NCBI RefSeq assembly: GCF_023559245.1
Contig: NZ_CP097462.1
Coordinates: forward strand, 2,290,001-2,354,000
Source of the DNA: Sphingomonas sp. KRR8
GTDB taxonomy: Bacteria > Pseudomonadota > Alphaproteobacteria > Sphingomonadales > Sphingomonadaceae
DNA: 64,000 nt
Direction: 5' to 3'
The notes under the pieces were generated by a model that saw only the letters and a program-made list of their open reading frames with translations, had not been told where the DNA came from and ran no database searches. The position numbers and the translations under genes were made by a program. Below, one piece after another: positions 1 through 64,000 of this stretch. Every line of letters begins with the position of its first letter. Within the stretch, counting starts at the first letter, position 1.

Positions 1-384
1 TGGCGCTACAGCTTCGCCGAGCGACGCTGCCTGATACCGGTCAGCGCCTTCGCCGAGGCTGAGGGGGAGCAAGGCGCGAAGACCCGCACCTGGTTCAGCC
101 TTCCCGGCCAGGACGTGTTCGCCATCGCCGGGCTGTGGCGCGACACGCCCGAATGGGGCCGCGCCTACACGATGGTGATGACCGAAGCGTGCCAGCACGT
201 CGCCCACATTCACGACCGGATGCCCGTGATCCTCAGGCAGGATGATTGGGCCGACTGGCTGGACGGCGCGCCCGATCGGGCGCGACTGCTGTGCCGGCCT
301 TATCCGGACCTGATGGTGTGCGAAGCGACCGACCAGGCATGGGTGAAAAGATCGGTCAGCGCCGATTCGCTAACCGGAAGGTAA
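1..384 (+). CDS. SRAP (YedK/HMCES) family protein, 5'-truncated
   Basis: The reading frame is open from the first base, so the N-terminus, including the catalytic Cys2 of this family, lies outside the window. The visible 127 residues match the C-terminal half of SOS-response-associated (SRAP) proteins: an RCLIPVSAFAE segment, the FAIAGLWRD strand, a MVMTEACQHVAHIHDRMPVIL-like region carrying the active-site His of the HxRMP motif, and a DDWADWL helix. Family members form a thiazolidine crosslink with abasic sites in single-stranded DNA and so shield them. The following small gene starts 24 bp downstream on the same strand. Assignment to the family is firm; the role in this organism is inferred. 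Confidence 0.88.
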   Translation, partial: WRYSFAERRCLIPVSAFAEAEGEQGAKTRTWFSLPGQDVFAIAGLWRDTPEWGRAYTMVMTEACQHVAHIHDRMPVILRQDDWADWLDGAPDRARLLCRPYPDLMVCEATDQAWVKRSVSADSLTGR

Positions 385-407
385 GGGCTGCTCGCTAGGG
401 GAGATGC

Positions 408-674
408 ATGGCCGCCCCCTTGCCGACCACCAAGAAAGCCGTGGACCTCGCCGCCAGCGGGGCAGTGCGGGTGTCCCGCATCCGCCGCGACCCGCCGCCG
501 AAAGGCAAGGGGAAGACCATCACCCGGGCCGAGCTGCGCGAGCGGGAGGCCTGGGCGATGGTCATCGGCATCACTGCCGTCACCCTCGCCCTGTTCGTGG
601 TCCTGATGGCATTCAGCCGGTGGGCCGGCTGGTCCTTGAGCGATTACGAGATCGTCTGGCGGGAACGTTATTAG
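408..674 (+). CDS. Small single-pass membrane protein, unknown function
   Basis: An 88-residue protein with a basic N-terminal half (KGKGK and several Arg) followed by one hydrophobic segment (about residues 50-68, AMVIGITAVTLALFVVLMAF). The ATG at 408 is preceded by an AGGGGAG Shine-Dalgarno sequence. A second ATG at 404 lies in another frame whose protein has no such segment. The layout suggests an N-in membrane protein with a positively charged cytoplasmic region. I do not recognise a named family. Confidence 0.65.
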   Translation: MAAPLPTTKKAVDLAASGAVRVSRIRRDPPPKGKGKTITRAELREREAWAMVIGITAVTLALFVVLMAFSRWAGWSLSDYEIVWRERY

Positions 675-686
675 GCGTCGGACGGA

Positions 687-911
687 TCAGGCGCGCGAGT
701 AAGCCGGCCTAAACGGCTCCCGACGGGTCGTGCCTGAGATCAGGCTGCTCTTGAACTTGCGGGTCATGGTCGCGGCGCCATCGCTGCTCATGCAGACCAC
801 TCGTACGCCGCCATCGGGCAGCTTCTCCAGCGCGGAGATGCCGACCTGCTCGGCCGCGCATTTGGCGATGACCTGATCTTCGCTCAGGTTGACGAACAAC
901 GCCCGGCTCAT
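687..911 (-). CDS. Small conserved-type protein, unknown function
   Basis: A 74-residue protein with no signal peptide or membrane segment. The central part (ISALEKLPDGGVRVVCMSSDGAATMTRKFKS, abridged) reads like a compact alpha/beta domain. Its ATG overlaps the stop codon of the upstream 45-residue gene in an ATGA arrangement, so the two are probably co-transcribed and translationally coupled. The gene converges on the membrane-protein gene at 408-674 with 12 bp between stop codons. No function can be assigned. Confidence 0.6.
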   Translation of the reverse strand: MSRALFVNLSEDQVIAKCAAEQVGISALEKLPDGGVRVVCMSSDGAATMTRKFKSSLISGTTRREPFRPAYSRA

Positions 912-1045
912 GCCCGAGCCTCCACGATCCGCAGCCCATAGGCGCGATAGAGCTCAAGATGCGCGCGACGCGCCGGTTCGGACGCGGCGGTACGGGCCCT
1001 TGCCAGCGAAACTCCCCGGCGATGATAAAGATAGTTGAGGTCCAC
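908..1045 (-). CDS. 45-residue small protein, GTG start
   Basis: A frame of 45 codons starts with GTG at 1045, preceded by AAGGAG at good spacing, and ends in a TGA that overlaps the ATG of the next gene. The product begins VDLNYLYHRRGVSL and ends LRIVEARA; it is Arg/Ala-rich with a predicted helical RRAHLELYRAYGLRI stretch. The strong ribosome-binding site, the coupling overlap and the normal coding composition support a real gene. Function is unknown. Confidence 0.6.
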   Translation of the reverse strand: MDLNYLYHRRGVSLARARTAASEPARRAHLELYRAYGLRIVEARA

Positions 1046-1155
1046 GGCGCAGCTCCTTGCCGGTAAGCGGGAGCACTAGCTAAGCGTCTCTCAGTCGCAC
1101 GGGCTTACGAAGTCCGATCCATGCGATAGTTGCTATTTAGCACGGGCGGGGTGGA

Positions 1156-1551
1156 TCACCTAATGGGCTCGCAGGCGATCCCGTCGCCGTCACCGTCCAT
1201 GCCCGCGCGGTAGCCCGGCTCGCCACGATGGAGGGGCGCCTTGCCAGCGGCTCGCACCGCATTGCAGCCGGGGTAGAAGACACCGCCGTCGCCAGCGTCG
1301 GGAGAGGTCACGCGGCGCGCTTCGGAGGGAGTGGCCGGCGCTTCTGGTAGATCATCGCGATCGGCGACCAGCCAGCCGCCGGTTGGGTCGGTCGGTTCGG
1401 CGGGCGCGGCCGGAACCAGGAAACGCGGACCCTTGCCGACGATGGGCTTAGGAAGGACCGGTTCGGACCGCCCGCCCTCATACAGGTTCAAGCCTGCACC
1501 CATTGCAACGCCGGCCACGACGGCGGCTGACAGGATCAAGGACGCGCGCAT
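1156..1551 (-). CDS. Exported protein with C-terminal excalibur domain
   Basis: A 131-residue protein with an N-terminal hydrophobic segment (residues 3-22), a Pro-rich linker and a C-terminal excalibur (extracellular calcium-binding) domain. Diagnostic features are FYPGCNAVRAAGKAPL, the GEPGY turn, the DGDGDGIACEP calcium-binding loop and the paired cysteines. In the family the domain binds Ca2+ through the DxDxDG loop and is often attached to secreted nucleases or wall proteins; here it stands alone behind a signal anchor. Likely periplasmic or surface-exposed. Confidence 0.82.
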   Translation of the reverse strand: MRASLILSAAVVAGVAMGAGLNLYEGGRSEPVLPKPIVGKGPRFLVPAAPAEPTDPTGGWLVADRDDLPEAPATPSEARRVTSPDAGDGGVFYPGCNAVRAAGKAPLHRGEPGYRAGMDGDGDGIACEPIR

Positions 1552-1599
1552 GCCGACCTTGTCGCATCAGCGGGTAAGAAAATGATGAAGCCGACCGGC

Positions 1600-2172
1600 T
1601 CACATGCCCGGCATGGTTCCGGGCCGGATGTAGGGAAACAGGTGCGGCGCATAGTCGATCTTGCCCAGCGGGACGCCGGCGTGGCGAAGCAGCGCGTAGG
1701 TCATGCACTGGTGAAACACGACCTGCGGGAGCGCCCAGTCACGTGCGTAGGTTTCGCGGGTCATGTCGAACACGATGCCCATCGGCAGGTCGTGGGCGAG
1801 CGGCGCGTCCGGCTCGCGGTCGAATTCATCCGGTCCGACCGTGTTCAAAAGGTCCAGTGCCTCGCGCAGCCGGGCTCTTCCCTGCTCCAGCGTGCCCGGC
1901 TGCTCGCCAGCACTGCTTCCCTCCATTCGCACCGCGATTACCGAGTCCGGCACCGGCTCGCCGCGCAGCCGGTAAACGGGCTCCATCGCCTGAAATGCCG
2001 CGATCTTGAGTTGCGCCGCGAGTGGCCACATGTCCGGCGCAAGCCGCAGGCCGAGCAGATCGTCCACGCTCTTGCCGTTGGTTGCGCCCCAAGCTTCCGC
2101 CTTGTCCAGCCAGGCGAGCATGGCGGTCAGCTGATTGCTGAGCGTGGGTATGAGGAAGCGCGTGAGGGACAT
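1600..2172 (-). CDS. DUF1993 family protein
   Basis: A 190-residue cytoplasmic protein matching DUF1993: the MSLTRFLIPTLSNQL opening, the helix LTAMLAWLDKAEAWG, LRLAPDMWPLAAQLKIA, and a C-terminal FHQCMTYALLRHAGVPLGKIDYAP segment. The family folds as a DinB-like four-helix bundle; no catalytic role is established. The ATG at 2172 is chosen because it has GGAG upstream and gives the usual family N-terminus; an in-frame TTG at 2187 would add only five residues. Confidence 0.8.
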   Translation of the reverse strand: MSLTRFLIPTLSNQLTAMLAWLDKAEAWGATNGKSVDDLLGLRLAPDMWPLAAQLKIAAFQAMEPVYRLRGEPVPDSVIAVRMEGSSAGEQPGTLEQGRARLREALDLLNTVGPDEFDREPDAPLAHDLPMGIVFDMTRETYARDWALPQVVFHQCMTYALLRHAGVPLGKIDYAPHLFPYIRPGTMPGM

Positions 2173-2218
2173 GCGGGACTCCGGCAATCATGTTGTGCCG
2201 TTTGTCCCTAGCGTCCGT

Positions 2219-2893
2219 TCACTCGCGGAGGAACGGGCCTGACCCACGCACCGTATCCGTGATCCATTGCAGAAGATCCCGGTCCAGCGCGTCGCGACAT
2301 TCGTCGAGGCCATGGAGGCAATGCGGGTAGTGGATCAGCCGCTTGGGCTGGTCGGCCTGCTCATACAGCTGCCGCGAGCAACTGGCCGGCAGCACCTCGT
2401 CTTCCTCGCCGTGCACGAACAGCAATGGCATGGGGGAGAGATCGGCCAAGCCATCGATCCCGGCGCTCTGGCTGCTCAGCGCCGCGACGCCGATGACGTG
2501 GTTGGCGGCGACCTTGGCGGCGTTCAGCACGACCGCGCCGCCAAAGCTGTGGCCGACAAGGATGACGCGCTTGCGCTCCTGCCCGGCAAGCCAGGCGATC
2601 CCGACCAGCACGTCCATCAGGCATTCGAGCAGTTCGCCGGGCTTGCGATAGGCGAGCTCCACGCTGGCAATGTCCTGCTCGAGCAGCCGCTCGGCGAGGC
2701 GCGGATAAAGTCCGCCCGCCGGCCCGCCCAGGCCGCCGCCGGAACCGAACACCCACAGCACGGCGGCGTCGCCGTCGCCGTCGCCGGAATCATGGAAACG
2801 CGCCCGGATCGGGCCGCGGTCGGTCTGGAGGAACAGGTCGTCGGCCTCGCCCGACGCCAGCTCCTCCACGCCCATCAGGGTGATACTGCTCAT
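2219..2893 (-). CDS. Alpha/beta hydrolase
   Basis: A 224-residue serine hydrolase-type protein without signal peptide. The nucleophile elbow GHSFGG follows the RVILVGHSFGGAVVL strand; an FVHGEEDEVLP segment supplies the acidic residue and the C-terminal HCLHGLDEC region the likely catalytic His. A Gly-rich oxyanion segment (FGSGGGLGGPAGG) lies near residue 50. This is a dienelactone hydrolase/esterase-like fold with unknown substrate. It ends about 50 bp upstream of the stop-side of uvrB's neighbourhood and reads in the same direction, so co-transcription downstream is not implied. Confidence 0.8.
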   Translation of the reverse strand: MSSITLMGVEELASGEADDLFLQTDRGPIRARFHDSGDGDGDAAVLWVFGSGGGLGGPAGGLYPRLAERLLEQDIASVELAYRKPGELLECLMDVLVGIAWLAGQERKRVILVGHSFGGAVVLNAAKVAANHVIGVAALSSQSAGIDGLADLSPMPLLFVHGEEDEVLPASCSRQLYEQADQPKRLIHYPHCLHGLDECRDALDRDLLQWITDTVRGSGPFLRE

Positions 2894-2971
2894 GAGGAGG
2901 TAACTGCTCGCGCGCGGCGGGGTTCGGCTCGCTCGCGAAGAATGAGGCCAATGGAGCGGTAACGCGGTCGC

Positions 2972-5173
<2,202 letters not shown>

Positions 5174-5246
5174 GGGCCGAATATGGGGATTGCGCCCGCC
5201 CGCCGCAATTCAGCGCAGCCGCAACTCAGGAGCGCCAAACGACAAT

Positions 5247-5268
5247 GGGCGGACCCGAAGGCCCGCCC
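5247..5268 (-). terminator. Candidate terminator downstream of PEP-CTERM gene
   Basis: A 9-bp GC-rich stem closes on a four-base loop (TTCG on the minus strand, one G-U pair), 40 bp beyond the stop of the minus-strand PEP-CTERM gene. Only a weak T-run follows, so it may be an imperfect terminator or an mRNA-stabilising hairpin. Confidence 0.5.
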
Positions 5269-5308
5269 ACCGTGTTCCAACCCATGGGAGCAGTTGGAAG
5301 AATTGAGC

Positions 5309-5959
5309 TTACGCCAGCGCAGTCAGGCGCGGAGCGGCGCGGCGACCGCGGCGCATCGAGAAGCCGACCGCACCGAAACCGACCAGCATCAGCGCCCAGG
5401 TCGCCGGCTCCGGCACCGCGTTGATGCGGAAGTTGTCCGTCTCGAACGCGTTCTGAGTGGAGCTGAAGCGCAGCGAGCGGACGGCGGTCTGGTCACCACC
5501 GGTGAAGGTCAGGGTGACCAGCGGATTGGTGTTCGGATCGGTCTGGTTGCCGTTGGCCGGATTGAACACGTTCGATCCCGTGAAGGTGTAAAGAACGTTG
5601 TTCGCCGCGCCGAGCAATTCCAGCGTGTTATACGAGTCGACCGAGCCCCAGATGAAGCTGATCGAGCCGACCGCCGCAACACCGGCGAGGCTGAGGACGC
5701 CGGGAGTGCCATCGGTCGGGCCCACCGACCAGTAACCGCCGGTGCTGCCATACGGCTGAGCATTCTGGCCAGGGATGGAGCCGCTCACGATCGAGCCGCC
5801 GGTGAAGGCGGCGGGGCGACCGCTGTCCAGGTTGTAGGTCGGAGTCGGCCCCGAATAGGGGTTGGTGCCGGGCGTCGTGGTGAGGGTGACGGCGGCGGTC
5901 GCCGGCGCAGCCATTGCAAGAGCGGCAAAGGCGGCCGCGGTGGTCGCGAGTTTCAGCAT
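5309..5959 (-). CDS. PEP-CTERM sorting-domain exported protein
   Basis: About 216 residues. The ATG at 5959 has an AAGGGG Shine-Dalgarno and opens directly into a signal peptide (MLKLATTAAAFAALAMAAPATA, cleavage after ATA). The mature part is Thr/Gly/Asn-rich and beta-type. The C-terminus has the full exosortase sorting signal: VPEPATWALMLVGFG, a transmembrane stretch, then an Arg-rich tail. Known family behaviour is removal of this tail by an exosortase (EpsH/XrtA type), usually with exopolysaccharide-linked surface display. No exosortase gene is in this window. Confidence 0.88.
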   Translation of the reverse strand: MLKLATTAAAFAALAMAAPATAAVTLTTTPGTNPYSGPTPTYNLDSGRPAAFTGGSIVSGSIPGQNAQPYGSTGGYWSVGPTDGTPGVLSLAGVAAVGSISFIWGSVDSYNTLELLGAANNVLYTFTGSNVFNPANGNQTDPNTNPLVTLTFTGGDQTAVRSLRFSSTQNAFETDNFRINAVPEPATWALMLVGFGAVGFSMRRGRRAAPRLTALA

Positions 5960-6470
5960 CTTTAATCCCCTTGTGTAAGCCACAACCATTAACTGCCGAG
6001 TCGGATTGGGCGTAAACACAATATTAACGAAAACACCCAGCCTCGTAAAGAGATTGGCGGATCGCAGCCAGTTTTAGGGATTCAGCCCGGAGTCCAAGGG
6101 TCTAGAAAGCGTAGTGTTTCGTTATGGTACAGTAATACTCGGTCCGATGGATTGCGGCGACTTTGGTTTTGCCTAGCTACTGATTCGAGATAGGGAAGGC
6201 GGCGAGCATCCATGCCTCAATGATCAGTCGTCGTGCTCGTGGCTCACGCACGCTAGGCTCCGTCCAAATCTGGTTAACCGGAGGTTGCTTCGAATTGGAC
6301 TGCTTAAGCGAGCCAGAATGGGAGAGAACCCACCTTTTCACGACCTTAGGCACAGATTGCGCTTGGGATTGGTTAACGAATCGTTTATGACTCCTGTTAA
6401 TCCCGGAGCGACTCGGCCATTGCCGATCCGGCGGGATTTCCTGCCTTCGGGCTCAAAGGGGACCTCGGTC
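5960..6470. other. Divergent intergenic region between two PEP-CTERM genes
   Basis: About 510 bp without a supported gene, more A+T-rich than its flanks. It must hold promoters for both divergent PEP-CTERM genes. The frame of the plus-strand gene stays open back to 6285, but that extension has no signal peptide logic and is rejected. A near-match to the CtrA recognition sequence (TTAA-N7-TTTA, one mismatch to TTAA-N7-TTAA) sits at 6373-6387; this is suggestive only. Confidence 0.5.
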
Positions 6471-7136
6471 ATGCGCAAGTTCACGTCTATCGCTATTTCT
6501 GCGGCTGCTTTGGGGATCGCAGCCGTTGCGACGCCGGCCCAGGCGGCGATCACGCTCTGCAGCAATGGCGCTGGCTGCCTTAGCGGCACCACCAACGTCA
6601 ATCTCAACGCCTATCCGGACACCGGTTCGGCGTCCGTCACCGGCACCGTGGGCATTGGCGGCCCGTTGGTGACGTTCACGTCGACCGACGGCTTGCTCGA
6701 TACCAATCCGGGCGCCGCCACCGTGTTCCGCGCCGGCTTCTCGCCGAACAGCGGACCGCTGCTGACCCAGCTGACCTTCACCGTGGCCGGCGGCTTCACG
6801 GCCGCCGAGTTCAACCTCGAGAACGGCTCTCCGCGCTCGTTCATCGTGACCCTCATCGACACGTTCGATGTGGCGACGCAGATCACGCTCACCAACGCCA
6901 ATGGTTCGAACATCTTCAACATTACCGGAAACTCGCCCGGTCAGGTGTTCACCAGCGCGTCGTTCAGCACGACTGACGGCGCTGGCTTCAACGACCTCAA
7001 GCAGCTGCGGCTGGTCCTGGCGCCCGGCGCCGTGCCCGAGCCGGGCACCTGGGCACTGATGCTGCTCGGCTTCGGTGGGATGGGCATGGCCATGCGCCGC
7101 TCGCGTCGTCAGGCGATGCTGCAGCAGATGGCGTAA
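6471..7136 (+). CDS. PEP-CTERM sorting-domain exported protein
   Basis: A 221-residue exported protein. The ATG at 6471 follows AAGGGGAC and starts a classical signal peptide (MRKFTSIAISAAALGIAAVA, cleaved near AQA). The mature region is beta-rich with two early cysteines (TLCSNGAGCLSG). The C-terminus carries AVPEPGTWALMLLGFGGMG followed by MRRSRRQ, a sphingomonad-type PEPxxWA sorting signal. It has the same architecture as the divergent gene at 5309-5959, but the mature domains are not obviously similar. A strong terminator follows. Confidence 0.88.
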   Translation: MRKFTSIAISAAALGIAAVATPAQAAITLCSNGAGCLSGTTNVNLNAYPDTGSASVTGTVGIGGPLVTFTSTDGLLDTNPGAATVFRAGFSPNSGPLLTQLTFTVAGGFTAAEFNLENGSPRSFIVTLIDTFDVATQITLTNANGSNIFNITGNSPGQVFTSASFSTTDGAGFNDLKQLRLVLAPGAVPEPGTWALMLLGFGGMGMAMRRSRRQAMLQQMA

Positions 7137-7165
7137 GCCACTTAAGCTTCCCTGCTCGGGAACAG

Positions 7166-7199
7166 AAAACCCGCGTCTGGGCGACCAGACGCGGGTTTT
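7166..7199 (+). terminator. Strong intrinsic terminator
   Basis: A perfect 15-bp inverted repeat (7166-7180 with 7185-7199, loop GCGA) has an A-rich left base and a T-rich right base ending TTTTCTTTATT. It lies 30 bp after the plus-strand PEP-CTERM gene. The A/T symmetry means it can also terminate the minus-strand gene that ends at 7228. Confidence 0.92.
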
Positions 7200-7227
7200 C
7201 TTTATTGCGTCGGTCGCAGAGCCGCTG

Positions 7228-8079
7228 TCAGGGGCGAGACAGGCTCAGCGTGTAGGCGCCCGTCGTGCCCTTAGACACGGTGTTGGCGACGATCAGATAA
7301 GGTCCGGAGCGCGGGATGGTGACGATCATCTGACTGTCGTTGTCGCCGCCGCCGTCGTCGTTGGTCTCGCGGAACGGGCCGTTGGGTTCATCCACCACCA
7401 ACCAGCTGTCGAACTCCTTGGAGCGCAGCGTGATCTTCAGCTTCTCGCCTGCCATGGCGTTGTACAGGAAGCCGTCGGCGTAGGTTCCGTCAGTGCGCAG
7501 GAAGTCGCTGCTGGTCAGCTGGCCGTTGACCGACTGCCCGATCGCGATCCGCGGAAGGCCGCCGCGCGCGAACATGGCGGAGAGCTCCCCGCCGCCGGTC
7601 GCCGCAGCGCCGCTGCTGGCGGAATTGCCGGCACCCGAGCGGTTGCTCTGCACCGTCAGTGAGTAGGAGCCGGTCGCGCCCTTGGTCAGCGAATTGGCGA
7701 CGATGATGTAGGTGGCGGTGCGCGGCAGCGTCACGGTCAGCCGTGAGTTGGTGCCGCCGTCGCCATCATCATTGGTTTCGCGGAACGACGAATTGGGATC
7801 GTCGACGACCACCCAGGTGTCGAACTGGTCAGAGCGCAAGGTGACCGTCAGCTGTTCCCCAGCCTGCCCGTTGTAGAGGTAGCCGTCGGCATAGGTGCCG
7901 TCGCTGCGCAAAAGGTCGCCGGACTGGAGCACGCCGTTGACCGTGCTTCCGCTGGTCAGCGTCCCGCCGTTCGAGCGCAGGAAGCTGCCGATGTCGCCAG
8001 ACGCGCTCTGCGCCTGCGCGGGCATGGCGGTGAAGAGTAGCGGGCTGGCCGCGACCAGCAAAAAGCGAAGTGCACGCAC
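7228..8079 (-). CDS. Exported protein with two tandem PPC-like domains
   Basis: A 283-residue protein with a signal peptide (MRALRFLLVAASPLLFTAMPAQAQ) and two homologous repeats of about 115 residues. Each contains SDGTYADG(Y/F)LYN, (A/G)GE.L.(V/I)TLRS..FD.W.VVD(D/E)PN, FRETNDDG and an (A/S)TYIIVANS-type strand. This resembles the bacterial pre-peptidase C-terminal (PPC) beta-sandwich, which is usually attached to secreted peptidases but here occurs as a tandem pair with no enzyme. Probably periplasmic or secreted and possibly metal-binding through the Asn/Asp-rich NDDGDGG loop. Confidence 0.75.
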   Translation of the reverse strand: MRALRFLLVAASPLLFTAMPAQAQSASGDIGSFLRSNGGTLTSGSTVNGVLQSGDLLRSDGTYADGYLYNGQAGEQLTVTLRSDQFDTWVVVDDPNSSFRETNDDGDGGTNSRLTVTLPRTATYIIVANSLTKGATGSYSLTVQSNRSGAGNSASSGAAATGGGELSAMFARGGLPRIAIGQSVNGQLTSSDFLRTDGTYADGFLYNAMAGEKLKITLRSKEFDSWLVVDEPNGPFRETNDDGGGDNDSQMIVTIPRSGPYLIVANTVSKGTTGAYTLSLSRP

Positions 8080-8253
8080 GGTAATAGTCCCCCTGGCAGC
8101 CGGCCGCGCCCCCGCGCGATTGTTCCGGCCCGGTGAGCCTATGGTGCCGTGGCGTAGTTGTAAATTCCTTGCGCCTCCGTTCCGATCCAGGGCGGCTTGC
8201 GCGGGTGGACACCACGACTAAGCTGCAACCGCTCGACTATGGGGGAGACCATC

Positions 8254-8766
8254 TTGACCCGGATCGCCATCATGCCGGCGCTATTTGCCAGTCTTACGCT
8301 GTCGCTTGCTGCTTGCGACAGCGGCCAACCCGCCAGCACCGCCAAGCCGGCCGCCGCCGCGCCCGACAAGCTCGCCGCTGGTGACTATGAGGTGCAGGCC
8401 AAGGTGACCTCGATCCGTTCGACGGATGGCAAGACGCCGCTCATCAAGCTGAAGGTTGGCGATGTCGTAACCACGCACGGGTGCGTCGACGAGAAGGGCA
8501 CGCCCCAGCCGGCGCTGTTCGCGGCAGCGGGCGACCAGTGCACGGCGCAGAACCCCTATTTCAGCGGCGGCGTCGTGAATGTCACGCTGTCGTGCACGCG
8601 CGCCGGCGTGAACGGCAAGATCATGGTCAACGTCGACGGCTCCACCACCGCTGGTGGGCTCAAGGGCAACGCCACCACGACCACCTTCATCGATGGGCCG
8701 GGCGACTATGAACTCAGGACCGAGCTGGCGGGCAAGCGCGTCGGCGCGTGCACCGCCAGGGGATAG
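8254..8766 (+). CDS. Lipoprotein, DUF3617-like
   Basis: About 170 residues. I prefer the TTG at 8254 because a GGGGGAGA Shine-Dalgarno lies five bases upstream and the product starts with a lipoprotein signal (TRIAIMPALFASLTLSLAAC, lipobox LAAC). An in-frame ATG at 8239 has no ribosome-binding site. The mature part has four conserved-looking cysteines (HGCVD, DQCTA, LSCTR, GACTA) and glycine-rich beta strands in the pattern of DUF3617 proteins of sphingomonads. Function unknown; anchored to a membrane facing the periplasm. Confidence 0.72.
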   Translation: MTRIAIMPALFASLTLSLAACDSGQPASTAKPAAAAPDKLAAGDYEVQAKVTSIRSTDGKTPLIKLKVGDVVTTHGCVDEKGTPQPALFAAAGDQCTAQNPYFSGGVVNVTLSCTRAGVNGKIMVNVDGSTTAGGLKGNATTTTFIDGPGDYELRTELAGKRVGACTARG

Positions 8767-8772
8767 TCCGGA

Positions 8773-9765
8773 TCAGGTGGCGGCGGTGCCGGGCTCCGCC
8801 GTTTCCCTCGTCTTCCACAAGGAAGTGAGCACACCGCCGGCGATCAGCGCGGCGGTCACTCCCAGGCTGAGCAGCGGCGGGAACTTGCCCCCGTCCAGCA
8901 GGAAGTCGGCAACGAAGATCTTGCCGCCAATGAACACCAGCACCAGCGCCAGCGCATATTTGAGATAGTGGAACCGGTGCACCATCGCCGCCAGCGCGAA
9001 GTAGAGCGCGCGCAGGCCGAGGATCGCCATGATGTTGCTGGTGTAGACGATGAAGGTGTCGGTGGTGATGGCGAAGATCGCCGGCACGCTGTCGACCGCG
9101 AACACCAGGTCGGCGAGGTTGATCACCACCAGCGCCAGGAACAAGGGCGTGATGGCCCACACCAGCTTGCCGGTGGCGTTGTCGGGCACCCGCACGAAGA
9201 AGTGTTGATCGTGCAGTTCATTCGTCACCCGCATGTGAGTGGAGATCCAGCGCACGACCGGGTTGCTCGCAATGTCGGCCGGCTTGTCCGTACCGAACAG
9301 CATCTTGATCCCGGTCAGCACCAGGAAGCCGGCGAAGATGTAGAGCACCCAGTGCCATTGCTCGACGACCGCTGCGCCGGCCGCGATCATCAGGCCGCGC
9401 AGCAGGATCACCGCGATGATCCCCCACAGCAAGGCGCGATACTGATAACGGGGAGGGATGGCGAAGGTGCCGAAGATGAGGCTGATCACGAACACGTTGT
9501 CGATCGACAGCGCCTTCTCGATGAAGAAGCCGGTGTAATATTGAAGCCCGTCTTCAGGCCCCTTCTGCCACCAGACGAAGGCCCCGAAGACGAGGGCGAT
9601 GCCGATGTAGAAGGCCGATAGCCTGAGGCTTTCGGCGATGCCCATCTCCTTGTCTTCACGGTGCAAGATGCCGAGGTCGAAGGCGGTGAGCGCCGCGACC
9701 AGGCCAAGGAAGCTCAGCCAGAACCAGATAGGGGTGCCGAGCCAGTCGGCGGTCAGGAATTCCAC
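8773..9765 (-). CDS. TerC/Alx family membrane protein
   Basis: About 330 residues with eight to nine transmembrane segments. The GTG at 9765 follows GAGGAG and gives the family start (VEFLTADWLGTPIWFW). Hallmarks are the two acidic transmembrane motifs FIEKALSIDNVFVI and INLADLVFAVDSVPAIFAI, which carry the paired Asp/Glu thought to bind metal. The family includes Alx and other TerC proteins linked to Mn2+ export and pH response. The 5' leader is structured (see findings), but I could not find a yybP-ykoY riboswitch consensus. Confidence 0.92.
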   Translation of the reverse strand: MEFLTADWLGTPIWFWLSFLGLVAALTAFDLGILHREDKEMGIAESLRLSAFYIGIALVFGAFVWWQKGPEDGLQYYTGFFIEKALSIDNVFVISLIFGTFAIPPRYQYRALLWGIIAVILLRGLMIAAGAAVVEQWHWVLYIFAGFLVLTGIKMLFGTDKPADIASNPVVRWISTHMRVTNELHDQHFFVRVPDNATGKLVWAITPLFLALVVINLADLVFAVDSVPAIFAITTDTFIVYTSNIMAILGLRALYFALAAMVHRFHYLKYALALVLVFIGGKIFVADFLLDGGKFPPLLSLGVTAALIAGGVLTSLWKTRETAEPGTAAT

Positions 9766-10012
9766 GGTTGCACTCCTCTCAATGCGTGACGCACGCCCGA
9801 AAGGAACCGCGGTGAGGGGAGGCTGGGGTCGCCGGGCCACGCACATCGGTTCACTTCCGATGCGGTCCGACATCACGCGCCCTTGTTCCCATAGGGAAGG
9901 GCAGGTCGCGCCAGAGGGGCCCGGTCCGCAGACGCAGTATAGGTGCGGCCATCGCTCGCTTCAAGTCGGGTGCCTTGCCAGCGCTTTCATGGCCATGGCA
10001 TCGTGCCCGGCA

Positions 10013-11182
10013 ATGCGCCGCGTCCTGCCGATCCTGCTCCTTCTCGCGCTGTCGGCCTGCGCGGCCGCGGGACCGCGACCGCAGACCCTGACGGCCGTCG
10101 CCTTCGATGAGCAGGGCATTGGCGGCAGCCTCGCGGAAGGCATTGCCGACCCCGCCACCGGGCGCTCCGTCACCATCGGCGATCCGGCCCGGGTCGCATC
10201 GTTGAGCAAGCTGGTCACCACCATCGGGGTCATGCGTCTGGTGGAAGATGGGCGTCTTTCGCTCGATGGCGATGTCGCGCCGGTGCTCGGCGTGCCGCTA
10301 CGGTACCCCCTCACCCTGCGCATGCTGCTCAGCCACACCAGCGGGCTGCGCGATCATGACGATCAATATGCGATCCCGCTGGGCGAGCACCTTGGCAATG
10401 TGCTGGCCGATTCCCTTAGCTGGGACTCCGCGCATCCGCCTGGAACGGGGTACTTCACTTATTCGAACCTCAACTTCGTGGTCGTCGGCAGCCTGGTCGA
10501 GCGAGTGACGGGGGAGCGGTTCGATCGGTATATGCGTCGGGCGGTGCTTCAGCCGCTCAAGCTCGACGCCTGCTTCAACTGGCCGACCTGCCCGGACGCG
10601 GCGCTCGCCCGCGCCATCGTCCTCTCCCAGGACGGCAAGGTCATCCGCGATGACCTCCACGGCCACCAGCCCGACTGTCCGGTGTTCGTTCGGGCCGATG
10701 CACCTTGCGATCTCAACGCCTGGGTGCCGGGTGACAATGGAGCACTGTTCGCGCCGCAGGGCGGCTTGAGGATCTCGGCGAGTGGACTGGCCATCATCGG
10801 CCAGCTGCTGCTGGGGCAAGGGGCGGTCGGCGGTGTCCGCCTGCTTCGGCCGGAGACCGTCGCGCTGATGGTCACGCCTGCCTGGCGCTTCGACGGGAGC
10901 AATGGCGACACCGAGCAAGGCCTGTACTGCGCCTATGGGCTCGGCGTTCAACTGATCGGGACTCGCGGGCCGGGCTGCGACGATGATCTCGCCGGGCGGC
11001 CATTCGCCGGCCATGCCGGGGATGCCTACGGTGTCCGGTCCGGGCTGTGGATCGACCCCGCGCGCAGGACCGGGGTTGCTTACATTGCGACCGGCCTGCC
11101 CGAGCATCCGCCCAAGGGCAGGACATCATGGCCCGCACCCGAAGAACGGGCCTTCCGCCGCGCTCTGGCGCTCGGCCGCTAG
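10013..11182 (+). CDS. Beta-lactamase-family serine hydrolase, lipoprotein
   Basis: About 389 residues. The N-terminus MRRVLPILLLLALSACAAAG is a lipoprotein signal with lipobox LSAC. The catalytic motifs of the class C beta-lactamase/DD-peptidase fold are present: SLSK (SxxK nucleophile), YSN (from YFTYSNLNF) and a GHAGDAYG motif in place of KTG. Members are esterases, peptidases or beta-lactamase-like enzymes; the substrate cannot be deduced. ATGs at 9989 and 9995 are alternative starts that would extend the signal by up to eight residues. It converges on the HWE kinase gene with a 4-bp overlap. Confidence 0.85.
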   Translation: MRRVLPILLLLALSACAAAGPRPQTLTAVAFDEQGIGGSLAEGIADPATGRSVTIGDPARVASLSKLVTTIGVMRLVEDGRLSLDGDVAPVLGVPLRYPLTLRMLLSHTSGLRDHDDQYAIPLGEHLGNVLADSLSWDSAHPPGTGYFTYSNLNFVVVGSLVERVTGERFDRYMRRAVLQPLKLDACFNWPTCPDAALARAIVLSQDGKVIRDDLHGHQPDCPVFVRADAPCDLNAWVPGDNGALFAPQGGLRISASGLAIIGQLLLGQGAVGGVRLLRPETVALMVTPAWRFDGSNGDTEQGLYCAYGLGVQLIGTRGPGCDDDLAGRPFAGHAGDAYGVRSGLWIDPARRTGVAYIATGLPEHPPKGRTSWPAPEERAFRRALALGR

Positions 11183-13083
11183 GGCAGCGGCGCCTCGATC
11201 AGGCAGCGGACACCGCCGGGATCGTAGGTCAGGGTGACGGTTCCGCCGAGCTCGCGGGCCAGCGCCCGGCTCAGCATGCGGGTGCCGAAGCCCTGCCGCA
11301 GCGGCGCGGAGACGTTCGGGCCACCTTCCTCGCGCCACTCGAGCGAGAGGCGATCGCCCGTTCGCCGCCACGCGACCGACACGATCCCCGCATCGTTGTG
11401 AAGCGCGCCATATTTGCTGGCGTTGGTGGCGAGTTCGTGAAGCGCAAGCGCCAGGCTCACGGCTGTCTGCGGCGGGACGCGCACCGGCGGGCCGCTGATG
11501 CTGCAGCGCGATCCCAAGCAGAATGGGTGAAGCGCCTCGGCCACAAGGTCGTTGAGGCTGGCCGCTTCCCAATTCTCCCGGGTGAGGAGGTTATGCGCGG
11601 CGGCGAGTGCCTGGATCCGGCCTTCGAAAGCCTTGATCGAATCTTCGGGTCGCTGCTCCGGCCGGAAGGTCTGGTGGGACAGGCTCTGGACGATCGAGAG
11701 CGTGTTCTTGACCCGGTGATTGAGCTCCCCGACCAGCAGCCGCTGGTGGTTCTCCCACCGCTTCCGGGCGGTGATGTCGCGGGCGACCAGATGCACTCCG
11801 ATCGGATTGCCTTTTTCGTCGGAGGCCAGGCCCGAACTCACCTCCAGGTAGAGGTCCTCGCCATGAGCGGTGCAGGCGAGCACCTCGTAGCGGGTGGTTC
11901 CGCCCTCGCGAATCTTCTTGGCCAGCATGGATTCGCTGATCTCGCGCGATTCTGGCGCCAGGAAGTCGCTGGTCTTGCGGCCGATCAGCTGGTCCTGGGT
12001 GAGGCCCAGCGCGGCCGCGGCCGCCGGGTTGGCGCTGGTGATGACCCGGTCCAGCCCCGAGGTCACGATGAGGTCGCTCGCCTGGTCGAAGATGCGGCGG
12101 TAGCGTTCCTCGCTGGCATGAGCCTCGGCCTCGGCGCGGGCGCGGGCGATTTCCGCCCAGGTGCGCTGCGCGACTTCTTCGACCAGCGTGATGTCGCCGG
12201 GCGACCATGCACGCGGTTCGCGCGTGTGGACATACAAAGCGGCGACCATGCGGCCACCGCGAACGAGCGATGACGTCAGCGAGGCGCCCACGTCGATCGC
12301 CTTGAACGCTTCCCGCACTCCCGGTTGGGCTGTTCGCGGGTCGGTGCCCATGTCCTCGATGACCTGCATCTCGCCGCGTTTCAGCTGCGCGTGCACCGCT
12401 GCTCCGTACATGCTGAGGTCGTGAATGCCGTGCTGCGGGTCGACGCCATCGACCCAATTGTCGAGCGTCGTGAAGTAGCGCTCGCTCGGGTCCGTTTCGC
12501 CATAGCCGACGCGATTGGCTCCCAACTGCTCACCCAGCATGCGCTGCGCCGTGCGCAGGATATCGCGTGGTTCGCTCAGTTCCCGCAGCGCGTCGCTGAA
12601 GCGCAGCAGGAAGTCCTGACGCTGCTCGAGCTGGACCCGCTCGGTTACCTCCAGCCCCTCGTTGAGAATGCCCAGCACCGACCCGTCGGGGCCCTTGATC
12701 GGAGTCAGGCTGTAATTCCACCAGGTCTCGCGCGGGCGGCCGCGCCGCTTCATCATCAGCAGCTGGTCGAGCGCGACCACTCCCTCGCCGGTCGCGCGCA
12801 CCCCTTCGAACTGCGGCCCGACCACGTCCCAGATGTCGTCCCACACCTCGTGGCCCGGGCGGCCCAGCGCCCACGGGTGCCGCTCGGCCGGGATGTGCGC
12901 CCACGCGTCGTTATAGAGCAGCTTGAAGGTTGGGCCCCAGTAGAGCGCCATCGGCGCGCTCGACTGCAGCACAAGGCCGAGCATCGTCCGCAATTCGCTC
13001 GGCCACTGCTCGACCGGGCCGAGCGCGGTCCGCGACCAGTCGAGCGCGCGAATCCGCGCCGCCATCTCGCCGTCGCCTTGCAT
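11179..13083 (-). CDS. HWE-family sensor histidine kinase (PAS-GAF-PAS)
   Basis: About 634 residues, soluble. Order: an N-terminal PAS-like domain (residues 20-150, with WWNYSLTPIKGPDGSVLGI), a GAF-like domain (about 165-320), a second PAS (about 330-450, ending VHLVARDITARKR), then an HWE kinase core with the H-box ELNHRVKNTLSIVQSLS (His near residue 454) and N-box HELATNASKYGAL. HWE kinases in alphaproteobacteria act in light and general stress signalling. The start is uncertain: the ATG at 13083 lacks a clear Shine-Dalgarno, and the frame continues upstream to a GTG at 13137. No LOV cysteine motif (NCRFLQ) is visible. Confidence 0.9.
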   Translation of the reverse strand: MQGDGEMAARIRALDWSRTALGPVEQWPSELRTMLGLVLQSSAPMALYWGPTFKLLYNDAWAHIPAERHPWALGRPGHEVWDDIWDVVGPQFEGVRATGEGVVALDQLLMMKRRGRPRETWWNYSLTPIKGPDGSVLGILNEGLEVTERVQLEQRQDFLLRFSDALRELSEPRDILRTAQRMLGEQLGANRVGYGETDPSERYFTTLDNWVDGVDPQHGIHDLSMYGAAVHAQLKRGEMQVIEDMGTDPRTAQPGVREAFKAIDVGASLTSSLVRGGRMVAALYVHTREPRAWSPGDITLVEEVAQRTWAEIARARAEAEAHASEERYRRIFDQASDLIVTSGLDRVITSANPAAAAALGLTQDQLIGRKTSDFLAPESREISESMLAKKIREGGTTRYEVLACTAHGEDLYLEVSSGLASDEKGNPIGVHLVARDITARKRWENHQRLLVGELNHRVKNTLSIVQSLSHQTFRPEQRPEDSIKAFEGRIQALAAAHNLLTRENWEAASLNDLVAEALHPFCLGSRCSISGPPVRVPPQTAVSLALALHELATNASKYGALHNDAGIVSVAWRRTGDRLSLEWREEGGPNVSAPLRQGFGTRMLSRALARELGGTVTLTYDPGGVRCLIEAPLP

Positions 13084-13266
13084 GAAATAGGGGACAGAAG
13101 AGGTCGCGTATTCTACCAACGTATGCTCAACCTTCACATCCGGCCGAGCCGGCAACACGCACCCCGGGCCCGACCGTAGCGCGGATGATTTTCTTGGCAA
13201 GCGAGCCAAGGCGAGCGTGGGGCTTCGCCATTGGCGCCGGCGCGGGCTTGGCCTAGCTGATGACCC

Positions 13267-14400
13267 ATGAAGCGTGACTATCCCGGGCTTGACCTCATCC
13301 GCCTGGGCGCGGCCCTGCTGGTCGCATTCTATCACCTCTGCTTCTGGTGGTGGCTGCCAGCGCACGATGTGGGTGCCGCGCTTGATCCAGCGGCAGGCAT
13401 TACAGGCAAGTTCGTTGGCTCGGGGTGGATTGGCGTCCAGATATTCTTCGTCCTGTCTGGCTTCGTAATCGCCTTTACCGCCGATGGCCGGTCCCCTGGC
13501 CAATTCCTCCAGAATCGCGCGCTGCGACTTTATCCGACGGCATGGATCTGTGCGACGCTTACCCTGCTGATCGCCGGCGGGACCGCTACCGCTTATGGGC
13601 GGGCGCTTCTGCTCGCTCCAACTGGCCCATGGATCAGTGGCGCCTACTGGACGCTGCCAATCGAAATCTCCTTCTACCTCCTCGTCAGTTGCGCCCTGGC
13701 ACTGCGAATCGACCTCACCCGGCTGCTGGCGGTCATTGCGCTGCTCGGCTCCGGCTATTGGCTCGCCCGCACACTGGATTTCCTGCTTGGCAAGCCTTGG
13801 CGCCCTTTCTTCGAGGCAGTGGAGGGGTCGAGTTGGGGCAATCTCACCCTGCTTACCTACGGCTGCTATTTCGCGATTGGCATGATCCTGTGGGCCTTTG
13901 CAGCGGACAGGTCGGTCCGCTCGCACCTGCCCTTGCTGGCGCTGAGCCTGCTTGCCGCGCTCCTGCAGATCGTTAGCAATTCTCGCTCCGTCGATCTCAA
14001 AAACGGCACTCAGGTAGGGGTTGTCATGCCCCTGCTCATCTTCGGCGCGGCGTTTATCGGCATCGTGCTGGCCATCGTCGGCAACGGCCGGATTGAGGCG
14101 CTGCTCGGCGAACGGCGGCACCTTGTTCGTACGGCGGGACTGATGACCTATCCGCTGTACCTCGTGCACAGCGAAGTTGGTCGTGACGTGGCTCTGGCTC
14201 TGGCTCCGGCTGTCGGAAGCCCCTTGGCACCGTTGTTGGCCTTGGTGGCGGTCACGATTCTCGCCCGCCTTGTCTTGTTCATCGAGCCCTGGGCCAAGGC
14301 ACCGCTGCGCCGTTTGCTCGAGCGTCTCACCGGCAAGTCCGCGCCTCATGCTGCCAGTCCGACCAGCCGTGCGACCGCCAGCGGGCAGGCTGCGGACTAA
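13267..14400 (+). CDS. Acyltransferase 3 family (OafA/YrhL type) membrane protein
   Basis: A 377-residue integral membrane protein with about ten transmembrane segments. The N-terminus MKRDYPGLDLIRLGAALLVAFYH carries the family's D-x-x-R and AFYH motif (putative catalytic His); GWIGVQIFFVLSGFVIAF and the QNRALRLYPTAW Arg-rich motif are also diagnostic. A basic C-terminal tail (RRLLERLTGKS) is cytoplasmic. Such enzymes O-acylate cell-surface polysaccharides or lipids. It is transcribed divergently from the HWE kinase. Confidence 0.92.
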   Translation: MKRDYPGLDLIRLGAALLVAFYHLCFWWWLPAHDVGAALDPAAGITGKFVGSGWIGVQIFFVLSGFVIAFTADGRSPGQFLQNRALRLYPTAWICATLTLLIAGGTATAYGRALLLAPTGPWISGAYWTLPIEISFYLLVSCALALRIDLTRLLAVIALLGSGYWLARTLDFLLGKPWRPFFEAVEGSSWGNLTLLTYGCYFAIGMILWAFAADRSVRSHLPLLALSLLAALLQIVSNSRSVDLKNGTQVGVVMPLLIFGAAFIGIVLAIVGNGRIEALLGERRHLVRTAGLMTYPLYLVHSEVGRDVALALAPAVGSPLAPLLALVAVTILARLVLFIEPWAKAPLRRLLERLTGKSAPHAASPTSRATASGQAAD

Positions 14401-14545
14401 GCATTCGTCCCGGAGCCGGACACTGCGTCCCTGCCGCCACATGATCCACCGCAAAATTTCGTTAACCACCGCAAATCCGCTTGCGCCCGAACCCGGATGC
14501 AAGCACAACATCTGGTAGCGACGCCGCGGGGGCACCTACACGAGG

Positions 14546-14574
14546 TTGTGATTGGTGCTGGGGATAACTATATC
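14546..14574 (+). promoter_or_regulatory. Candidate nrdA promoter with partial NrdR-like box
   Basis: TTGTGA (14546-14551) and TATATC (14569-14574) are separated by exactly 17 bp, a plausible sigma-70 promoter 170 bp upstream of nrdA. The -10 overlaps CTATATCT, which matches the left half of the NrdR box consensus (ACACWATATATWGTGT); the right half is poor. The surrounding 343-bp gap (14401-14743) holds no supported gene. Confidence 0.4.
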
Positions 14575-14743
14575 TCCAGCGAGGACAACTGCGCCCTGTG
14601 GAAAGCGGGGATAGGTCCTGGCCAACCCTGCTTTCAGCCCTCCGGCGCGCTTGGAATCGAGCCGGGCCTTTGGCATGTCTCGATGGAACAGAACAGGAAC
14701 ACGCGAGTCGTTGTGAGGCTCGCGCGCTTGGAGGACGAAGGCG

Positions 14744-16618
14744 ATGGATTTCTCGACCGGCAGCAACGTCAGCACCGATGATGTCACCGCCAGCGCGGCC
14801 GCGGGCTCGAGCCATTCGATCGCCGAACGGCGCTTCCCCGTCACCACCGATTCGAGTCGCGACGCGCTGCTGACCGAATTCGGCAAGGAAACGCTGAAGG
14901 ACCGCTATCTGCTGCCCGGCGAGTCCTACCAGGACCTGTTCGCCCGCGTTGCCGCGGCCTACGCCGACGACGCAGCCCATGCGCAGCGCATCTACGACTA
15001 CATCTCCAAGCTGTGGTTCATGCCGGCCACCCCGGTCCTGTCCAACGGCGGCACCGGCCGTGGTCTGCCGATCAGCTGTTATCTCAACTCGGTCAGCGAC
15101 AGCCTCGAAGGCATCGTCAACACCTGGAACGAGAATGTCTGGCTCGCCTCCAAGGGCGGCGGCATCGGCACCTATTGGGGCAGTGTGCGCGGCATCGGCG
15201 AGCCGGTTGGCCTGAATGGGAAGACCAGCGGCATCATCCCGTTCGTGCGGGTGATGGATTCGCTGACCCTCGCCATCAGCCAGGGCTCGCTGCGGCGCGG
15301 CTCGGCTGCCTGCTACCTCGACGTTTCCCACCCGGAGATCGAGGAGTTCCTGGAGATCCGCAAGCCGAGCGGCGACTTCAACCGCAAGGCGCTGAACCTC
15401 CATCACGGCGTGCTGATCACCGACGAGTTCATGGAGGCCGTCCGCGACGGGTCCGAATTCACGCTGCGCAGCCCCAAGGACCAGTCGGCCCGCGCCACGG
15501 TGGACGCCCGCTCGCTGTTCCAGAAGCTGGTCGAAACCCGGCTTGCGACCGGCGAGCCCTACATCATCTTCATCGACGCGGTGAACCGGGCCATGCCCAA
15601 GCACCACCGCGACCTGGGGCTCAAGGTCACCACGTCCAACCTCTGCTCGGAAATCACGCTTCCGACCGGCCGTGACCACCTCGGCGCCGACCGCACGGCC
15701 GTCTGCTGCCTGTCGTCGATGAACCTCGAGACCTGGGACGAGTGGAAGGGCGAGAAGAGCTTCGTCGAGGACGTGATGCGCTTCCTCGACAACGTGCTCA
15801 GCGACTATATCGCCCGCGCGCCGGACGAGATGGCCCGCGCCAAGTATAGCGCGGAACGGGAGCGGTCGGTCGGGCTTGGGGTGATGGGCTTCCACTCCTT
15901 CCTGCAGGCGCGCAATCTGCCGTTCGAAGGGGCGATGGCGAAGAGCTGGAACCTCAAGATCTTCAAGCACATCCGCGCGCAGGTCGACGAGGCCTCGATG
16001 ATGCTGGCGCAAGAGCGCGGGCCGTGCCCGGACGCCGCCGACATGGGCGTGATGGAGCGGTTCAGCTGCAAGATGGCGATCGCGCCGACCGCGTCGATCA
16101 GCATCATCTGCGGCGGCACCTCGGCCTGCATCGAGCCGATCCCGGCCAACGTCTACACCCACAAGACGCTGTCGGGCAGCTTCTCGATCCGCAATCCGTA
16201 TCTGGAGCGGCTCCTGACCGAGAAGGCCAAGAACTCCGACGCGGTGTGGAACTCGATCCTCGAGCGTGGCGGCTCGGTCCAGCACCTCGACTTCCTCAGC
16301 GAGGAGGAAAAGGACACCTTCAAGACCAGCTTCGAGATCGACCAGCGCTGGCTGCTCGAACTCGCCGCCGACCGCACGCCCTACATCGACCAGGCCACCA
16401 GCCTGAACCTGTTCATCCCGGCCGACGTCGACAAGTGGGACCTGATGATGCTCCACTTCCGCGCGTGGGAGCTGGGCGTGAAGTCGCTCTACTACCTCCG
16501 CTCCAAGTCGGTGCAGCGGGCCGGTTTCGCTGGCGGGGTCGAAGCCGACAACACGTCGGAAGCGCCCAAGTACGAACTCGCCACCACCGATTATGACGAG
16601 TGCCTGGCGTGCCAGTAG
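14744..16618 (+). CDS. nrdA: Ribonucleoside-diphosphate reductase alpha subunit (class I)
   Basis: A 624-residue catalytic subunit that reduces ribonucleotides to deoxyribonucleotides with NrdB. Visible motifs: PATPVLSNGG and LPISCYLNSV (active-site Cys), NLCSEI and CCLSSMNLE (radical Cys region with Asn and Glu), APTASIS, SLYYLRSKSVQ, and a C-terminal ECLACQ pair for thioredoxin/glutaredoxin reduction. The protein is short for NrdA: the N-terminal 40 residues are low-complexity and there is no room for the usual ATP-cone of about 90 residues. It heads an operon that runs through three small membrane genes into nrdB. Confidence 0.97.
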   Translation: MDFSTGSNVSTDDVTASAAAGSSHSIAERRFPVTTDSSRDALLTEFGKETLKDRYLLPGESYQDLFARVAAAYADDAAHAQRIYDYISKLWFMPATPVLSNGGTGRGLPISCYLNSVSDSLEGIVNTWNENVWLASKGGGIGTYWGSVRGIGEPVGLNGKTSGIIPFVRVMDSLTLAISQGSLRRGSAACYLDVSHPEIEEFLEIRKPSGDFNRKALNLHHGVLITDEFMEAVRDGSEFTLRSPKDQSARATVDARSLFQKLVETRLATGEPYIIFIDAVNRAMPKHHRDLGLKVTTSNLCSEITLPTGRDHLGADRTAVCCLSSMNLETWDEWKGEKSFVEDVMRFLDNVLSDYIARAPDEMARAKYSAERERSVGLGVMGFHSFLQARNLPFEGAMAKSWNLKIFKHIRAQVDEASMMLAQERGPCPDAADMGVMERFSCKMAIAPTASISIICGGTSACIEPIPANVYTHKTLSGSFSIRNPYLERLLTEKAKNSDAVWNSILERGGSVQHLDFLSEEEKDTFKTSFEIDQRWLLELAADRTPYIDQATSLNLFIPADVDKWDLMMLHFRAWELGVKSLYYLRSKSVQRAGFAGGVEADNTSEAPKYELATTDYDECLACQ

Positions 16619-16665
16619 CGCCTCTCCAGCAAGGAGAGGGAGAATGACGGCCCTTGGAGTTTTGC

Positions 16666-17052
16666 ATGCGTAAGTGGCATCGCTGGCTGTCGGTTCTGGT
16701 CGGCGTCTTCATCCTGTGGATCGCGGTCACCGGCGTGCTGAGCCACGTTGGCGAGCTGGCGAACGACGCCGCGCGCGATCGGGCGCCGCGCCCGGTCGCC
16801 ACGGTGCCCGCCGGCTTCGTCTGTCCGGAAACGATGACCTGCCGGCCCAAGCCGGCGCCGGGGGGCTGGAATGTCAGCTTCCTTCACCGCCTCCATTCGG
16901 GCGAGCAGTTCGGCCCCGTCGGAACAGCCATCTCGATCGCGTCGGGCCTGGCGCTGATCTTCTTCGCCATCAGCGGGTTGTGGATGTACGTCCAGATGTT
17001 CGCGGTCCGTGGACGCAAGGCACACAGCCGCGGCGGAAGGTTCTTCTGGTGA
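16666..17052 (+). CDS. PepSY-associated TM family protein, short
   Basis: A 128-residue membrane protein beginning MRKWHRWLSVLVGVFILWIAVTG, the hallmark opening of PepSY-TM proteins (W-H-R-W-x-S followed by a helix). A second helix (AISIASGLALIFFAISGLWMYV) follows a periplasmic loop with two cysteines (VCPETMTC). The SFLHRLHSGE segment is also family-typical. It is about 48 bp downstream of nrdA and its 3' end overlaps the next gene. Larger relatives are linked to iron-uptake reductases; here it lies inside the ribonucleotide reductase operon. Confidence 0.8.
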   Translation: MRKWHRWLSVLVGVFILWIAVTGVLSHVGELANDAARDRAPRPVATVPAGFVCPETMTCRPKPAPGGWNVSFLHRLHSGEQFGPVGTAISIASGLALIFFAISGLWMYVQMFAVRGRKAHSRGGRFFW

Positions 17053-17243
17053 ACGCGCACATGAACCTGTTCTGGGTGGCGGCCGCGCTGCTGCTGCTGG
17101 CCGGGGTGCTGCTGCTGGCGATTCCGGGCAATTCCGCCGACCCGCTCAAGCGCCGCAACCGCCGCACCGGGGGCGTGCTGTTCCTGGCCGCCGGCGCGGT
17201 GTTCGCGGCGCTGGCGGGCGGCCTGCTGGACCGGCTGCTGTGA
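17049..17243 (+). CDS. Small two-helix membrane protein in the nrd operon
   Basis: Sixty-four residues from a GTG at 17049 that overlaps the previous stop (GTGA). Two hydrophobic helices (WVAAALLLLAGVLLLAIPG and GGVLFLAAGAVFAALAGGLL) flank a basic cytoplasmic loop (DPLKRRNRRTG). An in-frame ATG at 17061 is an alternative start. I know no named family. Confidence 0.62.
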   Translation: MNAHMNLFWVAAALLLLAGVLLLAIPGNSADPLKRRNRRTGGVLFLAAGAVFAALAGGLLDRLL

Positions 17244-17470
17244 GCGGCGCCAACATCCTGTTCCTGACCGTCGGCATCATCGCCGCGCTGGCCGGGCTGC
17301 TCATGCTGGTTGCGGCCCTGCGCGGCGACCCGGGCGAGTCCCAGCGCTCCACCGGCCTGCTCATCGCCGGCATGATGATTCTGGCTTTCGGCCTCATCAT
17401 GAGCGGCTTCGCCATCGCCTACGCGACCACCAAACCGTATGATTTCAACAATTCAGCACCGGGAGCCTAA
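17240..17470 (+). CDS. Small two-helix membrane protein in the nrd operon
   Basis: Seventy-six residues from a GTG at 17240, again overlapping the preceding stop as GTGA. It has two hydrophobic segments (ILFLTVGIIAALAGLLMLVAAL and LLIAGMMILAFGLIMSGFAI) joined by a short GDPGESQRS loop. The stop is two bases before nrdB's ATG, so the gene is tightly embedded in the operon. Function unknown; possibly it works with the PepSY-TM protein and the preceding small membrane protein. Confidence 0.62.
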   Translation: MSGANILFLTVGIIAALAGLLMLVAALRGDPGESQRSTGLLIAGMMILAFGLIMSGFAIAYATTKPYDFNNSAPGA

Positions 17471-17472
17471 CG

Positions 17473-18534
17473 ATGTCCCTCCTCGAAGCCCGCAAGCAGT
17501 ATAAGCCTTTCGAATACCCCTGGGCGTTCGAGTTCTGGAAGCGCCAGCAGCAGATCCACTGGATGCCGGAGGAAGTGCCGCTGGGCGAGGATTGCCGCGA
17601 CTGGGCGCAGAAGCTGTCCAATCACGAGCGCAACCTGCTGACCCAGATCTTCCGCTTCTTCACCCAGGCCGACGTGGAGGTGCAGGACTGCTACCACGAG
17701 AAGTACGGTCGGGTGTTCAAGCCGACCGAGATCAAGATGATGCTGGCCGCCTTCTCCAACATGGAGACGGTGCACATCGCGGCCTACAGCCACCTGCTCG
17801 ACACCATCGGCATGCCCGAGAGCGAATATGGCATGTTCCTTCAGTATAAGGAGATGAAGGACAAGCACGACTATCTCTCGACCTTCGGTGTCGACACCGA
17901 TGAAGAGATTGCGATGACGCTGGCCATGTTCGGCGGCTTCACCGAGGGGCTGCAGCTGTTCGCGTCCTTCGCGATGCTGATGAACTTCCCGCGCTTCAAC
18001 AAGATGAAGGGCATGGGCCAGATCGTCAGCTGGTCGGTCCGCGACGAGAGCCTCCACTGCGAGGGCATCATCAAGCTGTTCCACACCTTCGTGAAGGAGC
18101 GCGACTGCCTGACCCCCGCGGTCAAGGACTCGATCATCGACACCTGCCAGAAGACGGTCCGGCTGGAGGACGCCTTCATCGACCTGGCGTTCGAGATGGG
18201 CCCGGTCGAGGGCATGACGCCCAAGGCGATCAAGAAGTACATCCGCTACATCGCCGACTGGCGGCTGGGGCAGCTCGGCTTCGCGCCCATCTACATGATC
18301 GACGAGCACCCGCTGCCGTGGCTCGCGCCGCTGCTAAACGGGGTCGAGCACGCCAACTTCTTCGAAACCCGCGCGACCGAATATTCGAAGGCGGCGACGC
18401 GGGGCGACTGGAACACGGTCTGGACCAACTTCGACAACCGCATGAAGGCCAAGGCCGGCGGCACGCCCGAGGTCGCCAATGAGGGCGGCGACGCGGGTGG
18501 TCTGTTCGAGGCGGCCGGGGTGGCGGCGGAGTAG
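17473..18534 (+). CDS. nrdB: Ribonucleoside-diphosphate reductase beta subunit (class I)
   Basis: A 353-residue radical-generating subunit. The diiron/tyrosyl pattern is intact: ADVEVQDCYHEKY (first acidic ligand), NMETVHIAAYS (Glu, His and the radical Tyr in the E-x2-H-x3-Y spacing), the FTEGLQLFASF Glu and RDESLHCEG (Glu/His). It lacks an N-terminal ATP-cone, so this reductase shows no visible overall-activity allosteric domain on either subunit. The C-terminal tail, normally used to dock on NrdA, is Gly/Glu-rich. The DUF3800 gene starts seven bases downstream. Confidence 0.97.
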   Translation: MSLLEARKQYKPFEYPWAFEFWKRQQQIHWMPEEVPLGEDCRDWAQKLSNHERNLLTQIFRFFTQADVEVQDCYHEKYGRVFKPTEIKMMLAAFSNMETVHIAAYSHLLDTIGMPESEYGMFLQYKEMKDKHDYLSTFGVDTDEEIAMTLAMFGGFTEGLQLFASFAMLMNFPRFNKMKGMGQIVSWSVRDESLHCEGIIKLFHTFVKERDCLTPAVKDSIIDTCQKTVRLEDAFIDLAFEMGPVEGMTPKAIKKYIRYIADWRLGQLGFAPIYMIDEHPLPWLAPLLNGVEHANFFETRATEYSKAATRGDWNTVWTNFDNRMKAKAGGTPEVANEGGDAGGLFEAAGVAAE

Positions 18535-18541
18535 TTACAGC

Positions 18542-19282
18542 ATGAGGCTCATCTATTTTGATGAGGTCAAATACCATCCGCCCAAGCAGATGAATCATTG
18601 GATAGGCGCATTATCCATTGATTCGTCTGCCGTGCCAGAGCTCGAAAAGCAGGTGAATGAAATCGCCAAAGGCTTCTTCGGGAACTCTGCGCTGAGCAAA
18701 GAAACAGAGTTTCACGCCGTAGACATGATTCATGGCAAGGCGCAGTTTAAAGGCCGAGAACTTCTCGAGCGACTGAGCGCCCTCCAGCAACTTTTGGCGA
18801 TCGCGAACTGCGAAGGAGTGCGCCGCATCAGTATCAGAGTCACGCCAGCGAACATGGTGGCACCCGCTCGGACGGCGTCGGAGAAAGCCTTCGTGTTTCT
18901 TGTAGAAAGGGCGCAACTCGACCTGATAAAGAGCGGAGGCCAAGGCATCCTGATCGGTGATCTTGACGCTGAGTACGCCGACCAAGGCGTGACGAATTTA
19001 TCTCGCTATCGTGAGAAGGGAACGCCGTACTCCTTCGGAATGTCAATCGATAGATTGATTGACAGCGTCTACTTCATTCCTTCGCATCACAGTCGCATGA
19101 TCCAGCTTGCAGACGCTTACGCTTATGCCCTTCAACTATGGCACAGCCCGCCGGAAGGCGACACCTATCCTAAGAAGACCATCCGAAAGTTCATAGCGGA
19201 GCACACTCAACTTTCGTGGGCCAACTCGCGTAAGGATTGGCCGTCAAATGACAGTTGGGCCGTCACCAACTTCGCGGCGTAG
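18542..19282 (+). CDS. DUF3800 domain protein
   Basis: A 246-residue protein with the DUF3800 signature: MRLIYFDEV at the N-terminus (acidic residue on the first strand), GILIGDLDAEY in the middle, and the IQLADAYAYALQ helix near residue 190. The fold is RNase H-like by family description, suggesting a nuclease or remnant. It starts seven bases after nrdB and borrows GGAG from the end of nrdB, yet its base and codon use (many AT-ending codons) differ sharply from nrdB, a sign of transfer. DUF3800 genes are frequent in phage and defence islands. Confidence 0.82.
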   Translation: MRLIYFDEVKYHPPKQMNHWIGALSIDSSAVPELEKQVNEIAKGFFGNSALSKETEFHAVDMIHGKAQFKGRELLERLSALQQLLAIANCEGVRRISIRVTPANMVAPARTASEKAFVFLVERAQLDLIKSGGQGILIGDLDAEYADQGVTNLSRYREKGTPYSFGMSIDRLIDSVYFIPSHHSRMIQLADAYAYALQLWHSPPEGDTYPKKTIRKFIAEHTQLSWANSRKDWPSNDSWAVTNFAA

Positions 19283-19379
19283 CCCACTTCTCTAAACGCG
19301 ACGTTGGATGCCATCGTTTGCGAACGCCCAACTTCTGTTAAACCGCGAAGGCCGAATTGACTCCATAGGGAGCGCTAAA

Positions 19380-19691
19380 ATGCCTGAACGCGTGCGTGAA
19401 CGAGATTTGGTTATACCCGCGCTTCGCGCTGCCCGCGATGCCGGCGGGACGATAACCACAACTCAACTCATCGCGAGGCTGACCGAAGAGTTTGAGCCTA
19501 GCGGTACTGATGCCGACATCCTCGATGGACGGTCGGATACCTACTTCAGCCAAAAGGTTCGCAACCTCGTTAGCCACCGAGACACTGGAACCAGTATGTT
19601 CTCTAAAGGCTACGCCACTTACAGCGGCGGTAGCGAAGCTATCTCAATCACGGACCAGGGCGTCCGCTTCCTTGATCAGGTACCCGAATAA
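19380..19691 (+). CDS. Winged-helix-like protein, Mrr N-terminal-like
   Basis: About 103 residues. I choose the ATG at 19380 because of AGGGAGC upstream; the frame is open from 19308. The sequence (RERDLVIPALRAARDAGG, TTTQLIARLTEEF, SQKVRNLVSHRDT, EAISITDQGVRFLDQ) has the helix-helix-wing pattern seen in N-terminal winged-helix domains of restriction-type proteins. No catalytic domain is attached. Its last 16 bases overlap the end of the convergent methyltransferase gene, suggesting that the two moved together. Composition is foreign-looking, like its neighbours. Confidence 0.6.
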   Translation: MPERVRERDLVIPALRAARDAGGTITTTQLIARLTEEFEPSGTDADILDGRSDTYFSQKVRNLVSHRDTGTSMFSKGYATYSGGSEAISITDQGVRFLDQVPE

Positions 19692-20275
19692 AGAGCCTTA
19701 TAGCCCGGCTTCAACCATTTAAGTTCGGTTGGGCCGGGCGAGTCCTGGTCCCAAACGAACCAGGCGTAAGCCGTCGTTCCTGAGCCCTTCTGGACTGCTC
19801 CAGCTGGGTAGAATGTAATGCGCTCGCTAAAGACCCAAACCCGTGAAGGCGGGTTACGAGTAAAAATGGTTCGCTGTCGGTTGGCACCTTCTAGAAAAGC
19901 TAGGCGCAACAGCAATGCGAATTTCCGGTCGGCTTTCCTCAATCCCGCTTCTACGAACCCTTCAGCGGCGTTGTATGGAGGATTAGTGACGATGTTGGGC
20001 GCACGCTTATTGCTAAGCAGGAAGTCCACACCGCCTTCGCCGAAACCGCGATCGTGAAGGTCCGAGCTCCTCACAGGCTGCCCGGTAAGCTCCAAGACTT
20101 CGGACATCGCGCCGTTGCCACAAGCGCACTCCCATATCTCGCCATCAAACTTTTCATTGTCGACAAGTGCATGTGTTGCCCAAGCGGGCGTGGGAAAGAA
20201 ATCAGGGCCGTCGAGATCGGCGAAACGCTTCATCGTCGGCTTAAAGCCGCCGTTGAGATTATATGTGGTGTCCAT
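19676..20275 (-). CDS. NPPY-type DNA methyltransferase-like protein
   Basis: A 199-residue protein with a minimal class I methyltransferase core. ECACGNGAMSEVL is the SAM-binding motif I, SSDLHDRGFG motif II, and NIVTNPPYNAAEGF the catalytic motif IV (NPPY) of N6-adenine-type enzymes. The N-terminal DFFPTPAWATHAL is typical of small phage-borne DNA methyltransferases. A target-recognition domain is not apparent. It converges on the winged-helix gene and shares that region's lower G+C. A role in restriction protection or phage DNA modification is inferred. Confidence 0.75.
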   Translation of the reverse strand: MDTTYNLNGGFKPTMKRFADLDGPDFFPTPAWATHALVDNEKFDGEIWECACGNGAMSEVLELTGQPVRSSDLHDRGFGEGGVDFLLSNKRAPNIVTNPPYNAAEGFVEAGLRKADRKFALLLRLAFLEGANRQRTIFTRNPPSRVWVFSERITFYPAGAVQKGSGTTAYAWFVWDQDSPGPTELKWLKPGYKALYSGT

Positions 20276-20396
20276 ACTTAAATTGTCGCAGAATCAAGGA
20301 CTTAGTCAAGGCAAGCTAAGTGACTCTAGAGACTCGATTTTCTTAAAACATCACTCACGTCGGCCTTTGGCCAACCCTATTCAGGCCCAAGTGCGC

Positions 20397-20795
20397 CTAC
20401 TCCTCCGGCCTATCCCCCTCAAACCCCTCCAGCCCGAAGCCCGGCAGCCACGCCTCGCGCCGCTTCGTGAACAGTTCGTAGGTGGGGGTGAACTGGTCGG
20501 GGGCGTCGAGGGCGCCGAGGTGGAGGTCGATTTCCTCGCCCCAGCGGCCGAACACGCTGCTGCCGCAGGTGGGGCAGAAGTAGCGGCGCTTGTACTCGCG
20601 CGTTTCGCCGGTGACGGTCACCGCTTCCTCTGGAAAGATCGCGGCGGCGAAGAACAGGCTGCCGCCGTGCTTGCGGCAGTCGAGGCAGTGGCACAGGCCT
20701 ACGCGCGTCGGCTCACCCCTGGCGACGACCCGCACCGCTCCACACAGGCACCCGCCTTGGGTCTCCTTGCCGCTCTCCGCTGTCTCGTCGCTCAT
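20397..20795 (-). CDS. GFA family (Mss4-like fold) zinc protein
   Basis: About 132 residues with the CENP-V/GFA zinc pattern: GGCLCGAVRV, then CHCLDCRKHGGSLF and FCPTCGSSVFGR. The cysteines form the structural and catalytic zinc sites of the family. Described members include glutathione-dependent formaldehyde-activating enzyme, but many have no known substrate and this assignment is by fold only. The ATG at 20795 is chosen since residues upstream do not look family-like. Confidence 0.88.
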   Translation of the reverse strand: MSDETAESGKETQGGCLCGAVRVVARGEPTRVGLCHCLDCRKHGGSLFFAAAIFPEEAVTVTGETREYKRRYFCPTCGSSVFGRWGEEIDLHLGALDAPDQFTPTYELFTKRREAWLPGFGLEGFEGDRPEE

Positions 20796-20939
20796 GGCCG
20801 CACAACTCGCCAGCGGGGCCGGCTGTTCAACGGGGGCGGACAGGGCCCGACGTTCGGCCAGATTGTCCCGGGCGCGCGTAACGTTCAAAGCGCGACAACG
20901 TTCATCGAGTGGAAAGCCAATCTCTGCCAACTCATTGAC

Positions 20940-21383
20940 ATGACGGGGATTTCAGCGGTGAGGCGAGGCTTGGGCGGGACGGTTCGAACAAAGGTCGCTC
21001 GCTTGTGGCCGGCGCTGGTGGCAGCGTCGCTCATCGCCTGTTCCAACGGAAGCGCCAACGCCGTGAGCCAACCATCCGCCGCGACCCCCTCCTGCACCGT
21101 CAGCGGTCCGGCCAAGTTCGTCGATCGGGCCGGCGGCGCGACGGCGTTGTGCCAGGCGGTCGAACAGGCGCTGGGGCGCGGCGACACCCCCGGCACCCAT
21201 CGTGTCGAGCTGTCCGTCCTGTCGGCCTCCAGCATGGCGGCGACGGTTCACCTGGCCGATGGCCGCACCCTGCCGGAACTGCGCACCGGGGTCAGCGACG
21301 GGGTGATCAACGCCGGCGTGGTCAGCCGCTTCGCGCAAGACATTGCTAACCAAATCGCAAGCAACCTGAAGCATCGTCCGTGA
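20940..21383 (+). CDS. Putative lipoprotein, unknown function
   Basis: About 147 residues from the ATG at 20940, or 141 from the GTG at 20958. Either start leads into LWPALVAASLIACSNGSA, a lipoprotein signal with lipobox LIAC. The mature region has one further Cys pair (PSCTVSG, TALCQAV) and an RVELSVLSASSMAATVHLADGRTLPEL beta segment. No family recognised. A GC dinucleotide run and the serralysin gene follow. Confidence 0.6.
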   Translation: MTGISAVRRGLGGTVRTKVARLWPALVAASLIACSNGSANAVSQPSAATPSCTVSGPAKFVDRAGGATALCQAVEQALGRGDTPGTHRVELSVLSASSMAATVHLADGRTLPELRTGVSDGVINAGVVSRFAQDIANQIASNLKHRP

Positions 21384-21396
21384 CAGCAACGGAAAG

Positions 21397-21410
21397 GCGC
21401 GCGCGCGCGC
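21397..21410. repeat. (GC)7 dinucleotide run
   Basis: Seven uninterrupted GC units lie between the lipoprotein gene and the RTX protease gene, flanked by GGAAAG and CTTCC so the whole can fold into a hairpin. No T-run follows, so it is weak as a terminator. Confidence 0.6.
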
Positions 21411-21442
21411 TTCCCGGCCCGACATGAGGAAGAGCAAGTCCA

Positions 21443-23881
21443 GTGGTTGATATCCCAGCCGACGCCAGCACCACGGCGTCCATTACCGTCGGTGGCACCA
21501 TTTCGGATACGCTCGAGGTGGCCGGCGATCACGACTGGTTCCGCCTGAACCTGACCGCCGGTCAGGCGGTCACCGTCAACCTGAACGGACTGACGCTCAA
21601 CGACACCTATCTCCGGATCTACGATTCGAGCGGGACGATGGTGTATGAGAATGACGACGCCTCGTCATTCACCACCGATTCCAAGATCTCTTTCGCGGCC
21701 AGCTACACCGGATCCTATTACATCGACGTCGGATCGTGGCAGGACCGGACCGCCGGCACCTACCAGCTGAGCGTCTCCAACTATGTCGCGCCGCCGGCCG
21801 CCACGCTCCAGCAGGTCGCCGACGAGCTCAAGACCGGCTATTGGGGACCGAACGACGCCCACCATTTCAACGTCACCACCGGCGGGACGATCACCGTCAA
21901 CCTGACGGCGCTGACGGCGGAAGGGCAGACGCTGGCGCGGGCCGCGCTGGCGACCTGGACCGACGTCATCGGGATCAACTTCCGCGAGGTCGCGACCGGC
22001 GGCCAGATCACCTTCGACGACACCGATCCGGGCGCGGCAACCAGCGGCAGCTGGTCGAACGGGATCACCACCTCGGCGCACGTCAACGTCGGGACGGACT
22101 GGCTGACCAACTATGGCACCAGCCTGACCAGCTACTCCTTCCAGACCTACATCCACGAGATCGGGCACGCGCTCGGCCTCGGTCACGCCGGCGATTACAA
22201 CGGCGACGGCCGCTACCCGTACGACACCAGCTTCGCGAATGACGGCTGGCCGATGACGGTCATGTCCTATTTCGACCAGCGCCAGAGCACCTACTTCGCC
22301 AACCTGGGCTTCACGCGGAATTATGTGGCGACGCCGATGATGGCGGACGTGCTGGCCGCGACGCAGATGTATGGCGCGTCCACCACCACGCGGGTTGGCG
22401 ACACGGTCTATGGTCCGTCGTGGACGACCACCATGGGCACCATCTGCCTGTTCGATAGCGCCGGCAACGACACCATCGACGTGTCCGCCTTCGCCGGCAG
22501 TCAGACGGTCGACCTGCGCCCGGCGACCTTCTCCAACGTGCTTGGCGAAGTCGGCAACATCAGCATCGCGCCCGGCGTGACGATCGAGAACGCCATCACC
22601 GGCTCGGGCAATGACACCATCACCGGCAACGACGTCGCGAACATCCTGTCGGGCGGCCTTGGCCGGGACACGCTGACCGGTGGTGCCGGTAACGACATCT
22701 TCAAGGACACCATTGCCGGTCATAACACCGACACCATCACCGACTTCACAGCTGGCGACGTGCTGCTGTTCACCGATGCGAGCGCGAGCAGCTTCACTTA
22801 CTCGCTGACCGGCCGGACGCTGACCTTCAGCGGCGGCTCGCTCACCTTCGGGACGAGCCTGACCGGAACGCTGGTGGCCTCGGTCGCGGCGAGTGGGGGC
22901 GTGCAGCTGACGCTGGCCTCGGCTACGGCGCCGCTCACCAAGCCGGTTGCGAACGATTTCAATGGCGACGGCAAGAGCGACGTCCTGTTCGGACAGGTAA
23001 GCGGGGCCATCACCGACTGGCTGGGCCAGACCGGCGGCACCTTCACCAGCAACCATCAGGTCGCCAGCTACATCCTGCCGGCGGGCTGGCATGTCGCGGC
23101 CAGCGGCGACTTCAACGGTGACGCGCGCGCCGACCTGCTGCTGCGCAATGACAATGGCTCGGTCACCGAGTGGCTGGGCCAGGCCAACGGCGGATTCAGC
23201 TGGAATTCGACGGCAACCTATGCGCTGGCATCCTCGTGGCATGTCGCCGGAACGGGCGACTTCAACGGGGACGGCCGCGCCGACGTCCTGCTGCGCAGCG
23301 ACACTGGCCAGATCACCAACTGGCTCGGCCAGGCTGACGGGACGTTTCTCTCCAACCACCAGACGGCGAGCTATGTCCTGCCGGCGGGCTGGACGACGTC
23401 GGCCATCGGCGACTTCAATGGCGACGGCCGCTCGGACCTGCTGCTCCGCAATACGGACGGCATGGTGACCGAGTGGCTTGGCCAGGCCAATGGCGGGTTC
23501 AGCTGGAATTCGGCGGCGACTTATGCGCTGGCGACCGGCTGGGTGGTCGAGGGCGCCGGGGATGTAAGCGGGGACGGCCGCGCCGACCTCGTCCTGCGCA
23601 ACTCGGCGACTGGCACGGTGACCGACTGGCTGGGCCAGGCGGACGGCACCTTTGTCAGCAACCATCTGGTCGCGACCGCAGCGCTCGACGCGGCGTGGAA
23701 GGTGGCGCAGATCGGCGATTACAACGGAGATGGCCGGGCCGACCTGCTCTTGCGCAACGACAATGGCCAGGTCGCCGAGTGGCTTGGGCAGGCCAATGGG
23801 GCTTTCACGTTAAATCAGAACGCGATCTATAGCCTCGACAGCGGCTGGACCGTTCAGCCCGGCCTGCACACGATCTTCTAA
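21443..23881 (+). CDS. Serralysin-type RTX metalloprotease with PPC and FG-GAP repeats
   Basis: An 812-residue protein from a GTG at 21443 (AGGAAG upstream). Order: a PPC-like beta domain (10-110: GDHDWFRLNLTAGQAVTV), an M10 metallopeptidase domain with zinc motif HEIGHALGLGH (238-248) and Met-turn VMSYF, an RTX calcium-binding segment (about 385-430: GSGNDTITG, GGLGRDTLTGGAGNDIF), then about six FG-GAP/VCBS-like units of 55-60 residues (DFNGDGR-DLLLRN-VTEWLGQANG). No N-terminal signal peptide, which fits type I secretion through the RTX region. Putting PPC at the N-terminus and FG-GAP repeats at the C-terminus is unusual for serralysins. Confidence 0.88.
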   Translation: MVDIPADASTTASITVGGTISDTLEVAGDHDWFRLNLTAGQAVTVNLNGLTLNDTYLRIYDSSGTMVYENDDASSFTTDSKISFAASYTGSYYIDVGSWQDRTAGTYQLSVSNYVAPPAATLQQVADELKTGYWGPNDAHHFNVTTGGTITVNLTALTAEGQTLARAALATWTDVIGINFREVATGGQITFDDTDPGAATSGSWSNGITTSAHVNVGTDWLTNYGTSLTSYSFQTYIHEIGHALGLGHAGDYNGDGRYPYDTSFANDGWPMTVMSYFDQRQSTYFANLGFTRNYVATPMMADVLAATQMYGASTTTRVGDTVYGPSWTTTMGTICLFDSAGNDTIDVSAFAGSQTVDLRPATFSNVLGEVGNISIAPGVTIENAITGSGNDTITGNDVANILSGGLGRDTLTGGAGNDIFKDTIAGHNTDTITDFTAGDVLLFTDASASSFTYSLTGRTLTFSGGSLTFGTSLTGTLVASVAASGGVQLTLASATAPLTKPVANDFNGDGKSDVLFGQVSGAITDWLGQTGGTFTSNHQVASYILPAGWHVAASGDFNGDARADLLLRNDNGSVTEWLGQANGGFSWNSTATYALASSWHVAGTGDFNGDGRADVLLRSDTGQITNWLGQADGTFLSNHQTASYVLPAGWTTSAIGDFNGDGRSDLLLRNTDGMVTEWLGQANGGFSWNSAATYALATGWVVEGAGDVSGDGRADLVLRNSATGTVTDWLGQADGTFVSNHLVATAALDAAWKVAQIGDYNGDGRADLLLRNDNGQVAEWLGQANGAFTLNQNAIYSLDSGWTVQPGLHTIF

Positions 23882-23919
23882 AGGGCCAGCGGTTGTTCGT
23901 CGTGCGGGTAGGCTTCGGC

Positions 23920-24204
23920 TTACTCGGCGACGATGATCAGCAGAGTGCCGGGGGCGATCCTCACCCGAACGACCTGACTTGCCGCGCCCGCGCCGCAATT
24001 CGCACCCGGTGGCGCAGGGACGGCCGCTCGCCCGCCGTCGCTCACCAGGCCGAAGCGTTCCGCGGGAATGTTGGAGCAGAGGGTACCACCGCTTGCCAGC
24101 CAGGTGCGTGGCGCGACGCTGGCGCTGATGGTGATGGAACCCTGGGAAGTTGAGCCCAGCGTCCCGGCCAGCCCTGCGAGGGCACTGAGCACCACTGCCA
24201 TCAC
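23920..24204 (-). CDS. Putative exported small protein
   Basis: A 94-residue frame from GTG 24204 (or ATG 24201) with a hydrophobic N-terminus (MAVVLSALAGLAGTLG) and a beta-type mature part containing two cysteines (GTLCSN, GANCGAG) and an alternating VVRVRIAPGTLLIIVAE end. The composition fits a secreted protein, but ribosome-binding support is weak. It could be a fragment of a larger surface-protein locus. Confidence 0.42.
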   Translation of the reverse strand: MMAVVLSALAGLAGTLGSTSQGSITISASVAPRTWLASGGTLCSNIPAERFGLVSDGGRAAVPAPPGANCGAGAASQVVRVRIAPGTLLIIVAE

Positions 24205-24387
24205 GCGACCGGGACCAGCACGTCGACCTCCATCAGAGCGACGTTGGTCTAGGCGGTCAGCCTCAGCTGGACGCTAACGATAGTTCCGGAATGGATCGGC
24301 TCTCCGACGTCAGACGGGCGTCCCGGGCTGGTGGGTGCACGCGTGCTGGGGTTCAGGCGCGGGGCGCCCGATCCTGACTGAGCGTGC
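24205..24387 (-). other. Gap with an open, start-less coding remnant
   Basis: On the minus strand one frame runs open through this gap to a TAG at about 24252-24254 and ends SGTIVSVQLRLTA, a beta-strand-like C-terminus, but no credible start is present. It may be the tail of a decayed gene upstream of the small exported protein. Nothing else is supported. Confidence 0.3.
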
Positions 24388-26724
24388 CTAGCCGGCCAGC
24401 CGCTTGGCGCCGAGGCCGAGTACCATCTGGTTGGCCCGGTCGTAGGAGAGCGGCTTGCCGAACAGATAGCCCTGAATGGTGTCCACGCCGAGTTCGCGCA
24501 TGCGCTCGAAGTCCTCGGCCGTCTCGACGCCCTCGGCGGTCACCGACATCCGGAAGCTCTTGGCCAGCTGCACGATGGTCTGGATGATCGCCACGTTGCC
24601 GGCCTTGTTGCCCGCCTCGCGCACGAAACTGCCGTCGATCTTCAATTTGTGGAACACGGCCTTGTTGAGATAGCCGATCGACGAATAGCCCGTGCCGAAG
24701 TCGTCAAGCGCGATGCCCACGCCCAGTTGGCGAAGGCGGCCGAGCACCGCCAGCGTGCGGCTGTCGTCGTCCAGGAACACGCCCTCCGTGACTTCCAGCT
24801 CAAGCCGGTTGCCGGGCAATTTGTAGCGGGCCAGCGCCTGGCTCACCATGTTCGGCAGGGCGGGCAGGATGATCTGCTTGGGGCTGATGTTGACGGCGAC
24901 GGTGATCGGCTCGGGCCAGCTCGCCGCGGCCTTGCACGCTTCCTCGATCACGAACTCGCCAAGCGGTCCCATCAGGCCGCATTCCTCGGCGATCGGAATG
25001 AAGACGTTGGGTGGCACGAAGCCGCGTTGCGGGTGGTTCCAGCGCAGCAGCGCCTCGAACCCCACGAGCTTCTGCGTCTTGGCGTTGACCAGCGGCTGGA
25101 AGGCGAGGTGGAACTGCCGGATTTCCAGGGCGTGCCGGATGTCGGATTCAAGCCGCACGCGGTCGTCCTGCTCCGATTGCAGTTCGCGGCTGAAATAACG
25201 GGCGACCCCGCGGCCGGCGTCCTTGGCCTCGTACAGCGCCAGGTCGGCCTTGAGGATCAGATCGTCCACCGTGGCACCGTCGATGGGACCGAAGGCGCAT
25301 CCGACGGAAACGCCGATCCGGATCTCGACCCCGTCGATGATGTAGGGCTCGGCCACCGACGAGATGATTCGTTCGGCCAGCTGCTCGACCTTCTTGCGGC
25401 TTTGCGCATCGGGGATGACGATGGCGAATTCGTCGCCGCCCAGCCTTCCCACCGTGCCATCCTGCTTGAGCTGATCGCACAGCCGCTTGGCAACCATGCG
25501 CAGCACGGCGTCGCCCTTGGGATGGCCGAACGTGTCATTGACCGGCTTGAAGCCGTCCAGGTCCAGGAACATGATCGCGCAGGGCACATTGCCGGCGGTT
25601 GCAGCACGAAGCGCCTCGCCAAGCAGCTGGCGGACCCGGCCGCGATTGGGGAGGCCCGACAGCACGTCGACGTTGGCTAGGTGCGTAAGCCGCTCCTGGG
25701 TGTGGCGGATGTCCGTGATGTCGCTGCCGACGCCACGGAAACCCTCGAAGCGGCCGGCGGTGTTGATGATTGGATCGCCGGCCATGCTGATCCAGCGTTG
25801 GCCGTGGGCGGTCTTCAGCTCCATTTCGAGATTCTGGAAGGGACGCTTGTCCAGTAGCACCTTGCCAAGTTCGGCATGGCCACCAAGCAGGCCCGTCAAC
25901 GGCTGCCCCAGCAGCTGGTTCGAGGGGCGCCCAAGCAGCGCGCTCATTCGGCTGGAGATGTAGGAAACGCGATTCTCGTCGTCGATCTGCCACAGCCAAC
26001 CCACGCCGCGTTGCTCATATTCCTGCAGCAGGAGCGAGGCGCTTTCACTCTTGGAGCCGAACTCCGCATTGGCCTTGAGCTGCTTGAACGCCCAGCGGGC
26101 GACGGTCAGCACGCCAACGATCGACACGCCCAGCGTGAACATGATCGACAGCATCTGCTGAAAGGGAATCGATCCACGGGCGAAAAACAGGACGGCGCAA
26201 AGGCCAAAGGTGAAGCTGGTCATCCACGCGCTGGCGCAGACGGGAACGACGACGAGCCCAAGGCCCGCGACTCCGACACCGGCGATGATGGAAGCGGCGA
26301 TCAGCTGGTCGGTCGGCTGGAGCTTGGAAAAGATCCACAACGGCAGCGACAGCCACAATGCCGCGCGTGCGAGCACGTCGCCTGATAGCTGCCAGGTCGG
26401 CACAGCCTTGCCGGAACGACCAACGCAGATCACCGCCTGGTGCTGTGCCCAGCGCATGGAGGCGATGTTGGCGGCGCCCACCGCGAGGCACCAGGGAAGT
26501 AGGATCTTCTCCATCTGCGTGCCCCACAGCGCCGCCGTGAACAGCAGGGCGGCAAGCAGGTTCGCCAGCGCGAAGAACGGCGCAAGCTGCCCCCGCGAGA
26601 TCAGCTGGATGTCCTTGAGCGGCGAAGCGAGGCGTTCCGCCTCGGCCGAAGCGGCCGCCACCGACTCGCCATCGGGCAGCCGTGCAGCGATCATTCTCTT
26701 GTAGCGATCAGGGGCTTCGTACAC
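24388..26724 (-). CDS. Membrane-bound PAS-GGDEF-EAL cyclic-di-GMP protein
   Basis: A 778-residue protein from GTG 26724. The N-terminal 200 residues hold about six membrane helices forming a MASE-like sensor. A PAS domain follows (about 230-335: GVGWLWQIDDENRVSYIS, ending FEGFRGVGSDITDIRHT), then GGDEF (345-505) with the exact signature RLGGDEFAIVIPD and EAL (525-770) with GFEALLRWNHP and DDFGTGYSS. Both catalytic motifs are intact, so synthase and phosphodiesterase activity are each possible; many hybrids use only one. It lies next to the divergent HD-protein/LytS region. Confidence 0.95.
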   Translation of the reverse strand: MYEAPDRYKRMIAARLPDGESVAAASAEAERLASPLKDIQLISRGQLAPFFALANLLAALLFTAALWGTQMEKILLPWCLAVGAANIASMRWAQHQAVICVGRSGKAVPTWQLSGDVLARAALWLSLPLWIFSKLQPTDQLIAASIIAGVGVAGLGLVVVPVCASAWMTSFTFGLCAVLFFARGSIPFQQMLSIMFTLGVSIVGVLTVARWAFKQLKANAEFGSKSESASLLLQEYEQRGVGWLWQIDDENRVSYISSRMSALLGRPSNQLLGQPLTGLLGGHAELGKVLLDKRPFQNLEMELKTAHGQRWISMAGDPIINTAGRFEGFRGVGSDITDIRHTQERLTHLANVDVLSGLPNRGRVRQLLGEALRAATAGNVPCAIMFLDLDGFKPVNDTFGHPKGDAVLRMVAKRLCDQLKQDGTVGRLGGDEFAIVIPDAQSRKKVEQLAERIISSVAEPYIIDGVEIRIGVSVGCAFGPIDGATVDDLILKADLALYEAKDAGRGVARYFSRELQSEQDDRVRLESDIRHALEIRQFHLAFQPLVNAKTQKLVGFEALLRWNHPQRGFVPPNVFIPIAEECGLMGPLGEFVIEEACKAAASWPEPITVAVNISPKQIILPALPNMVSQALARYKLPGNRLELEVTEGVFLDDDSRTLAVLGRLRQLGVGIALDDFGTGYSSIGYLNKAVFHKLKIDGSFVREAGNKAGNVAIIQTIVQLAKSFRMSVTAEGVETAEDFERMRELGVDTIQGYLFGKPLSYDRANQMVLGLGAKRLAG

Positions 26725-26813
26725 GTCGCCTCACTCTTCCCGGGGTTGAGGGAGGAGATAGGCGAAGAGGGTTTAGGGCGAGTTAAAGTCTCGGCTGCGG
26801 CAGATGCTGGCCG

Positions 26814-27398
26814 TCAGTCCATCGCTTTGGCGTAGATGCTTTGCAGCGGCCGCTCCATCACGCGCTGGACCATCGGCTCAAAGAACTCCAGCGGCGCATT
26901 CTCGAACGCCGGATCGAACGCCGCCTGATCGTACAGCTCGCAAAATCGGGCGGTGGCCTCGAAATGAGGGTGCCCGCGGAACTGCTCGCGCAGGTCGCGG
27001 TCGAGGCCGATGTGATGGAAGAAGTAATATCCCTGGAACACGCCATGCTGGCCAACGATCCAGTGAAGCTCCTCGTCGACGAAGGGCTTCAGGATGGCCG
27101 CGGCGATGTCCGGGTGATTGTAGGAGCCGAGCGTGTCGCCGATGTCGTGCAGCAACGCCATCACGACGTAGCGTTCGCTCTCGCCAGCCTGATGTGCGCG
27201 AGTGGCGGTCTGGAGCGAATGCTGGAGGCGATCGACCGGGAACCCGCCATAATCACCGTCCAGTAGTTTGAGGTGGGTGAGGACGCGGTCGGGAAGGCCC
27301 TTCGAATAGGGAAAGAAGTGGCTTGAGATCTTGGCCCAGTCCTCCGCGGTGCCGTCCTGCATCGCAGTGAAGGTTGCGCGGTCTGGCTGATCGTTCAT
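26814..27398 (-). CDS. HD-domain protein, PhnZ/myo-inositol oxygenase-like
   Basis: A 194-residue protein; ATG 27398 has GAGGAG upstream. The metal-ligand series is visible in order: LQHSLQT (His), ALLHDIGD (HD), YNHPD (His), GQHGVFQ (His) and a late LYDQ (Asp). This six-ligand set is typical of mixed-valent diiron oxygenases such as PhnZ and MIO, rather than plain phosphohydrolases with four ligands. Whether it is an oxygenase or a hydrolase cannot be settled by eye, and no phosphonate genes are nearby. It is divergent from the LytS gene. Confidence 0.78.
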   Translation of the reverse strand: MNDQPDRATFTAMQDGTAEDWAKISSHFFPYSKGLPDRVLTHLKLLDGDYGGFPVDRLQHSLQTATRAHQAGESERYVVMALLHDIGDTLGSYNHPDIAAAILKPFVDEELHWIVGQHGVFQGYYFFHHIGLDRDLREQFRGHPHFEATARFCELYDQAAFDPAFENAPLEFFEPMVQRVMERPLQSIYAKAMD

Positions 27399-27504
27399 GG
27401 TAGCGACTCCTCTCCGCTCCAGAGTGCGCTCTCCCGGCCCCGCTCGCAATGGTGTAGCGGGCGGCCTATATCGAAGGGAATGCGTTCCTTGCTGCAACGA
27501 CTCA

Positions 27505-28698
27505 ATGGCAACCGATAGCGCCACCCTGACCGAGGATCGCCCGATCCTCGTCCGCCGGCGCGCCAACGCCGACCGCCGGCCGCGCGCCTTGCGGCCGCGC
27601 AAGGGCCCGATTGCCAAGTCGGTCGGTTTGGACGTGCCATTCTTCGCCGATAAGAATCGCGCGTTCTGGGTGCTCCAATCGGCAGGCTGGACCGGTTACT
27701 TCATCCTCCGCTCGCTGTCCGGCGTGGCCAATGCCATGCCGTTGATGTTCGTGGTTCACACGTTGCTGCTGACCGCGACGGGTTACTCGCTGACCCTCCT
27801 GATGGGATCGCTGTTCCGGCGGCTGATCACCATGCGCGCGATATACACGGTGATCGTCAGCGTCGCCGCGGTGGTGCTTGCAGCCACGGCTTTTTCGGTG
27901 ATCGAGACGTGGAGCCATGCGACCTTCGTCAAGCCAGGGGCGCGGCCGTTCGGAATCGAGAGCTTCGGCGCGATCCTGCTCAACTTCGCGCTGCTCGCGG
28001 CCTGGTCGGCGCTTTACTACGGCATCAACTATTACCTGCTGCTGGAGGAGGAGATCGACCAGCGGTCGATCCTCGAAAGCCAGGCGAGCACCGCACAGCT
28101 GGCGATGCTGCGTTACCAGCTGAACCCGCATTTCCTGTTCAACACACTCAACAGCATCTCGACCCTGGTGCTGCTGAAGCAGACCGAGCGGGCCAATGCG
28201 ATGCTGGCGCGGCTGTCATCCTTCCTGCGCTACACGCTGGTGAACGAGCCGTCCGCCCAGGTCACGCTGGCGCAGGAGGTGGAGACGCTGAAGCTCTATC
28301 TCGAGATCGAGAAGATGCGCTTCGAGGATCGGTTGCGGCCGCATTTCCGCATCGATCCCGCCACCATCGGGGTGCGACTGCCGTCACTGTTGCTGCAGCC
28401 GCTGGTTGAAAACGCGATCAAATATGCCGTCACCCCGAGCGAGACTGGCGCTGACATCTGGTTGTCGGCGTCGCGCAACGGAGAGCGCGTGCGGATCGAG
28501 GTGGCGGACAATGGCCATGTCGCCAACGAAGGTCTGGTGGCGACACAGTCGACCGGAGTCGGACTGGCGAATACCAGGGACCGTCTGGCGCAAGCCTATG
28601 GCGAGGCGCACAGCTTTGCCACACGAACAAACGAACACGGGGGATTTAGCGTAATTGTCGACATTCCGCTCGACGCTGCGTCGGGGGCGGCGGCGTGA
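27505..28698 (+). CDS. LytS-type sensor histidine kinase (His_kinase family)
   Basis: About 397 residues: a basic N-terminal tail (RRRANADRRPRALRPRK), four membrane helices (about 55-185), then the LytS-type kinase with LRYQLNPHFLFNTLNSISTL (phospho-accepting His) and HATPase motifs LLLQPLVENAIKYAV, VADNG and GVGLANTRDRL. Partner of the LytTR regulator 25 bp downstream; together they form a two-component system. Upstream it shares a 106-bp divergent promoter region with the HD-domain gene. Confidence 0.93.
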   Translation: MATDSATLTEDRPILVRRRANADRRPRALRPRKGPIAKSVGLDVPFFADKNRAFWVLQSAGWTGYFILRSLSGVANAMPLMFVVHTLLLTATGYSLTLLMGSLFRRLITMRAIYTVIVSVAAVVLAATAFSVIETWSHATFVKPGARPFGIESFGAILLNFALLAAWSALYYGINYYLLLEEEIDQRSILESQASTAQLAMLRYQLNPHFLFNTLNSISTLVLLKQTERANAMLARLSSFLRYTLVNEPSAQVTLAQEVETLKLYLEIEKMRFEDRLRPHFRIDPATIGVRLPSLLLQPLVENAIKYAVTPSETGADIWLSASRNGERVRIEVADNGHVANEGLVATQSTGVGLANTRDRLAQAYGEAHSFATRTNEHGGFSVIVDIPLDAASGAAA

Positions 28699-28723
28699 GA
28701 GCATCTGAGATCCAAGGAGCATC

Positions 28724-29530
28724 ATGAGCATTCGCACCATCCTGGTCGACGACGAGCCTCTGGCCACCCAAGGGCTGCGTCTGCGGCTCGAAGCACATGA
28801 AGACGTCGAGGTGATCGCCACCGCCAGCAATGGTCGGGAGGCGATCCGCGCGATCAAGACGCATAAGCCCGACCTCGTCTTCCTCGACATCCAAATGCCA
28901 GGCTTCGACGGCTTTTCGGTGATCCAGGGGCTGATGGAGGTCGAGCCTCCATTATTCGTGTTCGTCACCGCTTATGGCGATCACGCCCTGCGCGCGTTCG
29001 AGGCGCAGGCGGTCGATTACCTTATGAAGCCGGTCGAGGAAGACCGACTGGCCGCGACGATGGAGCGGGTGCGTCAGCGGCTGGTCGAAAAGCGCGGCGC
29101 TCAGGAGGCCGAGCGGCTGAAGGAAGCGCTCGAGGAACATGCCCCCGAAGCGGCCGAGGAACTCGCCGCCGATGCCGGCCCGGTCGACCACAGCCCGACC
29201 CGCTTCGAGAAGATGATCAACATCAAGGACCAAGGGCAAATCTTCCGGGTCGATGTCGACACGATCGAACGGATCGACGCCGCCGGCGACTACATGTGCA
29301 TCCAGACCGGCGACAACACACTGATCCTGCGGGAAACGATGAAGGACCTGGAAAAGCGGCTCGACCCGCGCCGCTTTCAGCGCGTCCACCGTTCGACGAT
29401 CGTCAACCTGGACCTGGTCCGGCAGGTCAAGCCGCACACCAACGGTGAGTGCTTCCTGGTGCTGGATTCGGGCGCGCAGGTGAAGGTCTCGCGATCGTAC
29501 CGTGACGTGGTGGCGCGCTTCGTCCACTAA
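28724..29530 (+). CDS. LytTR-family response regulator
   Basis: A 268-residue regulator. The receiver domain (1-120) has the acidic pair (VDDEP), the phospho-acceptor Asp55 in FLDIQMPG, a Thr in FVTAYGDHAL and the Lys of MKPVEE. A Glu/Ala-rich linker follows, then a LytTR DNA-binding domain (about 165-268) with IERIDAAGDYMCI and RRFQRVHRSTIVNLDLV. A typical AlgR/LytR-type partner for the kinase immediately upstream. Confidence 0.95.
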   Translation: MSIRTILVDDEPLATQGLRLRLEAHEDVEVIATASNGREAIRAIKTHKPDLVFLDIQMPGFDGFSVIQGLMEVEPPLFVFVTAYGDHALRAFEAQAVDYLMKPVEEDRLAATMERVRQRLVEKRGAQEAERLKEALEEHAPEAAEELAADAGPVDHSPTRFEKMINIKDQGQIFRVDVDTIERIDAAGDYMCIQTGDNTLILRETMKDLEKRLDPRRFQRVHRSTIVNLDLVRQVKPHTNGECFLVLDSGAQVKVSRSYRDVVARFVH

Positions 29531-29543
29531 GGGGGAACGACCG

Positions 29544-30284
29544 ATGCGCGACTTCGCCACCTTTGCCGCCCTGCATGTCCCGGGCGATCCGCTCGTGCTC
29601 TACAACGTCTGGGATCCGGGAAGCGCCCAGGCGGTGGCCGCGGCCGGAGCCAGGGCGCTGGCCACAGGTAGCCACCCGGTAGGGGACGCGAGTGGCTATG
29701 GCGATGCGCAGCAGGTGCCGCTCGATCATGTGTTCGATAATGCGCGCCGGATCCTCGCGGCCGTCGACTTGCCGCTGAGCGTCGACTTCGAAGGCGCCTA
29801 TTCGACCGACCCGCAGCAAGCGGCCGCGAACGTCCGCGACCTAAAGGCGACCGGAGCCGTCGGCTGCAATTTCGAAGATCAGGTGGTCGGCGGCGAGGGC
29901 CTCCATTCCCTCGCCGATCAGGTCCGCCGCATTCGTGCGATACGTGAAGCCGTGGGCGCCGATTTCTTCATCAATGCGCGCACCGACCTGTTGATCAAGT
30001 CCGACCAGCATGACGGCCCCCTGCTCGCTTCGGTGATCGAGCGTGGAAAGGCGTTTGCCGAAGCGGGCGCGAGCGGCTTCTTCGTACCGCGTCTAACCGA
30101 CCCGCGGCAGGTCGAGCAGGTCGTGCGGGAGGTTCCGCTCCCCCTCAACCTCATCGCCTTTCCCGGTGCGCCCGAGAAGCACGTGTGGGCGAGCGCGGGT
30201 GTCGCGAGGATCAGCCACGGCCCGTTCCCGCACCGCAAGTTGATGGCGCAGCTGACCGAATTCGCTCGCGCCGCTTTGGCTTAA
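29544..30284 (+). CDS. Isocitrate lyase/PEP mutase superfamily protein
   Basis: A 246-residue TIM-barrel protein; the ATG at 29544 has AAGGGGGAA upstream, 13 bp after the regulator stop. SVDFEGAYS, GAVGCNFEDQ and FINARTDLL are the Mg2+-binding and active-site strands. The KKCGH/KRCGH catalytic loop of isocitrate and methylisocitrate lyases is not present, so those activities are unlikely. It resembles the short PEP-mutase-like members of unknown substrate. Its last 4 bases overlap the convergent ABC permease gene. Confidence 0.88.
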   Translation: MRDFATFAALHVPGDPLVLYNVWDPGSAQAVAAAGARALATGSHPVGDASGYGDAQQVPLDHVFDNARRILAAVDLPLSVDFEGAYSTDPQQAAANVRDLKATGAVGCNFEDQVVGGEGLHSLADQVRRIRAIREAVGADFFINARTDLLIKSDQHDGPLLASVIERGKAFAEAGASGFFVPRLTDPRQVEQVVREVPLPLNLIAFPGAPEKHVWASAGVARISHGPFPHRKLMAQLTEFARAALA

Positions 30285-31477
30285 GCCGGACGTGCCCGGC
30301 GGAACCAGCTTCCCTGCCGGCCGCTCTTGAGCACCGATCGGCGGAACATGCGCGCGACGAGCCGCAGGATGAGCACCAGCCACAACGCCTGCCAGCCGAA
30401 TGCCACGAGGTGCGGCCACCAGCGCGGGTCCTGCGCGGCCCGTGCCAGCATGGCGTAGGGGGAGGACAAGGGGAACACCGCCGCCACCAGACCAGCCGTG
30501 CTGCCCGGATCACTGGCGGCCGTCGCTGACAAAGCGAAGATCAGCAACTGGCTCATCGTGATCGGCATGGACAGGGTTTGTACCTGCCGCACGGTCGAGG
30601 CCTGCGCGCCGATGCCCAGGAACAGTCCGCCGAGCAGCAGATAGCCAAAGCAGAAATACATCAGGGTGAGGCCGATGAAACCCGGCCAGCCGACTGCTGG
30701 CGGCGGCAAGGCTCCCAGGCTTCCGTGGGTGAAAAGAAGCAGGGCGCCGAAGCCGAGCCCCGCCCACACGGCAATGGCCGTCAGGCTGACGGACAGCATG
30801 GCGAACAGCTTGCCGAGGAAGATCGCGTCCACCGGCACGGCGGCGGCGAGCACCTCGATCACCTTGTTCGACTTTTCTTCGAGCAACTGGCTGAGCAGCA
30901 TGCCGGCCAGCATGATCGTCAGGAAGAAGATCAGGATTTGACCGGCGTGGGCAGTCAGGGTGCGGGCTGATGCGGTGCTGCCGCTGCTCTGGGCCATGGC
31001 GTGGACCGTGACTTCCGGCGTGCTCCCGCCGCGCGCGGCTTGCGCCAGGATCAGCCGCACCTGTCCAGCCAGCGGATCGCTGATCTTGCCGACCAGTTGC
31101 GGACCGTCGAAGGGGTCCTGCAGCACGGCGGTGACCGGCCGGTCGGGCGAAGCAAGCAACTTGTCGACCTGCGCGTCGCCGCTGCCATCGGGCGCTTCGA
31201 TCCTCAGACGAAAGACTTCGCTTCCAGCGAGGGCCCTGGCAACCTCGTCGCGGGCGGCGTCCAGGCGCTGCCCCTGATCAGCAGTGGCGATGGCCACCAC
31301 GGTCGCCTGCTCGGCCCTGCTTGCAACGGAAGCCCCGATGCTTCCGAAGAGGCCGCCGAAGATCACCGGAAACATCGGGCCGAGCAGAAACAGAAGAAAG
31401 GCGCGCGACACGACCGTAGCGGTATAATCGCGGCGGCCGATCACCAGTGCGGACTGAAGTGTGCGGGACAGGCTCAT
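30281..31477 (-). CDS. ABC-2 type transporter permease (NatB-like)
   Basis: A 398-residue permease: one N-terminal helix, a large extracytoplasmic domain (about 50-170), then five to six helices. The EEKSNKVIEVLAAAVP motif between helices is diagnostic of NatB/YhaP-type permeases. The ATG overlaps the stop of the ATPase gene (ATGA), so both form one exporter unit. Substrate (Na+, drug or lipid) unknown. Confidence 0.9.
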   Translation of the reverse strand: MSLSRTLQSALVIGRRDYTATVVSRAFLLFLLGPMFPVIFGGLFGSIGASVASRAEQATVVAIATADQGQRLDAARDEVARALAGSEVFRLRIEAPDGSGDAQVDKLLASPDRPVTAVLQDPFDGPQLVGKISDPLAGQVRLILAQAARGGSTPEVTVHAMAQSSGSTASARTLTAHAGQILIFFLTIMLAGMLLSQLLEEKSNKVIEVLAAAVPVDAIFLGKLFAMLSVSLTAIAVWAGLGFGALLLFTHGSLGALPPPAVGWPGFIGLTLMYFCFGYLLLGGLFLGIGAQASTVRQVQTLSMPITMSQLLIFALSATAASDPGSTAGLVAAVFPLSSPYAMLARAAQDPRWWPHLVAFGWQALWLVLILRLVARMFRRSVLKSGRQGSWFRRARPA

Positions 31478-32454
31478 TGTGCTGCTCCGCTAAGCGCGAG
31501 GTCGCGCGCGGCCGCTTCGCCCGCGATGGCGACGAAGGCGTCATGCAGCCCCGGTCGTTCGATCGACAGCGTCTCGACGCCAGCGCCTCCGTCGAGGAGT
31601 GCGCGCAACAGGGGTTCGGGTCCGCCATCCGGAAGCGGGAAGGTCCAGCGATGGCCGTCCTGACGCGCATCGGCGGGCAGGGCAGAGCGCCACGGCCCGT
31701 CGACCGCGCGCGTGGTCAGCCGGACCACAGGGCGAAGCTTGCCGCGCGCCTCGTCCACAGCGCCTTCGAAGGCGACCTTGCCGCCCGCGATAATGGCGAT
31801 CCGCTCGCACAGGCGCTCAGCATGGGCGATGACGTGGGTAGAGAAAAGGACGGTGGCACCGGCCGCCGCCCGTTCGCGAATCTGCGCTTCGAGTTTTTCC
31901 TGGTTGATGGCGTCCAGCCCCGAAAAGGGCTCGTCGAGCACGATCAGCCTGGGATTGTGCACCAAGGTCCCAAGCAGCTGGACGTTTTGCGCCATTCCCT
32001 TGGACAGGGTGCGGATCGGCCGCTTGATCCAGTCGGCAAGGCCTCGCTCGGTCAGCATGGCCTCGGCTCGGCGGCGGCCCTCCTTCAAGGGTAATCCCCG
32101 AAGCGCGCCCATGAAGGCGATCGCTTCCTTGGCGGTCATGGCCGGGTAGAGCCCGCGTTCCTCGGGAAGGTAGCCGACCTCGCGCGCCGCCTCGAGCGGA
32201 CGATCGTGGCCGAGCAGACGGCGGCTGCCCGACGAGGGATCGATGATCCCGAGCAGCATCCGCAAGGTCGTCGTCTTGCCCGCGCCATTGGGACCCAGGA
32301 TCCCGTAGATGCTGCCGGTCGGTACCCGCAGCGACACGCCGTCGACTGCCCGTTTGCCATCGAATTCCTTGACGAGGTCGTCCGCCTCGATCGCAGCCGT
32401 GCCGAGCGGCGCGGTCGACAAGGGCAGAGAGATAGCAGGCGATATGACGTTCAT
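31474..32454 (-). CDS. ABC transporter ATP-binding protein (NatA-like)
   Basis: About 326 residues. Walker A GPNGAGKTT, Q-loop region GYLPEERGLYP, a LSKGMAQ signature, Walker B LIVLDEP and switch His FSTHV are all intact. The C-terminal 100 residues form the accessory domain common in NatA-type exporters. I choose ATG 32454; a TTG at 32508 would add 18 residues and overlap the divergent queG. It precedes its permease with a 4-bp overlap. The LSKGM signature in place of LSGGQ is common in this subfamily. Confidence 0.92.
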   Translation of the reverse strand: MNVISPAISLPLSTAPLGTAAIEADDLVKEFDGKRAVDGVSLRVPTGSIYGILGPNGAGKTTTLRMLLGIIDPSSGSRRLLGHDRPLEAAREVGYLPEERGLYPAMTAKEAIAFMGALRGLPLKEGRRRAEAMLTERGLADWIKRPIRTLSKGMAQNVQLLGTLVHNPRLIVLDEPFSGLDAINQEKLEAQIRERAAAGATVLFSTHVIAHAERLCERIAIIAGGKVAFEGAVDEARGKLRPVVRLTTRAVDGPWRSALPADARQDGHRWTFPLPDGGPEPLLRALLDGGAGVETLSIERPGLHDAFVAIAGEAAARDLALSGAAQ

Positions 32455-32492
32455 TGGCGACAAACTCAGCGGGAGCGCAGTAGTGAGGGCGC

Positions 32493-33563
32493 GTGCATGA
32501 CTCGGCAAGCCTTAAGGAAGCGATACGGACCGAAGCCGAACGTCTCGGCTTCGTTTCGTGCGGCTTCGCCAGGGCGGATGCAGTGCCAGAGGCGGGCGAG
32601 CGTCTGAAGGCCTGGATCGCCGCCGGCCGACACGGCAGCATGGCCTGGATGGAGGATCGCGCGGAGCAGCGGGCCCATCCTCAAGGACTGTGGCCCGAAG
32701 CGAAGAGCGTCATTGCCCTGGCGATGAGCTATGCGCCCGCCGAGGACCCGCGCGCGCTGGCTGCGGAGCCTGAGCGCGCCCGGATCAGCGTCTATGCGCA
32801 GGGGGGCGACTATCACAAGACGGTCAAGAAGGCCCTGAAGGCGCTCGCCCGCTTCATCGTCGACGCCGTCCCGTCCGAACTCAAGGTGTTTGTCGACACC
32901 GCCCCAGTGATGGAAAAGCCGCTGTCCGCTGCGGCTGGTATCGGTTGGCAGGGCAAGCACACCAACCTGCTCAGCCGCACCCACGGCAACTGGCTGTTCC
33001 TGGGTGTCATCTTCACCGAGCTGGAGCTGGAGCCGGACCCGCCCGCAGAGGAGCATTGCGGCAGCTGCACCCGCTGCCTGGCCGCCTGTCCGACGGACGC
33101 GTTCGACGGCCCGCGCAGGATCGATGCCCGGCGCTGCATCTCCTACCTCACGATCGAGCATAGCGGATCGATCCCGCACGAGTTTCGGGCGGCGATGGGC
33201 AATCGCATCTATGGCTGCGACGACTGCCTTGCCGCCTGCCCGTGGAACCGCTTCGCGCGCCAAGCGCAGGCGAACATGGCGTTTCTCCCGCGGGCCGAAT
33301 TGGCGGCGCCGCGCTTGAGCGACCTGCTCGCGCTGGACGAAGCGGCCTTTCGCCAACTGTTCGCGGGTTCGCCGATCAAGCGGATTGGAGTGAAGCGGTT
33401 CCTGCGCAATTGCCTGACCGCGGCGGGAAACAGCGGCGATGCGCGACTGCTGGGGCGAGTGGAAGCCCTGCTCGACGATGCTGACCCGGTGGTCGCGGAA
33501 GCTGCCGAGTGGGCGCGCGCGCGGCTCCAATCCTTTCAGCCGATGACATCAGCCACAGCATGA
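32493..33563 (+). CDS. queG: Epoxyqueuosine reductase
   Basis: A 356-residue enzyme (GTG start) for the last step of queuosine synthesis, reducing epoxyqueuosine in tRNA using cobalamin and two [4Fe-4S] clusters. The cluster motifs are CGSCTRCLAACPTDAF (about residue 189) and CDDCLAACPWN (about 242). VFVDTAPVMEKPLSAAAG contains the conserved catalytic Asp/Glu region, GIGWQGKHTNLL the cobalamin-binding segment. HEAT-like helices close the C-terminus. The start lies 38 bp from the divergent ABC ATPase. Confidence 0.97.
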   Translation: MHDSASLKEAIRTEAERLGFVSCGFARADAVPEAGERLKAWIAAGRHGSMAWMEDRAEQRAHPQGLWPEAKSVIALAMSYAPAEDPRALAAEPERARISVYAQGGDYHKTVKKALKALARFIVDAVPSELKVFVDTAPVMEKPLSAAAGIGWQGKHTNLLSRTHGNWLFLGVIFTELELEPDPPAEEHCGSCTRCLAACPTDAFDGPRRIDARRCISYLTIEHSGSIPHEFRAAMGNRIYGCDDCLAACPWNRFARQAQANMAFLPRAELAAPRLSDLLALDEAAFRQLFAGSPIKRIGVKRFLRNCLTAAGNSGDARLLGRVEALLDDADPVVAEAAEWARARLQSFQPMTSATA

Positions 33564-33579
33564 CGAGAGCGAACGGAGG

Positions 33580-33930
33580 CTAGCGCGCCTCGATCGCCGC
33601 GATGCAGCCCGCCTGGTCCGTCGGATCGCCGCTGACGCGCCGTGCGTCCACATAGGTGACCCGCAGCACGTCCGTGCCCGGCGCGGCATAAAGGAAGGTG
33701 TCGAGCACGCAGCCGGAGCTCGACCATTGCAGCTTCACGCCCGGACCCTCGCGGACCTGGAAGCTTGGTTGGCCGAACCGCTCGCCCAACTCCTGAGTGG
33801 TGAGGCCGATGAGGTCGCCCCGCTGCAAGGGACGCTTGAGCGGAGTGGGAGTGACGGGCGCGGACTGCTGCGGAGCAGTGGCGCAGCCGGCAAGCGCCAG
33901 AACTGCAATTCCGGTGAAGAGGAGACGCAT
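33580..33930 (-). CDS. Small lipoprotein, unknown function
   Basis: A 116-residue protein from ATG 33930 (AGGAAAAG upstream) with a lipoprotein signal MRLLFTGIAVLALAGCATAP (lipobox LAGC). The mature part has a TTQELGERFGQPSFQVREG segment that resembles SmpA/OmlA-type repeats, and a Cys pair (SSGCVLDTF, QAGCIAAI) likely to form a disulfide. Probably attached to the inner face of the outer membrane. Confidence 0.7.
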   Translation of the reverse strand: MRLLFTGIAVLALAGCATAPQQSAPVTPTPLKRPLQRGDLIGLTTQELGERFGQPSFQVREGPGVKLQWSSSGCVLDTFLYAAPGTDVLRVTYVDARRVSGDPTDQAGCIAAIEAR

Positions 33931-34100
33931 TTCTTTTCCTGTCATTGTGAGCGGACCGAAGCAATGCAGTTCACCCCGCGACCCTCAAGCAAGGGACGTC
34001 GGGATCACCTCGTTGTCGGTGGCTTCGGCGATGACGAGTTGAAGCGAGAGCCTGCGACGGCTACCCGCCCGCCTTTCATCGCTTCTTTCCAGGATCCACC

Positions 34101-35096
34101 ATGACCCAGCTCCGCTTCGACGTGCTCTGCATTGGCAATGCCATCGTTGACGTCATCGCCGATGCCGACGACGCCTTCCTTGAAGCGCAGGGGCTGACCA
34201 AGGGCTCGATGCGCCTGATCGACGAGGCGGAGGCCGAGCGGCTGTACGGGGTGATGGGCCCTGGGCGCGAGCTGTCGGGCGGCTCGGCCGGCAACACCGC
34301 CGCAGGTCTCGCCGCGCTTGGTTGCAAGGCCGGCTTCATCGGGCAGGTCGCCGATGACCAGCTGGGCGCCATCTACAAGCATGACGTCCAGAGCCTTGGC
34401 GTCGAGTTCCTGGTGCCGGCGCGTGGCGAAATCGGCGCTACCGCGCGCAGCCTGATCCTGGTCACGCCGGACGCCCAGCGGACGATGAACACGTTCCTCG
34501 GCGCGGCCCAGCTGCTGGACGCGAGCGTGATTGATCATGGCGCCGTGGCCGACGCCGGGATCCTCTATCTTGAGGGCTATTTGTGGGACCCCGAAGCGCC
34601 TCGTGCAGCGATGGAGGCGGCGATTGCCGACGCCAAGGCCGCCGGCCGTCGGGTCGCCTTCACCTTGTCCGACACCTTTGTCGTCGACCGCCACGGACCG
34701 GACTTCCTGCGATTGGCCAATGAGGGCAAGCTCGACATCCTGTTCGCCAACGCCGCCGAGCTGGCGTCGATCACCGGTGAGCAGGACTTCGAAGCCGGGC
34801 TCGCCATACTCGCCCCCAAGGTACCGCTGCTGGTGGTTACCCACGGCGAGCAGGGTGCGGTGGCGATCCAGGGTAGCGAGCGCGCCCGCGTTGCCGCCGA
34901 GCCGATCGAAGCGCTGGTCGACACGACCGGCGCGGGCGACCTGTTCGCCGCCGGCTTCCTCGCCGGCCAGGCGCGTGGGAAGGGTCTCGAAGCCTGTCTG
35001 CGGCTTGGCGCCATCGCCGCGGCTGAAGTCATCCAGCATTACGGCGCACGGCCCGAAGCGGACCTGAAGGCCTTGGCCGGCGGCCTGCTCGCCTGA
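34101..35096 (+). CDS. PfkB-family sugar/nucleoside kinase, adenosine kinase-like
   Basis: A 331-residue ribokinase-fold kinase. The substrate side has GNAIVDVIADADDAFL and GGSAGNTAAGLAALG; the ATP/anion-hole signature is DTTGAGDLFAAGFL with the catalytic Asp. A lid region FTLSDTFVVDRHG and a FANAAELASITG segment place it in the adenosine kinase-like branch frequent in alphaproteobacteria. A terminator follows at once. Substrate adenosine or another nucleoside is inferred from family. Confidence 0.9.
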   Translation: MTQLRFDVLCIGNAIVDVIADADDAFLEAQGLTKGSMRLIDEAEAERLYGVMGPGRELSGGSAGNTAAGLAALGCKAGFIGQVADDQLGAIYKHDVQSLGVEFLVPARGEIGATARSLILVTPDAQRTMNTFLGAAQLLDASVIDHGAVADAGILYLEGYLWDPEAPRAAMEAAIADAKAAGRRVAFTLSDTFVVDRHGPDFLRLANEGKLDILFANAAELASITGEQDFEAGLAILAPKVPLLVVTHGEQGAVAIQGSERARVAAEPIEALVDTTGAGDLFAAGFLAGQARGKGLEACLRLGAIAAAEVIQHYGARPEADLKALAGGLLA

Positions 35097-35100
35097 ACAA

Positions 35101-35128
35101 GAAAGGGGAGGCCGAAATCTCCCCTTTC
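35101..35128 (+). terminator. Bidirectional intrinsic terminator
   Basis: A 10-bp stem (35101-35110 with 35119-35128, GAAAGGGGAG type, 8-base loop) lies between the convergent PfkB kinase and APC permease genes. A-rich on one side and T-rich on the other, it can serve both strands. Confidence 0.8.
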
Positions 35129-35149
35129 CCTTGGTTGCTGAGCCCTGGC

Positions 35150-36826
35150 CTAGGCCTGGTTGGGCCCCGGCGTTGGTGCGCCCGGCATCGGTGGCACCGG
35201 CACCGGCGGGGCGTCGCTGTCCAGCTCATGCACTTCGAAGAGTCCGCGGCCCACGTGGCTGTGGCCGCGCGAATAGCCGAAGTAGATCAGCAGTCCGATT
35301 GCGCCCCAGCCCGGAAGCACCAGCTTCGCGGTCAGCGGCAGCGAGAAGTAGAGCACCAGGCACCCGATGATCGCCATTGGCGCGATGACATAGACTGCAG
35401 GGGTCCGGAACGGCCGATTGCGCGCCGGGTCCTTGCGGCGAAGCACCATCACCGAAATCGCCACCATCATGAAGGCGAACAGGGTGCCCGCGTTCGAGTA
35501 GTCGGCCAGCTTGCCGACCGGCAGCACGGCCGCCGCGAACGCCGCCGCGATGCCGGTGACGATGGTCACCACGTGCGGGGTGCGGAACTTCGGGTGGACG
35601 GTGGCGAGCCGCTCGGAGAGCAGGCCGTCACGGGCCATGGTGAAGAAGACGCGAGTCTGGCCGAACATCATCATCAGCACGACCGACGGCAGTGCCAGCA
35701 CGGCGGCAAGGCCGACCAACCGGCCGACCACCGGCCAGTTGATCGTGTCGAGCACGTGGACCAGCGCTTCCTTGGAGCAGACCAGCGGTTCGACGGCGCC
35801 ACCGGCGACCAGCGTCGCGCAACGGCCGGCGAGTTCCGGCGAGCCCGGTGACAGGAATACGCCCGTCGCCGACTGGACCGGCTGGGCGCCCATGGCGCCA
35901 ATCGCGCCGCTTGCGACCAGCAGGTAGAAGATGGTGCAGATGGCGAGTGATCCGATCAGTCCGATCGGCACGTTGCGCTGCGGGTTCTTGGTTTCCTCGG
36001 CCGCGGTGGAGACCGCGTCGAAGCCGACGTAGGCGAAGAAGATCGACCCCGCCGCGCCAAGCACGCCGAGCCCCGAGGAACTGAGCGGATTGCCGATGCC
36101 CGTCGGCAGGAACGGGTTGAAGTTCGCCATGTTCATGACCGGCAAGGTCAGCGCGATGAAGGCGCACAGCGCGGCGATCTTGATCGCCACAAGCACGGCG
36201 TTGACGCGCGCGCTTTCGGTCGTTCCGATCACCAGCAGCCAGGTGACCAGGCCGATGATCAGCACCGCCGGCACGTTGATGTACCCACCGGTCGCGATCG
36301 CCTGGGTCAGGTCCGGGCTCGGCGCGGCGCCGAACGCCAGATAGACTTTCGCCATGAAGGCGTCGGCGTTGCTGATCGCGGCCGGGAAGTTGATCCCGAG
36401 CCCTTTCAGCAAGCCGACCGCATGGTTGGACCAGCCGACCGCAACGGCGGAGGCGCCAACCGCATATTCGAGGATCAGCGCCCAGCCGACCATCCAGGCC
36501 AGCAACTCTCCGGTCACAGCATAGGTGTAGGTATAGGCCGAGCCCGACACCGGCACCATCGAGGCGAGTTCGGAGTAGCACAGCGCGGCAACGGCGCAGA
36601 CGAAGCCTGCGACGATGAAGCTGAGAAGCATGCCCGGGCCGGCCTTCTGCGCGGCTTCGGACGTCAGAACGAAAATACCGGTGCCGATCACCGCGCCGAT
36701 GCCCAGCATGGTGAGCTGGAAGGCGCCGAGTGAACGGTGAAGTCCCTTCTTCTCGGCGGTGGCGAGGATCGCGTCGAGCGGCTTTACCCGCCCGAACAGA
36801 CCCCCGCTGGGTGCTGAAGTTGCCAT
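35150..36826 (-). CDS. APC superfamily amino acid permease
   Basis: A 558-residue transporter with at least 12 helices. The first helix region AFQLTMLGIGAVIGTGIFVLTSEAA and YSELASMVPVSGSAYTYTY are the APC substrate-binding signatures; YVGFDAVSTAAEETKNPQRNVPIGLIGSL is the EETKNP loop. A larger insert with two cysteines (GRCATLV, LVCSKEA) lies near residue 340. The Pro-rich tail (PPVPVPPMPGAPTPGP) is cytoplasmic. Cationic amino acid transport is likely, unproven. Confidence 0.93.
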   Translation of the reverse strand: MATSAPSGGLFGRVKPLDAILATAEKKGLHRSLGAFQLTMLGIGAVIGTGIFVLTSEAAQKAGPGMLLSFIVAGFVCAVAALCYSELASMVPVSGSAYTYTYAVTGELLAWMVGWALILEYAVGASAVAVGWSNHAVGLLKGLGINFPAAISNADAFMAKVYLAFGAAPSPDLTQAIATGGYINVPAVLIIGLVTWLLVIGTTESARVNAVLVAIKIAALCAFIALTLPVMNMANFNPFLPTGIGNPLSSSGLGVLGAAGSIFFAYVGFDAVSTAAEETKNPQRNVPIGLIGSLAICTIFYLLVASGAIGAMGAQPVQSATGVFLSPGSPELAGRCATLVAGGAVEPLVCSKEALVHVLDTINWPVVGRLVGLAAVLALPSVVLMMMFGQTRVFFTMARDGLLSERLATVHPKFRTPHVVTIVTGIAAAFAAAVLPVGKLADYSNAGTLFAFMMVAISVMVLRRKDPARNRPFRTPAVYVIAPMAIIGCLVLYFSLPLTAKLVLPGWGAIGLLIYFGYSRGHSHVGRGLFEVHELDSDAPPVPVPPMPGAPTPGPNQA

Positions 36827-36910
36827 GAAACTCCCCTAAAATCCTGTCGGGCGGGAGCGTAGCGGCGAAAACCGACAGGGCAATCCTTGATTACAGCGCG
36901 ATTACGCCGA

Positions 36911-37288
36911 TCACCGCGCCAGCATCGGTCCGAGCGGCTGCCCGCCGAAGATATGGACGTGGAGGTGAGCGATCTCCTGTCCCCCGCGCTTGCCGACGTT
37001 GGAAAGCACCCGATAGCCTTGGGTGGAGGCCTCGACCACGCGCGCGGCCTCGCCGATCGCCTTAGTCAAACCGGCCTGCTCAGCATCGGAAGCCTTGGCG
37101 GAGAAATCGTCCCAGCTGACGTACGGACCCTTGGGCAGCGCAAGCAGGTGAACGGGGGCGAGCGGGTTGATGTCGTGAATTACCACGGCGTGGTCGTTCT
37201 CGTAGACCTTGCGGCTCGGCAGCTCGCCCCGCAGAACCTTCGCGAGGATGTTCTGATCGTCGTACGGCTGCGTGTGATCGATTGGCAT
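36911..37288 (-). CDS. HIT family hydrolase (HinT-like)
   Basis: A 125-residue HIT protein: DDQNILAKVLRGELPSRKVYE opening, and the histidine triad HLHVHIFGG near the C-terminus. It is expected to hydrolyse AMP-linked purine phosphoramidates. It is divergent from sspB with 51 bp between starts. Confidence 0.95.
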   Translation of the reverse strand: MPIDHTQPYDDQNILAKVLRGELPSRKVYENDHAVVIHDINPLAPVHLLALPKGPYVSWDDFSAKASDAEQAGLTKAIGEAARVVEASTQGYRVLSNVGKRGGQEIAHLHVHIFGGQPLGPMLAR

Positions 37289-37339
37289 TACGGAAATCCC
37301 CGGTTGACCCTGATTGCGGCCCCGCTACCACGAGTCCCC

Positions 37340-37825
37340 ATGGCCGACGAGACGCCCGAGAGCCTGATTCCCTACGACGAGATCGTGCAGGAGGCCCTGC
37401 GCGACGTTGTTGGTCGCGTGCTGAGCTCGATCGAGGCTGGCGGATCGCTGCCCGGCGCCCACCATTTCTACATCACCTTCAAGACACGCATGCCAGGCGT
37501 CGAGATACCCAAGCATCTCGCCCAGCGCTTCCCGGATGAGATGACGATCGTCATCCAGCACCGCTACTGGGATCTGAAGGTCGCCCCGGACCACTTCACG
37601 GTGGGCCTGAGCTTTGGCGGCGTCCCCGCCACCCTGCGCGTGCCGTTTGCGGCGGTGACCGACTTCGTCGACCCCGCGGTGGACTTCAGCCTCAAGTTCC
37701 AGGCCAACGGCGCCGATGGTGCGCCGCACGAGGAACCTGAAGAGCCCGAGAATGATGAACCGGTCGCGACCCCGGTCGAGGACGGCTCTAACGTCGTCAG
37801 CGTGGATTTCACGCGCAAGAAGTGA
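37340..37825 (+). CDS. sspB: SspB-family ClpXP adaptor
   Basis: A 161-residue protein with the alphaproteobacterial SspB pattern: YDEIVQEALRDVVGRVL, HHFYITFKTRMPGVEIP, EMTIVIQHRYWDL and GLSFGGVPATLRVPF, followed by an acidic disordered linker and a C-terminal tail SVDFTRKK that normally docks on ClpX. It delivers ssrA-tagged proteins to ClpXP. Ends 12 bp before a palindromic repeat. Confidence 0.93.
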   Translation: MADETPESLIPYDEIVQEALRDVVGRVLSSIEAGGSLPGAHHFYITFKTRMPGVEIPKHLAQRFPDEMTIVIQHRYWDLKVAPDHFTVGLSFGGVPATLRVPFAAVTDFVDPAVDFSLKFQANGADGAPHEEPEEPENDEPVATPVEDGSNVVSVDFTRKK

Positions 37826-37836
37826 CGACCTTTCTC

Positions 37837-37917
37837 GTCATCCTGACCTTGTTTCAGGATCCATTTCTTCGCTAGGCGCCGCCTCAACCATGAATGCTGA
37901 AACAAGTTCAGCATGAC
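37837..37917. repeat. REP-like long inverted repeat
   Basis: Two 23-bp arms (37837-37859 and 37895-37917), inverted and matching at 20 or so positions, surround a 35-bp spacer. Left arm starts GTCATCCTGA, right arm ends TCAGCATGAC. The pattern resembles dispersed palindromic elements I associate with sphingomonad intergenic regions. It occupies the sspB-fumC gap and could form a large stem-loop acting as attenuator or stabiliser. Confidence 0.7.
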
Positions 37918-37933
37918 AGAGAGAGCCAGGCGA

Positions 37934-39325
<1,392 letters not shown>

Positions 39326-39329
39326 GGCC

Positions 39330-39845
39330 TTACAGCTTCCAGTTCAGCCGGAAACCGATGTTGTCTATCCCGGGGTTTTGCTTCCCGAACAGCTGGGCGT
39401 GGCTCATGTGAACCCAGCTCGCCTCGACGCCGAGGCGTGAGGTCGCCTGCACGCCGATTGCCAGCTCCGGCTCGAACAAGACCCGGCTTCCGAAGTCGAT
39501 CTTGCCGTTGTTCGCGATCTCGAACTTGCTGGTGGAGCCGGTGTGGACGGCTAGGCCGACGCCGGGACGCGCGTAGAGCTTGCCGCCGAGCTTCAGGCTC
39601 AAGCCTGCCGCGGCGTAGCTGGTGTCCCCGGCGCTGTTCAGCGCGCCGAACACATAAGGTTGCAACGGCGTGCCGGCGATCTTGTCGAAGCGGTAGCCCA
39701 GGCTGATGTCGGCCCCATTCTCCTCACCGCCGCCAAGCGACAGGGGCGCATTCACCGCATGCTTGTGGAGACCGGCGAACACCTCTCCGGCGTGGGCCGG
39801 AGCGGCGACCAGCAGGAGGGCGGGGAGAAGCACGGCAAAACGCAT
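39330..39845 (-). CDS. PagL-like lipid A 3-O-deacylase family outer-membrane protein
   Basis: A 171-residue protein with signal peptide MRFAVLLPALLLVAAPAHA and beta-barrel strands ending in a terminal aromatic-type IGFRLNWKL. The C-terminal WVHMSHAQLFGKQNPGID contains the H-x-S catalytic pair expected for acyloxyacyl hydrolase/PagL, with the neighbouring GVEASWVH strand. Sphingomonads lack typical lipid A, so the substrate is open. It converges with fumC, 4 bp between stops. Confidence 0.82.
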   Translation of the reverse strand: MRFAVLLPALLLVAAPAHAGEVFAGLHKHAVNAPLSLGGGEENGADISLGYRFDKIAGTPLQPYVFGALNSAGDTSYAAAGLSLKLGGKLYARPGVGLAVHTGSTSKFEIANNGKIDFGSRVLFEPELAIGVQATSRLGVEASWVHMSHAQLFGKQNPGIDNIGFRLNWKL

Positions 39846-39953
39846 GAAACGGACCTCGTCGTTGCGAACGCAGGGAAGCAATCCGCTTGTCTTACAGCGC
39901 CTTACCTGAACAAGAGAAACTAAATCCCTGAGATAGCCGCCTGGGATGCGATT

Positions 39954-40505
39954 CTACCCCGCCTGCCAGGCCCGGATCGCGTGACTGGGCGCGATCAGCA
40001 TCCAGACGTTCAGCGTCAGATTATCGCGGATGACGGCCAGAGGGATGAGTTCGAGGATAATAACCAGCATCACGCTCGCCCACAGCGGCAGCCGCTTGGC
40101 GAGCCAGAACCCCACGCCCATCATCACGATGTCGCTGACGGAATTGAGGATGCTGTCTCCGCGATAGCCCAGCGCGATTGTCGCCTCGCGATAGCGGTTG
40201 ATGATCACCGGCGAGTTCTCGATCAGCTCCCACGCCGTCTCGATCATCGTGGCAAAGAGCAGCCGCTGCTCGACAGGCGTTTTGCGGAGTAGCAGCGCGA
40301 AGGCCGCGTAGAAGATGAAGCCGTGGATCACATGGCTGAAGCTGTACCAGTCCAGCAGCTGCTGGCTCTGCTGCGGCCCGACCTTGCCCCAAAGCGCGAT
40401 GTGCCCGCAGGTGCAGATCGGCGGACGGCCCATCAGCCACAGGATGGCGGCGGCCGCGATGACGACGAGGGCGCTGGCCGCTAGCCCGCGATGGGTCTTG
40501 CTCAT
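39954..40505 (-). CDS. DUF2585 (UPF0314) membrane protein
   Basis: A 183-residue inner-membrane protein with about four helices. The family signature GRPPICTCGHIALWG is followed by NSxx-like QQLLDWYSFSHVIHGFIFYAAF, and ETAWELIENSPVIINRYRE; the several His, Cys and Glu residues near the membrane look like a metal site. The family is almost alphaproteobacterial and uncharacterised. Divergent from the CorA-type gene. Confidence 0.9.
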   Translation of the reverse strand: MSKTHRGLAASALVVIAAAAILWLMGRPPICTCGHIALWGKVGPQQSQQLLDWYSFSHVIHGFIFYAAFALLLRKTPVEQRLLFATMIETAWELIENSPVIINRYREATIALGYRGDSILNSVSDIVMMGVGFWLAKRLPLWASVMLVIILELIPLAVIRDNLTLNVWMLIAPSHAIRAWQAG

Positions 40506-40615
40506 GCAGCGGGGACAGGCGCGGCGGGCGCGAACATGAATTCGAACATTGGCAGCAGGGCTAGACGGGGCCGCAGGGCTTGCCAAGCATCGCTTCGCAT
40601 GGCCACACAGCAGCC

Positions 40616-41593
40616 ATGCTGCGCACTTTCGGCCCCGGCTGCGATGGAGGCCTGATCGAGGCCGGTCGCGGCCAGATCTCCTCGACGGCCGCCTGGATCG
40701 ATCTGGAGGAGCCAACCCGAGAGGAAGAACGGCTGGCCGAGCAGTTCATCGGACTGCCCATTCCGACCCGCGACGACCTGGCCGAGATCGAACCCTCCAG
40801 CCGCCTCTATGAGCAGAATGGAGCGCTTTATCTGACGCTTGGAACGCTCAGCGGCGTGGAGGAAGGGCAACCGACCTCCGAGCCGATCGGTTTCGTGCTC
40901 GCCGGTCAACGGCTGGTCACGATCCGCTATGCCAGCCCCAAGCCTGTCCGCGCGTTCGTGATGCATGCCGAGCGTGATCCGAAGCTGGTCAGCGATGGCC
41001 TGACCGCGCTGATCGGGTTGGTGGACGCGATCATAGATCGGCTTGCCGACGAACTTGAGTCGTCAGGCAGGGAGATGGAGACCATCTCCGGCAACATCTT
41101 CGCGAAAGAAGCCGACGAGCGGCGCATTCCGGCGCGGCAGCTGACAGCGATGCTGACCCGCATCGGCCGGGCCCAATCGCTGCTCGCCCGCATTCGGGAG
41201 ACCACTGTCAGCGCCATCCGGCTGCTGAGCTTCCTGACCGGATCACCGCGGCTTCATCAGTCTGGCTGCGAGGCGCATCGCAATCACCTGGCCAGCCTGC
41301 AGACCGACGCCAGCGCCCTGCTGGATCATGCGGGCTATCTGGGCGACAACATGACATTCCTCCTGGACGCGGCGCTTGGCCTGATCAGCGTGGAGCAGAA
41401 TGCGGCAATGAAGCTGTTCAGCTGGGCGGCGCTGGTGTTCCTGCCGCCCACCCTGATCGCGGGTATCTTCGGAATGAACTTCCACCACATGCCCGAGCTT
41501 GACTGGGTGTGGGGCTATCCGGCGTCACTGGCATTGATGCTGGCGAGCGCTGTGCTGCCGCTGTGGTACCTGCGCGCGAAAGGGTGGATCTAG
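40616..41593 (+). CDS. CorA/ZntB-like divalent metal transporter
   Basis: A 325-residue CorA-superfamily protein. The N-terminal soluble domain is alpha/beta, followed by a long helix and two C-terminal membrane helices. The selectivity motif GMN is in FGMNFHHMPELDW. The substrate could be Mg2+, Co2+ or, as in ZntB, Zn2+; sequence alone does not decide. Its stop overlaps the end of a small convergent frame. Confidence 0.93.
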   Translation: MLRTFGPGCDGGLIEAGRGQISSTAAWIDLEEPTREEERLAEQFIGLPIPTRDDLAEIEPSSRLYEQNGALYLTLGTLSGVEEGQPTSEPIGFVLAGQRLVTIRYASPKPVRAFVMHAERDPKLVSDGLTALIGLVDAIIDRLADELESSGREMETISGNIFAKEADERRIPARQLTAMLTRIGRAQSLLARIRETTVSAIRLLSFLTGSPRLHQSGCEAHRNHLASLQTDASALLDHAGYLGDNMTFLLDAALGLISVEQNAAMKLFSWAALVFLPPTLIAGIFGMNFHHMPELDWVWGYPASLALMLASAVLPLWYLRAKGWI

Positions 41594-41787
41594 GCGCGCA
41601 GAAGCCAGGCGCCGTCGCTGTGTGAAGCAGCAACCGGGTCGACCCCGCCGGCTGCGGGCACGGCCGTGCAACGGCGCGCGAGGGACACTTCGGCAAAGCG
41701 GGACAGCGGTGCGCCGCCAGCGCCACGCACGGCTTCAGCGCGAGCCAGGGCAGCCATCCGGCGGCGATAATCCTGAGCGCTGATCAT
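41590..41787 (-). CDS. Putative small protein, uncertain
   Basis: A 65-codon frame from ATG 41787 with GGTGGGG upstream: MISAQDYRRRMAALARAEAVRGAGG, then SLARRCTAVPAAGG and a WLLRA end. The Arg/Ala-rich helical start looks coding, but there is no family match and the 3' end overlaps the CorA-type gene by 4 bp. It may be spurious. Confidence 0.4.
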   Translation of the reverse strand: MISAQDYRRRMAALARAEAVRGAGGAPLSRFAEVSLARRCTAVPAAGGVDPVAASHSDGAWLLRA

Positions 41788-41895
41788 GAGTGAACCCCAC
41801 CGCGGAAGAAGTTCCGACAACGCTTCAATGTTTTGGGCGGGCTGTTGTTCCCTGTTCATGCAACACTTGGGCTTCCGCATCGTTGAGCGGGCGTA

Positions 41896-42372
41896 ATGGC
41901 AAGCGAACAGAAAAGCAGGCTGGTGCAGTTGGGCACCCTGGTGTCCGACTGGACCTCAAAGCTGTTTGCCCATCCTTACATGCAGGTCGGCGTGGTCGCC
42001 TTCTGCATCTTGTGGTTCGCGATCGGCTGGCACGCGGACACGCTGACCGCCGCGCTTTCGATCCTCGCTATCACCCTCACCCAGATGGTGCTGAACGGCC
42101 AGTATGAGCGGGAGGGCGAGGCCCATCGCCGCGACGTCGCCATGCACGCCAAGCTCGACGAACTCATTTCCGCCACCCGACGGGCGCGCGATGAGCTGAT
42201 CGGCATCGAGGACCTGGAAGAAGAGCAAATCATCGAGCTCAAGGAAGAGGCCAAGCAAGCGATCGACCAGCAGGGAGAGCGCGCCGGTGACCCGCAGGAA
42301 CGTGAGACCGCCAAGGCGGCGGTTGAACTGGCGGCGGCCAAGACCCGCAAAAAGGCGCGCGCCAAGGCCTGA
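41896..42372 (+). CDS. Low-affinity iron permease family protein
   Basis: A 158-residue protein with two membrane helices (MQVGVVAFCILWFAIGW and TAALSILAITLTQMVLNGQ) and a long charged C-terminal coiled coil (AKLDELISATRRARDELIGIEDLEEEQI abridged). The LAITLTQMVLNGQ helix and the following KLDELI segment match the bacterial PF04120 group. Despite its family name, iron transport is not demonstrated for bacterial members. Confidence 0.85.
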   Translation: MASEQKSRLVQLGTLVSDWTSKLFAHPYMQVGVVAFCILWFAIGWHADTLTAALSILAITLTQMVLNGQYEREGEAHRRDVAMHAKLDELISATRRARDELIGIEDLEEEQIIELKEEAKQAIDQQGERAGDPQERETAKAAVELAAAKTRKKARAKA

Positions 42373-42441
42373 CACTGGCGAGGGGAGGGCAGCCTTGCTA
42401 AGGGCCGCCGCAACCACCGACATCACAGGATTTTGGCGCTC

Positions 42442-45110
<2,669 letters not shown>

Positions 45111-45114
<4 letters not shown>

Positions 45115-45383
45115 CCGTCCATCTGGTCGTCGAGGTGGTGGGCTGGATCGGCGCGGCGCTGATCCTGCTCGCCTACGCGCTGCTGACGATGGGCCGGATT
45201 CCGGCGCGAAGCCTCGCCTATCAGGGCATGAACGTAGTCGGAGCGCTCGGTTTCATCGTGAACTCGGGCTATAATGGCGCGGTCCCGTCCGCCGCGCTGA
45301 ACGTGGTGTGGGCGCTGATCGGCCTGGTGGCGATCAGCCGGCTGCCGCGTCGGTCAGCGCGGGCGCAAGCCACTCAGGAATGA
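45111..45383 (+). CDS. CBU_0592-like small membrane protein
   Basis: Ninety residues with three helices ([59 protein letters not shown]). This G-W-I-G-A-x-L-x-L-x-A-Y pattern matches the CBU_0592 family. The TTG start at 45111 overlaps acnA's stop (TTGA); a GTG at 45132 is an alternative. The final 50 bp overlap the convergent ygfZ gene, with both reading frames used. Confidence 0.75.
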
Positions 45384-46047
45384 GCGCATCGCCGAGGTCC
45401 TCGACCCGGCGATGTTCAACTGCCAGCCCAAGCTCAGGGTAGACGACCCGCGTGCGCGGACCTGGCTCGGTTGTCGGCGCCACCACCAGCCGGCGATTGA
45501 CCTTGATGCGCCAGTTCATGCGGGCGGTATTCTCCTGGCCGACGTAGCAGCCCTTAGTGAAGCTCACGCCGTTGAGTTCGGCCGCATTGCACTCCAGCCA
45601 GAGCAGGTCGCCTAGTTCGGCGCGACCTTCGCACACACCCAGCCGAAGCCGGTGCTCGAGCCACTGCCTGGCGGGCTCACCGGCAGGCGCCAGCCAGCGC
45701 CGGCCAAGCGCCGGCAACCGCGGATCGGGCACGCCGTCGGCACCTTCCGCAGCCCAGTGCACCGCCAGCTGCTCATCCCGCGCCATCGTGATCGGCCGCC
45801 GCAGTCGATAGAGCGTCAGGCGCTTCACCAGTTCGTCGGAGACAGCCGCCTCGCAGTCGAGCAGCAGGTCCTCACCATCTTTCCAGACGAAGAAATCGAA
45901 CAGGCACTTGCCCTGTGGCGTCAGCAGTCCCGCCCAGACCGGCAGCGCTCCGGTCACGTCATGGGTGATCAGCCCCTGCAGAAAACCGCGCACGTCCTCG
46001 CCCGCGAGTCGGATCAGCGCTCGGTCGGTGAGGGTGGTCGCGGCCAT
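45334..46047 (-). CDS. ygfZ: YgfZ/GcvT-domain folate-binding protein
   Basis: A 237-residue tetrahydrofolate-binding protein of the YgfZ/IBA57 type, involved in maturation or repair of certain Fe-S enzymes. The signature KGCYVGQE with its Cys is exact, and [27 protein letters not shown] are typical. Adjacent to the Fe-S enzyme aconitase, a logical neighbour though on the opposite strand. Confidence 0.93.
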
Positions 46048-46070
46048 GCGGCTTAGCTAGGGAGCGGGGC

Positions 46071-47105
46071 GTGCAAACGCAAAGCCTCACCATCCGCCGC
46101 CCAGACGACTGGCACCTCCACCTGCGTGACGGCGACCTGCTTAGTGCGGTCGCTCCGTACAGCGCCCGCCAGTTCGCCCGAGCCATCATCATGCCGAACC
46201 TCCTGCCGCCGGTGACCACCGCCTCGGCGGCCGACGCCTACCGGAGCCGCATTCGTGCGGCCGCCGGCGAAGGGTTTGAGCCGCTGATGACCTGCTATCT
46301 TACCGACCAGGCAGACCCGGACGAGCTGGAACGCGGATTCCGTGAGGGCATCTGGGTGGCCGCCAAGCTCTATCCCGCTAACGCGACGACCAACAGCGCG
46401 CACGGCGTCACGGACATTGCCAGGCTGCGGCCGGCACTGGAACGGATGCAGCGGATCGGCATGCTCCTACTGGTGCATGGGGAGGTGACCGACCCCGAGA
46501 TCGACATCTTCGATCGAGAAGCGGTGTTCATCGACCGCGTGCTGACCGGACTGCTCAGAGACTATCCCGAGCTAAAGATCGTCTTTGAGCATATCACCAC
46601 CGCCGACGCGGCAAAGTTCGTCGCGGAAGGCCCGAGCCAGTTGGCGGCGACTATCACTCCGCAGCACCTTCACCTCAACCGTAACGCGCTGTTCGCCGGC
46701 GGCATCCGCCCGCACGCTTATTGCCTGCCGGTCGTGAAGCGGGAAAAGCACCGGCTGGCCGTTCGCGCCGCCGCCGTATCGGGCAGTCCCAAGTTCTTCC
46801 TCGGCACGGACAGCGCGCCTCACCTGCGCGAAACCAAGGAGACCGGATGCGGCTGTGCGGGCATCTTCAACGCGCCCCACGCACTCGAAAGCTATCTTAC
46901 GGTGTTCGAGGAAGAAAGAGCGCTCGACCGCTTCGAGGCGTTCGCTTCAGAGCATGGCGCGCGTTTCTACGGCCTGCCACTCAACGAGGGTACGATCACG
47001 CTCGAGCACTCGCCGACCACCGTGGCGGAGGCGGTCGATGCTGGCGCCTCGACGCTGGTGCCGTTCCATGCCGGCGAGACCCTCGCTTGGCGGATGACCA
47101 GCTAA
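46071..47105 (+). CDS. pyrC: Dihydroorotase
   Basis: A 344-residue class II dihydroorotase of pyrimidine biosynthesis (GTG start). Zinc ligands are in [10 protein letters not shown]; the carboxylated Lys in [15 protein letters not shown]; further ligands in LLVHGEV and [18 protein letters not shown] supplies the catalytic Asp. Divergent from ygfZ and convergent with the Crp/Fnr regulator (4-bp overlap). Confidence 0.97.
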
Positions 47106-47866
47106 GGGCGAATACCACGGGCTCCGGAGGGGCCGAGAATGTCGTCGAAATGGCGTTCGACCGCCGCGTAGCAAGCACAGGACACCTGCTCGAGGCCGGC
47201 GCGGTCGACCACCTGGATGGCGCCACGGCGATAGGCGATCAGACCCTGGTCCTGGAGCATGCGCGCGACGGCATTGACGGTGGTGCGCTGCACGCCAAGC
47301 AGCCCGGCGAGGCTCTCCTGCGTCAACGCCAGCCGGTCCCCGCCGACCCGGTCCTGCGCATGCAGCAACCAGCGCGCCGCCCGCGCCTCGATCGGGTGAT
47401 AGCTGTTGCACGCCACCGACTGCATCACTTGTGACAGCAGGGCATCGGAGTAGCGGCAGAACAGCAACTGCACGTCGTGGCTCTGCTCTTTGACCTTCTG
47501 CAGTACCGCCATCGGCAGAATTGCTGCCGATCCGGCGATCTGCACCACGGTACGGGCGAAGGCCGGCGTTTCGCCGCAACTGACTATTCCGCCTATTGCG
47601 CCTTCCTTGCCGATCGAGGCGACCTCGATCGAGCGCCCCGCGTCGAGTTCGACGATCATCGACACCATCAGCGTGTCGAAGGGAAAGATGCTGTGTTCCA
47701 CCCGCTCGTCCTTGGCGAGCAGGGTCGAGCCGACTTCGAAGCTTCTGATGGACAGGTGCGGCTCGATGAGTGCGCGCACGTCCTCCGACAGGCCGCCCAG
47801 CAGCTTGTTCCCACTGAAGGCAGGCTCGAGCAAGTCGCGGTCCATCACGGTGATCGGCAGATCCAT
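47102..47866 (-). CDS. Crp/Fnr family transcriptional regulator
   Basis: A 254-residue regulator: an N-terminal cyclic nucleotide-type beta-roll ([22 protein letters not shown]), a dimer helix, and a C-terminal winged helix ([30 protein letters not shown]). The FNR iron-sulfur cysteine cluster at the N-terminus is absent. Such single-Cys-poor Crp-like regulators are common in alphaproteobacteria; the signal is unknown. Confidence 0.93.
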
Positions 47867-47918
47867 GCGTTACCCTATGTTCCCCACGCAGGCGGAAACG
47901 CTCTGACGCTCCACCAAA

Positions 47919-47939
47919 TTGCGTAAAGCATTACGCCAA
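47919..47939. promoter_or_regulatory. Imperfect palindrome upstream of the Crp/Fnr gene
   Basis: TTGCGTAA-AGCA-TTACGCCAA, an inverted repeat with a one-base bulge, lies 53 bp upstream of the Crp/Fnr start. Size and TTG...CAA ends fit a Crp/Fnr-type operator, so autoregulation is possible. The rest of the 262-bp gap to the tRNA holds no gene. Confidence 0.4.
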
Positions 47940-48128
47940 CGAACCGAAGGGAAGCAATATCATAGATTATAATGACTTAGCCTGCGTTTTATGTCGACAA
48001 TCCGACACAGGGGCGGGCGTTCCAGCGCCGCTGCCGAACTCCCTCAGGAGCACTTGCGAAGTGTTACGCGCGCTTAGGCGTTGATGGATTGGATTGCCGC
48101 CCCTATAGGCCCTCGGCACGCCGCATCC

Positions 48129-48221
48129 GGAGACGTGGGTGAGTGGCTGAAACCAGCGGTTTGCTAAACCGCCGTACGGGGATTACTCGTACCGAGGGTT
48201 CGAATCCCTCCGTCTCCGCCA
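48129..48221 (+). tRNA. tRNA-Ser (anticodon GCT)
   Basis: A 93-base class II tRNA with encoded CCA. Acceptor GGAGACG (48129-48135) pairs with CGTCTCC (48211-48217); anticodon loop contains GCT at 48163-48165; a long variable arm and the TTCGAAT T-loop follow. It decodes AGC/AGU. The integrase gene begins 124-142 bp downstream, so this tRNA is the probable attachment site; the 3' part is fully restored. Confidence 0.97.
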
Positions 48222-48325
48222 GCGGGCTGTCCAGCGCAGTCCAGCCCCTACCAGAATCCCGCCATTGTTCGCAAGGCGTTCTGTTCACGTGTTCCAGTTT
48301 TGTCCCTTGACGACCAGCCGTAGCC

Positions 48326-48340
48326 ACCCCATTGTGGGGT
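48326..48340. promoter_or_regulatory. Perfect palindrome upstream of integrase
   Basis: ACCCCA-TTG-TGGGGT, a perfect 6-bp inverted repeat, ends 5 bp before the first possible integrase ATG and 23 bp before the preferred one. It may be an operator or an int/xis arm site. Confidence 0.4.
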
Positions 48341-48363
48341 AACAGATGGCTCAGAGGTCAGGG

Positions 48364-49608
48364 ATGCCACTAACGGCTAAGGACGTGAAGAACGCGAAGC
48401 CGGGCCGGAAATCTGACGGCAAGGGCCTCTACCTCCTTACTAAGCCATCTCCCGACGATCCTAGCAAAGCCGCGTCTCAATCGTGGGTGCTGCGCGTCAT
48501 GCATAATGGCGTGCGCACAGACTACGGGCTGGGCGGCGTTGCTGACCGTCCCCTCGACGTTGATCTGCCGCTGCATAAGCGCAAGTCGCTCACGCTCGCA
48601 GAGGCGCGTGAGAAGGCCCGTATCGGGCGTGAGATTGCAAAGGCCGGGCTGAACCCCTCAAGCGAGTGGCGGCGCGAAGTCGAGCAGGAGACGCCAATCT
48701 TTGAGGTCGTTGCCAAGCAATACCTCAAGGAAGTCTCGGCAAGCTGGCGGAAGGGCAAGCACGGCGCGCAGTGGATCAACACTCTCCGTGATTACGCCTT
48801 TCCGCTAATTGGGAACTTGGCCGTGGACCAAATAGACGCGGCGGCGATCCACAAGCTGCTGTTGCGTATTTGGCTAGAGAAGCCTGAAACGGCTCGGCGG
48901 GTGCGACAGCGCATTGGCGTGGTCCTGGACTATGCCCACGGTAAGGGCTGGCGGGACACTGAGGCTCCGATGCGGGCGGTCAGCCAACTGCTTGGTGGGA
49001 TCAAACAACCCAAGAAGTCACATTTTGCTTCAATGCCTCACGAAGAGCTGCCGGGCTTCCTGGCCATCCTGCGGGCTTCTGACTGGACGATCGGGAGGGC
49101 GGCACTCCAATTTCTGATTCTTACGGCGGCCCGCTCTGGTGAGGTTAGGGGCATGACGTGGCGGGAGATCGATGGCACGGAGTGGAAGATCCCCGGCGAG
49201 CGCATGAAGGCCGGCAAGGTGCACATTGTGCCCTTGGTTCCTGCCGCTGTCGCGCTGCTGGACCAGATGCGTGGCCTTCTGCCGACCAAGCCTGATGATC
49301 TGGTTTTTCCCGGTCTCAAGGGTGAGATGAGCGATGCCACTCTGGCCAAGGTCATGCGTACTGCTGGGGGCGGGGCTTACACGGTCCACGGCTTCCGCTC
49401 GACCTTCCGGGATTGGGCAGCTGACAACGGGTTCACCGACTCATGGGCGGAGAATGCCTTGGCGCACTCGAACCCTGACAAGACGGAAGCGGCGTATCGC
49501 CGGACGAGCTTCTTCGTCCAGCGTCGCGACAAGCTGATGCCAGCGTGGGCGGCTTACGCCCTTGGCGATCAGACTAACGTGGTCACGCTCGCATCTGCGC
49601 GGGCATGA
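48364..49608 (+). CDS. Tyrosine recombinase / phage integrase (DUF4102 type)
   Basis: A 414-residue integrase: N-terminal DUF4102 domain (MPLTAKDVKNAKPGRKSDGKG, YLLTKPS, SLTLAEAREKA), a SAM-like core-binding domain, and the catalytic domain with Arg in AARSGEVRGM, HGFRSTFRDWA (His/Arg) and LAHSNPDKTEAAYRR (His and nucleophile Tyr). The start at 48364 has GAGG upstream and gives the family's usual MxLT opening; ATG 48346 is six codons earlier. Such integrases typically use tRNA 3' ends. Confidence 0.95.
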   Translation: MPLTAKDVKNAKPGRKSDGKGLYLLTKPSPDDPSKAASQSWVLRVMHNGVRTDYGLGGVADRPLDVDLPLHKRKSLTLAEAREKARIGREIAKAGLNPSSEWRREVEQETPIFEVVAKQYLKEVSASWRKGKHGAQWINTLRDYAFPLIGNLAVDQIDAAAIHKLLLRIWLEKPETARRVRQRIGVVLDYAHGKGWRDTEAPMRAVSQLLGGIKQPKKSHFASMPHEELPGFLAILRASDWTIGRAALQFLILTAARSGEVRGMTWREIDGTEWKIPGERMKAGKVHIVPLVPAAVALLDQMRGLLPTKPDDLVFPGLKGEMSDATLAKVMRTAGGGAYTVHGFRSTFRDWAADNGFTDSWAENALAHSNPDKTEAAYRRTSFFVQRRDKLMPAWAAYALGDQTNVVTLASARA

Positions 49609-49695
49609 TGGTGGCGCGGCTAGGGTAGCTCCCGAACGGTCAGTTTCCGGCTGGCCTGCCGCGTCATTCTTACAACCGGACGCCTACGGAGGGCG

Positions 49696-50319
49696 ATGGT
49701 GGACCAAAATCAGGAATGGATACGGTTAGGCGAGGCGTGGCGGCAATGCATCTCTGCTGATTTGTTCTTCGAAGGGGAGAAGCCCCAACAACTTCTTGGT
49801 TGGTTGAAGGATAGGCAGCTGATTGCGCGAGCAGACCCCCTCAAAAGAGCTGGCTTCCCTCTGTCTGACCCGCGCATTCCGGCGGATTGCTGGTCGCCGA
49901 TGTTCCACAGCCTTGGCAGCACGAGGCGGGGCTGGGTGAACTGGGATGAGAGCCTGATGTCTTGCGGCGCTCTTGGCGCTGTTTGGCGTGCCGAGAATAT
50001 TGAAGTCGAGCGGAGCGCGTTTGAGCGGCTACTGCAAGAGCACCTGTCGCCGCAACCGGAAGCTCTTCCCGCTCCAGGCGGAGTCGAAGCGCCAAAGAAA
50101 AAGGGAGCTGGTGGTGCTCCGCGGAAGGAAGACGGCTGGGATGTTTTTTGGATGGCGGTTGTGGAGCTTGCACTGGCCGAACGTCTGAATCGCTCCTTCT
50201 TCCATACGCAGGCCGAACTCAGGGAAGACATCCTAGCTACGATTGGCGATTGCCTCACAGAGAGGAGCATCAAACCCAAAGTGGCGCAGATTTGGCACCG
50301 CTGGGTCGATCCTAGTTGA
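49696..50319 (+). CDS. Prophage hypothetical protein
   Basis: A 207-residue soluble protein with no recognised family. An N-terminal helix-rich half (EWIRLGEAWRQCISADLFFEG, WLKDRQLIARADPL) is joined by a basic Pro/Gly linker (PKKKGAGGAPRKEDGWD) to a C-terminal helical domain ending KVAQIWHRWVDPS. The linker plus C-terminal helices recall DNA-binding accessory domains, but this is only an impression. Located between integrase and excisionase-like gene. Confidence 0.72.
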   Translation: MVDQNQEWIRLGEAWRQCISADLFFEGEKPQQLLGWLKDRQLIARADPLKRAGFPLSDPRIPADCWSPMFHSLGSTRRGWVNWDESLMSCGALGAVWRAENIEVERSAFERLLQEHLSPQPEALPAPGGVEAPKKKGAGGAPRKEDGWDVFWMAVVELALAERLNRSFFHTQAELREDILATIGDCLTERSIKPKVAQIWHRWVDPS

Positions 50320-50325
50320 TGTCCA

Positions 50326-50346
50326 GTTCCTGTCCTGTTCCTGTCC
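50326..50346. repeat. Tandem direct repeat upstream of excisionase-like gene
   Basis: GTTCCTGTCC occurs twice in tandem with an 11-bp period (50326-50335, 50337-50346), right after the previous stop and 72 bp before the excisionase-like gene. One-turn spacing suggests a protein-binding site. Confidence 0.45.
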
Positions 50347-50418
50347 GTCGAAAGGAGCCAACATAAAGTAGTCCACTCCTGAACGCCGACAAACACACCC
50401 GGCGGTCAGGAGAAGACA

Positions 50419-50607
50419 ATGCAAAACGAACCTCTCGCGCTTCGTGTGAACGACGCCGCCGCCTACATTGGGTTAAGCCGAAGTCGCCTCTACGAGTTGA
50501 TAGCTGATGGGGTTATTGAGGCCCGCAAGTTGGGCGCTCGCACCGTCGTGCCGACCTCCAGCCTCCGCGCCTTCGTAGAAGCCGCTCCGCGCAAGGCCGG
50601 AGCCTGA
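50419..50607 (+). CDS. Excisionase-like helix-turn-helix protein
   Basis: A 62-residue HTH_17/MerR-type protein: ALRVNDAAAYIGLSRSRLYELIADGVIEARKLG with a C-terminal wing VVPTSSLRAFVEA. This is the usual form of phage excisionases (AlpA/Xis-like) that bend DNA and direct integrase. AGGAGAAGAC upstream supports the start. Confidence 0.88.
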   Translation: MQNEPLALRVNDAAAYIGLSRSRLYELIADGVIEARKLGARTVVPTSSLRAFVEAAPRKAGA

Positions 50608-50610
50608 ACC

Positions 50611-50841
50611 ATGTTCGGCGAACCTGGCCACAAAAGCCGAAGCCGCCCGCCTCGGAATGAGACGCGGCGGCTCCGAACCGATCTTATCTTGGCGGACCTA
50701 GATCGTCTCGGACTCTCTACCACAGGGCAGCGCGAAGCTCAACAATTTGCCCACGCCGTGATCAGGTCCGTGGGCGTGTTCATGCACATGCAGAAGCGCC
50801 GCGAGGAAGGTCCGTTTGTGGCCGGAAAGGTGGGTCTATGA
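50611..50841 (+). CDS. Prophage hypothetical protein
   Basis: A 76-residue protein, Arg-rich N-terminus (KSRSRPPRNETRRLRTDL) followed by two predicted helices (ILADLDRLGLSTTGQREAQQFAHAVIRSVGVFMHMQ). It starts three bases after the excisionase-like stop and overlaps the next gene as ATGA. Unknown function, probably in the early operon. Confidence 0.65.
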   Translation: MFGEPGHKSRSRPPRNETRRLRTDLILADLDRLGLSTTGQREAQQFAHAVIRSVGVFMHMQKRREEGPFVAGKVGL

Positions 50842-51071
50842 CCCGCGTTCCTCCGCACCGTCTCAGGGCGATTGCGGCCGGTCTGGCCGGTCTGAACCTG
50901 CGCCACCCGCACCAGCACGTCGTGAGTGCGATCCGCGTCACGGGCTATCCAGTCACTCCGCAAGAAGATTGGTTGCTGTGCAGTTTCGAGCGCCTGCCAG
51001 TCCTCAGCGAGGGGCGCTGGGCCGCTCTCCGTGACATCGAGAAGAGGGCAGCCGCCTATGCCGGACACTGA
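50838..51071 (+). CDS. Prophage hypothetical protein
   Basis: A 77-residue protein translated from an ATGA overlap; the 3' end overlaps the DnaB gene by 14 bp. It has an N-terminal basic helix (RLRAIAAGLAGLNLRHPHQHVVSAI) and a C-terminal acidic/basic helix (ERLPVLSEGRWAALRDIEKRAA). No family. Position immediately before the helicase suggests a replication accessory role. Confidence 0.6.
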   Translation: MTRVPPHRLRAIAAGLAGLNLRHPHQHVVSAIRVTGYPVTPQEDWLLCSFERLPVLSEGRWAALRDIEKRAAAYAGH

Positions 51072-52416
51072 CCTCACAAATCCGGAGGCCGAGCTGTGCG
51101 TCCTCGCCTCCGCTTTGCTGGATCCCCGATTGTTGGAGCGCATGGTTGAGACGGTAAGCCCGCCTGACTTTAGCGAGCCGTTCTTCGGGGCGATCTTCGA
51201 CCTGCTTGGCAAGCACCAAGCGAGGGGCAATCCGCTTACCCCTGTCACGCTCAAGCCGCTGATTGAGGGCTGGGAAGCCTACGAGCAAATGGGCGGAATG
51301 GCATGGCTGGCCGGGATCACTGGTTCAGGCGCTGCCGTTCTGGCTGGGCTCGCTTCGGCCAAGCAAGTGCGGGAGCTTGCTACCAGGCGGACGCTCGTGG
51401 CGTCTCTGCACGCTGCAGCGACCGCTGCCAGCGACTATGACGCGGAACTGCCCGACGTGCTTGTTATGGCGGACGAGGCACTCAACGCCGCCCGTGATCA
51501 GGGCGAGGAGCGCGGGGAGTATAGCGGTGCTGCCGCGCTGGACCTCGTGCTGAATGGCTTTGATGAGCCTGTCACGGGTGCACGTTGTCGCTCAATCCCC
51601 AGCCTAGACGAGCTGCTAGGCCCAATGCGGCCGAGCCACCAAATCGTGGTTGGCGCTCGTCCCGGCATGGGCAAGACCGCGCTTGCAATTTCGGCATCGC
51701 TCGGCGCGGCAGAGGCCGGGCATGGAGTCCTGTTCTTCTCGCTGGAAATGTCGGCGGAGCAGCTTGCCGAGCGAGCGGCGGCGGACCTGTGCCTAGGTCA
51801 GCGGGTGCCATACTCCTCGATTAGGGACCGCACGCTTACGGTCGAGCAGCGCCGGCACGTCTGTCGGGCGCGGGAGCGGGTGGCCGAGATGCCCCTGCAA
51901 ATCGTCGATCGGCAGGGTTTGAGGATCAGCCAAATCCGCTCGCTGGTGAGGAGGTGGAAGCGGAGGTTTGAAGCCAAGGGGCAGAAGCTAGAACTGGTGG
52001 TGATTGATTACCTGCAGCTCGTGCGGCCCGATGGCAAGCTGAACGCCTACGAGACAGTTTCCGAGGTTTCCCGCTCCATGAAGGAGATTGCCAAGGAGAA
52101 CGGCCTTGCGGTGCTCGCCCTGGCCCAGCTCAGTCGGGAAGTTGAGAAGCGTGAAGACAAGCGCCCACAACTGGCTGACCTGCGCGAGAGCGGTCAGATC
52201 GAACAGGACGCGGACGCGGTGCTCTTCCTGCTGCGGCCCGAGTATTACCTACAGGCCGCCGAGCCTGCGCCCCAAGATCCCAAAAGAGACGAATGGGAGC
52301 GGCAAATGAGGGACGCTGCCGGCTTGCTAGAGATCATCTGCGCCAAGCGCCGCAACGGTCGCACTGGCTGCCGGGTCGCGACCTTCCATTCAACCTATCA
52401 GGCGGTGCGGGGGTAA
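51058..52416 (+). CDS. DnaB-like replicative helicase
   Basis: A 452-residue helicase. The N-terminal DnaB collar domain begins NPEAELCVLASALLDPRLLERM; the RecA-type motor has Walker A GARPGMGKTALAI, FFSLEMSAEQLAER, Walker B VVIDYLQLV, and DKRPQLADLRESGQIEQDADAVLFL (motif 3/4 region), with a late CAKRRNGRTG arginine finger. Typical of phages that carry their own helicase and pair it with an initiator/loader, here the DUF1376 protein 5 bp downstream. Confidence 0.95.
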   Translation: MPDTDLTNPEAELCVLASALLDPRLLERMVETVSPPDFSEPFFGAIFDLLGKHQARGNPLTPVTLKPLIEGWEAYEQMGGMAWLAGITGSGAAVLAGLASAKQVRELATRRTLVASLHAAATAASDYDAELPDVLVMADEALNAARDQGEERGEYSGAAALDLVLNGFDEPVTGARCRSIPSLDELLGPMRPSHQIVVGARPGMGKTALAISASLGAAEAGHGVLFFSLEMSAEQLAERAAADLCLGQRVPYSSIRDRTLTVEQRRHVCRARERVAEMPLQIVDRQGLRISQIRSLVRRWKRRFEAKGQKLELVVIDYLQLVRPDGKLNAYETVSEVSRSMKEIAKENGLAVLALAQLSREVEKREDKRPQLADLRESGQIEQDADAVLFLLRPEYYLQAAEPAPQDPKRDEWERQMRDAAGLLEIICAKRRNGRTGCRVATFHSTYQAVRG

Positions 52417-52420
52417 AAAC

Positions 52421-53155
52421 ATGACGAAAAACTCTGCGAAAATCGACGCCTGGATGCCCCTTTGGATCGGAGACTATTTGGCCGACACGCAACGGCTCTC
52501 CACCGAACAGCACGGCGCATATCTGCTCCTGCTGATGGACTATTGGCGCTGCGGTGCGCTGCCGGCCGACGATGACGTGCTTGCGCGGATTGTGGGCTTG
52601 AAAGCGTCTGTGTGGGCTAAGGCGAGGCGCGCAATTCTGCCGTTCTTTGAGGAACGGGACGGATATCTGGTGCACCACCGGGTTGAGGCTGAACGGGCCA
52701 AGGCGCTGGCGAACCAAGAGCGCCGAACAGAGAAGGCGCAAGCTGCCGCACAAGCCCGTTGGTCCAGGCAGGACAATGCTCCGGGCAATGCCCCAGGCAA
52801 TGCTTCAAGCAATGCTAGAGGATATGCTCCGGAATGCCCGTCACCTTCACCTTCTTTTCCTTCGGAAAAGCCCGCTGACGCGGCGGCAGCAATCTTCGGG
52901 GGTGGGGTGGCTCTGCTCGTCCGAGCTGGCGAGACAGAGAAGCAGGCCCGGTCGTTCCTCGGCAAGTGCCGCAAGGATCACGGCAACGACAAGCTGCTGG
53001 CTGCTTTGGCTGATGCGGAGAGACTGAAACCCCTCGATCCCAAGCCGTGGCTGGTCGCTCACCTCAAGCAAGCACCGCAAGCAATCAACAGCAACGCCCT
53101 GATGGCCGGCCTCGCCCGCTCACAGGCCCTCGCAGCACAGGAGAAAGTGGCATGA
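52421..53155 (+). CDS. DUF1376 (YdaU-like) phage replication protein
   Basis: A 244-residue protein: N-terminal DUF1376 domain (AWMPLWIGDYLADTQRLSTEQHGAYLLLLMDYW ... abridged) with FFEERDGYLVHHRVEAERAKA helix, a repetitive linker (NAPGNAPGNASSNARGYAPE) encoded by 12-bp iterons, and a C-terminal domain (AGETEKQARSFLGKCRKDHG). DUF1376 proteins are replication initiator or helicase-loader-like in many phages. The next gene overlaps by ATGA. Confidence 0.88.
   Translation: MTKNSAKIDAWMPLWIGDYLADTQRLSTEQHGAYLLLLMDYWRCGALPADDDVLARIVGLKASVWAKARRAILPFFEERDGYLVHHRVEAERAKALANQERRTEKAQAAAQARWSRQDNAPGNAPGNASSNARGYAPECPSPSPSFPSEKPADAAAAIFGGGVALLVRAGETEKQARSFLGKCRKDHGNDKLLAALADAERLKPLDPKPWLVAHLKQAPQAINSNALMAGLARSQALAAQEKVA
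52773..52839. repeat. 12-bp iterons inside the DUF1376 gene; candidate phage origin
   Basis: Five consecutive 12-bp units, starting at 52773, 52785, 52797, 52809 and 52821, share the core CAATGC(T/C) (the last is TATGCT), followed by a partial sixth (AATGCC). A pyrimidine-rich, more A+T-rich tract follows (about 52840-52875). The organisation, iterons within a replication-protein gene next to an unwinding-like tract, parallels lambda ori in gene O. Confidence 0.65.
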
Positions 53156-53490
53156 AGGCTCACGCTCGCAACACCGATCCGGACACGTCGCACGAAGCGG
53201 CAGAGGCAGCCTCGATTACCATTCGCAAGATACAGCAGGAGGTGCTCGCATTCTCCTGCCAATGCGGAGTGAGAGGTTACACTGACCTGGAGCTTGCCGA
53301 CTTCTTCGACAGCACTTCGTCCACGTATCGTACCCGGCGCTCTGAACTGGTGGCCTTGGGTTTGGTCGAGGACACTGGTTCGAGGGTCTCCGTCAACGGT
53401 GGTCGGCGTCATGCCATCTGGGCGGCCACACCAGCCGGCTATGCTCGGCTTGCCGCGCTGCTCGCGCTTGATCTGCCTCGGGCGGCCTGA
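53152..53490 (+). CDS. Winged-helix phage protein
   Basis: A 112-residue protein starting at an ATGA overlap. HARNTDPDTSHEAAEAASI is a common phage-protein opening; ADFFDSTSSTYRTRRSELVALGLVEDTGSRVSVNGGRRHAIWAATPAG (abridged) is a winged-helix fold. Family members occur in replication regions and may bind DNA; exact role unknown. Confidence 0.78.
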   Translation: MKAHARNTDPDTSHEAAEAASITIRKIQQEVLAFSCQCGVRGYTDLELADFFDSTSSTYRTRRSELVALGLVEDTGSRVSVNGGRRHAIWAATPAGYARLAALLALDLPRAA

Positions 53491-53703
53491 GTGGACGAGG
53501 ATGAAGTAGACGAGTGGCTGAGGGACTTCGAGCTTCCCGACGCACCCGGCGACCTCGGTGACGATGTGCCTAGTCGCTTAGATGATCTCGAACAGCTGCG
53601 GTCCAAGCGCTTTTGTATCACCGCGCTGCTACTGCTTTGTGCGCTGGTTTCGCAACGCCACGCATACGCACGCGAGGCATCTACTTCAGACATGAGTAGA
53701 TGA
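53491..53703 (+). CDS. Small prophage protein, uncertain
   Basis: A 70-codon frame from GTG 53491, immediately after the preceding stop. N-terminal part is highly acidic (DEDEVDEWLRDFELPDAPGD), C-terminal part has a hydrophobic stretch (FCITALLLLCALV). It lies on the edge of the repeat-rich segment and may be a real membrane peptide or fortuitous. Confidence 0.4.
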   Translation: MDEDEVDEWLRDFELPDAPGDLGDDVPSRLDDLEQLRSKRFCITALLLLCALVSQRHAYAREASTSDMSR

Positions 53704-53754
53704 GAGAAGCCCCCGCTTCCTTGATTTGGGCAGGGGTACTTGTGTGGCGTGGAA

Positions 53755-53780
53755 TGTCTGCTTTGGGTGGAAAGCGGACG
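53755..53780 (+). repeat. Palindromic repeat, copy a
   Basis: TGTCTGC-12 bases-GCGGACG. Core loop TTTGGGTGGAAA. First of four same-orientation copies; it abuts the stop codon of the minus-strand gene 53781-54128. Confidence 0.85.
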
Positions 53781-54128
53781 TTAGCTCTTGCCCCAATAAT
53801 TCCTGAACGACGGGTATTCTTCGAAGCAGTTTTCGTAGTCGGGGGAAGGTATCCCTATGATAGATACCTGCCGTTCGTTCAGGCTGTCGCTGTAGTCTTG
53901 GATGAAGACCGCTTGGCACTCGACTGCGCCGTGCTCAGCCGATTCTACGACGTAAGTTAGGTTCGCGCCGCTGGGGTTGTGAGTTCCTTCAATCTCTCCA
54001 GCGTGGACCTTTGGCTCGTAACTCGCACTCGGTTCAAAAAGGCCGGTTGCCACGCCCATGGGGGGATCTGTCGCATCAAGGTTGCTGTGACCGACCAACT
54101 TACCCTCGTGGTAGATTTGGACCTTCAT
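53781..54128 (-). CDS. Accessory protein of unknown function, repeat-flanked
   Basis: A 115-residue protein from ATG 54128, with no signal or membrane segment: MKVQIYHEGKLVGHSNLD, FEPSASYEPKVHAGEIEG, ECQAVFIQDYSDSLNERQ and a YPSFRNYWGK end. Beta-type sequence with many Tyr/Glu. No family recognised. Copies a and b of the palindromic repeat sit immediately outside its stop and 28 bp upstream of its start. The region's composition is A+T-rich relative to the chromosome. Confidence 0.65.
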   Translation of the reverse strand: MKVQIYHEGKLVGHSNLDATDPPMGVATGLFEPSASYEPKVHAGEIEGTHNPSGANLTYVVESAEHGAVECQAVFIQDYSDSLNERQVSIIGIPSPDYENCFEEYPSFRNYWGKS

Positions 54129-54155
54129 GGGATTAGTAGTCACATGCCCCCCGAA

Positions 54156-54181
54156 TGTCCGCAATGGGTCGAAAGCGGTCA
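54156..54181 (+). repeat. Palindromic repeat, copy b
   Basis: TGTCCGC-AATGGGTCGAAA-GCGGTCA, same orientation as copy a. A further arm-like motif (GAGCGGACAGTCTGCT) lies at 54231-54246. The 219-bp gap to the next gene (54129-54347) contains nothing else supported. Confidence 0.85.
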
Positions 54182-54347
54182 CTGGTGGCAGACCTGAACG
54201 AACGTCCGGAAACTTGGGCTGGTCACCCGAGAGCGGACAGTCTGCTTACGGCCAAATCAAGCCGAGCCGCCACCGCCAAGAGGCTTCCTGAGACTACGAC
54301 CGAATTGGGCAGTGGAAAGGGGACATTGGTGCTTTTAAGCTAATCAA

Positions 54348-54788
54348 ATGAAACGAGCCTATCGACTTTGCCTTATCTCATGCGCTGCAATGCTGAACTC
54401 AGCATGCAGTCCTAGCGCGCCGCAGGCTTCCACAGAGAGATCTTATGCTGACGACAGCTGTGGTGGAGCACCCGCAAACTGGTCACCGCACGGGAGCGAA
54501 AGAGGGGAGCTTGCCATCTTCAATGCTCTCGCTCTCTCGCCCAAAGGTTACACTTGGAATGGCGCTCCGACGGCTGAAGCGACTGCAAGTGAATACCTGA
54601 GCCAAGTGAGTATGATGTCGCCTGCCGTCAACATTCAGGTCGTGTTCGATCCACAAAGCGATTGCGCCTCCGTTCAAAGAACAAGAGCGCTGGTAAGCCG
54701 CAAGATCCAGTGCGGAAAACGTGAAAAATGCGTGGAGTATTCCTCCGAAGCCTACGCTGCTGAAAGGCTGCGACACGCCGTCTATTGA
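54348..54788 (+). CDS. Putative lipoprotein, unknown function
   Basis: A 146-residue exported protein: signal MKRAYRLCLISCAAMLNSACSP with lipobox NSAC, then NWSPHGSERGELAIFNALALSPKGYTWNG (abridged), a VFDPQSDCASVQRTRALV segment and a C-terminal CGKREKC pair. The segment FDPQSDCASVQRTRALVSR resembles periplasmic biopolymer-transport-like folds, but the match is not firm. Lies between repeat copies b and c. Confidence 0.62.
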   Translation: MKRAYRLCLISCAAMLNSACSPSAPQASTERSYADDSCGGAPANWSPHGSERGELAIFNALALSPKGYTWNGAPTAEATASEYLSQVSMMSPAVNIQVVFDPQSDCASVQRTRALVSRKIQCGKREKCVEYSSEAYAAERLRHAVY

Positions 54789-54799
54789 GCTCTCGCAAA

Positions 54800-54825
54800 T
54801 GTCTGCAATGGGTGGAAAGCGGACA
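54800..54825 (+). repeat. Palindromic repeat, copy c
   Basis: TGTCTGC-AATGGGTGGAAA-GCGGACA, the best-preserved copy with 6 of 7 arm pairs plus one G-T. It lies between the stop of 54348-54788 and the stop of the minus-strand gene 54831-55160. Confidence 0.88.
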
Positions 54826-54830
54826 ACGAA

Positions 54831-55160
54831 TTATCCGACTGCGGTCCAGATACTTTCGATAAGTCGCACAGAAAGCGATGTCACAATTGTGAGCAGCACG
54901 GCGAGAATTCGCGCCCAAGATGACCTGCGAACTTGAAGCCACAGCGTTATCGCGAACCAAAGAGCTAGCAGAGGCAGGAAGAGCGTGAGCTCTCTTGCCT
55001 TGGAGACATCGCAAGCGCGCATTGCTGGGCTGTCATCACGAGGGAGACACTCCCCCATCAGCAGCCCGTAAAGGTTAATCGCCACGCCAATGAAGCCCAG
55101 AAGGCAGGAGTGAGCAAAGCGAAACCAGCTTTCCCTGCTTGATGAGCTATTCACAAGCAT
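54831..55160 (-). CDS. Small multi-pass membrane protein, repeat-flanked
   Basis: A 109-residue protein with three hydrophobic segments (FAHSCLLGFIGVAINLYGLLMG, LTLFLPLLALWFAITLWLQV, ARILAVLLTIVTSLSV), a basic cytoplasmic RRSSWAR loop and a loop with two Cys (GECLPRDDSPAMRACD). No family known. Bounded by repeat copies c and d at 5 and 20 bp. Confidence 0.62.
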   Translation of the reverse strand: MLVNSSSSRESWFRFAHSCLLGFIGVAINLYGLLMGECLPRDDSPAMRACDVSKARELTLFLPLLALWFAITLWLQVRRSSWARILAVLLTIVTSLSVRLIESIWTAVG

Positions 55161-55180
55161 CAGCTATTGCGAACACAGAA

Positions 55181-55206
55181 CGTCCGCAATGGGTCGTAAG
55201 CGGACA
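55181..55206 (+). repeat. Palindromic repeat, copy d
   Basis: CGTCCGC-AATGGGTCGTAA-GCGGACA, same orientation as a-c. A further arm-like motif (GAGCGGACATCTGC) lies at 55234-55247. The rest of 55161-55304 contains the terminator at 55271 and no gene. Confidence 0.85.
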
Positions 55207-55270
55207 TACGGCTTGGATGCCGTCATGAGTGAAGAGCGGACATCTGCATACGTCGCATGATGTTAGAAAG

Positions 55271-55299
55271 AGCCCCGCCTCCGTTCTGGAAGCGGGACT
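55271..55299 (-). terminator. Intrinsic terminator of the micro-gene cassette
   Basis: On the minus strand a 12-bp stem with two G-U pairs and a 5-base loop is followed by CTTTCT. It is 6 bp past the stop of the 26-residue gene and closes the four-gene minus-strand unit. Confidence 0.75.
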
Positions 55300-55304
55300 C
55301 AATG

Positions 55305-55385
55305 TTAGCTGTGGAACAGGGCTGTCAGTCCTAGAACGATAGCCAAGGCTCCAAACTTCACCGCGAAGCGCTGGAGCGTGGTCAT
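55305..55385 (-). CDS. 26-residue hydrophobic micro-protein
   Basis: A 26-codon frame from an ATG that overlaps the preceding stop (ATGA) and ends just before a terminator. The product is a basic start (TTLQRFAVKF) followed by one hydrophobic helix (GALAIVLGLTALF), consistent with a membrane micro-protein. Translational coupling and the terminator support expression. Function unknown; lysis or membrane-regulatory roles are possible but unproven. Confidence 0.5.
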   Translation of the reverse strand: MTTLQRFAVKFGALAIVLGLTALFHS

Positions 55386-55558
55386 TGGTGAATTCCCCCG
55401 TGGTGTGGGCAAGTGGGATCCCCCGCGTGCAACTCGTCCAGGCGCTCGATCGCACGGGCGACAAGGCGCTTGAGGTAGGGACGGGGAAGGCTCGGGATTG
55501 CCGCTAGGGAAAGGGGGAGCGCCGCAGCGCTCCCGATGTGGTGGGTTGCCATGCTCAT
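55382..55558 (-). CDS. 58-residue small protein in the micro-gene cassette
   Basis: Fifty-eight codons with ATGA overlaps on both sides (start in the stop of the 210-residue gene, stop in the start of the 26-residue gene). It has an N-terminal Ala/Pro/Leu segment (GSAAALPLSLAAIPSLPRP) and a C-terminal helix plus a DPTCPHHGGIH motif that could bind metal. Real by its overlaps; no family. Confidence 0.55.
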   Translation of the reverse strand: MSMATHHIGSAAALPLSLAAIPSLPRPYLKRLVARAIERLDELHAGDPTCPHHGGIHQ

Positions 55559-56187
55559 GCCCTCCCGCTGGAGAGGAAGCGGCGAAGGTCGGCATGGGTT
55601 TGGTCCTCGACGCCCTCACTCCAAATGCCCTCACCGGGGGTGTAGAGCTTGCCAACCTTCCACAGCAGAGCCTCGCCGTCGGGCGCGGGCATGTCGAGCA
55701 AGGCGGTCTCGGCCTCGACCTGCAACTCTATGGCGACTTCGTAGGCGGCATGCGCCTCGCTCCAACCCGCTTTGCGGTCCAGCGCCTCGATCTGCGCCTT
55801 GCGAGCGTCCGCCGCCTCAATCAGGCGGTGGTAAGCGCGGTAGGTGTCATAGTTGCCCGGAAGGTCTTCGATGTAGCGAAGGGTCTTCATGCTGCTCCGG
55901 GCCATTGCGACATGCACCTCGTGTTCGGTGCTGATGTTGCCGGAGGGCGTCGCCAAGGTGACATGTGGCACCTTCTCCCGCAGCGCGTAGAACCGTGCGT
56001 CCGCCTCCTCGGTCAATTTATAGAGACGATCAGCCTCTCTGGTTAGGCGCTGTAGCTCGGCTGACTTGGCATTCCACTCCCGGCGGTCGGCCTGACGAGG
56101 GAGCGTGGCGGTGGCCGGAACGCTGAGGAACGCGGCGGCGGTGGCGATGCCCTTCAAAGCATCGCGACGGGTGTTACCGGCGCTCAC
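55555..56187 (-). CDS. Exported coiled-coil protein with Tat-like signal
   Basis: About 210 residues from a GTG at 56187 overlapping the previous stop (GTGA). The N-terminus NTRRDALKGIATAAAFLSVPATA has a twin-arginine-like RR motif before a hydrophobic core and an ATA cleavage site. The mature part is helical with heptad character (AELQRLTREADRLYKLTEEADARFYALRE, abridged), no catalytic motif. Second gene of the minus-strand cassette. Confidence 0.65.
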   Translation of the reverse strand: MSAGNTRRDALKGIATAAAFLSVPATATLPRQADRREWNAKSAELQRLTREADRLYKLTEEADARFYALREKVPHVTLATPSGNISTEHEVHVAMARSSMKTLRYIEDLPGNYDTYRAYHRLIEAADARKAQIEALDRKAGWSEAHAAYEVAIELQVEAETALLDMPAPDGEALLWKVGKLYTPGEGIWSEGVEDQTHADLRRFLSSGRA

Positions 56188-56300
56188 AGCCCGGCACTCC
56201 GAAGGGCCAGCGCAACAATCGGGGCGGACCCGATGAGCAGCGCGGCGATGATCGACCCTACCGGGCCAAGGCGGCTTGTGGTAATCTGCTTGGTAGCCAT
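56184..56300 (-). CDS. 38-residue single-helix membrane micro-protein
   Basis: Thirty-eight codons from ATG 56300, with AAGGAAGGGGAAA upstream, the strongest ribosome-binding site in the cassette. The basic start (MATKQITTSRLGPVG) leads to one hydrophobic helix (SIIAALLIGSAPIVALAL). First gene of a four-gene minus-strand unit driven from the XRE-side intergenic region. Confidence 0.6.
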   Translation of the reverse strand: MATKQITTSRLGPVGSIIAALLIGSAPIVALALRSAGL

Positions 56301-56382
56301 TGGAAGTTTCCCCTTCCTTGTGGTCAGCCTCGGGGGAGTGGGGCCTAATCCGCTCCCTCGGGGCACCTGCCATCTAGCAGGA

Positions 56383-56397
56383 TGCACTATAAGTGCA
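56383..56397. promoter_or_regulatory. Candidate repressor operator O1
   Basis: TGCACT-ATA-AGTGCA, a perfect 6-bp inverted repeat with a 3-bp spacer, 83 bp upstream of the minus-strand cassette and 49 bp upstream of the XRE gene. Confidence 0.65.
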
Positions 56398-56428
56398 CCT
56401 CAATGCACCTTGCGTCAAGTGGCTACTC

Positions 56429-56441
56429 GCACTAAAAGTGC
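56429..56441. promoter_or_regulatory. Candidate repressor operator O2
   Basis: GCACT-AAA-AGTGC, the same inverted repeat as O1 with a different spacer, 4 bp before the XRE ATG. Centre-to-centre distance to O1 is 45 bp, and a lone half-site (TGCACC) lies at about 56404-56409. Twin sites next to an XRE gene imply autoregulation. Confidence 0.65.
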
Positions 56442-56445
56442 ACTC

Positions 56446-56676
56446 ATGAACGCTACTCAGTCGCGCATGGCGCGGGCCGCTCTCGATTGGAGCTTGGATG
56501 ACCTCGCTCGTGAATCCGGAGCGAACCGCCGTTCACTTGTGACCTTTGAGAACGACGGCCAAGTGCTCGCGTCCACGGTCGAAAAGGTTCGGCAAGCCTT
56601 CGAGCGCGAGGGTGTCGTTTTCATCGGCAGAGGAGTGTTCCGTGGCGGCGTCGTTCCACCTGTGGAGGGTGCCTGA
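56446..56676 (+). CDS. XRE-family DNA-binding protein
   Basis: A 76-residue helix-turn-helix protein: QSRMARAALDWSLDDLARESGANRRSLVTFENDG is the HTH, followed by LASTVEKVRQAFEREGVVFI. A very short Cro/C-repressor-like regulator. Two palindromes lie immediately upstream and the next gene overlaps its stop. It probably controls the divergent cassette and itself. Confidence 0.85.
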   Translation: MNATQSRMARAALDWSLDDLARESGANRRSLVTFENDGQVLASTVEKVRQAFEREGVVFIGRGVFRGGVVPPVEGA

Positions 56677-56960
56677 TGATCAGCCGCGCTCTCGGATTGG
56701 CGGTTCTTGCACTGAGCGCATCGTCTTGCGGTGGCAACGATCTCGTCAAGAACTCCAGCTCACTCATCACCCACGTCGAAGGCCATCGCTATGGCCGTGC
56801 CTCAGATCAGTGGATCGAGATGGTGAACATGTCGAACGAGTGGGAGAAGGTCGGGCTCATCTTTGGCTACACCGACGATCGGGCTGAATGCGTCAAGGCA
56901 ATAGAGGGTCTAAAGCGAGCCAACGAGGGTCGGGAGTATCGCTGTGAGCCGGCGAATTGA
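56676..56960 (+). CDS. Putative small lipoprotein or secreted protein
   Basis: A 94-residue protein starting at the A of the XRE stop (TGATG). The N-terminus ISRALGLAVLALSASSCGGND looks like a lipoprotein signal (SASSC, an atypical lipobox). The mature part is mixed (HRYGRASDQWIEMVNMSNEWEKV, and a C-terminal CVKAIEGL ... YRCEPAN pair). Unknown function, co-transcribed with the XRE gene. Confidence 0.6.
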   Translation: MISRALGLAVLALSASSCGGNDLVKNSSSLITHVEGHRYGRASDQWIEMVNMSNEWEKVGLIFGYTDDRAECVKAIEGLKRANEGREYRCEPAN

Positions 56961-57418
56961 AACCGACTTGGCAGATACGCACGCGCGCGAGGGCCGACGC
57001 CTAAAATAGGCGGATTTAGGCTGGGGGGGAGTCAGCTCGGTTTATTCGTTGCGCCTCAAGGACTTGGGCCATTGTGGCGCGGCGATCCGCGCTGATAAAC
57101 AATCAACGATTATCAAAGCGCAGCGGGGCGGCGGACCTTAGAAAACCTAACATCGCGGCGCGGAGTTTCCGCAGTTTTCGCAGGCCATAAAAACGGGAGG
57201 ATCGTTTGCTACCCTAGTGGAAAGTAGCAGAGCCGGCCGTGGTGATAATACACCGGGGGAACACCGGGGCCGGGCATTAAAATAGTGAGAAATAGTGCGG
57301 AGCAGCTGAGGGGCTAGGGCAATAAAATAACAACGGAAAACCTTGTCGTCCCGTTGATTAACTTTCAAACAATCAAAGCGGGCTTGCTGGCGAAGGACGG
57401 GAATCCCATACTGCCGGC
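56961..57418. other. Repeat-containing gap in the prophage
   Basis: About 460 bp without a supported gene, A+T-rich for this genome. It contains direct short repeats: ACACCGGGG twice with a 1-bp shift region (about 57250-57270), AATAGTG twice (about 57280-57298), ACAATCAA at about 57100 and 57368, and a hairpin GCTAC...GTAGC at 57208-57228. Related copies of the last two motifs recur at about 57633 and 57653. Possibly a transcription-silent regulatory or origin-like spacer. Confidence 0.5.
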
Positions 57419-57601
57419 ATGGCTGGCCTCGCCCCCATCCTTCTGTTCACCCTGGCTCTCGTAAGCTGGGCAACCTCGTGGGGATGGCTGCGGGCTGTCA
57501 GCGTGCCTACCGAGGCTAACCGGGTGCGGGCTGCTCGGTTCACTGGCTGGGCCTTCGCCTTTGTCGGGATCGCCTGCGGGCTGTTGCTGCTCACCCTGTA
57601 A
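57419..57601 (+). CDS. Small two-helix membrane protein
   Basis: Sixty residues with two hydrophobic helices (LAPILLFTLALVSWATSWGWL and FTGWAFAFVGIACGLLLLTL) joined by a short basic loop (TEANRVRAAR). Shine-Dalgarno support is weak. Small holin-like topology, but placed far from lysis genes; no assignment made. Confidence 0.5.
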   Translation: MAGLAPILLFTLALVSWATSWGWLRAVSVPTEANRVRAARFTGWAFAFVGIACGLLLLTL

Positions 57602-57687
57602 ATACAGGCCGGAACACGCGGCACGGTTGAAGACAATCAACCGTAATCAAGACTGCTAAACTAATCGAAAGCAGCAAAGCGGCCCCG

Positions 57688-57993
57688 TCATCCTCGGCGC
57701 TGGCCAAGCGCTAGGTAGATCGCGTTTGCAGCCGCTGTCACACCGGCACTGCGGTCGTGGTCCTTCTCGCAGTCCAGCTCACGCCAGAAGCTCTCGAACG
57801 GCCAGCGGGGTAGTTGCTGGCCCGGCCTCCCGAAGTGCAACAGCCAGGCGAGCGCCAAAGCTAGGCCGGGCCCCCTCTTCACTGGCCCCTTGTAGGATGC
57901 CGCCGCCGCTTCCTCGATCGCTTCGAGGGCAAGCACCCTCATCCGCTCTGAGGCGCTGAACGGTCGAGGATCTGGCTGTGGTTTGCGAGTCAC
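57688..57993 (-). CDS. Prophage hypothetical protein
   Basis: A 101-residue protein from a GTG at 57993. Helical N-terminus (SERMRVLALEAIEEAAAASYKG), basic-proline linker (GPVKRGPG), WLLHFGRPGQQLPRWPFESFWRELDCE, and a final helix. No family. The only minus-strand gene between the immunity and late regions. Confidence 0.6.
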   Translation of the reverse strand: MTRKPQPDPRPFSASERMRVLALEAIEEAAAASYKGPVKRGPGLALALAWLLHFGRPGQQLPRWPFESFWRELDCEKDHDRSAGVTAAANAIYLALGQRRG

Positions 57994-58031
57994 GCCCTAG
58001 CATAGCGATTAGAACAAACTGGCAACATTCC

Positions 58032-58060
58032 TTGACTTGTGGTCACAATTGTGCTACCGA
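58032..58060 (+). promoter_or_regulatory. Candidate promoter with operator for the RHH gene
   Basis: TTGACT (58032-58037), 17-bp spacer, TACCGA (58055-58060), with a perfect CACAATTGTG palindrome (58044-58053) inside the spacer. Suits autorepression by the downstream ribbon-helix-helix protein. Confidence 0.45.
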
Positions 58061-58108
58061 GAACTTCTCTCGCGGTGTTCGCGAGACACTCACGCCGGGA
58101 GGCTGTTG

Positions 58109-58258
58109 GTGAAAACTTCCATGCACGGCAGCTTGCTGCGTGTCCGGGTTAATGAGGCGCTGATTGCGCGTGCTGCGGCTCGTGCGCAGCAGGACTCCAT
58201 GACGCTCTCCGAGCTGGTGCGCCAAGCGCTCCGCCGTGAACTGAGCGAAGCCGCCTAG
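58109..58258 (+). CDS. Ribbon-helix-helix DNA-binding protein
   Basis: Forty-nine residues from GTG 58109 (GGGAGG upstream): strand SLLRVRVNEALIARAAARAQQDSMTLSELVRQALRRELSEAA (abridged), the classic Arc/MetJ strand-helix-helix layout. Stop is immediately followed by the next start. Likely a small repressor acting on the palindrome upstream. Confidence 0.82.
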   Translation: MKTSMHGSLLRVRVNEALIARAAARAQQDSMTLSELVRQALRRELSEAA

Positions 58259-58726
58259 ATGGGCGATAACGAACTCTTCGCCCTTGCCGCAACCGGCAAC
58301 GTCTCTGCCGTGTTGGAGCTTGCCAACCGGGCAACCGCTTCCTTCGCTCTTGGCGTGCCGGAAGCGATCGGCGGGGCTGAAGTCCTGTTCCGTCTGGCGG
58401 CGGCTATGGACCAGACTTTTCAGACGGGCCTTGCCGGGTTCCTGCTCGGTCGTGGTCAAATCCTTACCAACGCTGGGGAGCCTGAGCGCGGGGAGGCCCT
58501 GCGGAATGAGGCAATCGGCATTCTCAAGGGCGTGGTGATTAGCGGCCATCCCGATGGGATCGGGACGCTAGCAATGGCGCTGCAATGCCTGGCCGACGAT
58601 GGCGATGAGCAAGCCGCTCTCGAACTCAATCAAATGATGGAAGCGCTGTCAGCGGAAACGGCGGGGCAAATCCGGTCAGACGTGGCCGACGCAATGAAGC
58701 TGATGGAAACGATGGCCGGTCAGTAA
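58259..58726 (+). CDS. Prophage hypothetical helical-repeat protein
   Basis: A 155-residue all-helical protein whose ATG is directly adjacent to the preceding stop. Sequence LFALAATGNVSAVLELANRATASFA, GLAGFLLGRGQILTNAG and LAMALQCLADDGDEQAALELNQMMEAL (abridged) resembles Sel1/TPR-like helix pairs. Function unknown; just ahead of the virion genes. Confidence 0.65.
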   Translation: MGDNELFALAATGNVSAVLELANRATASFALGVPEAIGGAEVLFRLAAAMDQTFQTGLAGFLLGRGQILTNAGEPERGEALRNEAIGILKGVVISGHPDGIGTLAMALQCLADDGDEQAALELNQMMEALSAETAGQIRSDVADAMKLMETMAGQ

Positions 58727-58753
58727 CCGAGCCGCTGGGGGGTTTTACAAATC

Positions 58754-59884
58754 ATGCCGGGAATGTTTGCCAGTTACGATCCGCGAATGATGGCTGGCGG
58801 GAGTGTTCCCAGCATCGGCGATCTTGGCGCTAGCCTTAGCGGCACCGTCCGCAAGCGCGGCCTCATCAACGTGGGCGGTCTTTCGGACGTCATGCAGGGC
58901 AATCTCGCTCAGATGGGCTCCATGCCTGTCGAGCCGCAGATGCCGGGCGGCGCTCCGGTGCAGGGCGCTGCGATGCCCCAAGGTGGAATGTTTGCTGGCG
59001 CGCCTTCGCTCGTCGGCCCGAACGCTCGCCAGCTTGGCACCGGGCTTCCGCAGTTGGATGACGGCGGCGCGCATATGAACGCCCTCCTTGGCCAGAATGC
59101 GGCCATTGGGCAGCGTCGTTCGGACAAGCGCCATGAGGTGCTGCAAGCAGTCGCCAACGGGCTGCTTTCCTTCTCGGCCAGTCAGGGCAATCCCGCTGCT
59201 CTGGCGATGCTGCAAGACAACCTCTCGCGGGGCAAGGAAGACCGTGCCGCGAAGCAGCGGATGGCGATCTATCAGGCAGAGCTTGAGGCGAAAGCGCATG
59301 AGCCCCGCACGGTCGGCAACTCACTGGTGCAACAGTCGGCGGACGGTTCTTATACGCCGCTCTACACGGCCCCGCAGCCGTTTGAGCAATATGCTTCGGC
59401 GCTCGGCTATCAGCCTGGCACTCCCGAATATACCGAGGCGGTAAAGAACTACCGGCTGGGCGCATGGAACGATGATGCCGTTGCCGCCAAGCAGGGCCTC
59501 GCTGGTTATCGTTACGACCGGATGGGCGAACTTCAGGACGACCGCCTAGCCGTCACTCGTCGCGGGCAAGACCTGATGCACACTGACCGGCAAGGCACCA
59601 TCTCCGCCACGCTCCACGGGCAGAACCTTGCTCATGGCGATCGGGTGCGCGGGCAGGATCTTGTTCACGGCGACCGCACGGCGACGATCCAGCAGCGCGG
59701 ACAGATCGCCGGGCAGACTGATGCTCGGATTAGGGGCAGCGCAGCCTATCAGGGGCGCAGTGGGCGTCACAGCAATGCCGCTGGCGGCGGTGAAACCTAT
59801 GCCAGCAATCCGAACACGGGCGCTCAGATTGTGCTCCGCAATGGCACTTGGGTTGATCCTAAGACCGGCCAACCTGTCCACTGA
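58754..59884 (+). CDS. Probable virion-associated protein
   Basis: A 376-residue protein. N-terminal part is Gly/Met/Pro-rich (PGMFASYDPRMMAGG, GGAPVQGAAMPQGGMF); a helical middle includes LQAVANGLLSFSASQGNPAALAML and QAELEAKAHEPRTVG. The C-terminal third has repeated xGQ(D/N)LxHxDR units (about residues 270-320). Low-complexity plus charged repeats recall internal virion or tail-associated proteins. The stop overlaps the start of the giant polyvalent gene by one base. No exact family. Confidence 0.6.
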   Translation: MPGMFASYDPRMMAGGSVPSIGDLGASLSGTVRKRGLINVGGLSDVMQGNLAQMGSMPVEPQMPGGAPVQGAAMPQGGMFAGAPSLVGPNARQLGTGLPQLDDGGAHMNALLGQNAAIGQRRSDKRHEVLQAVANGLLSFSASQGNPAALAMLQDNLSRGKEDRAAKQRMAIYQAELEAKAHEPRTVGNSLVQQSADGSYTPLYTAPQPFEQYASALGYQPGTPEYTEAVKNYRLGAWNDDAVAAKQGLAGYRYDRMGELQDDRLAVTRRGQDLMHTDRQGTISATLHGQNLAHGDRVRGQDLVHGDRTATIQQRGQIAGQTDARIRGSAAYQGRSGRHSNAAGGGETYASNPNTGAQIVLRNGTWVDPKTGQPVH

Positions 59885-62800
59885 TGCCGACACCTCCGCT
59901 CCCTCCGGGTTTCCAGCTTGTCCCTCCAGCAGGGGGCGGCCAGCGCGGCATGTTCGCGCCTCGCCGCGATCCCAACTTGCTCAAGCCCCTGCTCGATAGC
60001 GGGGTGGTCCCGACGAACGGCTACCGGACGCCGGCAGACATTCAGCGGCTGCGGGCGCAGGGCTACACGCCCGCTCCCAACTCGCTGCACCTCAAGGGGG
60101 ATGCCGTGGACCTCACGCCGGGAACCTCCGGCTTGAGCATGGCGCAGCTACAGGCACGGGCGCAGCAGATTGCGAAGACGTGGCCGGGTGCCAAGGTGCT
60201 GAACGAGGGCGATCACACGCACGTCCAGTTTCCGGGCTGGGGCATGGCTCCAGGCACGCCGGGAACGCCTAACAGCGGCCTCCCGCCTCTTCCCTCGGGG
60301 TTCCAGCTACAGCAGCGCGGTTCGCTCAAGGATTGGAAACCGGGCGCGGTCCACGATGGCGACACCTTCCGCTTGCCTGATGGTCGCAACGCCCGCTTGT
60401 CGGGGGCCGATGCGTTCGAGCTACAGCAGCAAGGCCGCAAGCCGGATGGTAGCCTAGTGCCGCTGGGGCAGGAGTCCCGCAATGCACTGACACAGGCGCT
60501 GCCCGGAACAGCCATCAACTTCACTGGTGGGCAGACCTATGGCCGTCCGCTCGTCACGCTCGATAAGGGCGGACTGGACCCGGCGCTTGGGATTGTCCGC
60601 TCGGGCTTGGCGCTGGCTACCCCTGAATACCTTCAGGGCGATGCTCGACTTGCTCCCTACATGGAAGCGGAGCGACTGGCCCGGCTGAACCGTCTGGGCG
60701 GGTTCGGGACCAATGCCGAGACGCCCTCTCAGTTCCGGCACAAGGACGGCCCGTGGAGCGGCACAACGCCGGGCGCTTTCGGGCAAGGCTCCGATGCCGT
60801 GTTCGGTGACGAGGCCACGCCATTTCAGGGGCTCCGTCCAGAGATTGCCAAGGGCTATCAGGACGTGCTGCTCAACCCGTCCAGCACGGCTGACGATATT
60901 CTAGCCTATGCCAAACAGCAGGGCTTTGAGGTTCGCCGGGGTGACGTTCAACGCTACGTCAAACAGCGCAACGCGGGCGGCAAGGTCGATCCCACCCTGC
61001 GCTACGCAGCCACACCCAGGCCAATCACCGATGCAGGCGATGGCAAGTTCGGCTCCTTCGCTCGCGGCTTCGGCGATCCGATCAACATGATTGATGAGCT
61101 GGGCGGTGTTGCCGACAGCGTTGGCCTGACGGGTGGCCGTGAAAACGTCTTCAACTCGAACCGACGCTTCGGTGACATTCTCTGGAACAACATCGACCAG
61201 AACCGCTCGATCCTCGCCCATGATGAGGAATACCATCCGATTGCCAGGGTGGGCGGTCAGCTAACCTCTGGCGTGCTGATGCCGTTCGGCGCTGCTGCCA
61301 AGACCCCGCTGGCGCTTGCCAAGGTCGGGGCGATTGAGGGCGGCCTGGCTGGCTTTGGCGCTGGTGAGGGTGGCATTGGGACTCGACTGCCTAACGCAGC
61401 GCTGGGAACGGCTCTGGGCGCGTCTGGCGGTTATCTGCTGGGGCATACCGCTAACGCTGCCAGCTCGCTCGTCGGCAAGCTCCGCAGCACGGCTCGACCA
61501 TTGGCGGAAGAGGCGGGCTTTGAGGCTGCGCCAATCGTCAACGATGGGGTGCAGAATGCCGGCCCGACGCCTGCCGCTCGATCGCAGCCGGAGGGTGGGG
61601 CTTATCACGCAGCGGGATTGCCACCGATGCGCTCGGGCAAGCTGCGCCATCCCGTCGCTGTCAATGCAGCCATGCGGGCGGAAGACGGCGCTCCCAAGCT
61701 TGTCGGTCCTGCAATGGCGGATGCCCCTCCGCCGCCTCCTGGCTTCGTGCCTCATGCGCCGTTTGGCGTGACCCGTCCGATGGGCTCGCCCCTGACCGCT
61801 CCAGAGATTGCCAGGCTGGGTGAGGAAGTAATGCCCGGCTCGGTCCTTGCTCGACCGGCTAGCAATGTCTCCACGCTTGAAGAGGCAATGAAGGCCAACC
61901 CCGGCACCTCGCGGCTGCTTGAGTCCCCGGACGAGTTCAATTTGCTGGTAGGCCGCAAGGTCCGCACCAGTGCGGGCGGTCAAATCAGGTTGCGGGGTCC
62001 GCTCGATCTAACGCAGCGCATCCGCCAGATGGGCGGCGTCAACGATGTGGGCGGTGATCTGGCGCACTCCGGGATTACCAATGCGCCTCGCCGAATGGAC
62101 TTTGGCGGAAACGAGCAGTTCCTCGGCAAGCTGGTTCACCCTGATGGCATGGGCATGGATGAGGCTGCCGCCCGCCTGATCGAAGACGGCCATCTGCCGG
62201 AAGGCACCGGCACTGAAGACCTCAAGGCCATGCTGCTCGATGAGCAGAACGGGCATCGCTACTTTCATCCGGACGATCTGAACGAGGTTGCCGACTTCAC
62301 TGACGCCCGCCGCCAACGCTTCGGTATCGAGCAGGCGGCAGCGGACGGGAGCCCGCTCCACGAGGACATTGGGCAGACCGTCAATCTCGACGACCTCGCC
62401 GCCAACACTCCGCCCACCTCCGCCTATGAGGACGGGCCTCGCCTCACGGGCAAGGTTGGCAACATCAACCTCGACCGGCTGGAAAACGCCGGCGACGTGT
62501 CACAGCTTATCGACCACATCTCTTCGCGAGTCGGTGGGTTCGATGCGGCGCAGCGTGGACGGATCACTCACGAGGAAACGCAGAAGCTGGCGGCTGAAAT
62601 GGGCCTCAAGCCCGAGCAGTTGCTACAGCGCAAAGCTGGGCAGGCTCTCAATGCCGAACAGCTCTATGCGGTACGGACGCTTGCTCAAGCCTCCCGCCAG
62701 ACGGTCGCCAAGCTGGCGCAAAAGGCTGCGAACAGCGGGGCCGACGAGGACTTGCTGGCTTTCCGTAAGGCATGGGTGCGGCACGTTGCGATCGAGGAAC

Positions 62801-64000
62801 AGGTGTCCGGCGCAACGGCGGAAGCTGGCCGTGCGCTCCAGGCTATGCGGATGCTCGCAAAGGGTGGGGACGCTCGAACCGATGCCGTGAGGGCTTACCT
62901 CAAGGGTGCTGGCGGCTCCGAGAATATCAGGGATGCGGCGCAACGGATTGTCGATCTCATCGAAGATCCGGCCAAGGCTGACCACTTCATGCGCGAAGGC
63001 CTCAAGCCAACGTGGCGCGACAAGTTCAATGAGCTGTGGGTCAACTCGCTGCTGAGCGGCCCGAAGACGCACGTGGTCAACTTCGTCGGCAACGCGCTCA
63101 CCTCGCTCTACTCGCTGCCCGAACAGGGACTTGCGGCCGGCATTGGCAAGGTGCTGGGTTCGGCTGACCGTTCCTATGGCGGTGAGGTAGGGGCGCGTGT
63201 CTCGGGCCTCGCAAACTCTGCCGTAGAAGGCATCAAGAGCGCCAGGCAGGCGTTCATGACTGGTGAGCCGCTGGACGCTGCCACCAAGGTTGAGGCTATC
63301 CACCATGACGCGATCGGGGGCAGGCTCGGTAAGATTGTTCGACTGCCAACCCGTGCGCTGACGGCTGCCGATGAGTTCTGGAAGACCATCAACCGCAACG
63401 CGGAGCTTCACGCCCTCGCCTATCGCCGGGCCGTGAACGAGACGAGCGGCGCTGCCGAACGCAAGGCCCGTTACGAGCAGCTTGTCCGCAACCCTGATGG
63501 CGGTATGCTCAGGCAGGCGGATGAAGCTGCCCGCTATTACACCTTTCAAAAGGAACTCGGCGCGTCGGGTAAGGCGATCCAGCACTGGGCGAACGAGACG
63601 CCCGGCGCGAAGATCATCGTGCCGTTTGTGAAAACCCCCATCAACATTCTAAAGTTTGCCGGGGAGCGGTCGCCGTTCGCCATGCTGAGCAAGAATGTCC
63701 GCTCCGAGATAATGAAGGGCGGGCAGGCTCGGGACCAAGCTCTCGCCAAGATGACGCTCGGCTCTGGCCTGTCTGTGGCGGCGGTGCTCGCGGCCATGAA
63801 CGGCAAGGTCACGGGCGGCGGTCCTGTCGATCCCCAGGAACGCATGGCGTTGCAACAGTCGGGCTGGCAACCTTACTCGCTGCGGGTTGGTGACAAGTGG
63901 ATCAGCTATCAACGCTTTGATCCGCTCTCGACCTTGTTTGGTGCGGCGGCGGACTTTGCCGAAATTGGCCGCTACGCCCGTCCGGGCGAAGCCGACAACC
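59884..64000 (+). CDS. Giant polyvalent phage protein: M15 peptidase + SNase + LPD38-like, incomplete
   Basis: Open for at least 1,372 codons and still open at the window edge. The N-terminal domain (about 45-120) has the M15-type zinc pattern NSLHLKGDAVDL (H69, D76) and GDHTHVQF. It is followed by an SNase-like nuclease (about 148-275): HDGDTFRL (D160), ARLSGADAFE (R171, D176, E179), TYGRPLVT (R221), ending ERLARLNRLGGFG. After a long multi-domain middle with an Asp/Arg-rich helical part (TAEAGRALQAMRMLAKGG), the C-terminal region matches LPD38-like: ELWVNSLLSGPKTHVVNFVGNALTSL, with KIIVPFVKTPINILKFA. Virion-packaged, injected or maturation-linked roles are inferred. Starts at the ATG overlapping the previous stop. 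Confidence 0.82.
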   Translation, partial: MPTPPLPPGFQLVPPAGGGQRGMFAPRRDPNLLKPLLDSGVVPTNGYRTPADIQRLRAQGYTPAPNSLHLKGDAVDLTPGTSGLSMAQLQARAQQIAKTWPGAKVLNEGDHTHVQFPGWGMAPGTPGTPNSGLPPLPSGFQLQQRGSLKDWKPGAVHDGDTFRLPDGRNARLSGADAFELQQQGRKPDGSLVPLGQESRNALTQALPGTAINFTGGQTYGRPLVTLDKGGLDPALGIVRSGLALATPEYLQGDARLAPYMEAERLARLNRLGGFGTNAETPSQFRHKDGPWSGTTPGAFGQGSDAVFGDEATPFQGLRPEIAKGYQDVLLNPSSTADDILAYAKQQGFEVRRGDVQRYVKQRNAGGKVDPTLRYAATPRPITDAGDGKFGSFARGFGDPINMIDELGGVADSVGLTGGRENVFNSNRRFGDILWNNIDQNRSILAHDEEYHPIARVGGQLTSGVLMPFGAAAKTPLALAKVGAIEGGLAGFGAGEGGIGTRLPNAALGTALGASGGYLLGHTANAASSLVGKLRSTARPLAEEAGFEAAPIVNDGVQNAGPTPAARSQPEGGAYHAAGLPPMRSGKLRHPVAVNAAMRAEDGAPKLVGPAMADAPPPPPGFVPHAPFGVTRPMGSPLTAPEIARLGEEVMPGSVLARPASNVSTLEEAMKANPGTSRLLESPDEFNLLVGRKVRTSAGGQIRLRGPLDLTQRIRQMGGVNDVGGDLAHSGITNAPRRMDFGGNEQFLGKLVHPDGMGMDEAAARLIEDGHLPEGTGTEDLKAMLLDEQNGHRYFHPDDLNEVADFTDARRQRFGIEQAAADGSPLHEDIGQTVNLDDLAANTPPTSAYEDGPRLTGKVGNINLDRLENAGDVSQLIDHISSRVGGFDAAQRGRITHEETQKLAAEMGLKPEQLLQRKAGQALNAEQLYAVRTLAQASRQTVAKLAQKAANSGADEDLLAFRKAWVRHVAIEEQVSGATAEAGRALQAMRMLAKGGDARTDAVRAYLKGAGGSENIRDAAQRIVDLIEDPAKADHFMREGLKPTWRDKFNELWVNSLLSGPKTHVVNFVGNALTSLYSLPEQGLAAGIGKVLGSADRSYGGEVGARVSGLANSAVEGIKSARQAFMTGEPLDAATKVEAIHHDAIGGRLGKIVRLPTRALTAADEFWKTINRNAELHALAYRRAVNETSGAAERKARYEQLVRNPDGGMLRQADEAARYYTFQKELGASGKAIQHWANETPGAKIIVPFVKTPINILKFAGERSPFAMLSKNVRSEIMKGGQARDQALAKMTLGSGLSVAAVLAAMNGKVTGGGPVDPQERMALQQSGWQPYSLRVGDKWISYQRFDPLSTLFGAAADFAEIGRYARPGEADN

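Follow-up and report, generated by a model that had tools for sequence, protein, structure and literature searches.

Among described systems, those closest to the locus reported here are the gp16 homologues of podovirus-type phages, phage polyvalent proteins and the satellites of Gram-negative bacteria. As set out in the part of PMC8954989 available to us, gp16 homologues are mosaic, their hydrolase domain varies and can move to another ejection protein, and the ejection proteins stay inside the head until ejection; neither nuclease nor peptidase turned up in a search of the main text of that paper. Polyvalent proteins, in the available part of PMC5512222, carry enzymes thought to be injected along with the DNA. 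Gram-negative PICIs are described in the available part of PMC10111431 as having a similar zone order, an inward integrase and captured late genes. Among the matches listed from the open-licence literature, neither satellites with ejection proteins or injectosomes nor a nuclease on ejection-type proteins was reported. The E3 protein studied here links these subjects, that is to say polyvalent injected enzymes, the mosaic ejection protein gp16 and satellites that capture late genes.

The window is the whole 64,000-nt stretch of Sphingomonas sp. KRR8 DNA that was analyzed. Its E3 gene is carried by an integrative element of 21.1 kb with an integrase, a replication helicase and the E2-E3 pair, and in which no head genes were found. 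The features are as follows.

48129..48221, plus strand: tRNA-Ser (GCT), the integration site, whose 3' end begins the left copy of an 18-bp repeat
48207-48224: left copy of the exact 18-bp repeat; the right copy is at window-numbered 69355 (L002:11356)
48346..49608, plus strand: tyrosine integrase, aimed into the element (phrog_1, 2.1e-51; PF22022/PF00589/PF13356)
50419..50607, plus strand: HTH_17/AlpA-like regulator or excisionase (PF12728, 7e-11; phrog_66, 1.1e-5)
50926..52416, plus strand: DnaB-like replicative helicase (PF03796, 4e-69; phrog_19, 2.7e-84)
52421..53155, plus strand: DUF1376 primosomal-type protein (PF07120, 3.3e-20; phrog_3992, primosomal, 8.5e-26)
58754..59884, plus strand: E2, probable second ejection gene (42% to the E2 of G040b), homologous to the gene preceding E3 in relatives
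59884..64000, plus strand: E3, polyvalent gp16-like ejection protein (residues 1-1372 of 1647)
59986..60243, plus strand: M15-type peptidase domain of E3 (about residues 35-120; H69, D76, H111, H113)
60340..60738, plus strand: SNase-type nuclease domain of E3 (about residues 153-285; D160, R171, D176, E179, R221)
62461..64000, plus strand: start of the helical, gp16 / internal-virion-protein-D-like C-terminal part of E3 (residues 860 onward)

Inspection of the left end places the integrase between exact att repeats, an arrangement by which satellites are recognized, with the HTH_17 gene beside it; against the AlpA model itself (PF05930) that gene scores 19.2 bits, below the cut-off of 21. Toward the right, the start codon of E3 shares one base with the stop of the preceding 376-aa gene, E2, so that the two are probably coupled. 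E3 is placed directly behind an overlapping E2, as the third gene of a cassette would be; E1 was not recognized in the window element and is present in G018 and G076. The window E2 has no PHROG or Pfam match of its own. It weakly matches the E2 of G018 (4.9e-5), which in turn matches phrog_917 (3.9e-4) and, in phage VSN-002, the P22-type translocase (1.6e-19). No terminase, portal, coat, capsid or tail-tube gene was found in the window element.

Between these two ends, about 5 kb of the element (53.5-58.2 kb) has mostly small ORFs or ORFs on the opposite strand, a state that decay would leave. One gene here, at 55555-56373 on the minus strand, has a small neighbor at 55382-55558, also on the minus strand. 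An opposite-strand gene of 198-272 aa recurs in five elements (window, G018, G040a, G206 and G210), often with the small neighbor too, and is a candidate cargo gene. Behind E3, a 448-aa gene (L002:7062-8408, window-numbered 65061-66407) matches nothing in phage records, PHROGs or Pfam.

The first-pass annotation of this DNA had described E3 as one uninterrupted frame, and with the rest of the gene obtained this holds: the frame is open at the window end and runs on to window-numbered 64827, giving a protein of 1,647 aa. A short PPLPPGFQL stretch is followed by the M15-type domain (35-120), a variant of the stretch at 135, the SNase-type domain (153-285), a middle part that includes a run rich in glycine, and the helical C-terminal part (860-1600). 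Stretches resembling PPLPPGFQL lie at residues 5, 135, 616, 1593 and 1634. Many E3 proteins repeat a short motif, own to each protein, at both ends and beside the movable domains, with the variants PPLPPGFxL, DEWAGFEEV and WPGxxV. Similarity between N-end and C-end is higher within proteins (mean score 49.7) than between them (38.5; Mann-Whitney p 1.8e-4, kinship ignored), if not in every protein, since the window E3 scores 45 versus 54, a score inflated because M15 lies at opposite ends. The repeats could serve for docking or mark points of recombination by which M15 changes place. A scan of viral contigs gave no close relatives of the whole E3 protein, and a genome-contig scan with its N-terminal 300 aa gave 42 pattern matches, none of which was confirmed.

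To identify the scaffold, the C-terminal part of E3 was compared with phage records, structures and protein families. It matches 85 of 50,697 phage records, and among the 40 of these 85 that were listed many are annotated as internal virion protein or internal virion protein D. It also matches phrog_6651. The best of its 53 matches at E<=0.001 among viral predicted structures has 4.5e-32, and both polyvalent and internal virion proteins are represented. The neighbors include ART-PolyVal proteins, large polyvalent proteins and two entries named nuclease, and nuclease cargo on such a scaffold therefore has some precedent. In the PDB, the C-terminal profile found no significant match and the C-terminal model none at E<=0.001. 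In phage ProddE, the internal virion protein D gene comes after those for internal virion proteins B and C and before the tail fiber. We conclude that E3 is very probably an ejection protein of the T7 gp16 / internal virion protein D kind, polyvalent in type; judged from sequence, it is the largest protein of a podovirus-type DNA-ejection set in the P22 gp7-gp20-gp16 or T7 gp14-15-16 layout. The N-terminal lytic transglycosylase of gp16 was not found in E3, where an M15-type peptidase takes that place. Several disparate enzyme domains lie on one polypeptide, as in phage polyvalent proteins. The proposal of a virion-type polyvalent polypeptide is borne out, as are its entry-type peptidase and its SNase-type domain with the key residues. 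An LPD38-like region had also been proposed and finds no specific support; Pfam lists none at E<=1, and some structural neighbors are named large polyvalent protein associated.

Both M15 zinc motifs, HxxGxAxD and HxH, are complete in the window E3, in agreement with the first-pass annotation. The H, G and D of the first motif and both H of the second are invariant in 11 of 11 copies, and the A position varies in some. The window E3 scores 13.5 and 18.9 bits against the Pfam M15 model, under its gathering score of 23.2; the best copy reaches 3.3e-7. The five key SNase positions claimed earlier (D160, R171, D176, E179 and R221), which we take to be catalytic, are present within an SNase fold and invariant in 10 of 10 copies. 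The positions presumably corresponding to T41 and P42 of SNase are alanine and phenylalanine (DAFE). No M15 chain appears among the VIA-align matches listed, because SNase fills the list, and a PDB search with the single N-terminal sequence gave no significant match. The closest E3 pair, two copies in G040 that are 83% identical and may stem from two strains because the assembly is 86% complete and 4% contaminated, has a dN/dS of 0.15 overall, 0.12 for M15 and 0.25 for SNase, so that both domains lie below 1. At the level of sequence, E3 is confirmed to carry an M15-type peptidase and an SNase-type nuclease with catalytic positions intact, and both are predicted to be active enzymes.

Matches to the E3 scaffold at E<=1e-10 occur in 23 of 397 sampled genomes of the host family. 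For the locus set, 22 genomes contributed 23 loci in which E3 is long, the window counted; left out were G046 (a 4.5-kb contig), G081 and G096 (distant or partial scaffold), and G303, G405, G448 and G458. Only short or partial E3 matches are present in G303, G405 and G458, which may be decayed copies. Homologues of the window E3 are long open frames at 37-60% identity, and the E3 end of G066 departs from the other copies. The order M15-SNase-E3 occurs in five of the 23 loci (window, G018, two in G040, and G066) and SNase-E3-M15, with M15 at the far C-terminus, in nine; five have SNase-E3, two M15-E3 and two neither domain. Each of the 19 loci with SNase has it at the N-terminus, and M15 may lie at either end. 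Such varied arrangements indicate that the modules are swappable. The fusion order had been called unfamiliar; the combination itself recurs, with both domains on E3 in 14 of 23 loci (window counted), on a scaffold recognizable as a gp16-like ejection protein.

An alignment of the E3 C-terminal part led to 144 viral contigs, of which the best 80 were kept. SNase is fused to E3 in one of the 80 (L148) and M15 in one (L176), in a set where truncation near the 5' end affects 14. For N-terminal parts, a similarity filter reduced 69 pieces to 51; eight were excluded (seven with a frame not ending at the E3 match, plus L151), and the remaining 43 were used together with pieces from G205 and G096. 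Of the 45 parts so scanned (43 viral contigs, two genome relatives), ten carry ART-PolyVal and one InPase. Among 27 gene families recurrent on viral E3 contigs, only E3 matches the 13 loci tested, and the 23 loci compared with the viral-contig families yield one weak f26 match, in G428.

Each locus was also inspected for signs of an integrative element. An integrase was recognized in 16 of the 23 loci, in 15 of them upstream of E3 on the same strand, 6.3-19.7 kb away, and in one on the opposite strand; four of the seven loci where none was recognized are near contig ends. Exact tRNA-anchored repeats of 18-63 bp (candidate att), 17.5-26.6 kb apart, bound eight loci (window, G018, G050, G076, G210, G306, G369 and G396). 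Replication genes differ, with DnaB in the window and a CHC2/Toprim primase or DUF3987 in other elements. In G306, a 757-aa gene just upstream of E2 (L075:14686-16959) is 62% identical to a gene of the G074 phage region, and that counterpart matches tail-spike families; some elements may also carry a receptor-binding protein.

With the panels used, no head gene was matched near E3 in 22 of the 23 loci, and just one has a P22 portal or T7 connector close to E3. That locus, in G048, is a run of podovirus genes with a phrog_38 terminase, a P22-type portal, a major head protein, Hc3 and a DNA-ejection gene, then E3, which carries M15 without SNase; no integrase was recognized there. Outside the 23, a terminase, a capsid and a T7-type connector adjoin the distant scaffold of G096. 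A PHROG and Pfam scan of 147 ORFs from eight elements (134 of 135 listed ORFs, plus 13 of the window element) revealed no terminase, portal or capsid among the matches listed, which cover 25 of 65 PHROG and 25 of 40 Pfam families; the window integrase, DUF1376 gene and neighbors were scanned separately, and the first 6 kb of the G018 element in part. The phmmer panel is not fully sensitive, because it missed the G074 phage region that PHROGs recognizes.

Genome-wide, a P22 portal occurs in one of the 22 E3 genomes (G048) and a T7 connector in two (G205 and G428), in these two at a distance from E3. Of the 21 genomes whose E3 loci gave no head gene, 19 yielded neither a P22 portal nor a T7 connector at any position, and a resident podovirus helper is therefore usually not seen. 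The T7-type head-tail connectors at G205:C1:789729 and G428:C81:63217, in genomes with headless E3 loci, are candidate markers of resident helpers. Two terminase families were searched in 13 genomes and phrog_38 in ten more; matches lie elsewhere in many of these genomes, and only the phrog_38 match of G048 adjoins E3. The window's own genome has a large-terminase gene at G000:C1:384313-385455, about 1.97 Mb away. The phrog_38 terminase (E<=1e-40) is present in 65 of 397 family genomes versus eight of 23 E3-match genomes, and with a Fisher p of 0.036 that ignores kinship this co-occurrence was set aside as too weak to serve as helper evidence.

The first-pass annotation had suggested a particle carrying both a lysin and a nuclease. 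No head genes were found in E3's own element, and if the element is alive, its particle would therefore have to come from another phage. The best reading is a satellite-like island whose only recognized virion module is the ejection cassette and which would depend on a helper. The limited size range, exact att repeats, inward integrase and recurrent headlessness beside an open E3 all speak for it. A helper phage would supply heads, and E2 and E3 would be built into the particles carrying the element. On infection, E3 would exit the head first, ahead of the DNA; its M15 domain would trim murein, replacing the lysozyme-type domain of T7 gp16, and its helical C-terminal part would help to form a trans-envelope channel, against which counts a hydropathy scan with almost no strong membrane helix in E3 (three windows over 1.2). 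The SNase domain would be released into the periplasm or cytoplasm. Enzymes of the SNase family are Ca2+-dependent nucleases, and Ca2+ is scarce in the cytoplasm and abundant in the periplasm and outside the cell. Its calcium makes the periplasm the likelier site; there the channel would cover the element's own DNA and leave rival DNA exposed. SNase would act on nucleic acid that lacks protection, most plausibly on DNA of a rival or helper that enters outside the protein channel, and so give the new element an early advantage. A co-packaged nuclease threatens its own genome unless held inactive, which counts against the model. We regard the whole chain, in which E2 and E3 are packaged by a helper and ejected and M15 and SNase act on entry, as evenly balanced between right and wrong, part of it being inferred. 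The wider proposal, that phage satellites without a head but with an ejection machine of their own, in 13 genera of one family, refit a helper's particle with an entry device that bears a wall peptidase and a nuclease, is tentative and leans toward doubt; the proposed SNase target, rival or helper DNA cut from the periplasm, is a shade more doubtful.

The main rival of this satellite reading is a prophage in decay whose head module is gone, with E3 a still-open relic and the fusion reflecting the ancestral phage only. The head genes that accompany the same scaffold in G048 agree with it, as do the poorly coding middle (about 5 kb) and unrecognized E1 of the window element, the short or partial E3 copies of G303, G405 and G458, the deviating E3 end of G066 and the lack of a visible podovirus helper in most E3 genomes; defective prophages are common, according to the available part of PMC11389934. 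Because loci were chosen for containing E3, an intact ejection cassette is in part a product of the sampling. Decay fits poorly with 22 of 23 loci lacking head matches, yet eight keeping exact tRNA-anchored repeats 17.5-26.6 kb apart, and with long open E3 frames at 37-60% identity and a dN/dS of 0.15 in the closest pair. A decayed prophage is a serious possibility that we nonetheless consider somewhat unlikely, and a satellite-like island remains our best reading.

Other roles for the SNase domain were weighed in the same way. That polyvalent enzymes are thought to be injected with the DNA (PMC5512222, available part) would suit a takeover enzyme acting on the host chromosome or cytoplasmic RNA right after injection, as would the ART-PolyVal domains in ten of the 45 scanned N-terminal parts (43 from viral contigs). 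Incoming DNA would be cut too, however, and a lysogenizing element gains little by killing its host. With the Ca2+ that SNase requires scarce in the cytoplasm, we find such takeover unlikely. A non-catalytic module, binding nucleic acid or purely architectural, would account for the alanine and phenylalanine of DAFE and for a dN/dS of 0.25, above the 0.12 of M15, and is rather improbable given D160, R171, D176, E179 and R221 unchanged in every one of ten copies. Trimming of extracellular or periplasmic DNA, clearing the path for particle or channel, would draw on the Ca2+ of the periplasm and exterior. It is improbable for a protein of a class held inside the head until ejection (PMC8954989, available part).

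Taken at face value, these loci look like a polyvalent ejection protein with recurring, permutable M15/SNase cargo on apparently head-less satellite elements. Provided that the elements are live, entry joins assembly among the steps that satellites can hijack; such a satellite would control particle entry, and which other DNA survives entry, rather than particle building. The occurrence of M15 at either end of E3 can serve as a natural experiment on the freedom with which an ejection protein accepts cargo, and through the SNase domain it becomes testable whether active nucleases are injected by phages or satellites.

Comparison with known systems begins with T7 gp16 and internal virion protein D, with which E3 shares a large size, a probable standing as third ejection protein and a helical C-terminal part. 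Like T7 gp16 (and P22 gp16 by position), it has a murein hydrolase at the N-terminus and follows smaller ejection genes, as far as the available part of PMC8954989 describes them. Unlike T7 gp16, E3 has an M15 peptidase in place of the lytic transglycosylase, carries SNase in addition, can have M15 at either end and, in the window element, stands without any head gene found next to it. Phage-type polyvalent proteins (PMC5512222, available part) likewise have unrelated enzyme domains on a virion-associated scaffold, and the E3 scaffold in viral contigs bears ART-PolyVal and InPase; the main text of that paper mentions no SNase, staphylococcal nuclease or M15. Sphingopyxis phage VSN-002 (MZ127829, P22-type) resembles the elements in its E1 and E2, a DNA-transfer protein and a P22-type translocase that match those of G018 (9.6e-69 and 1.6e-19), and in its DnaB, which matches that of the window (3.3e-114). 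In contrast to the window element, VSN-002 has portal, coat and terminase, and its third ejection gene does not match three profiles of E3. Gram-negative PICIs and satellites, in the available parts of PMC10111431, PMC13376191 and PMC4936722, share with the window element an integrase at att repeats, replication genes, a length of about 20 kb and an inward integrase; the window element also has a possible AlpA-like gene, and no complete virion set was found in it. Those elements have captured late genes, capsid most often, or no structural genes, while the late zone of the window element is an ejection cassette.
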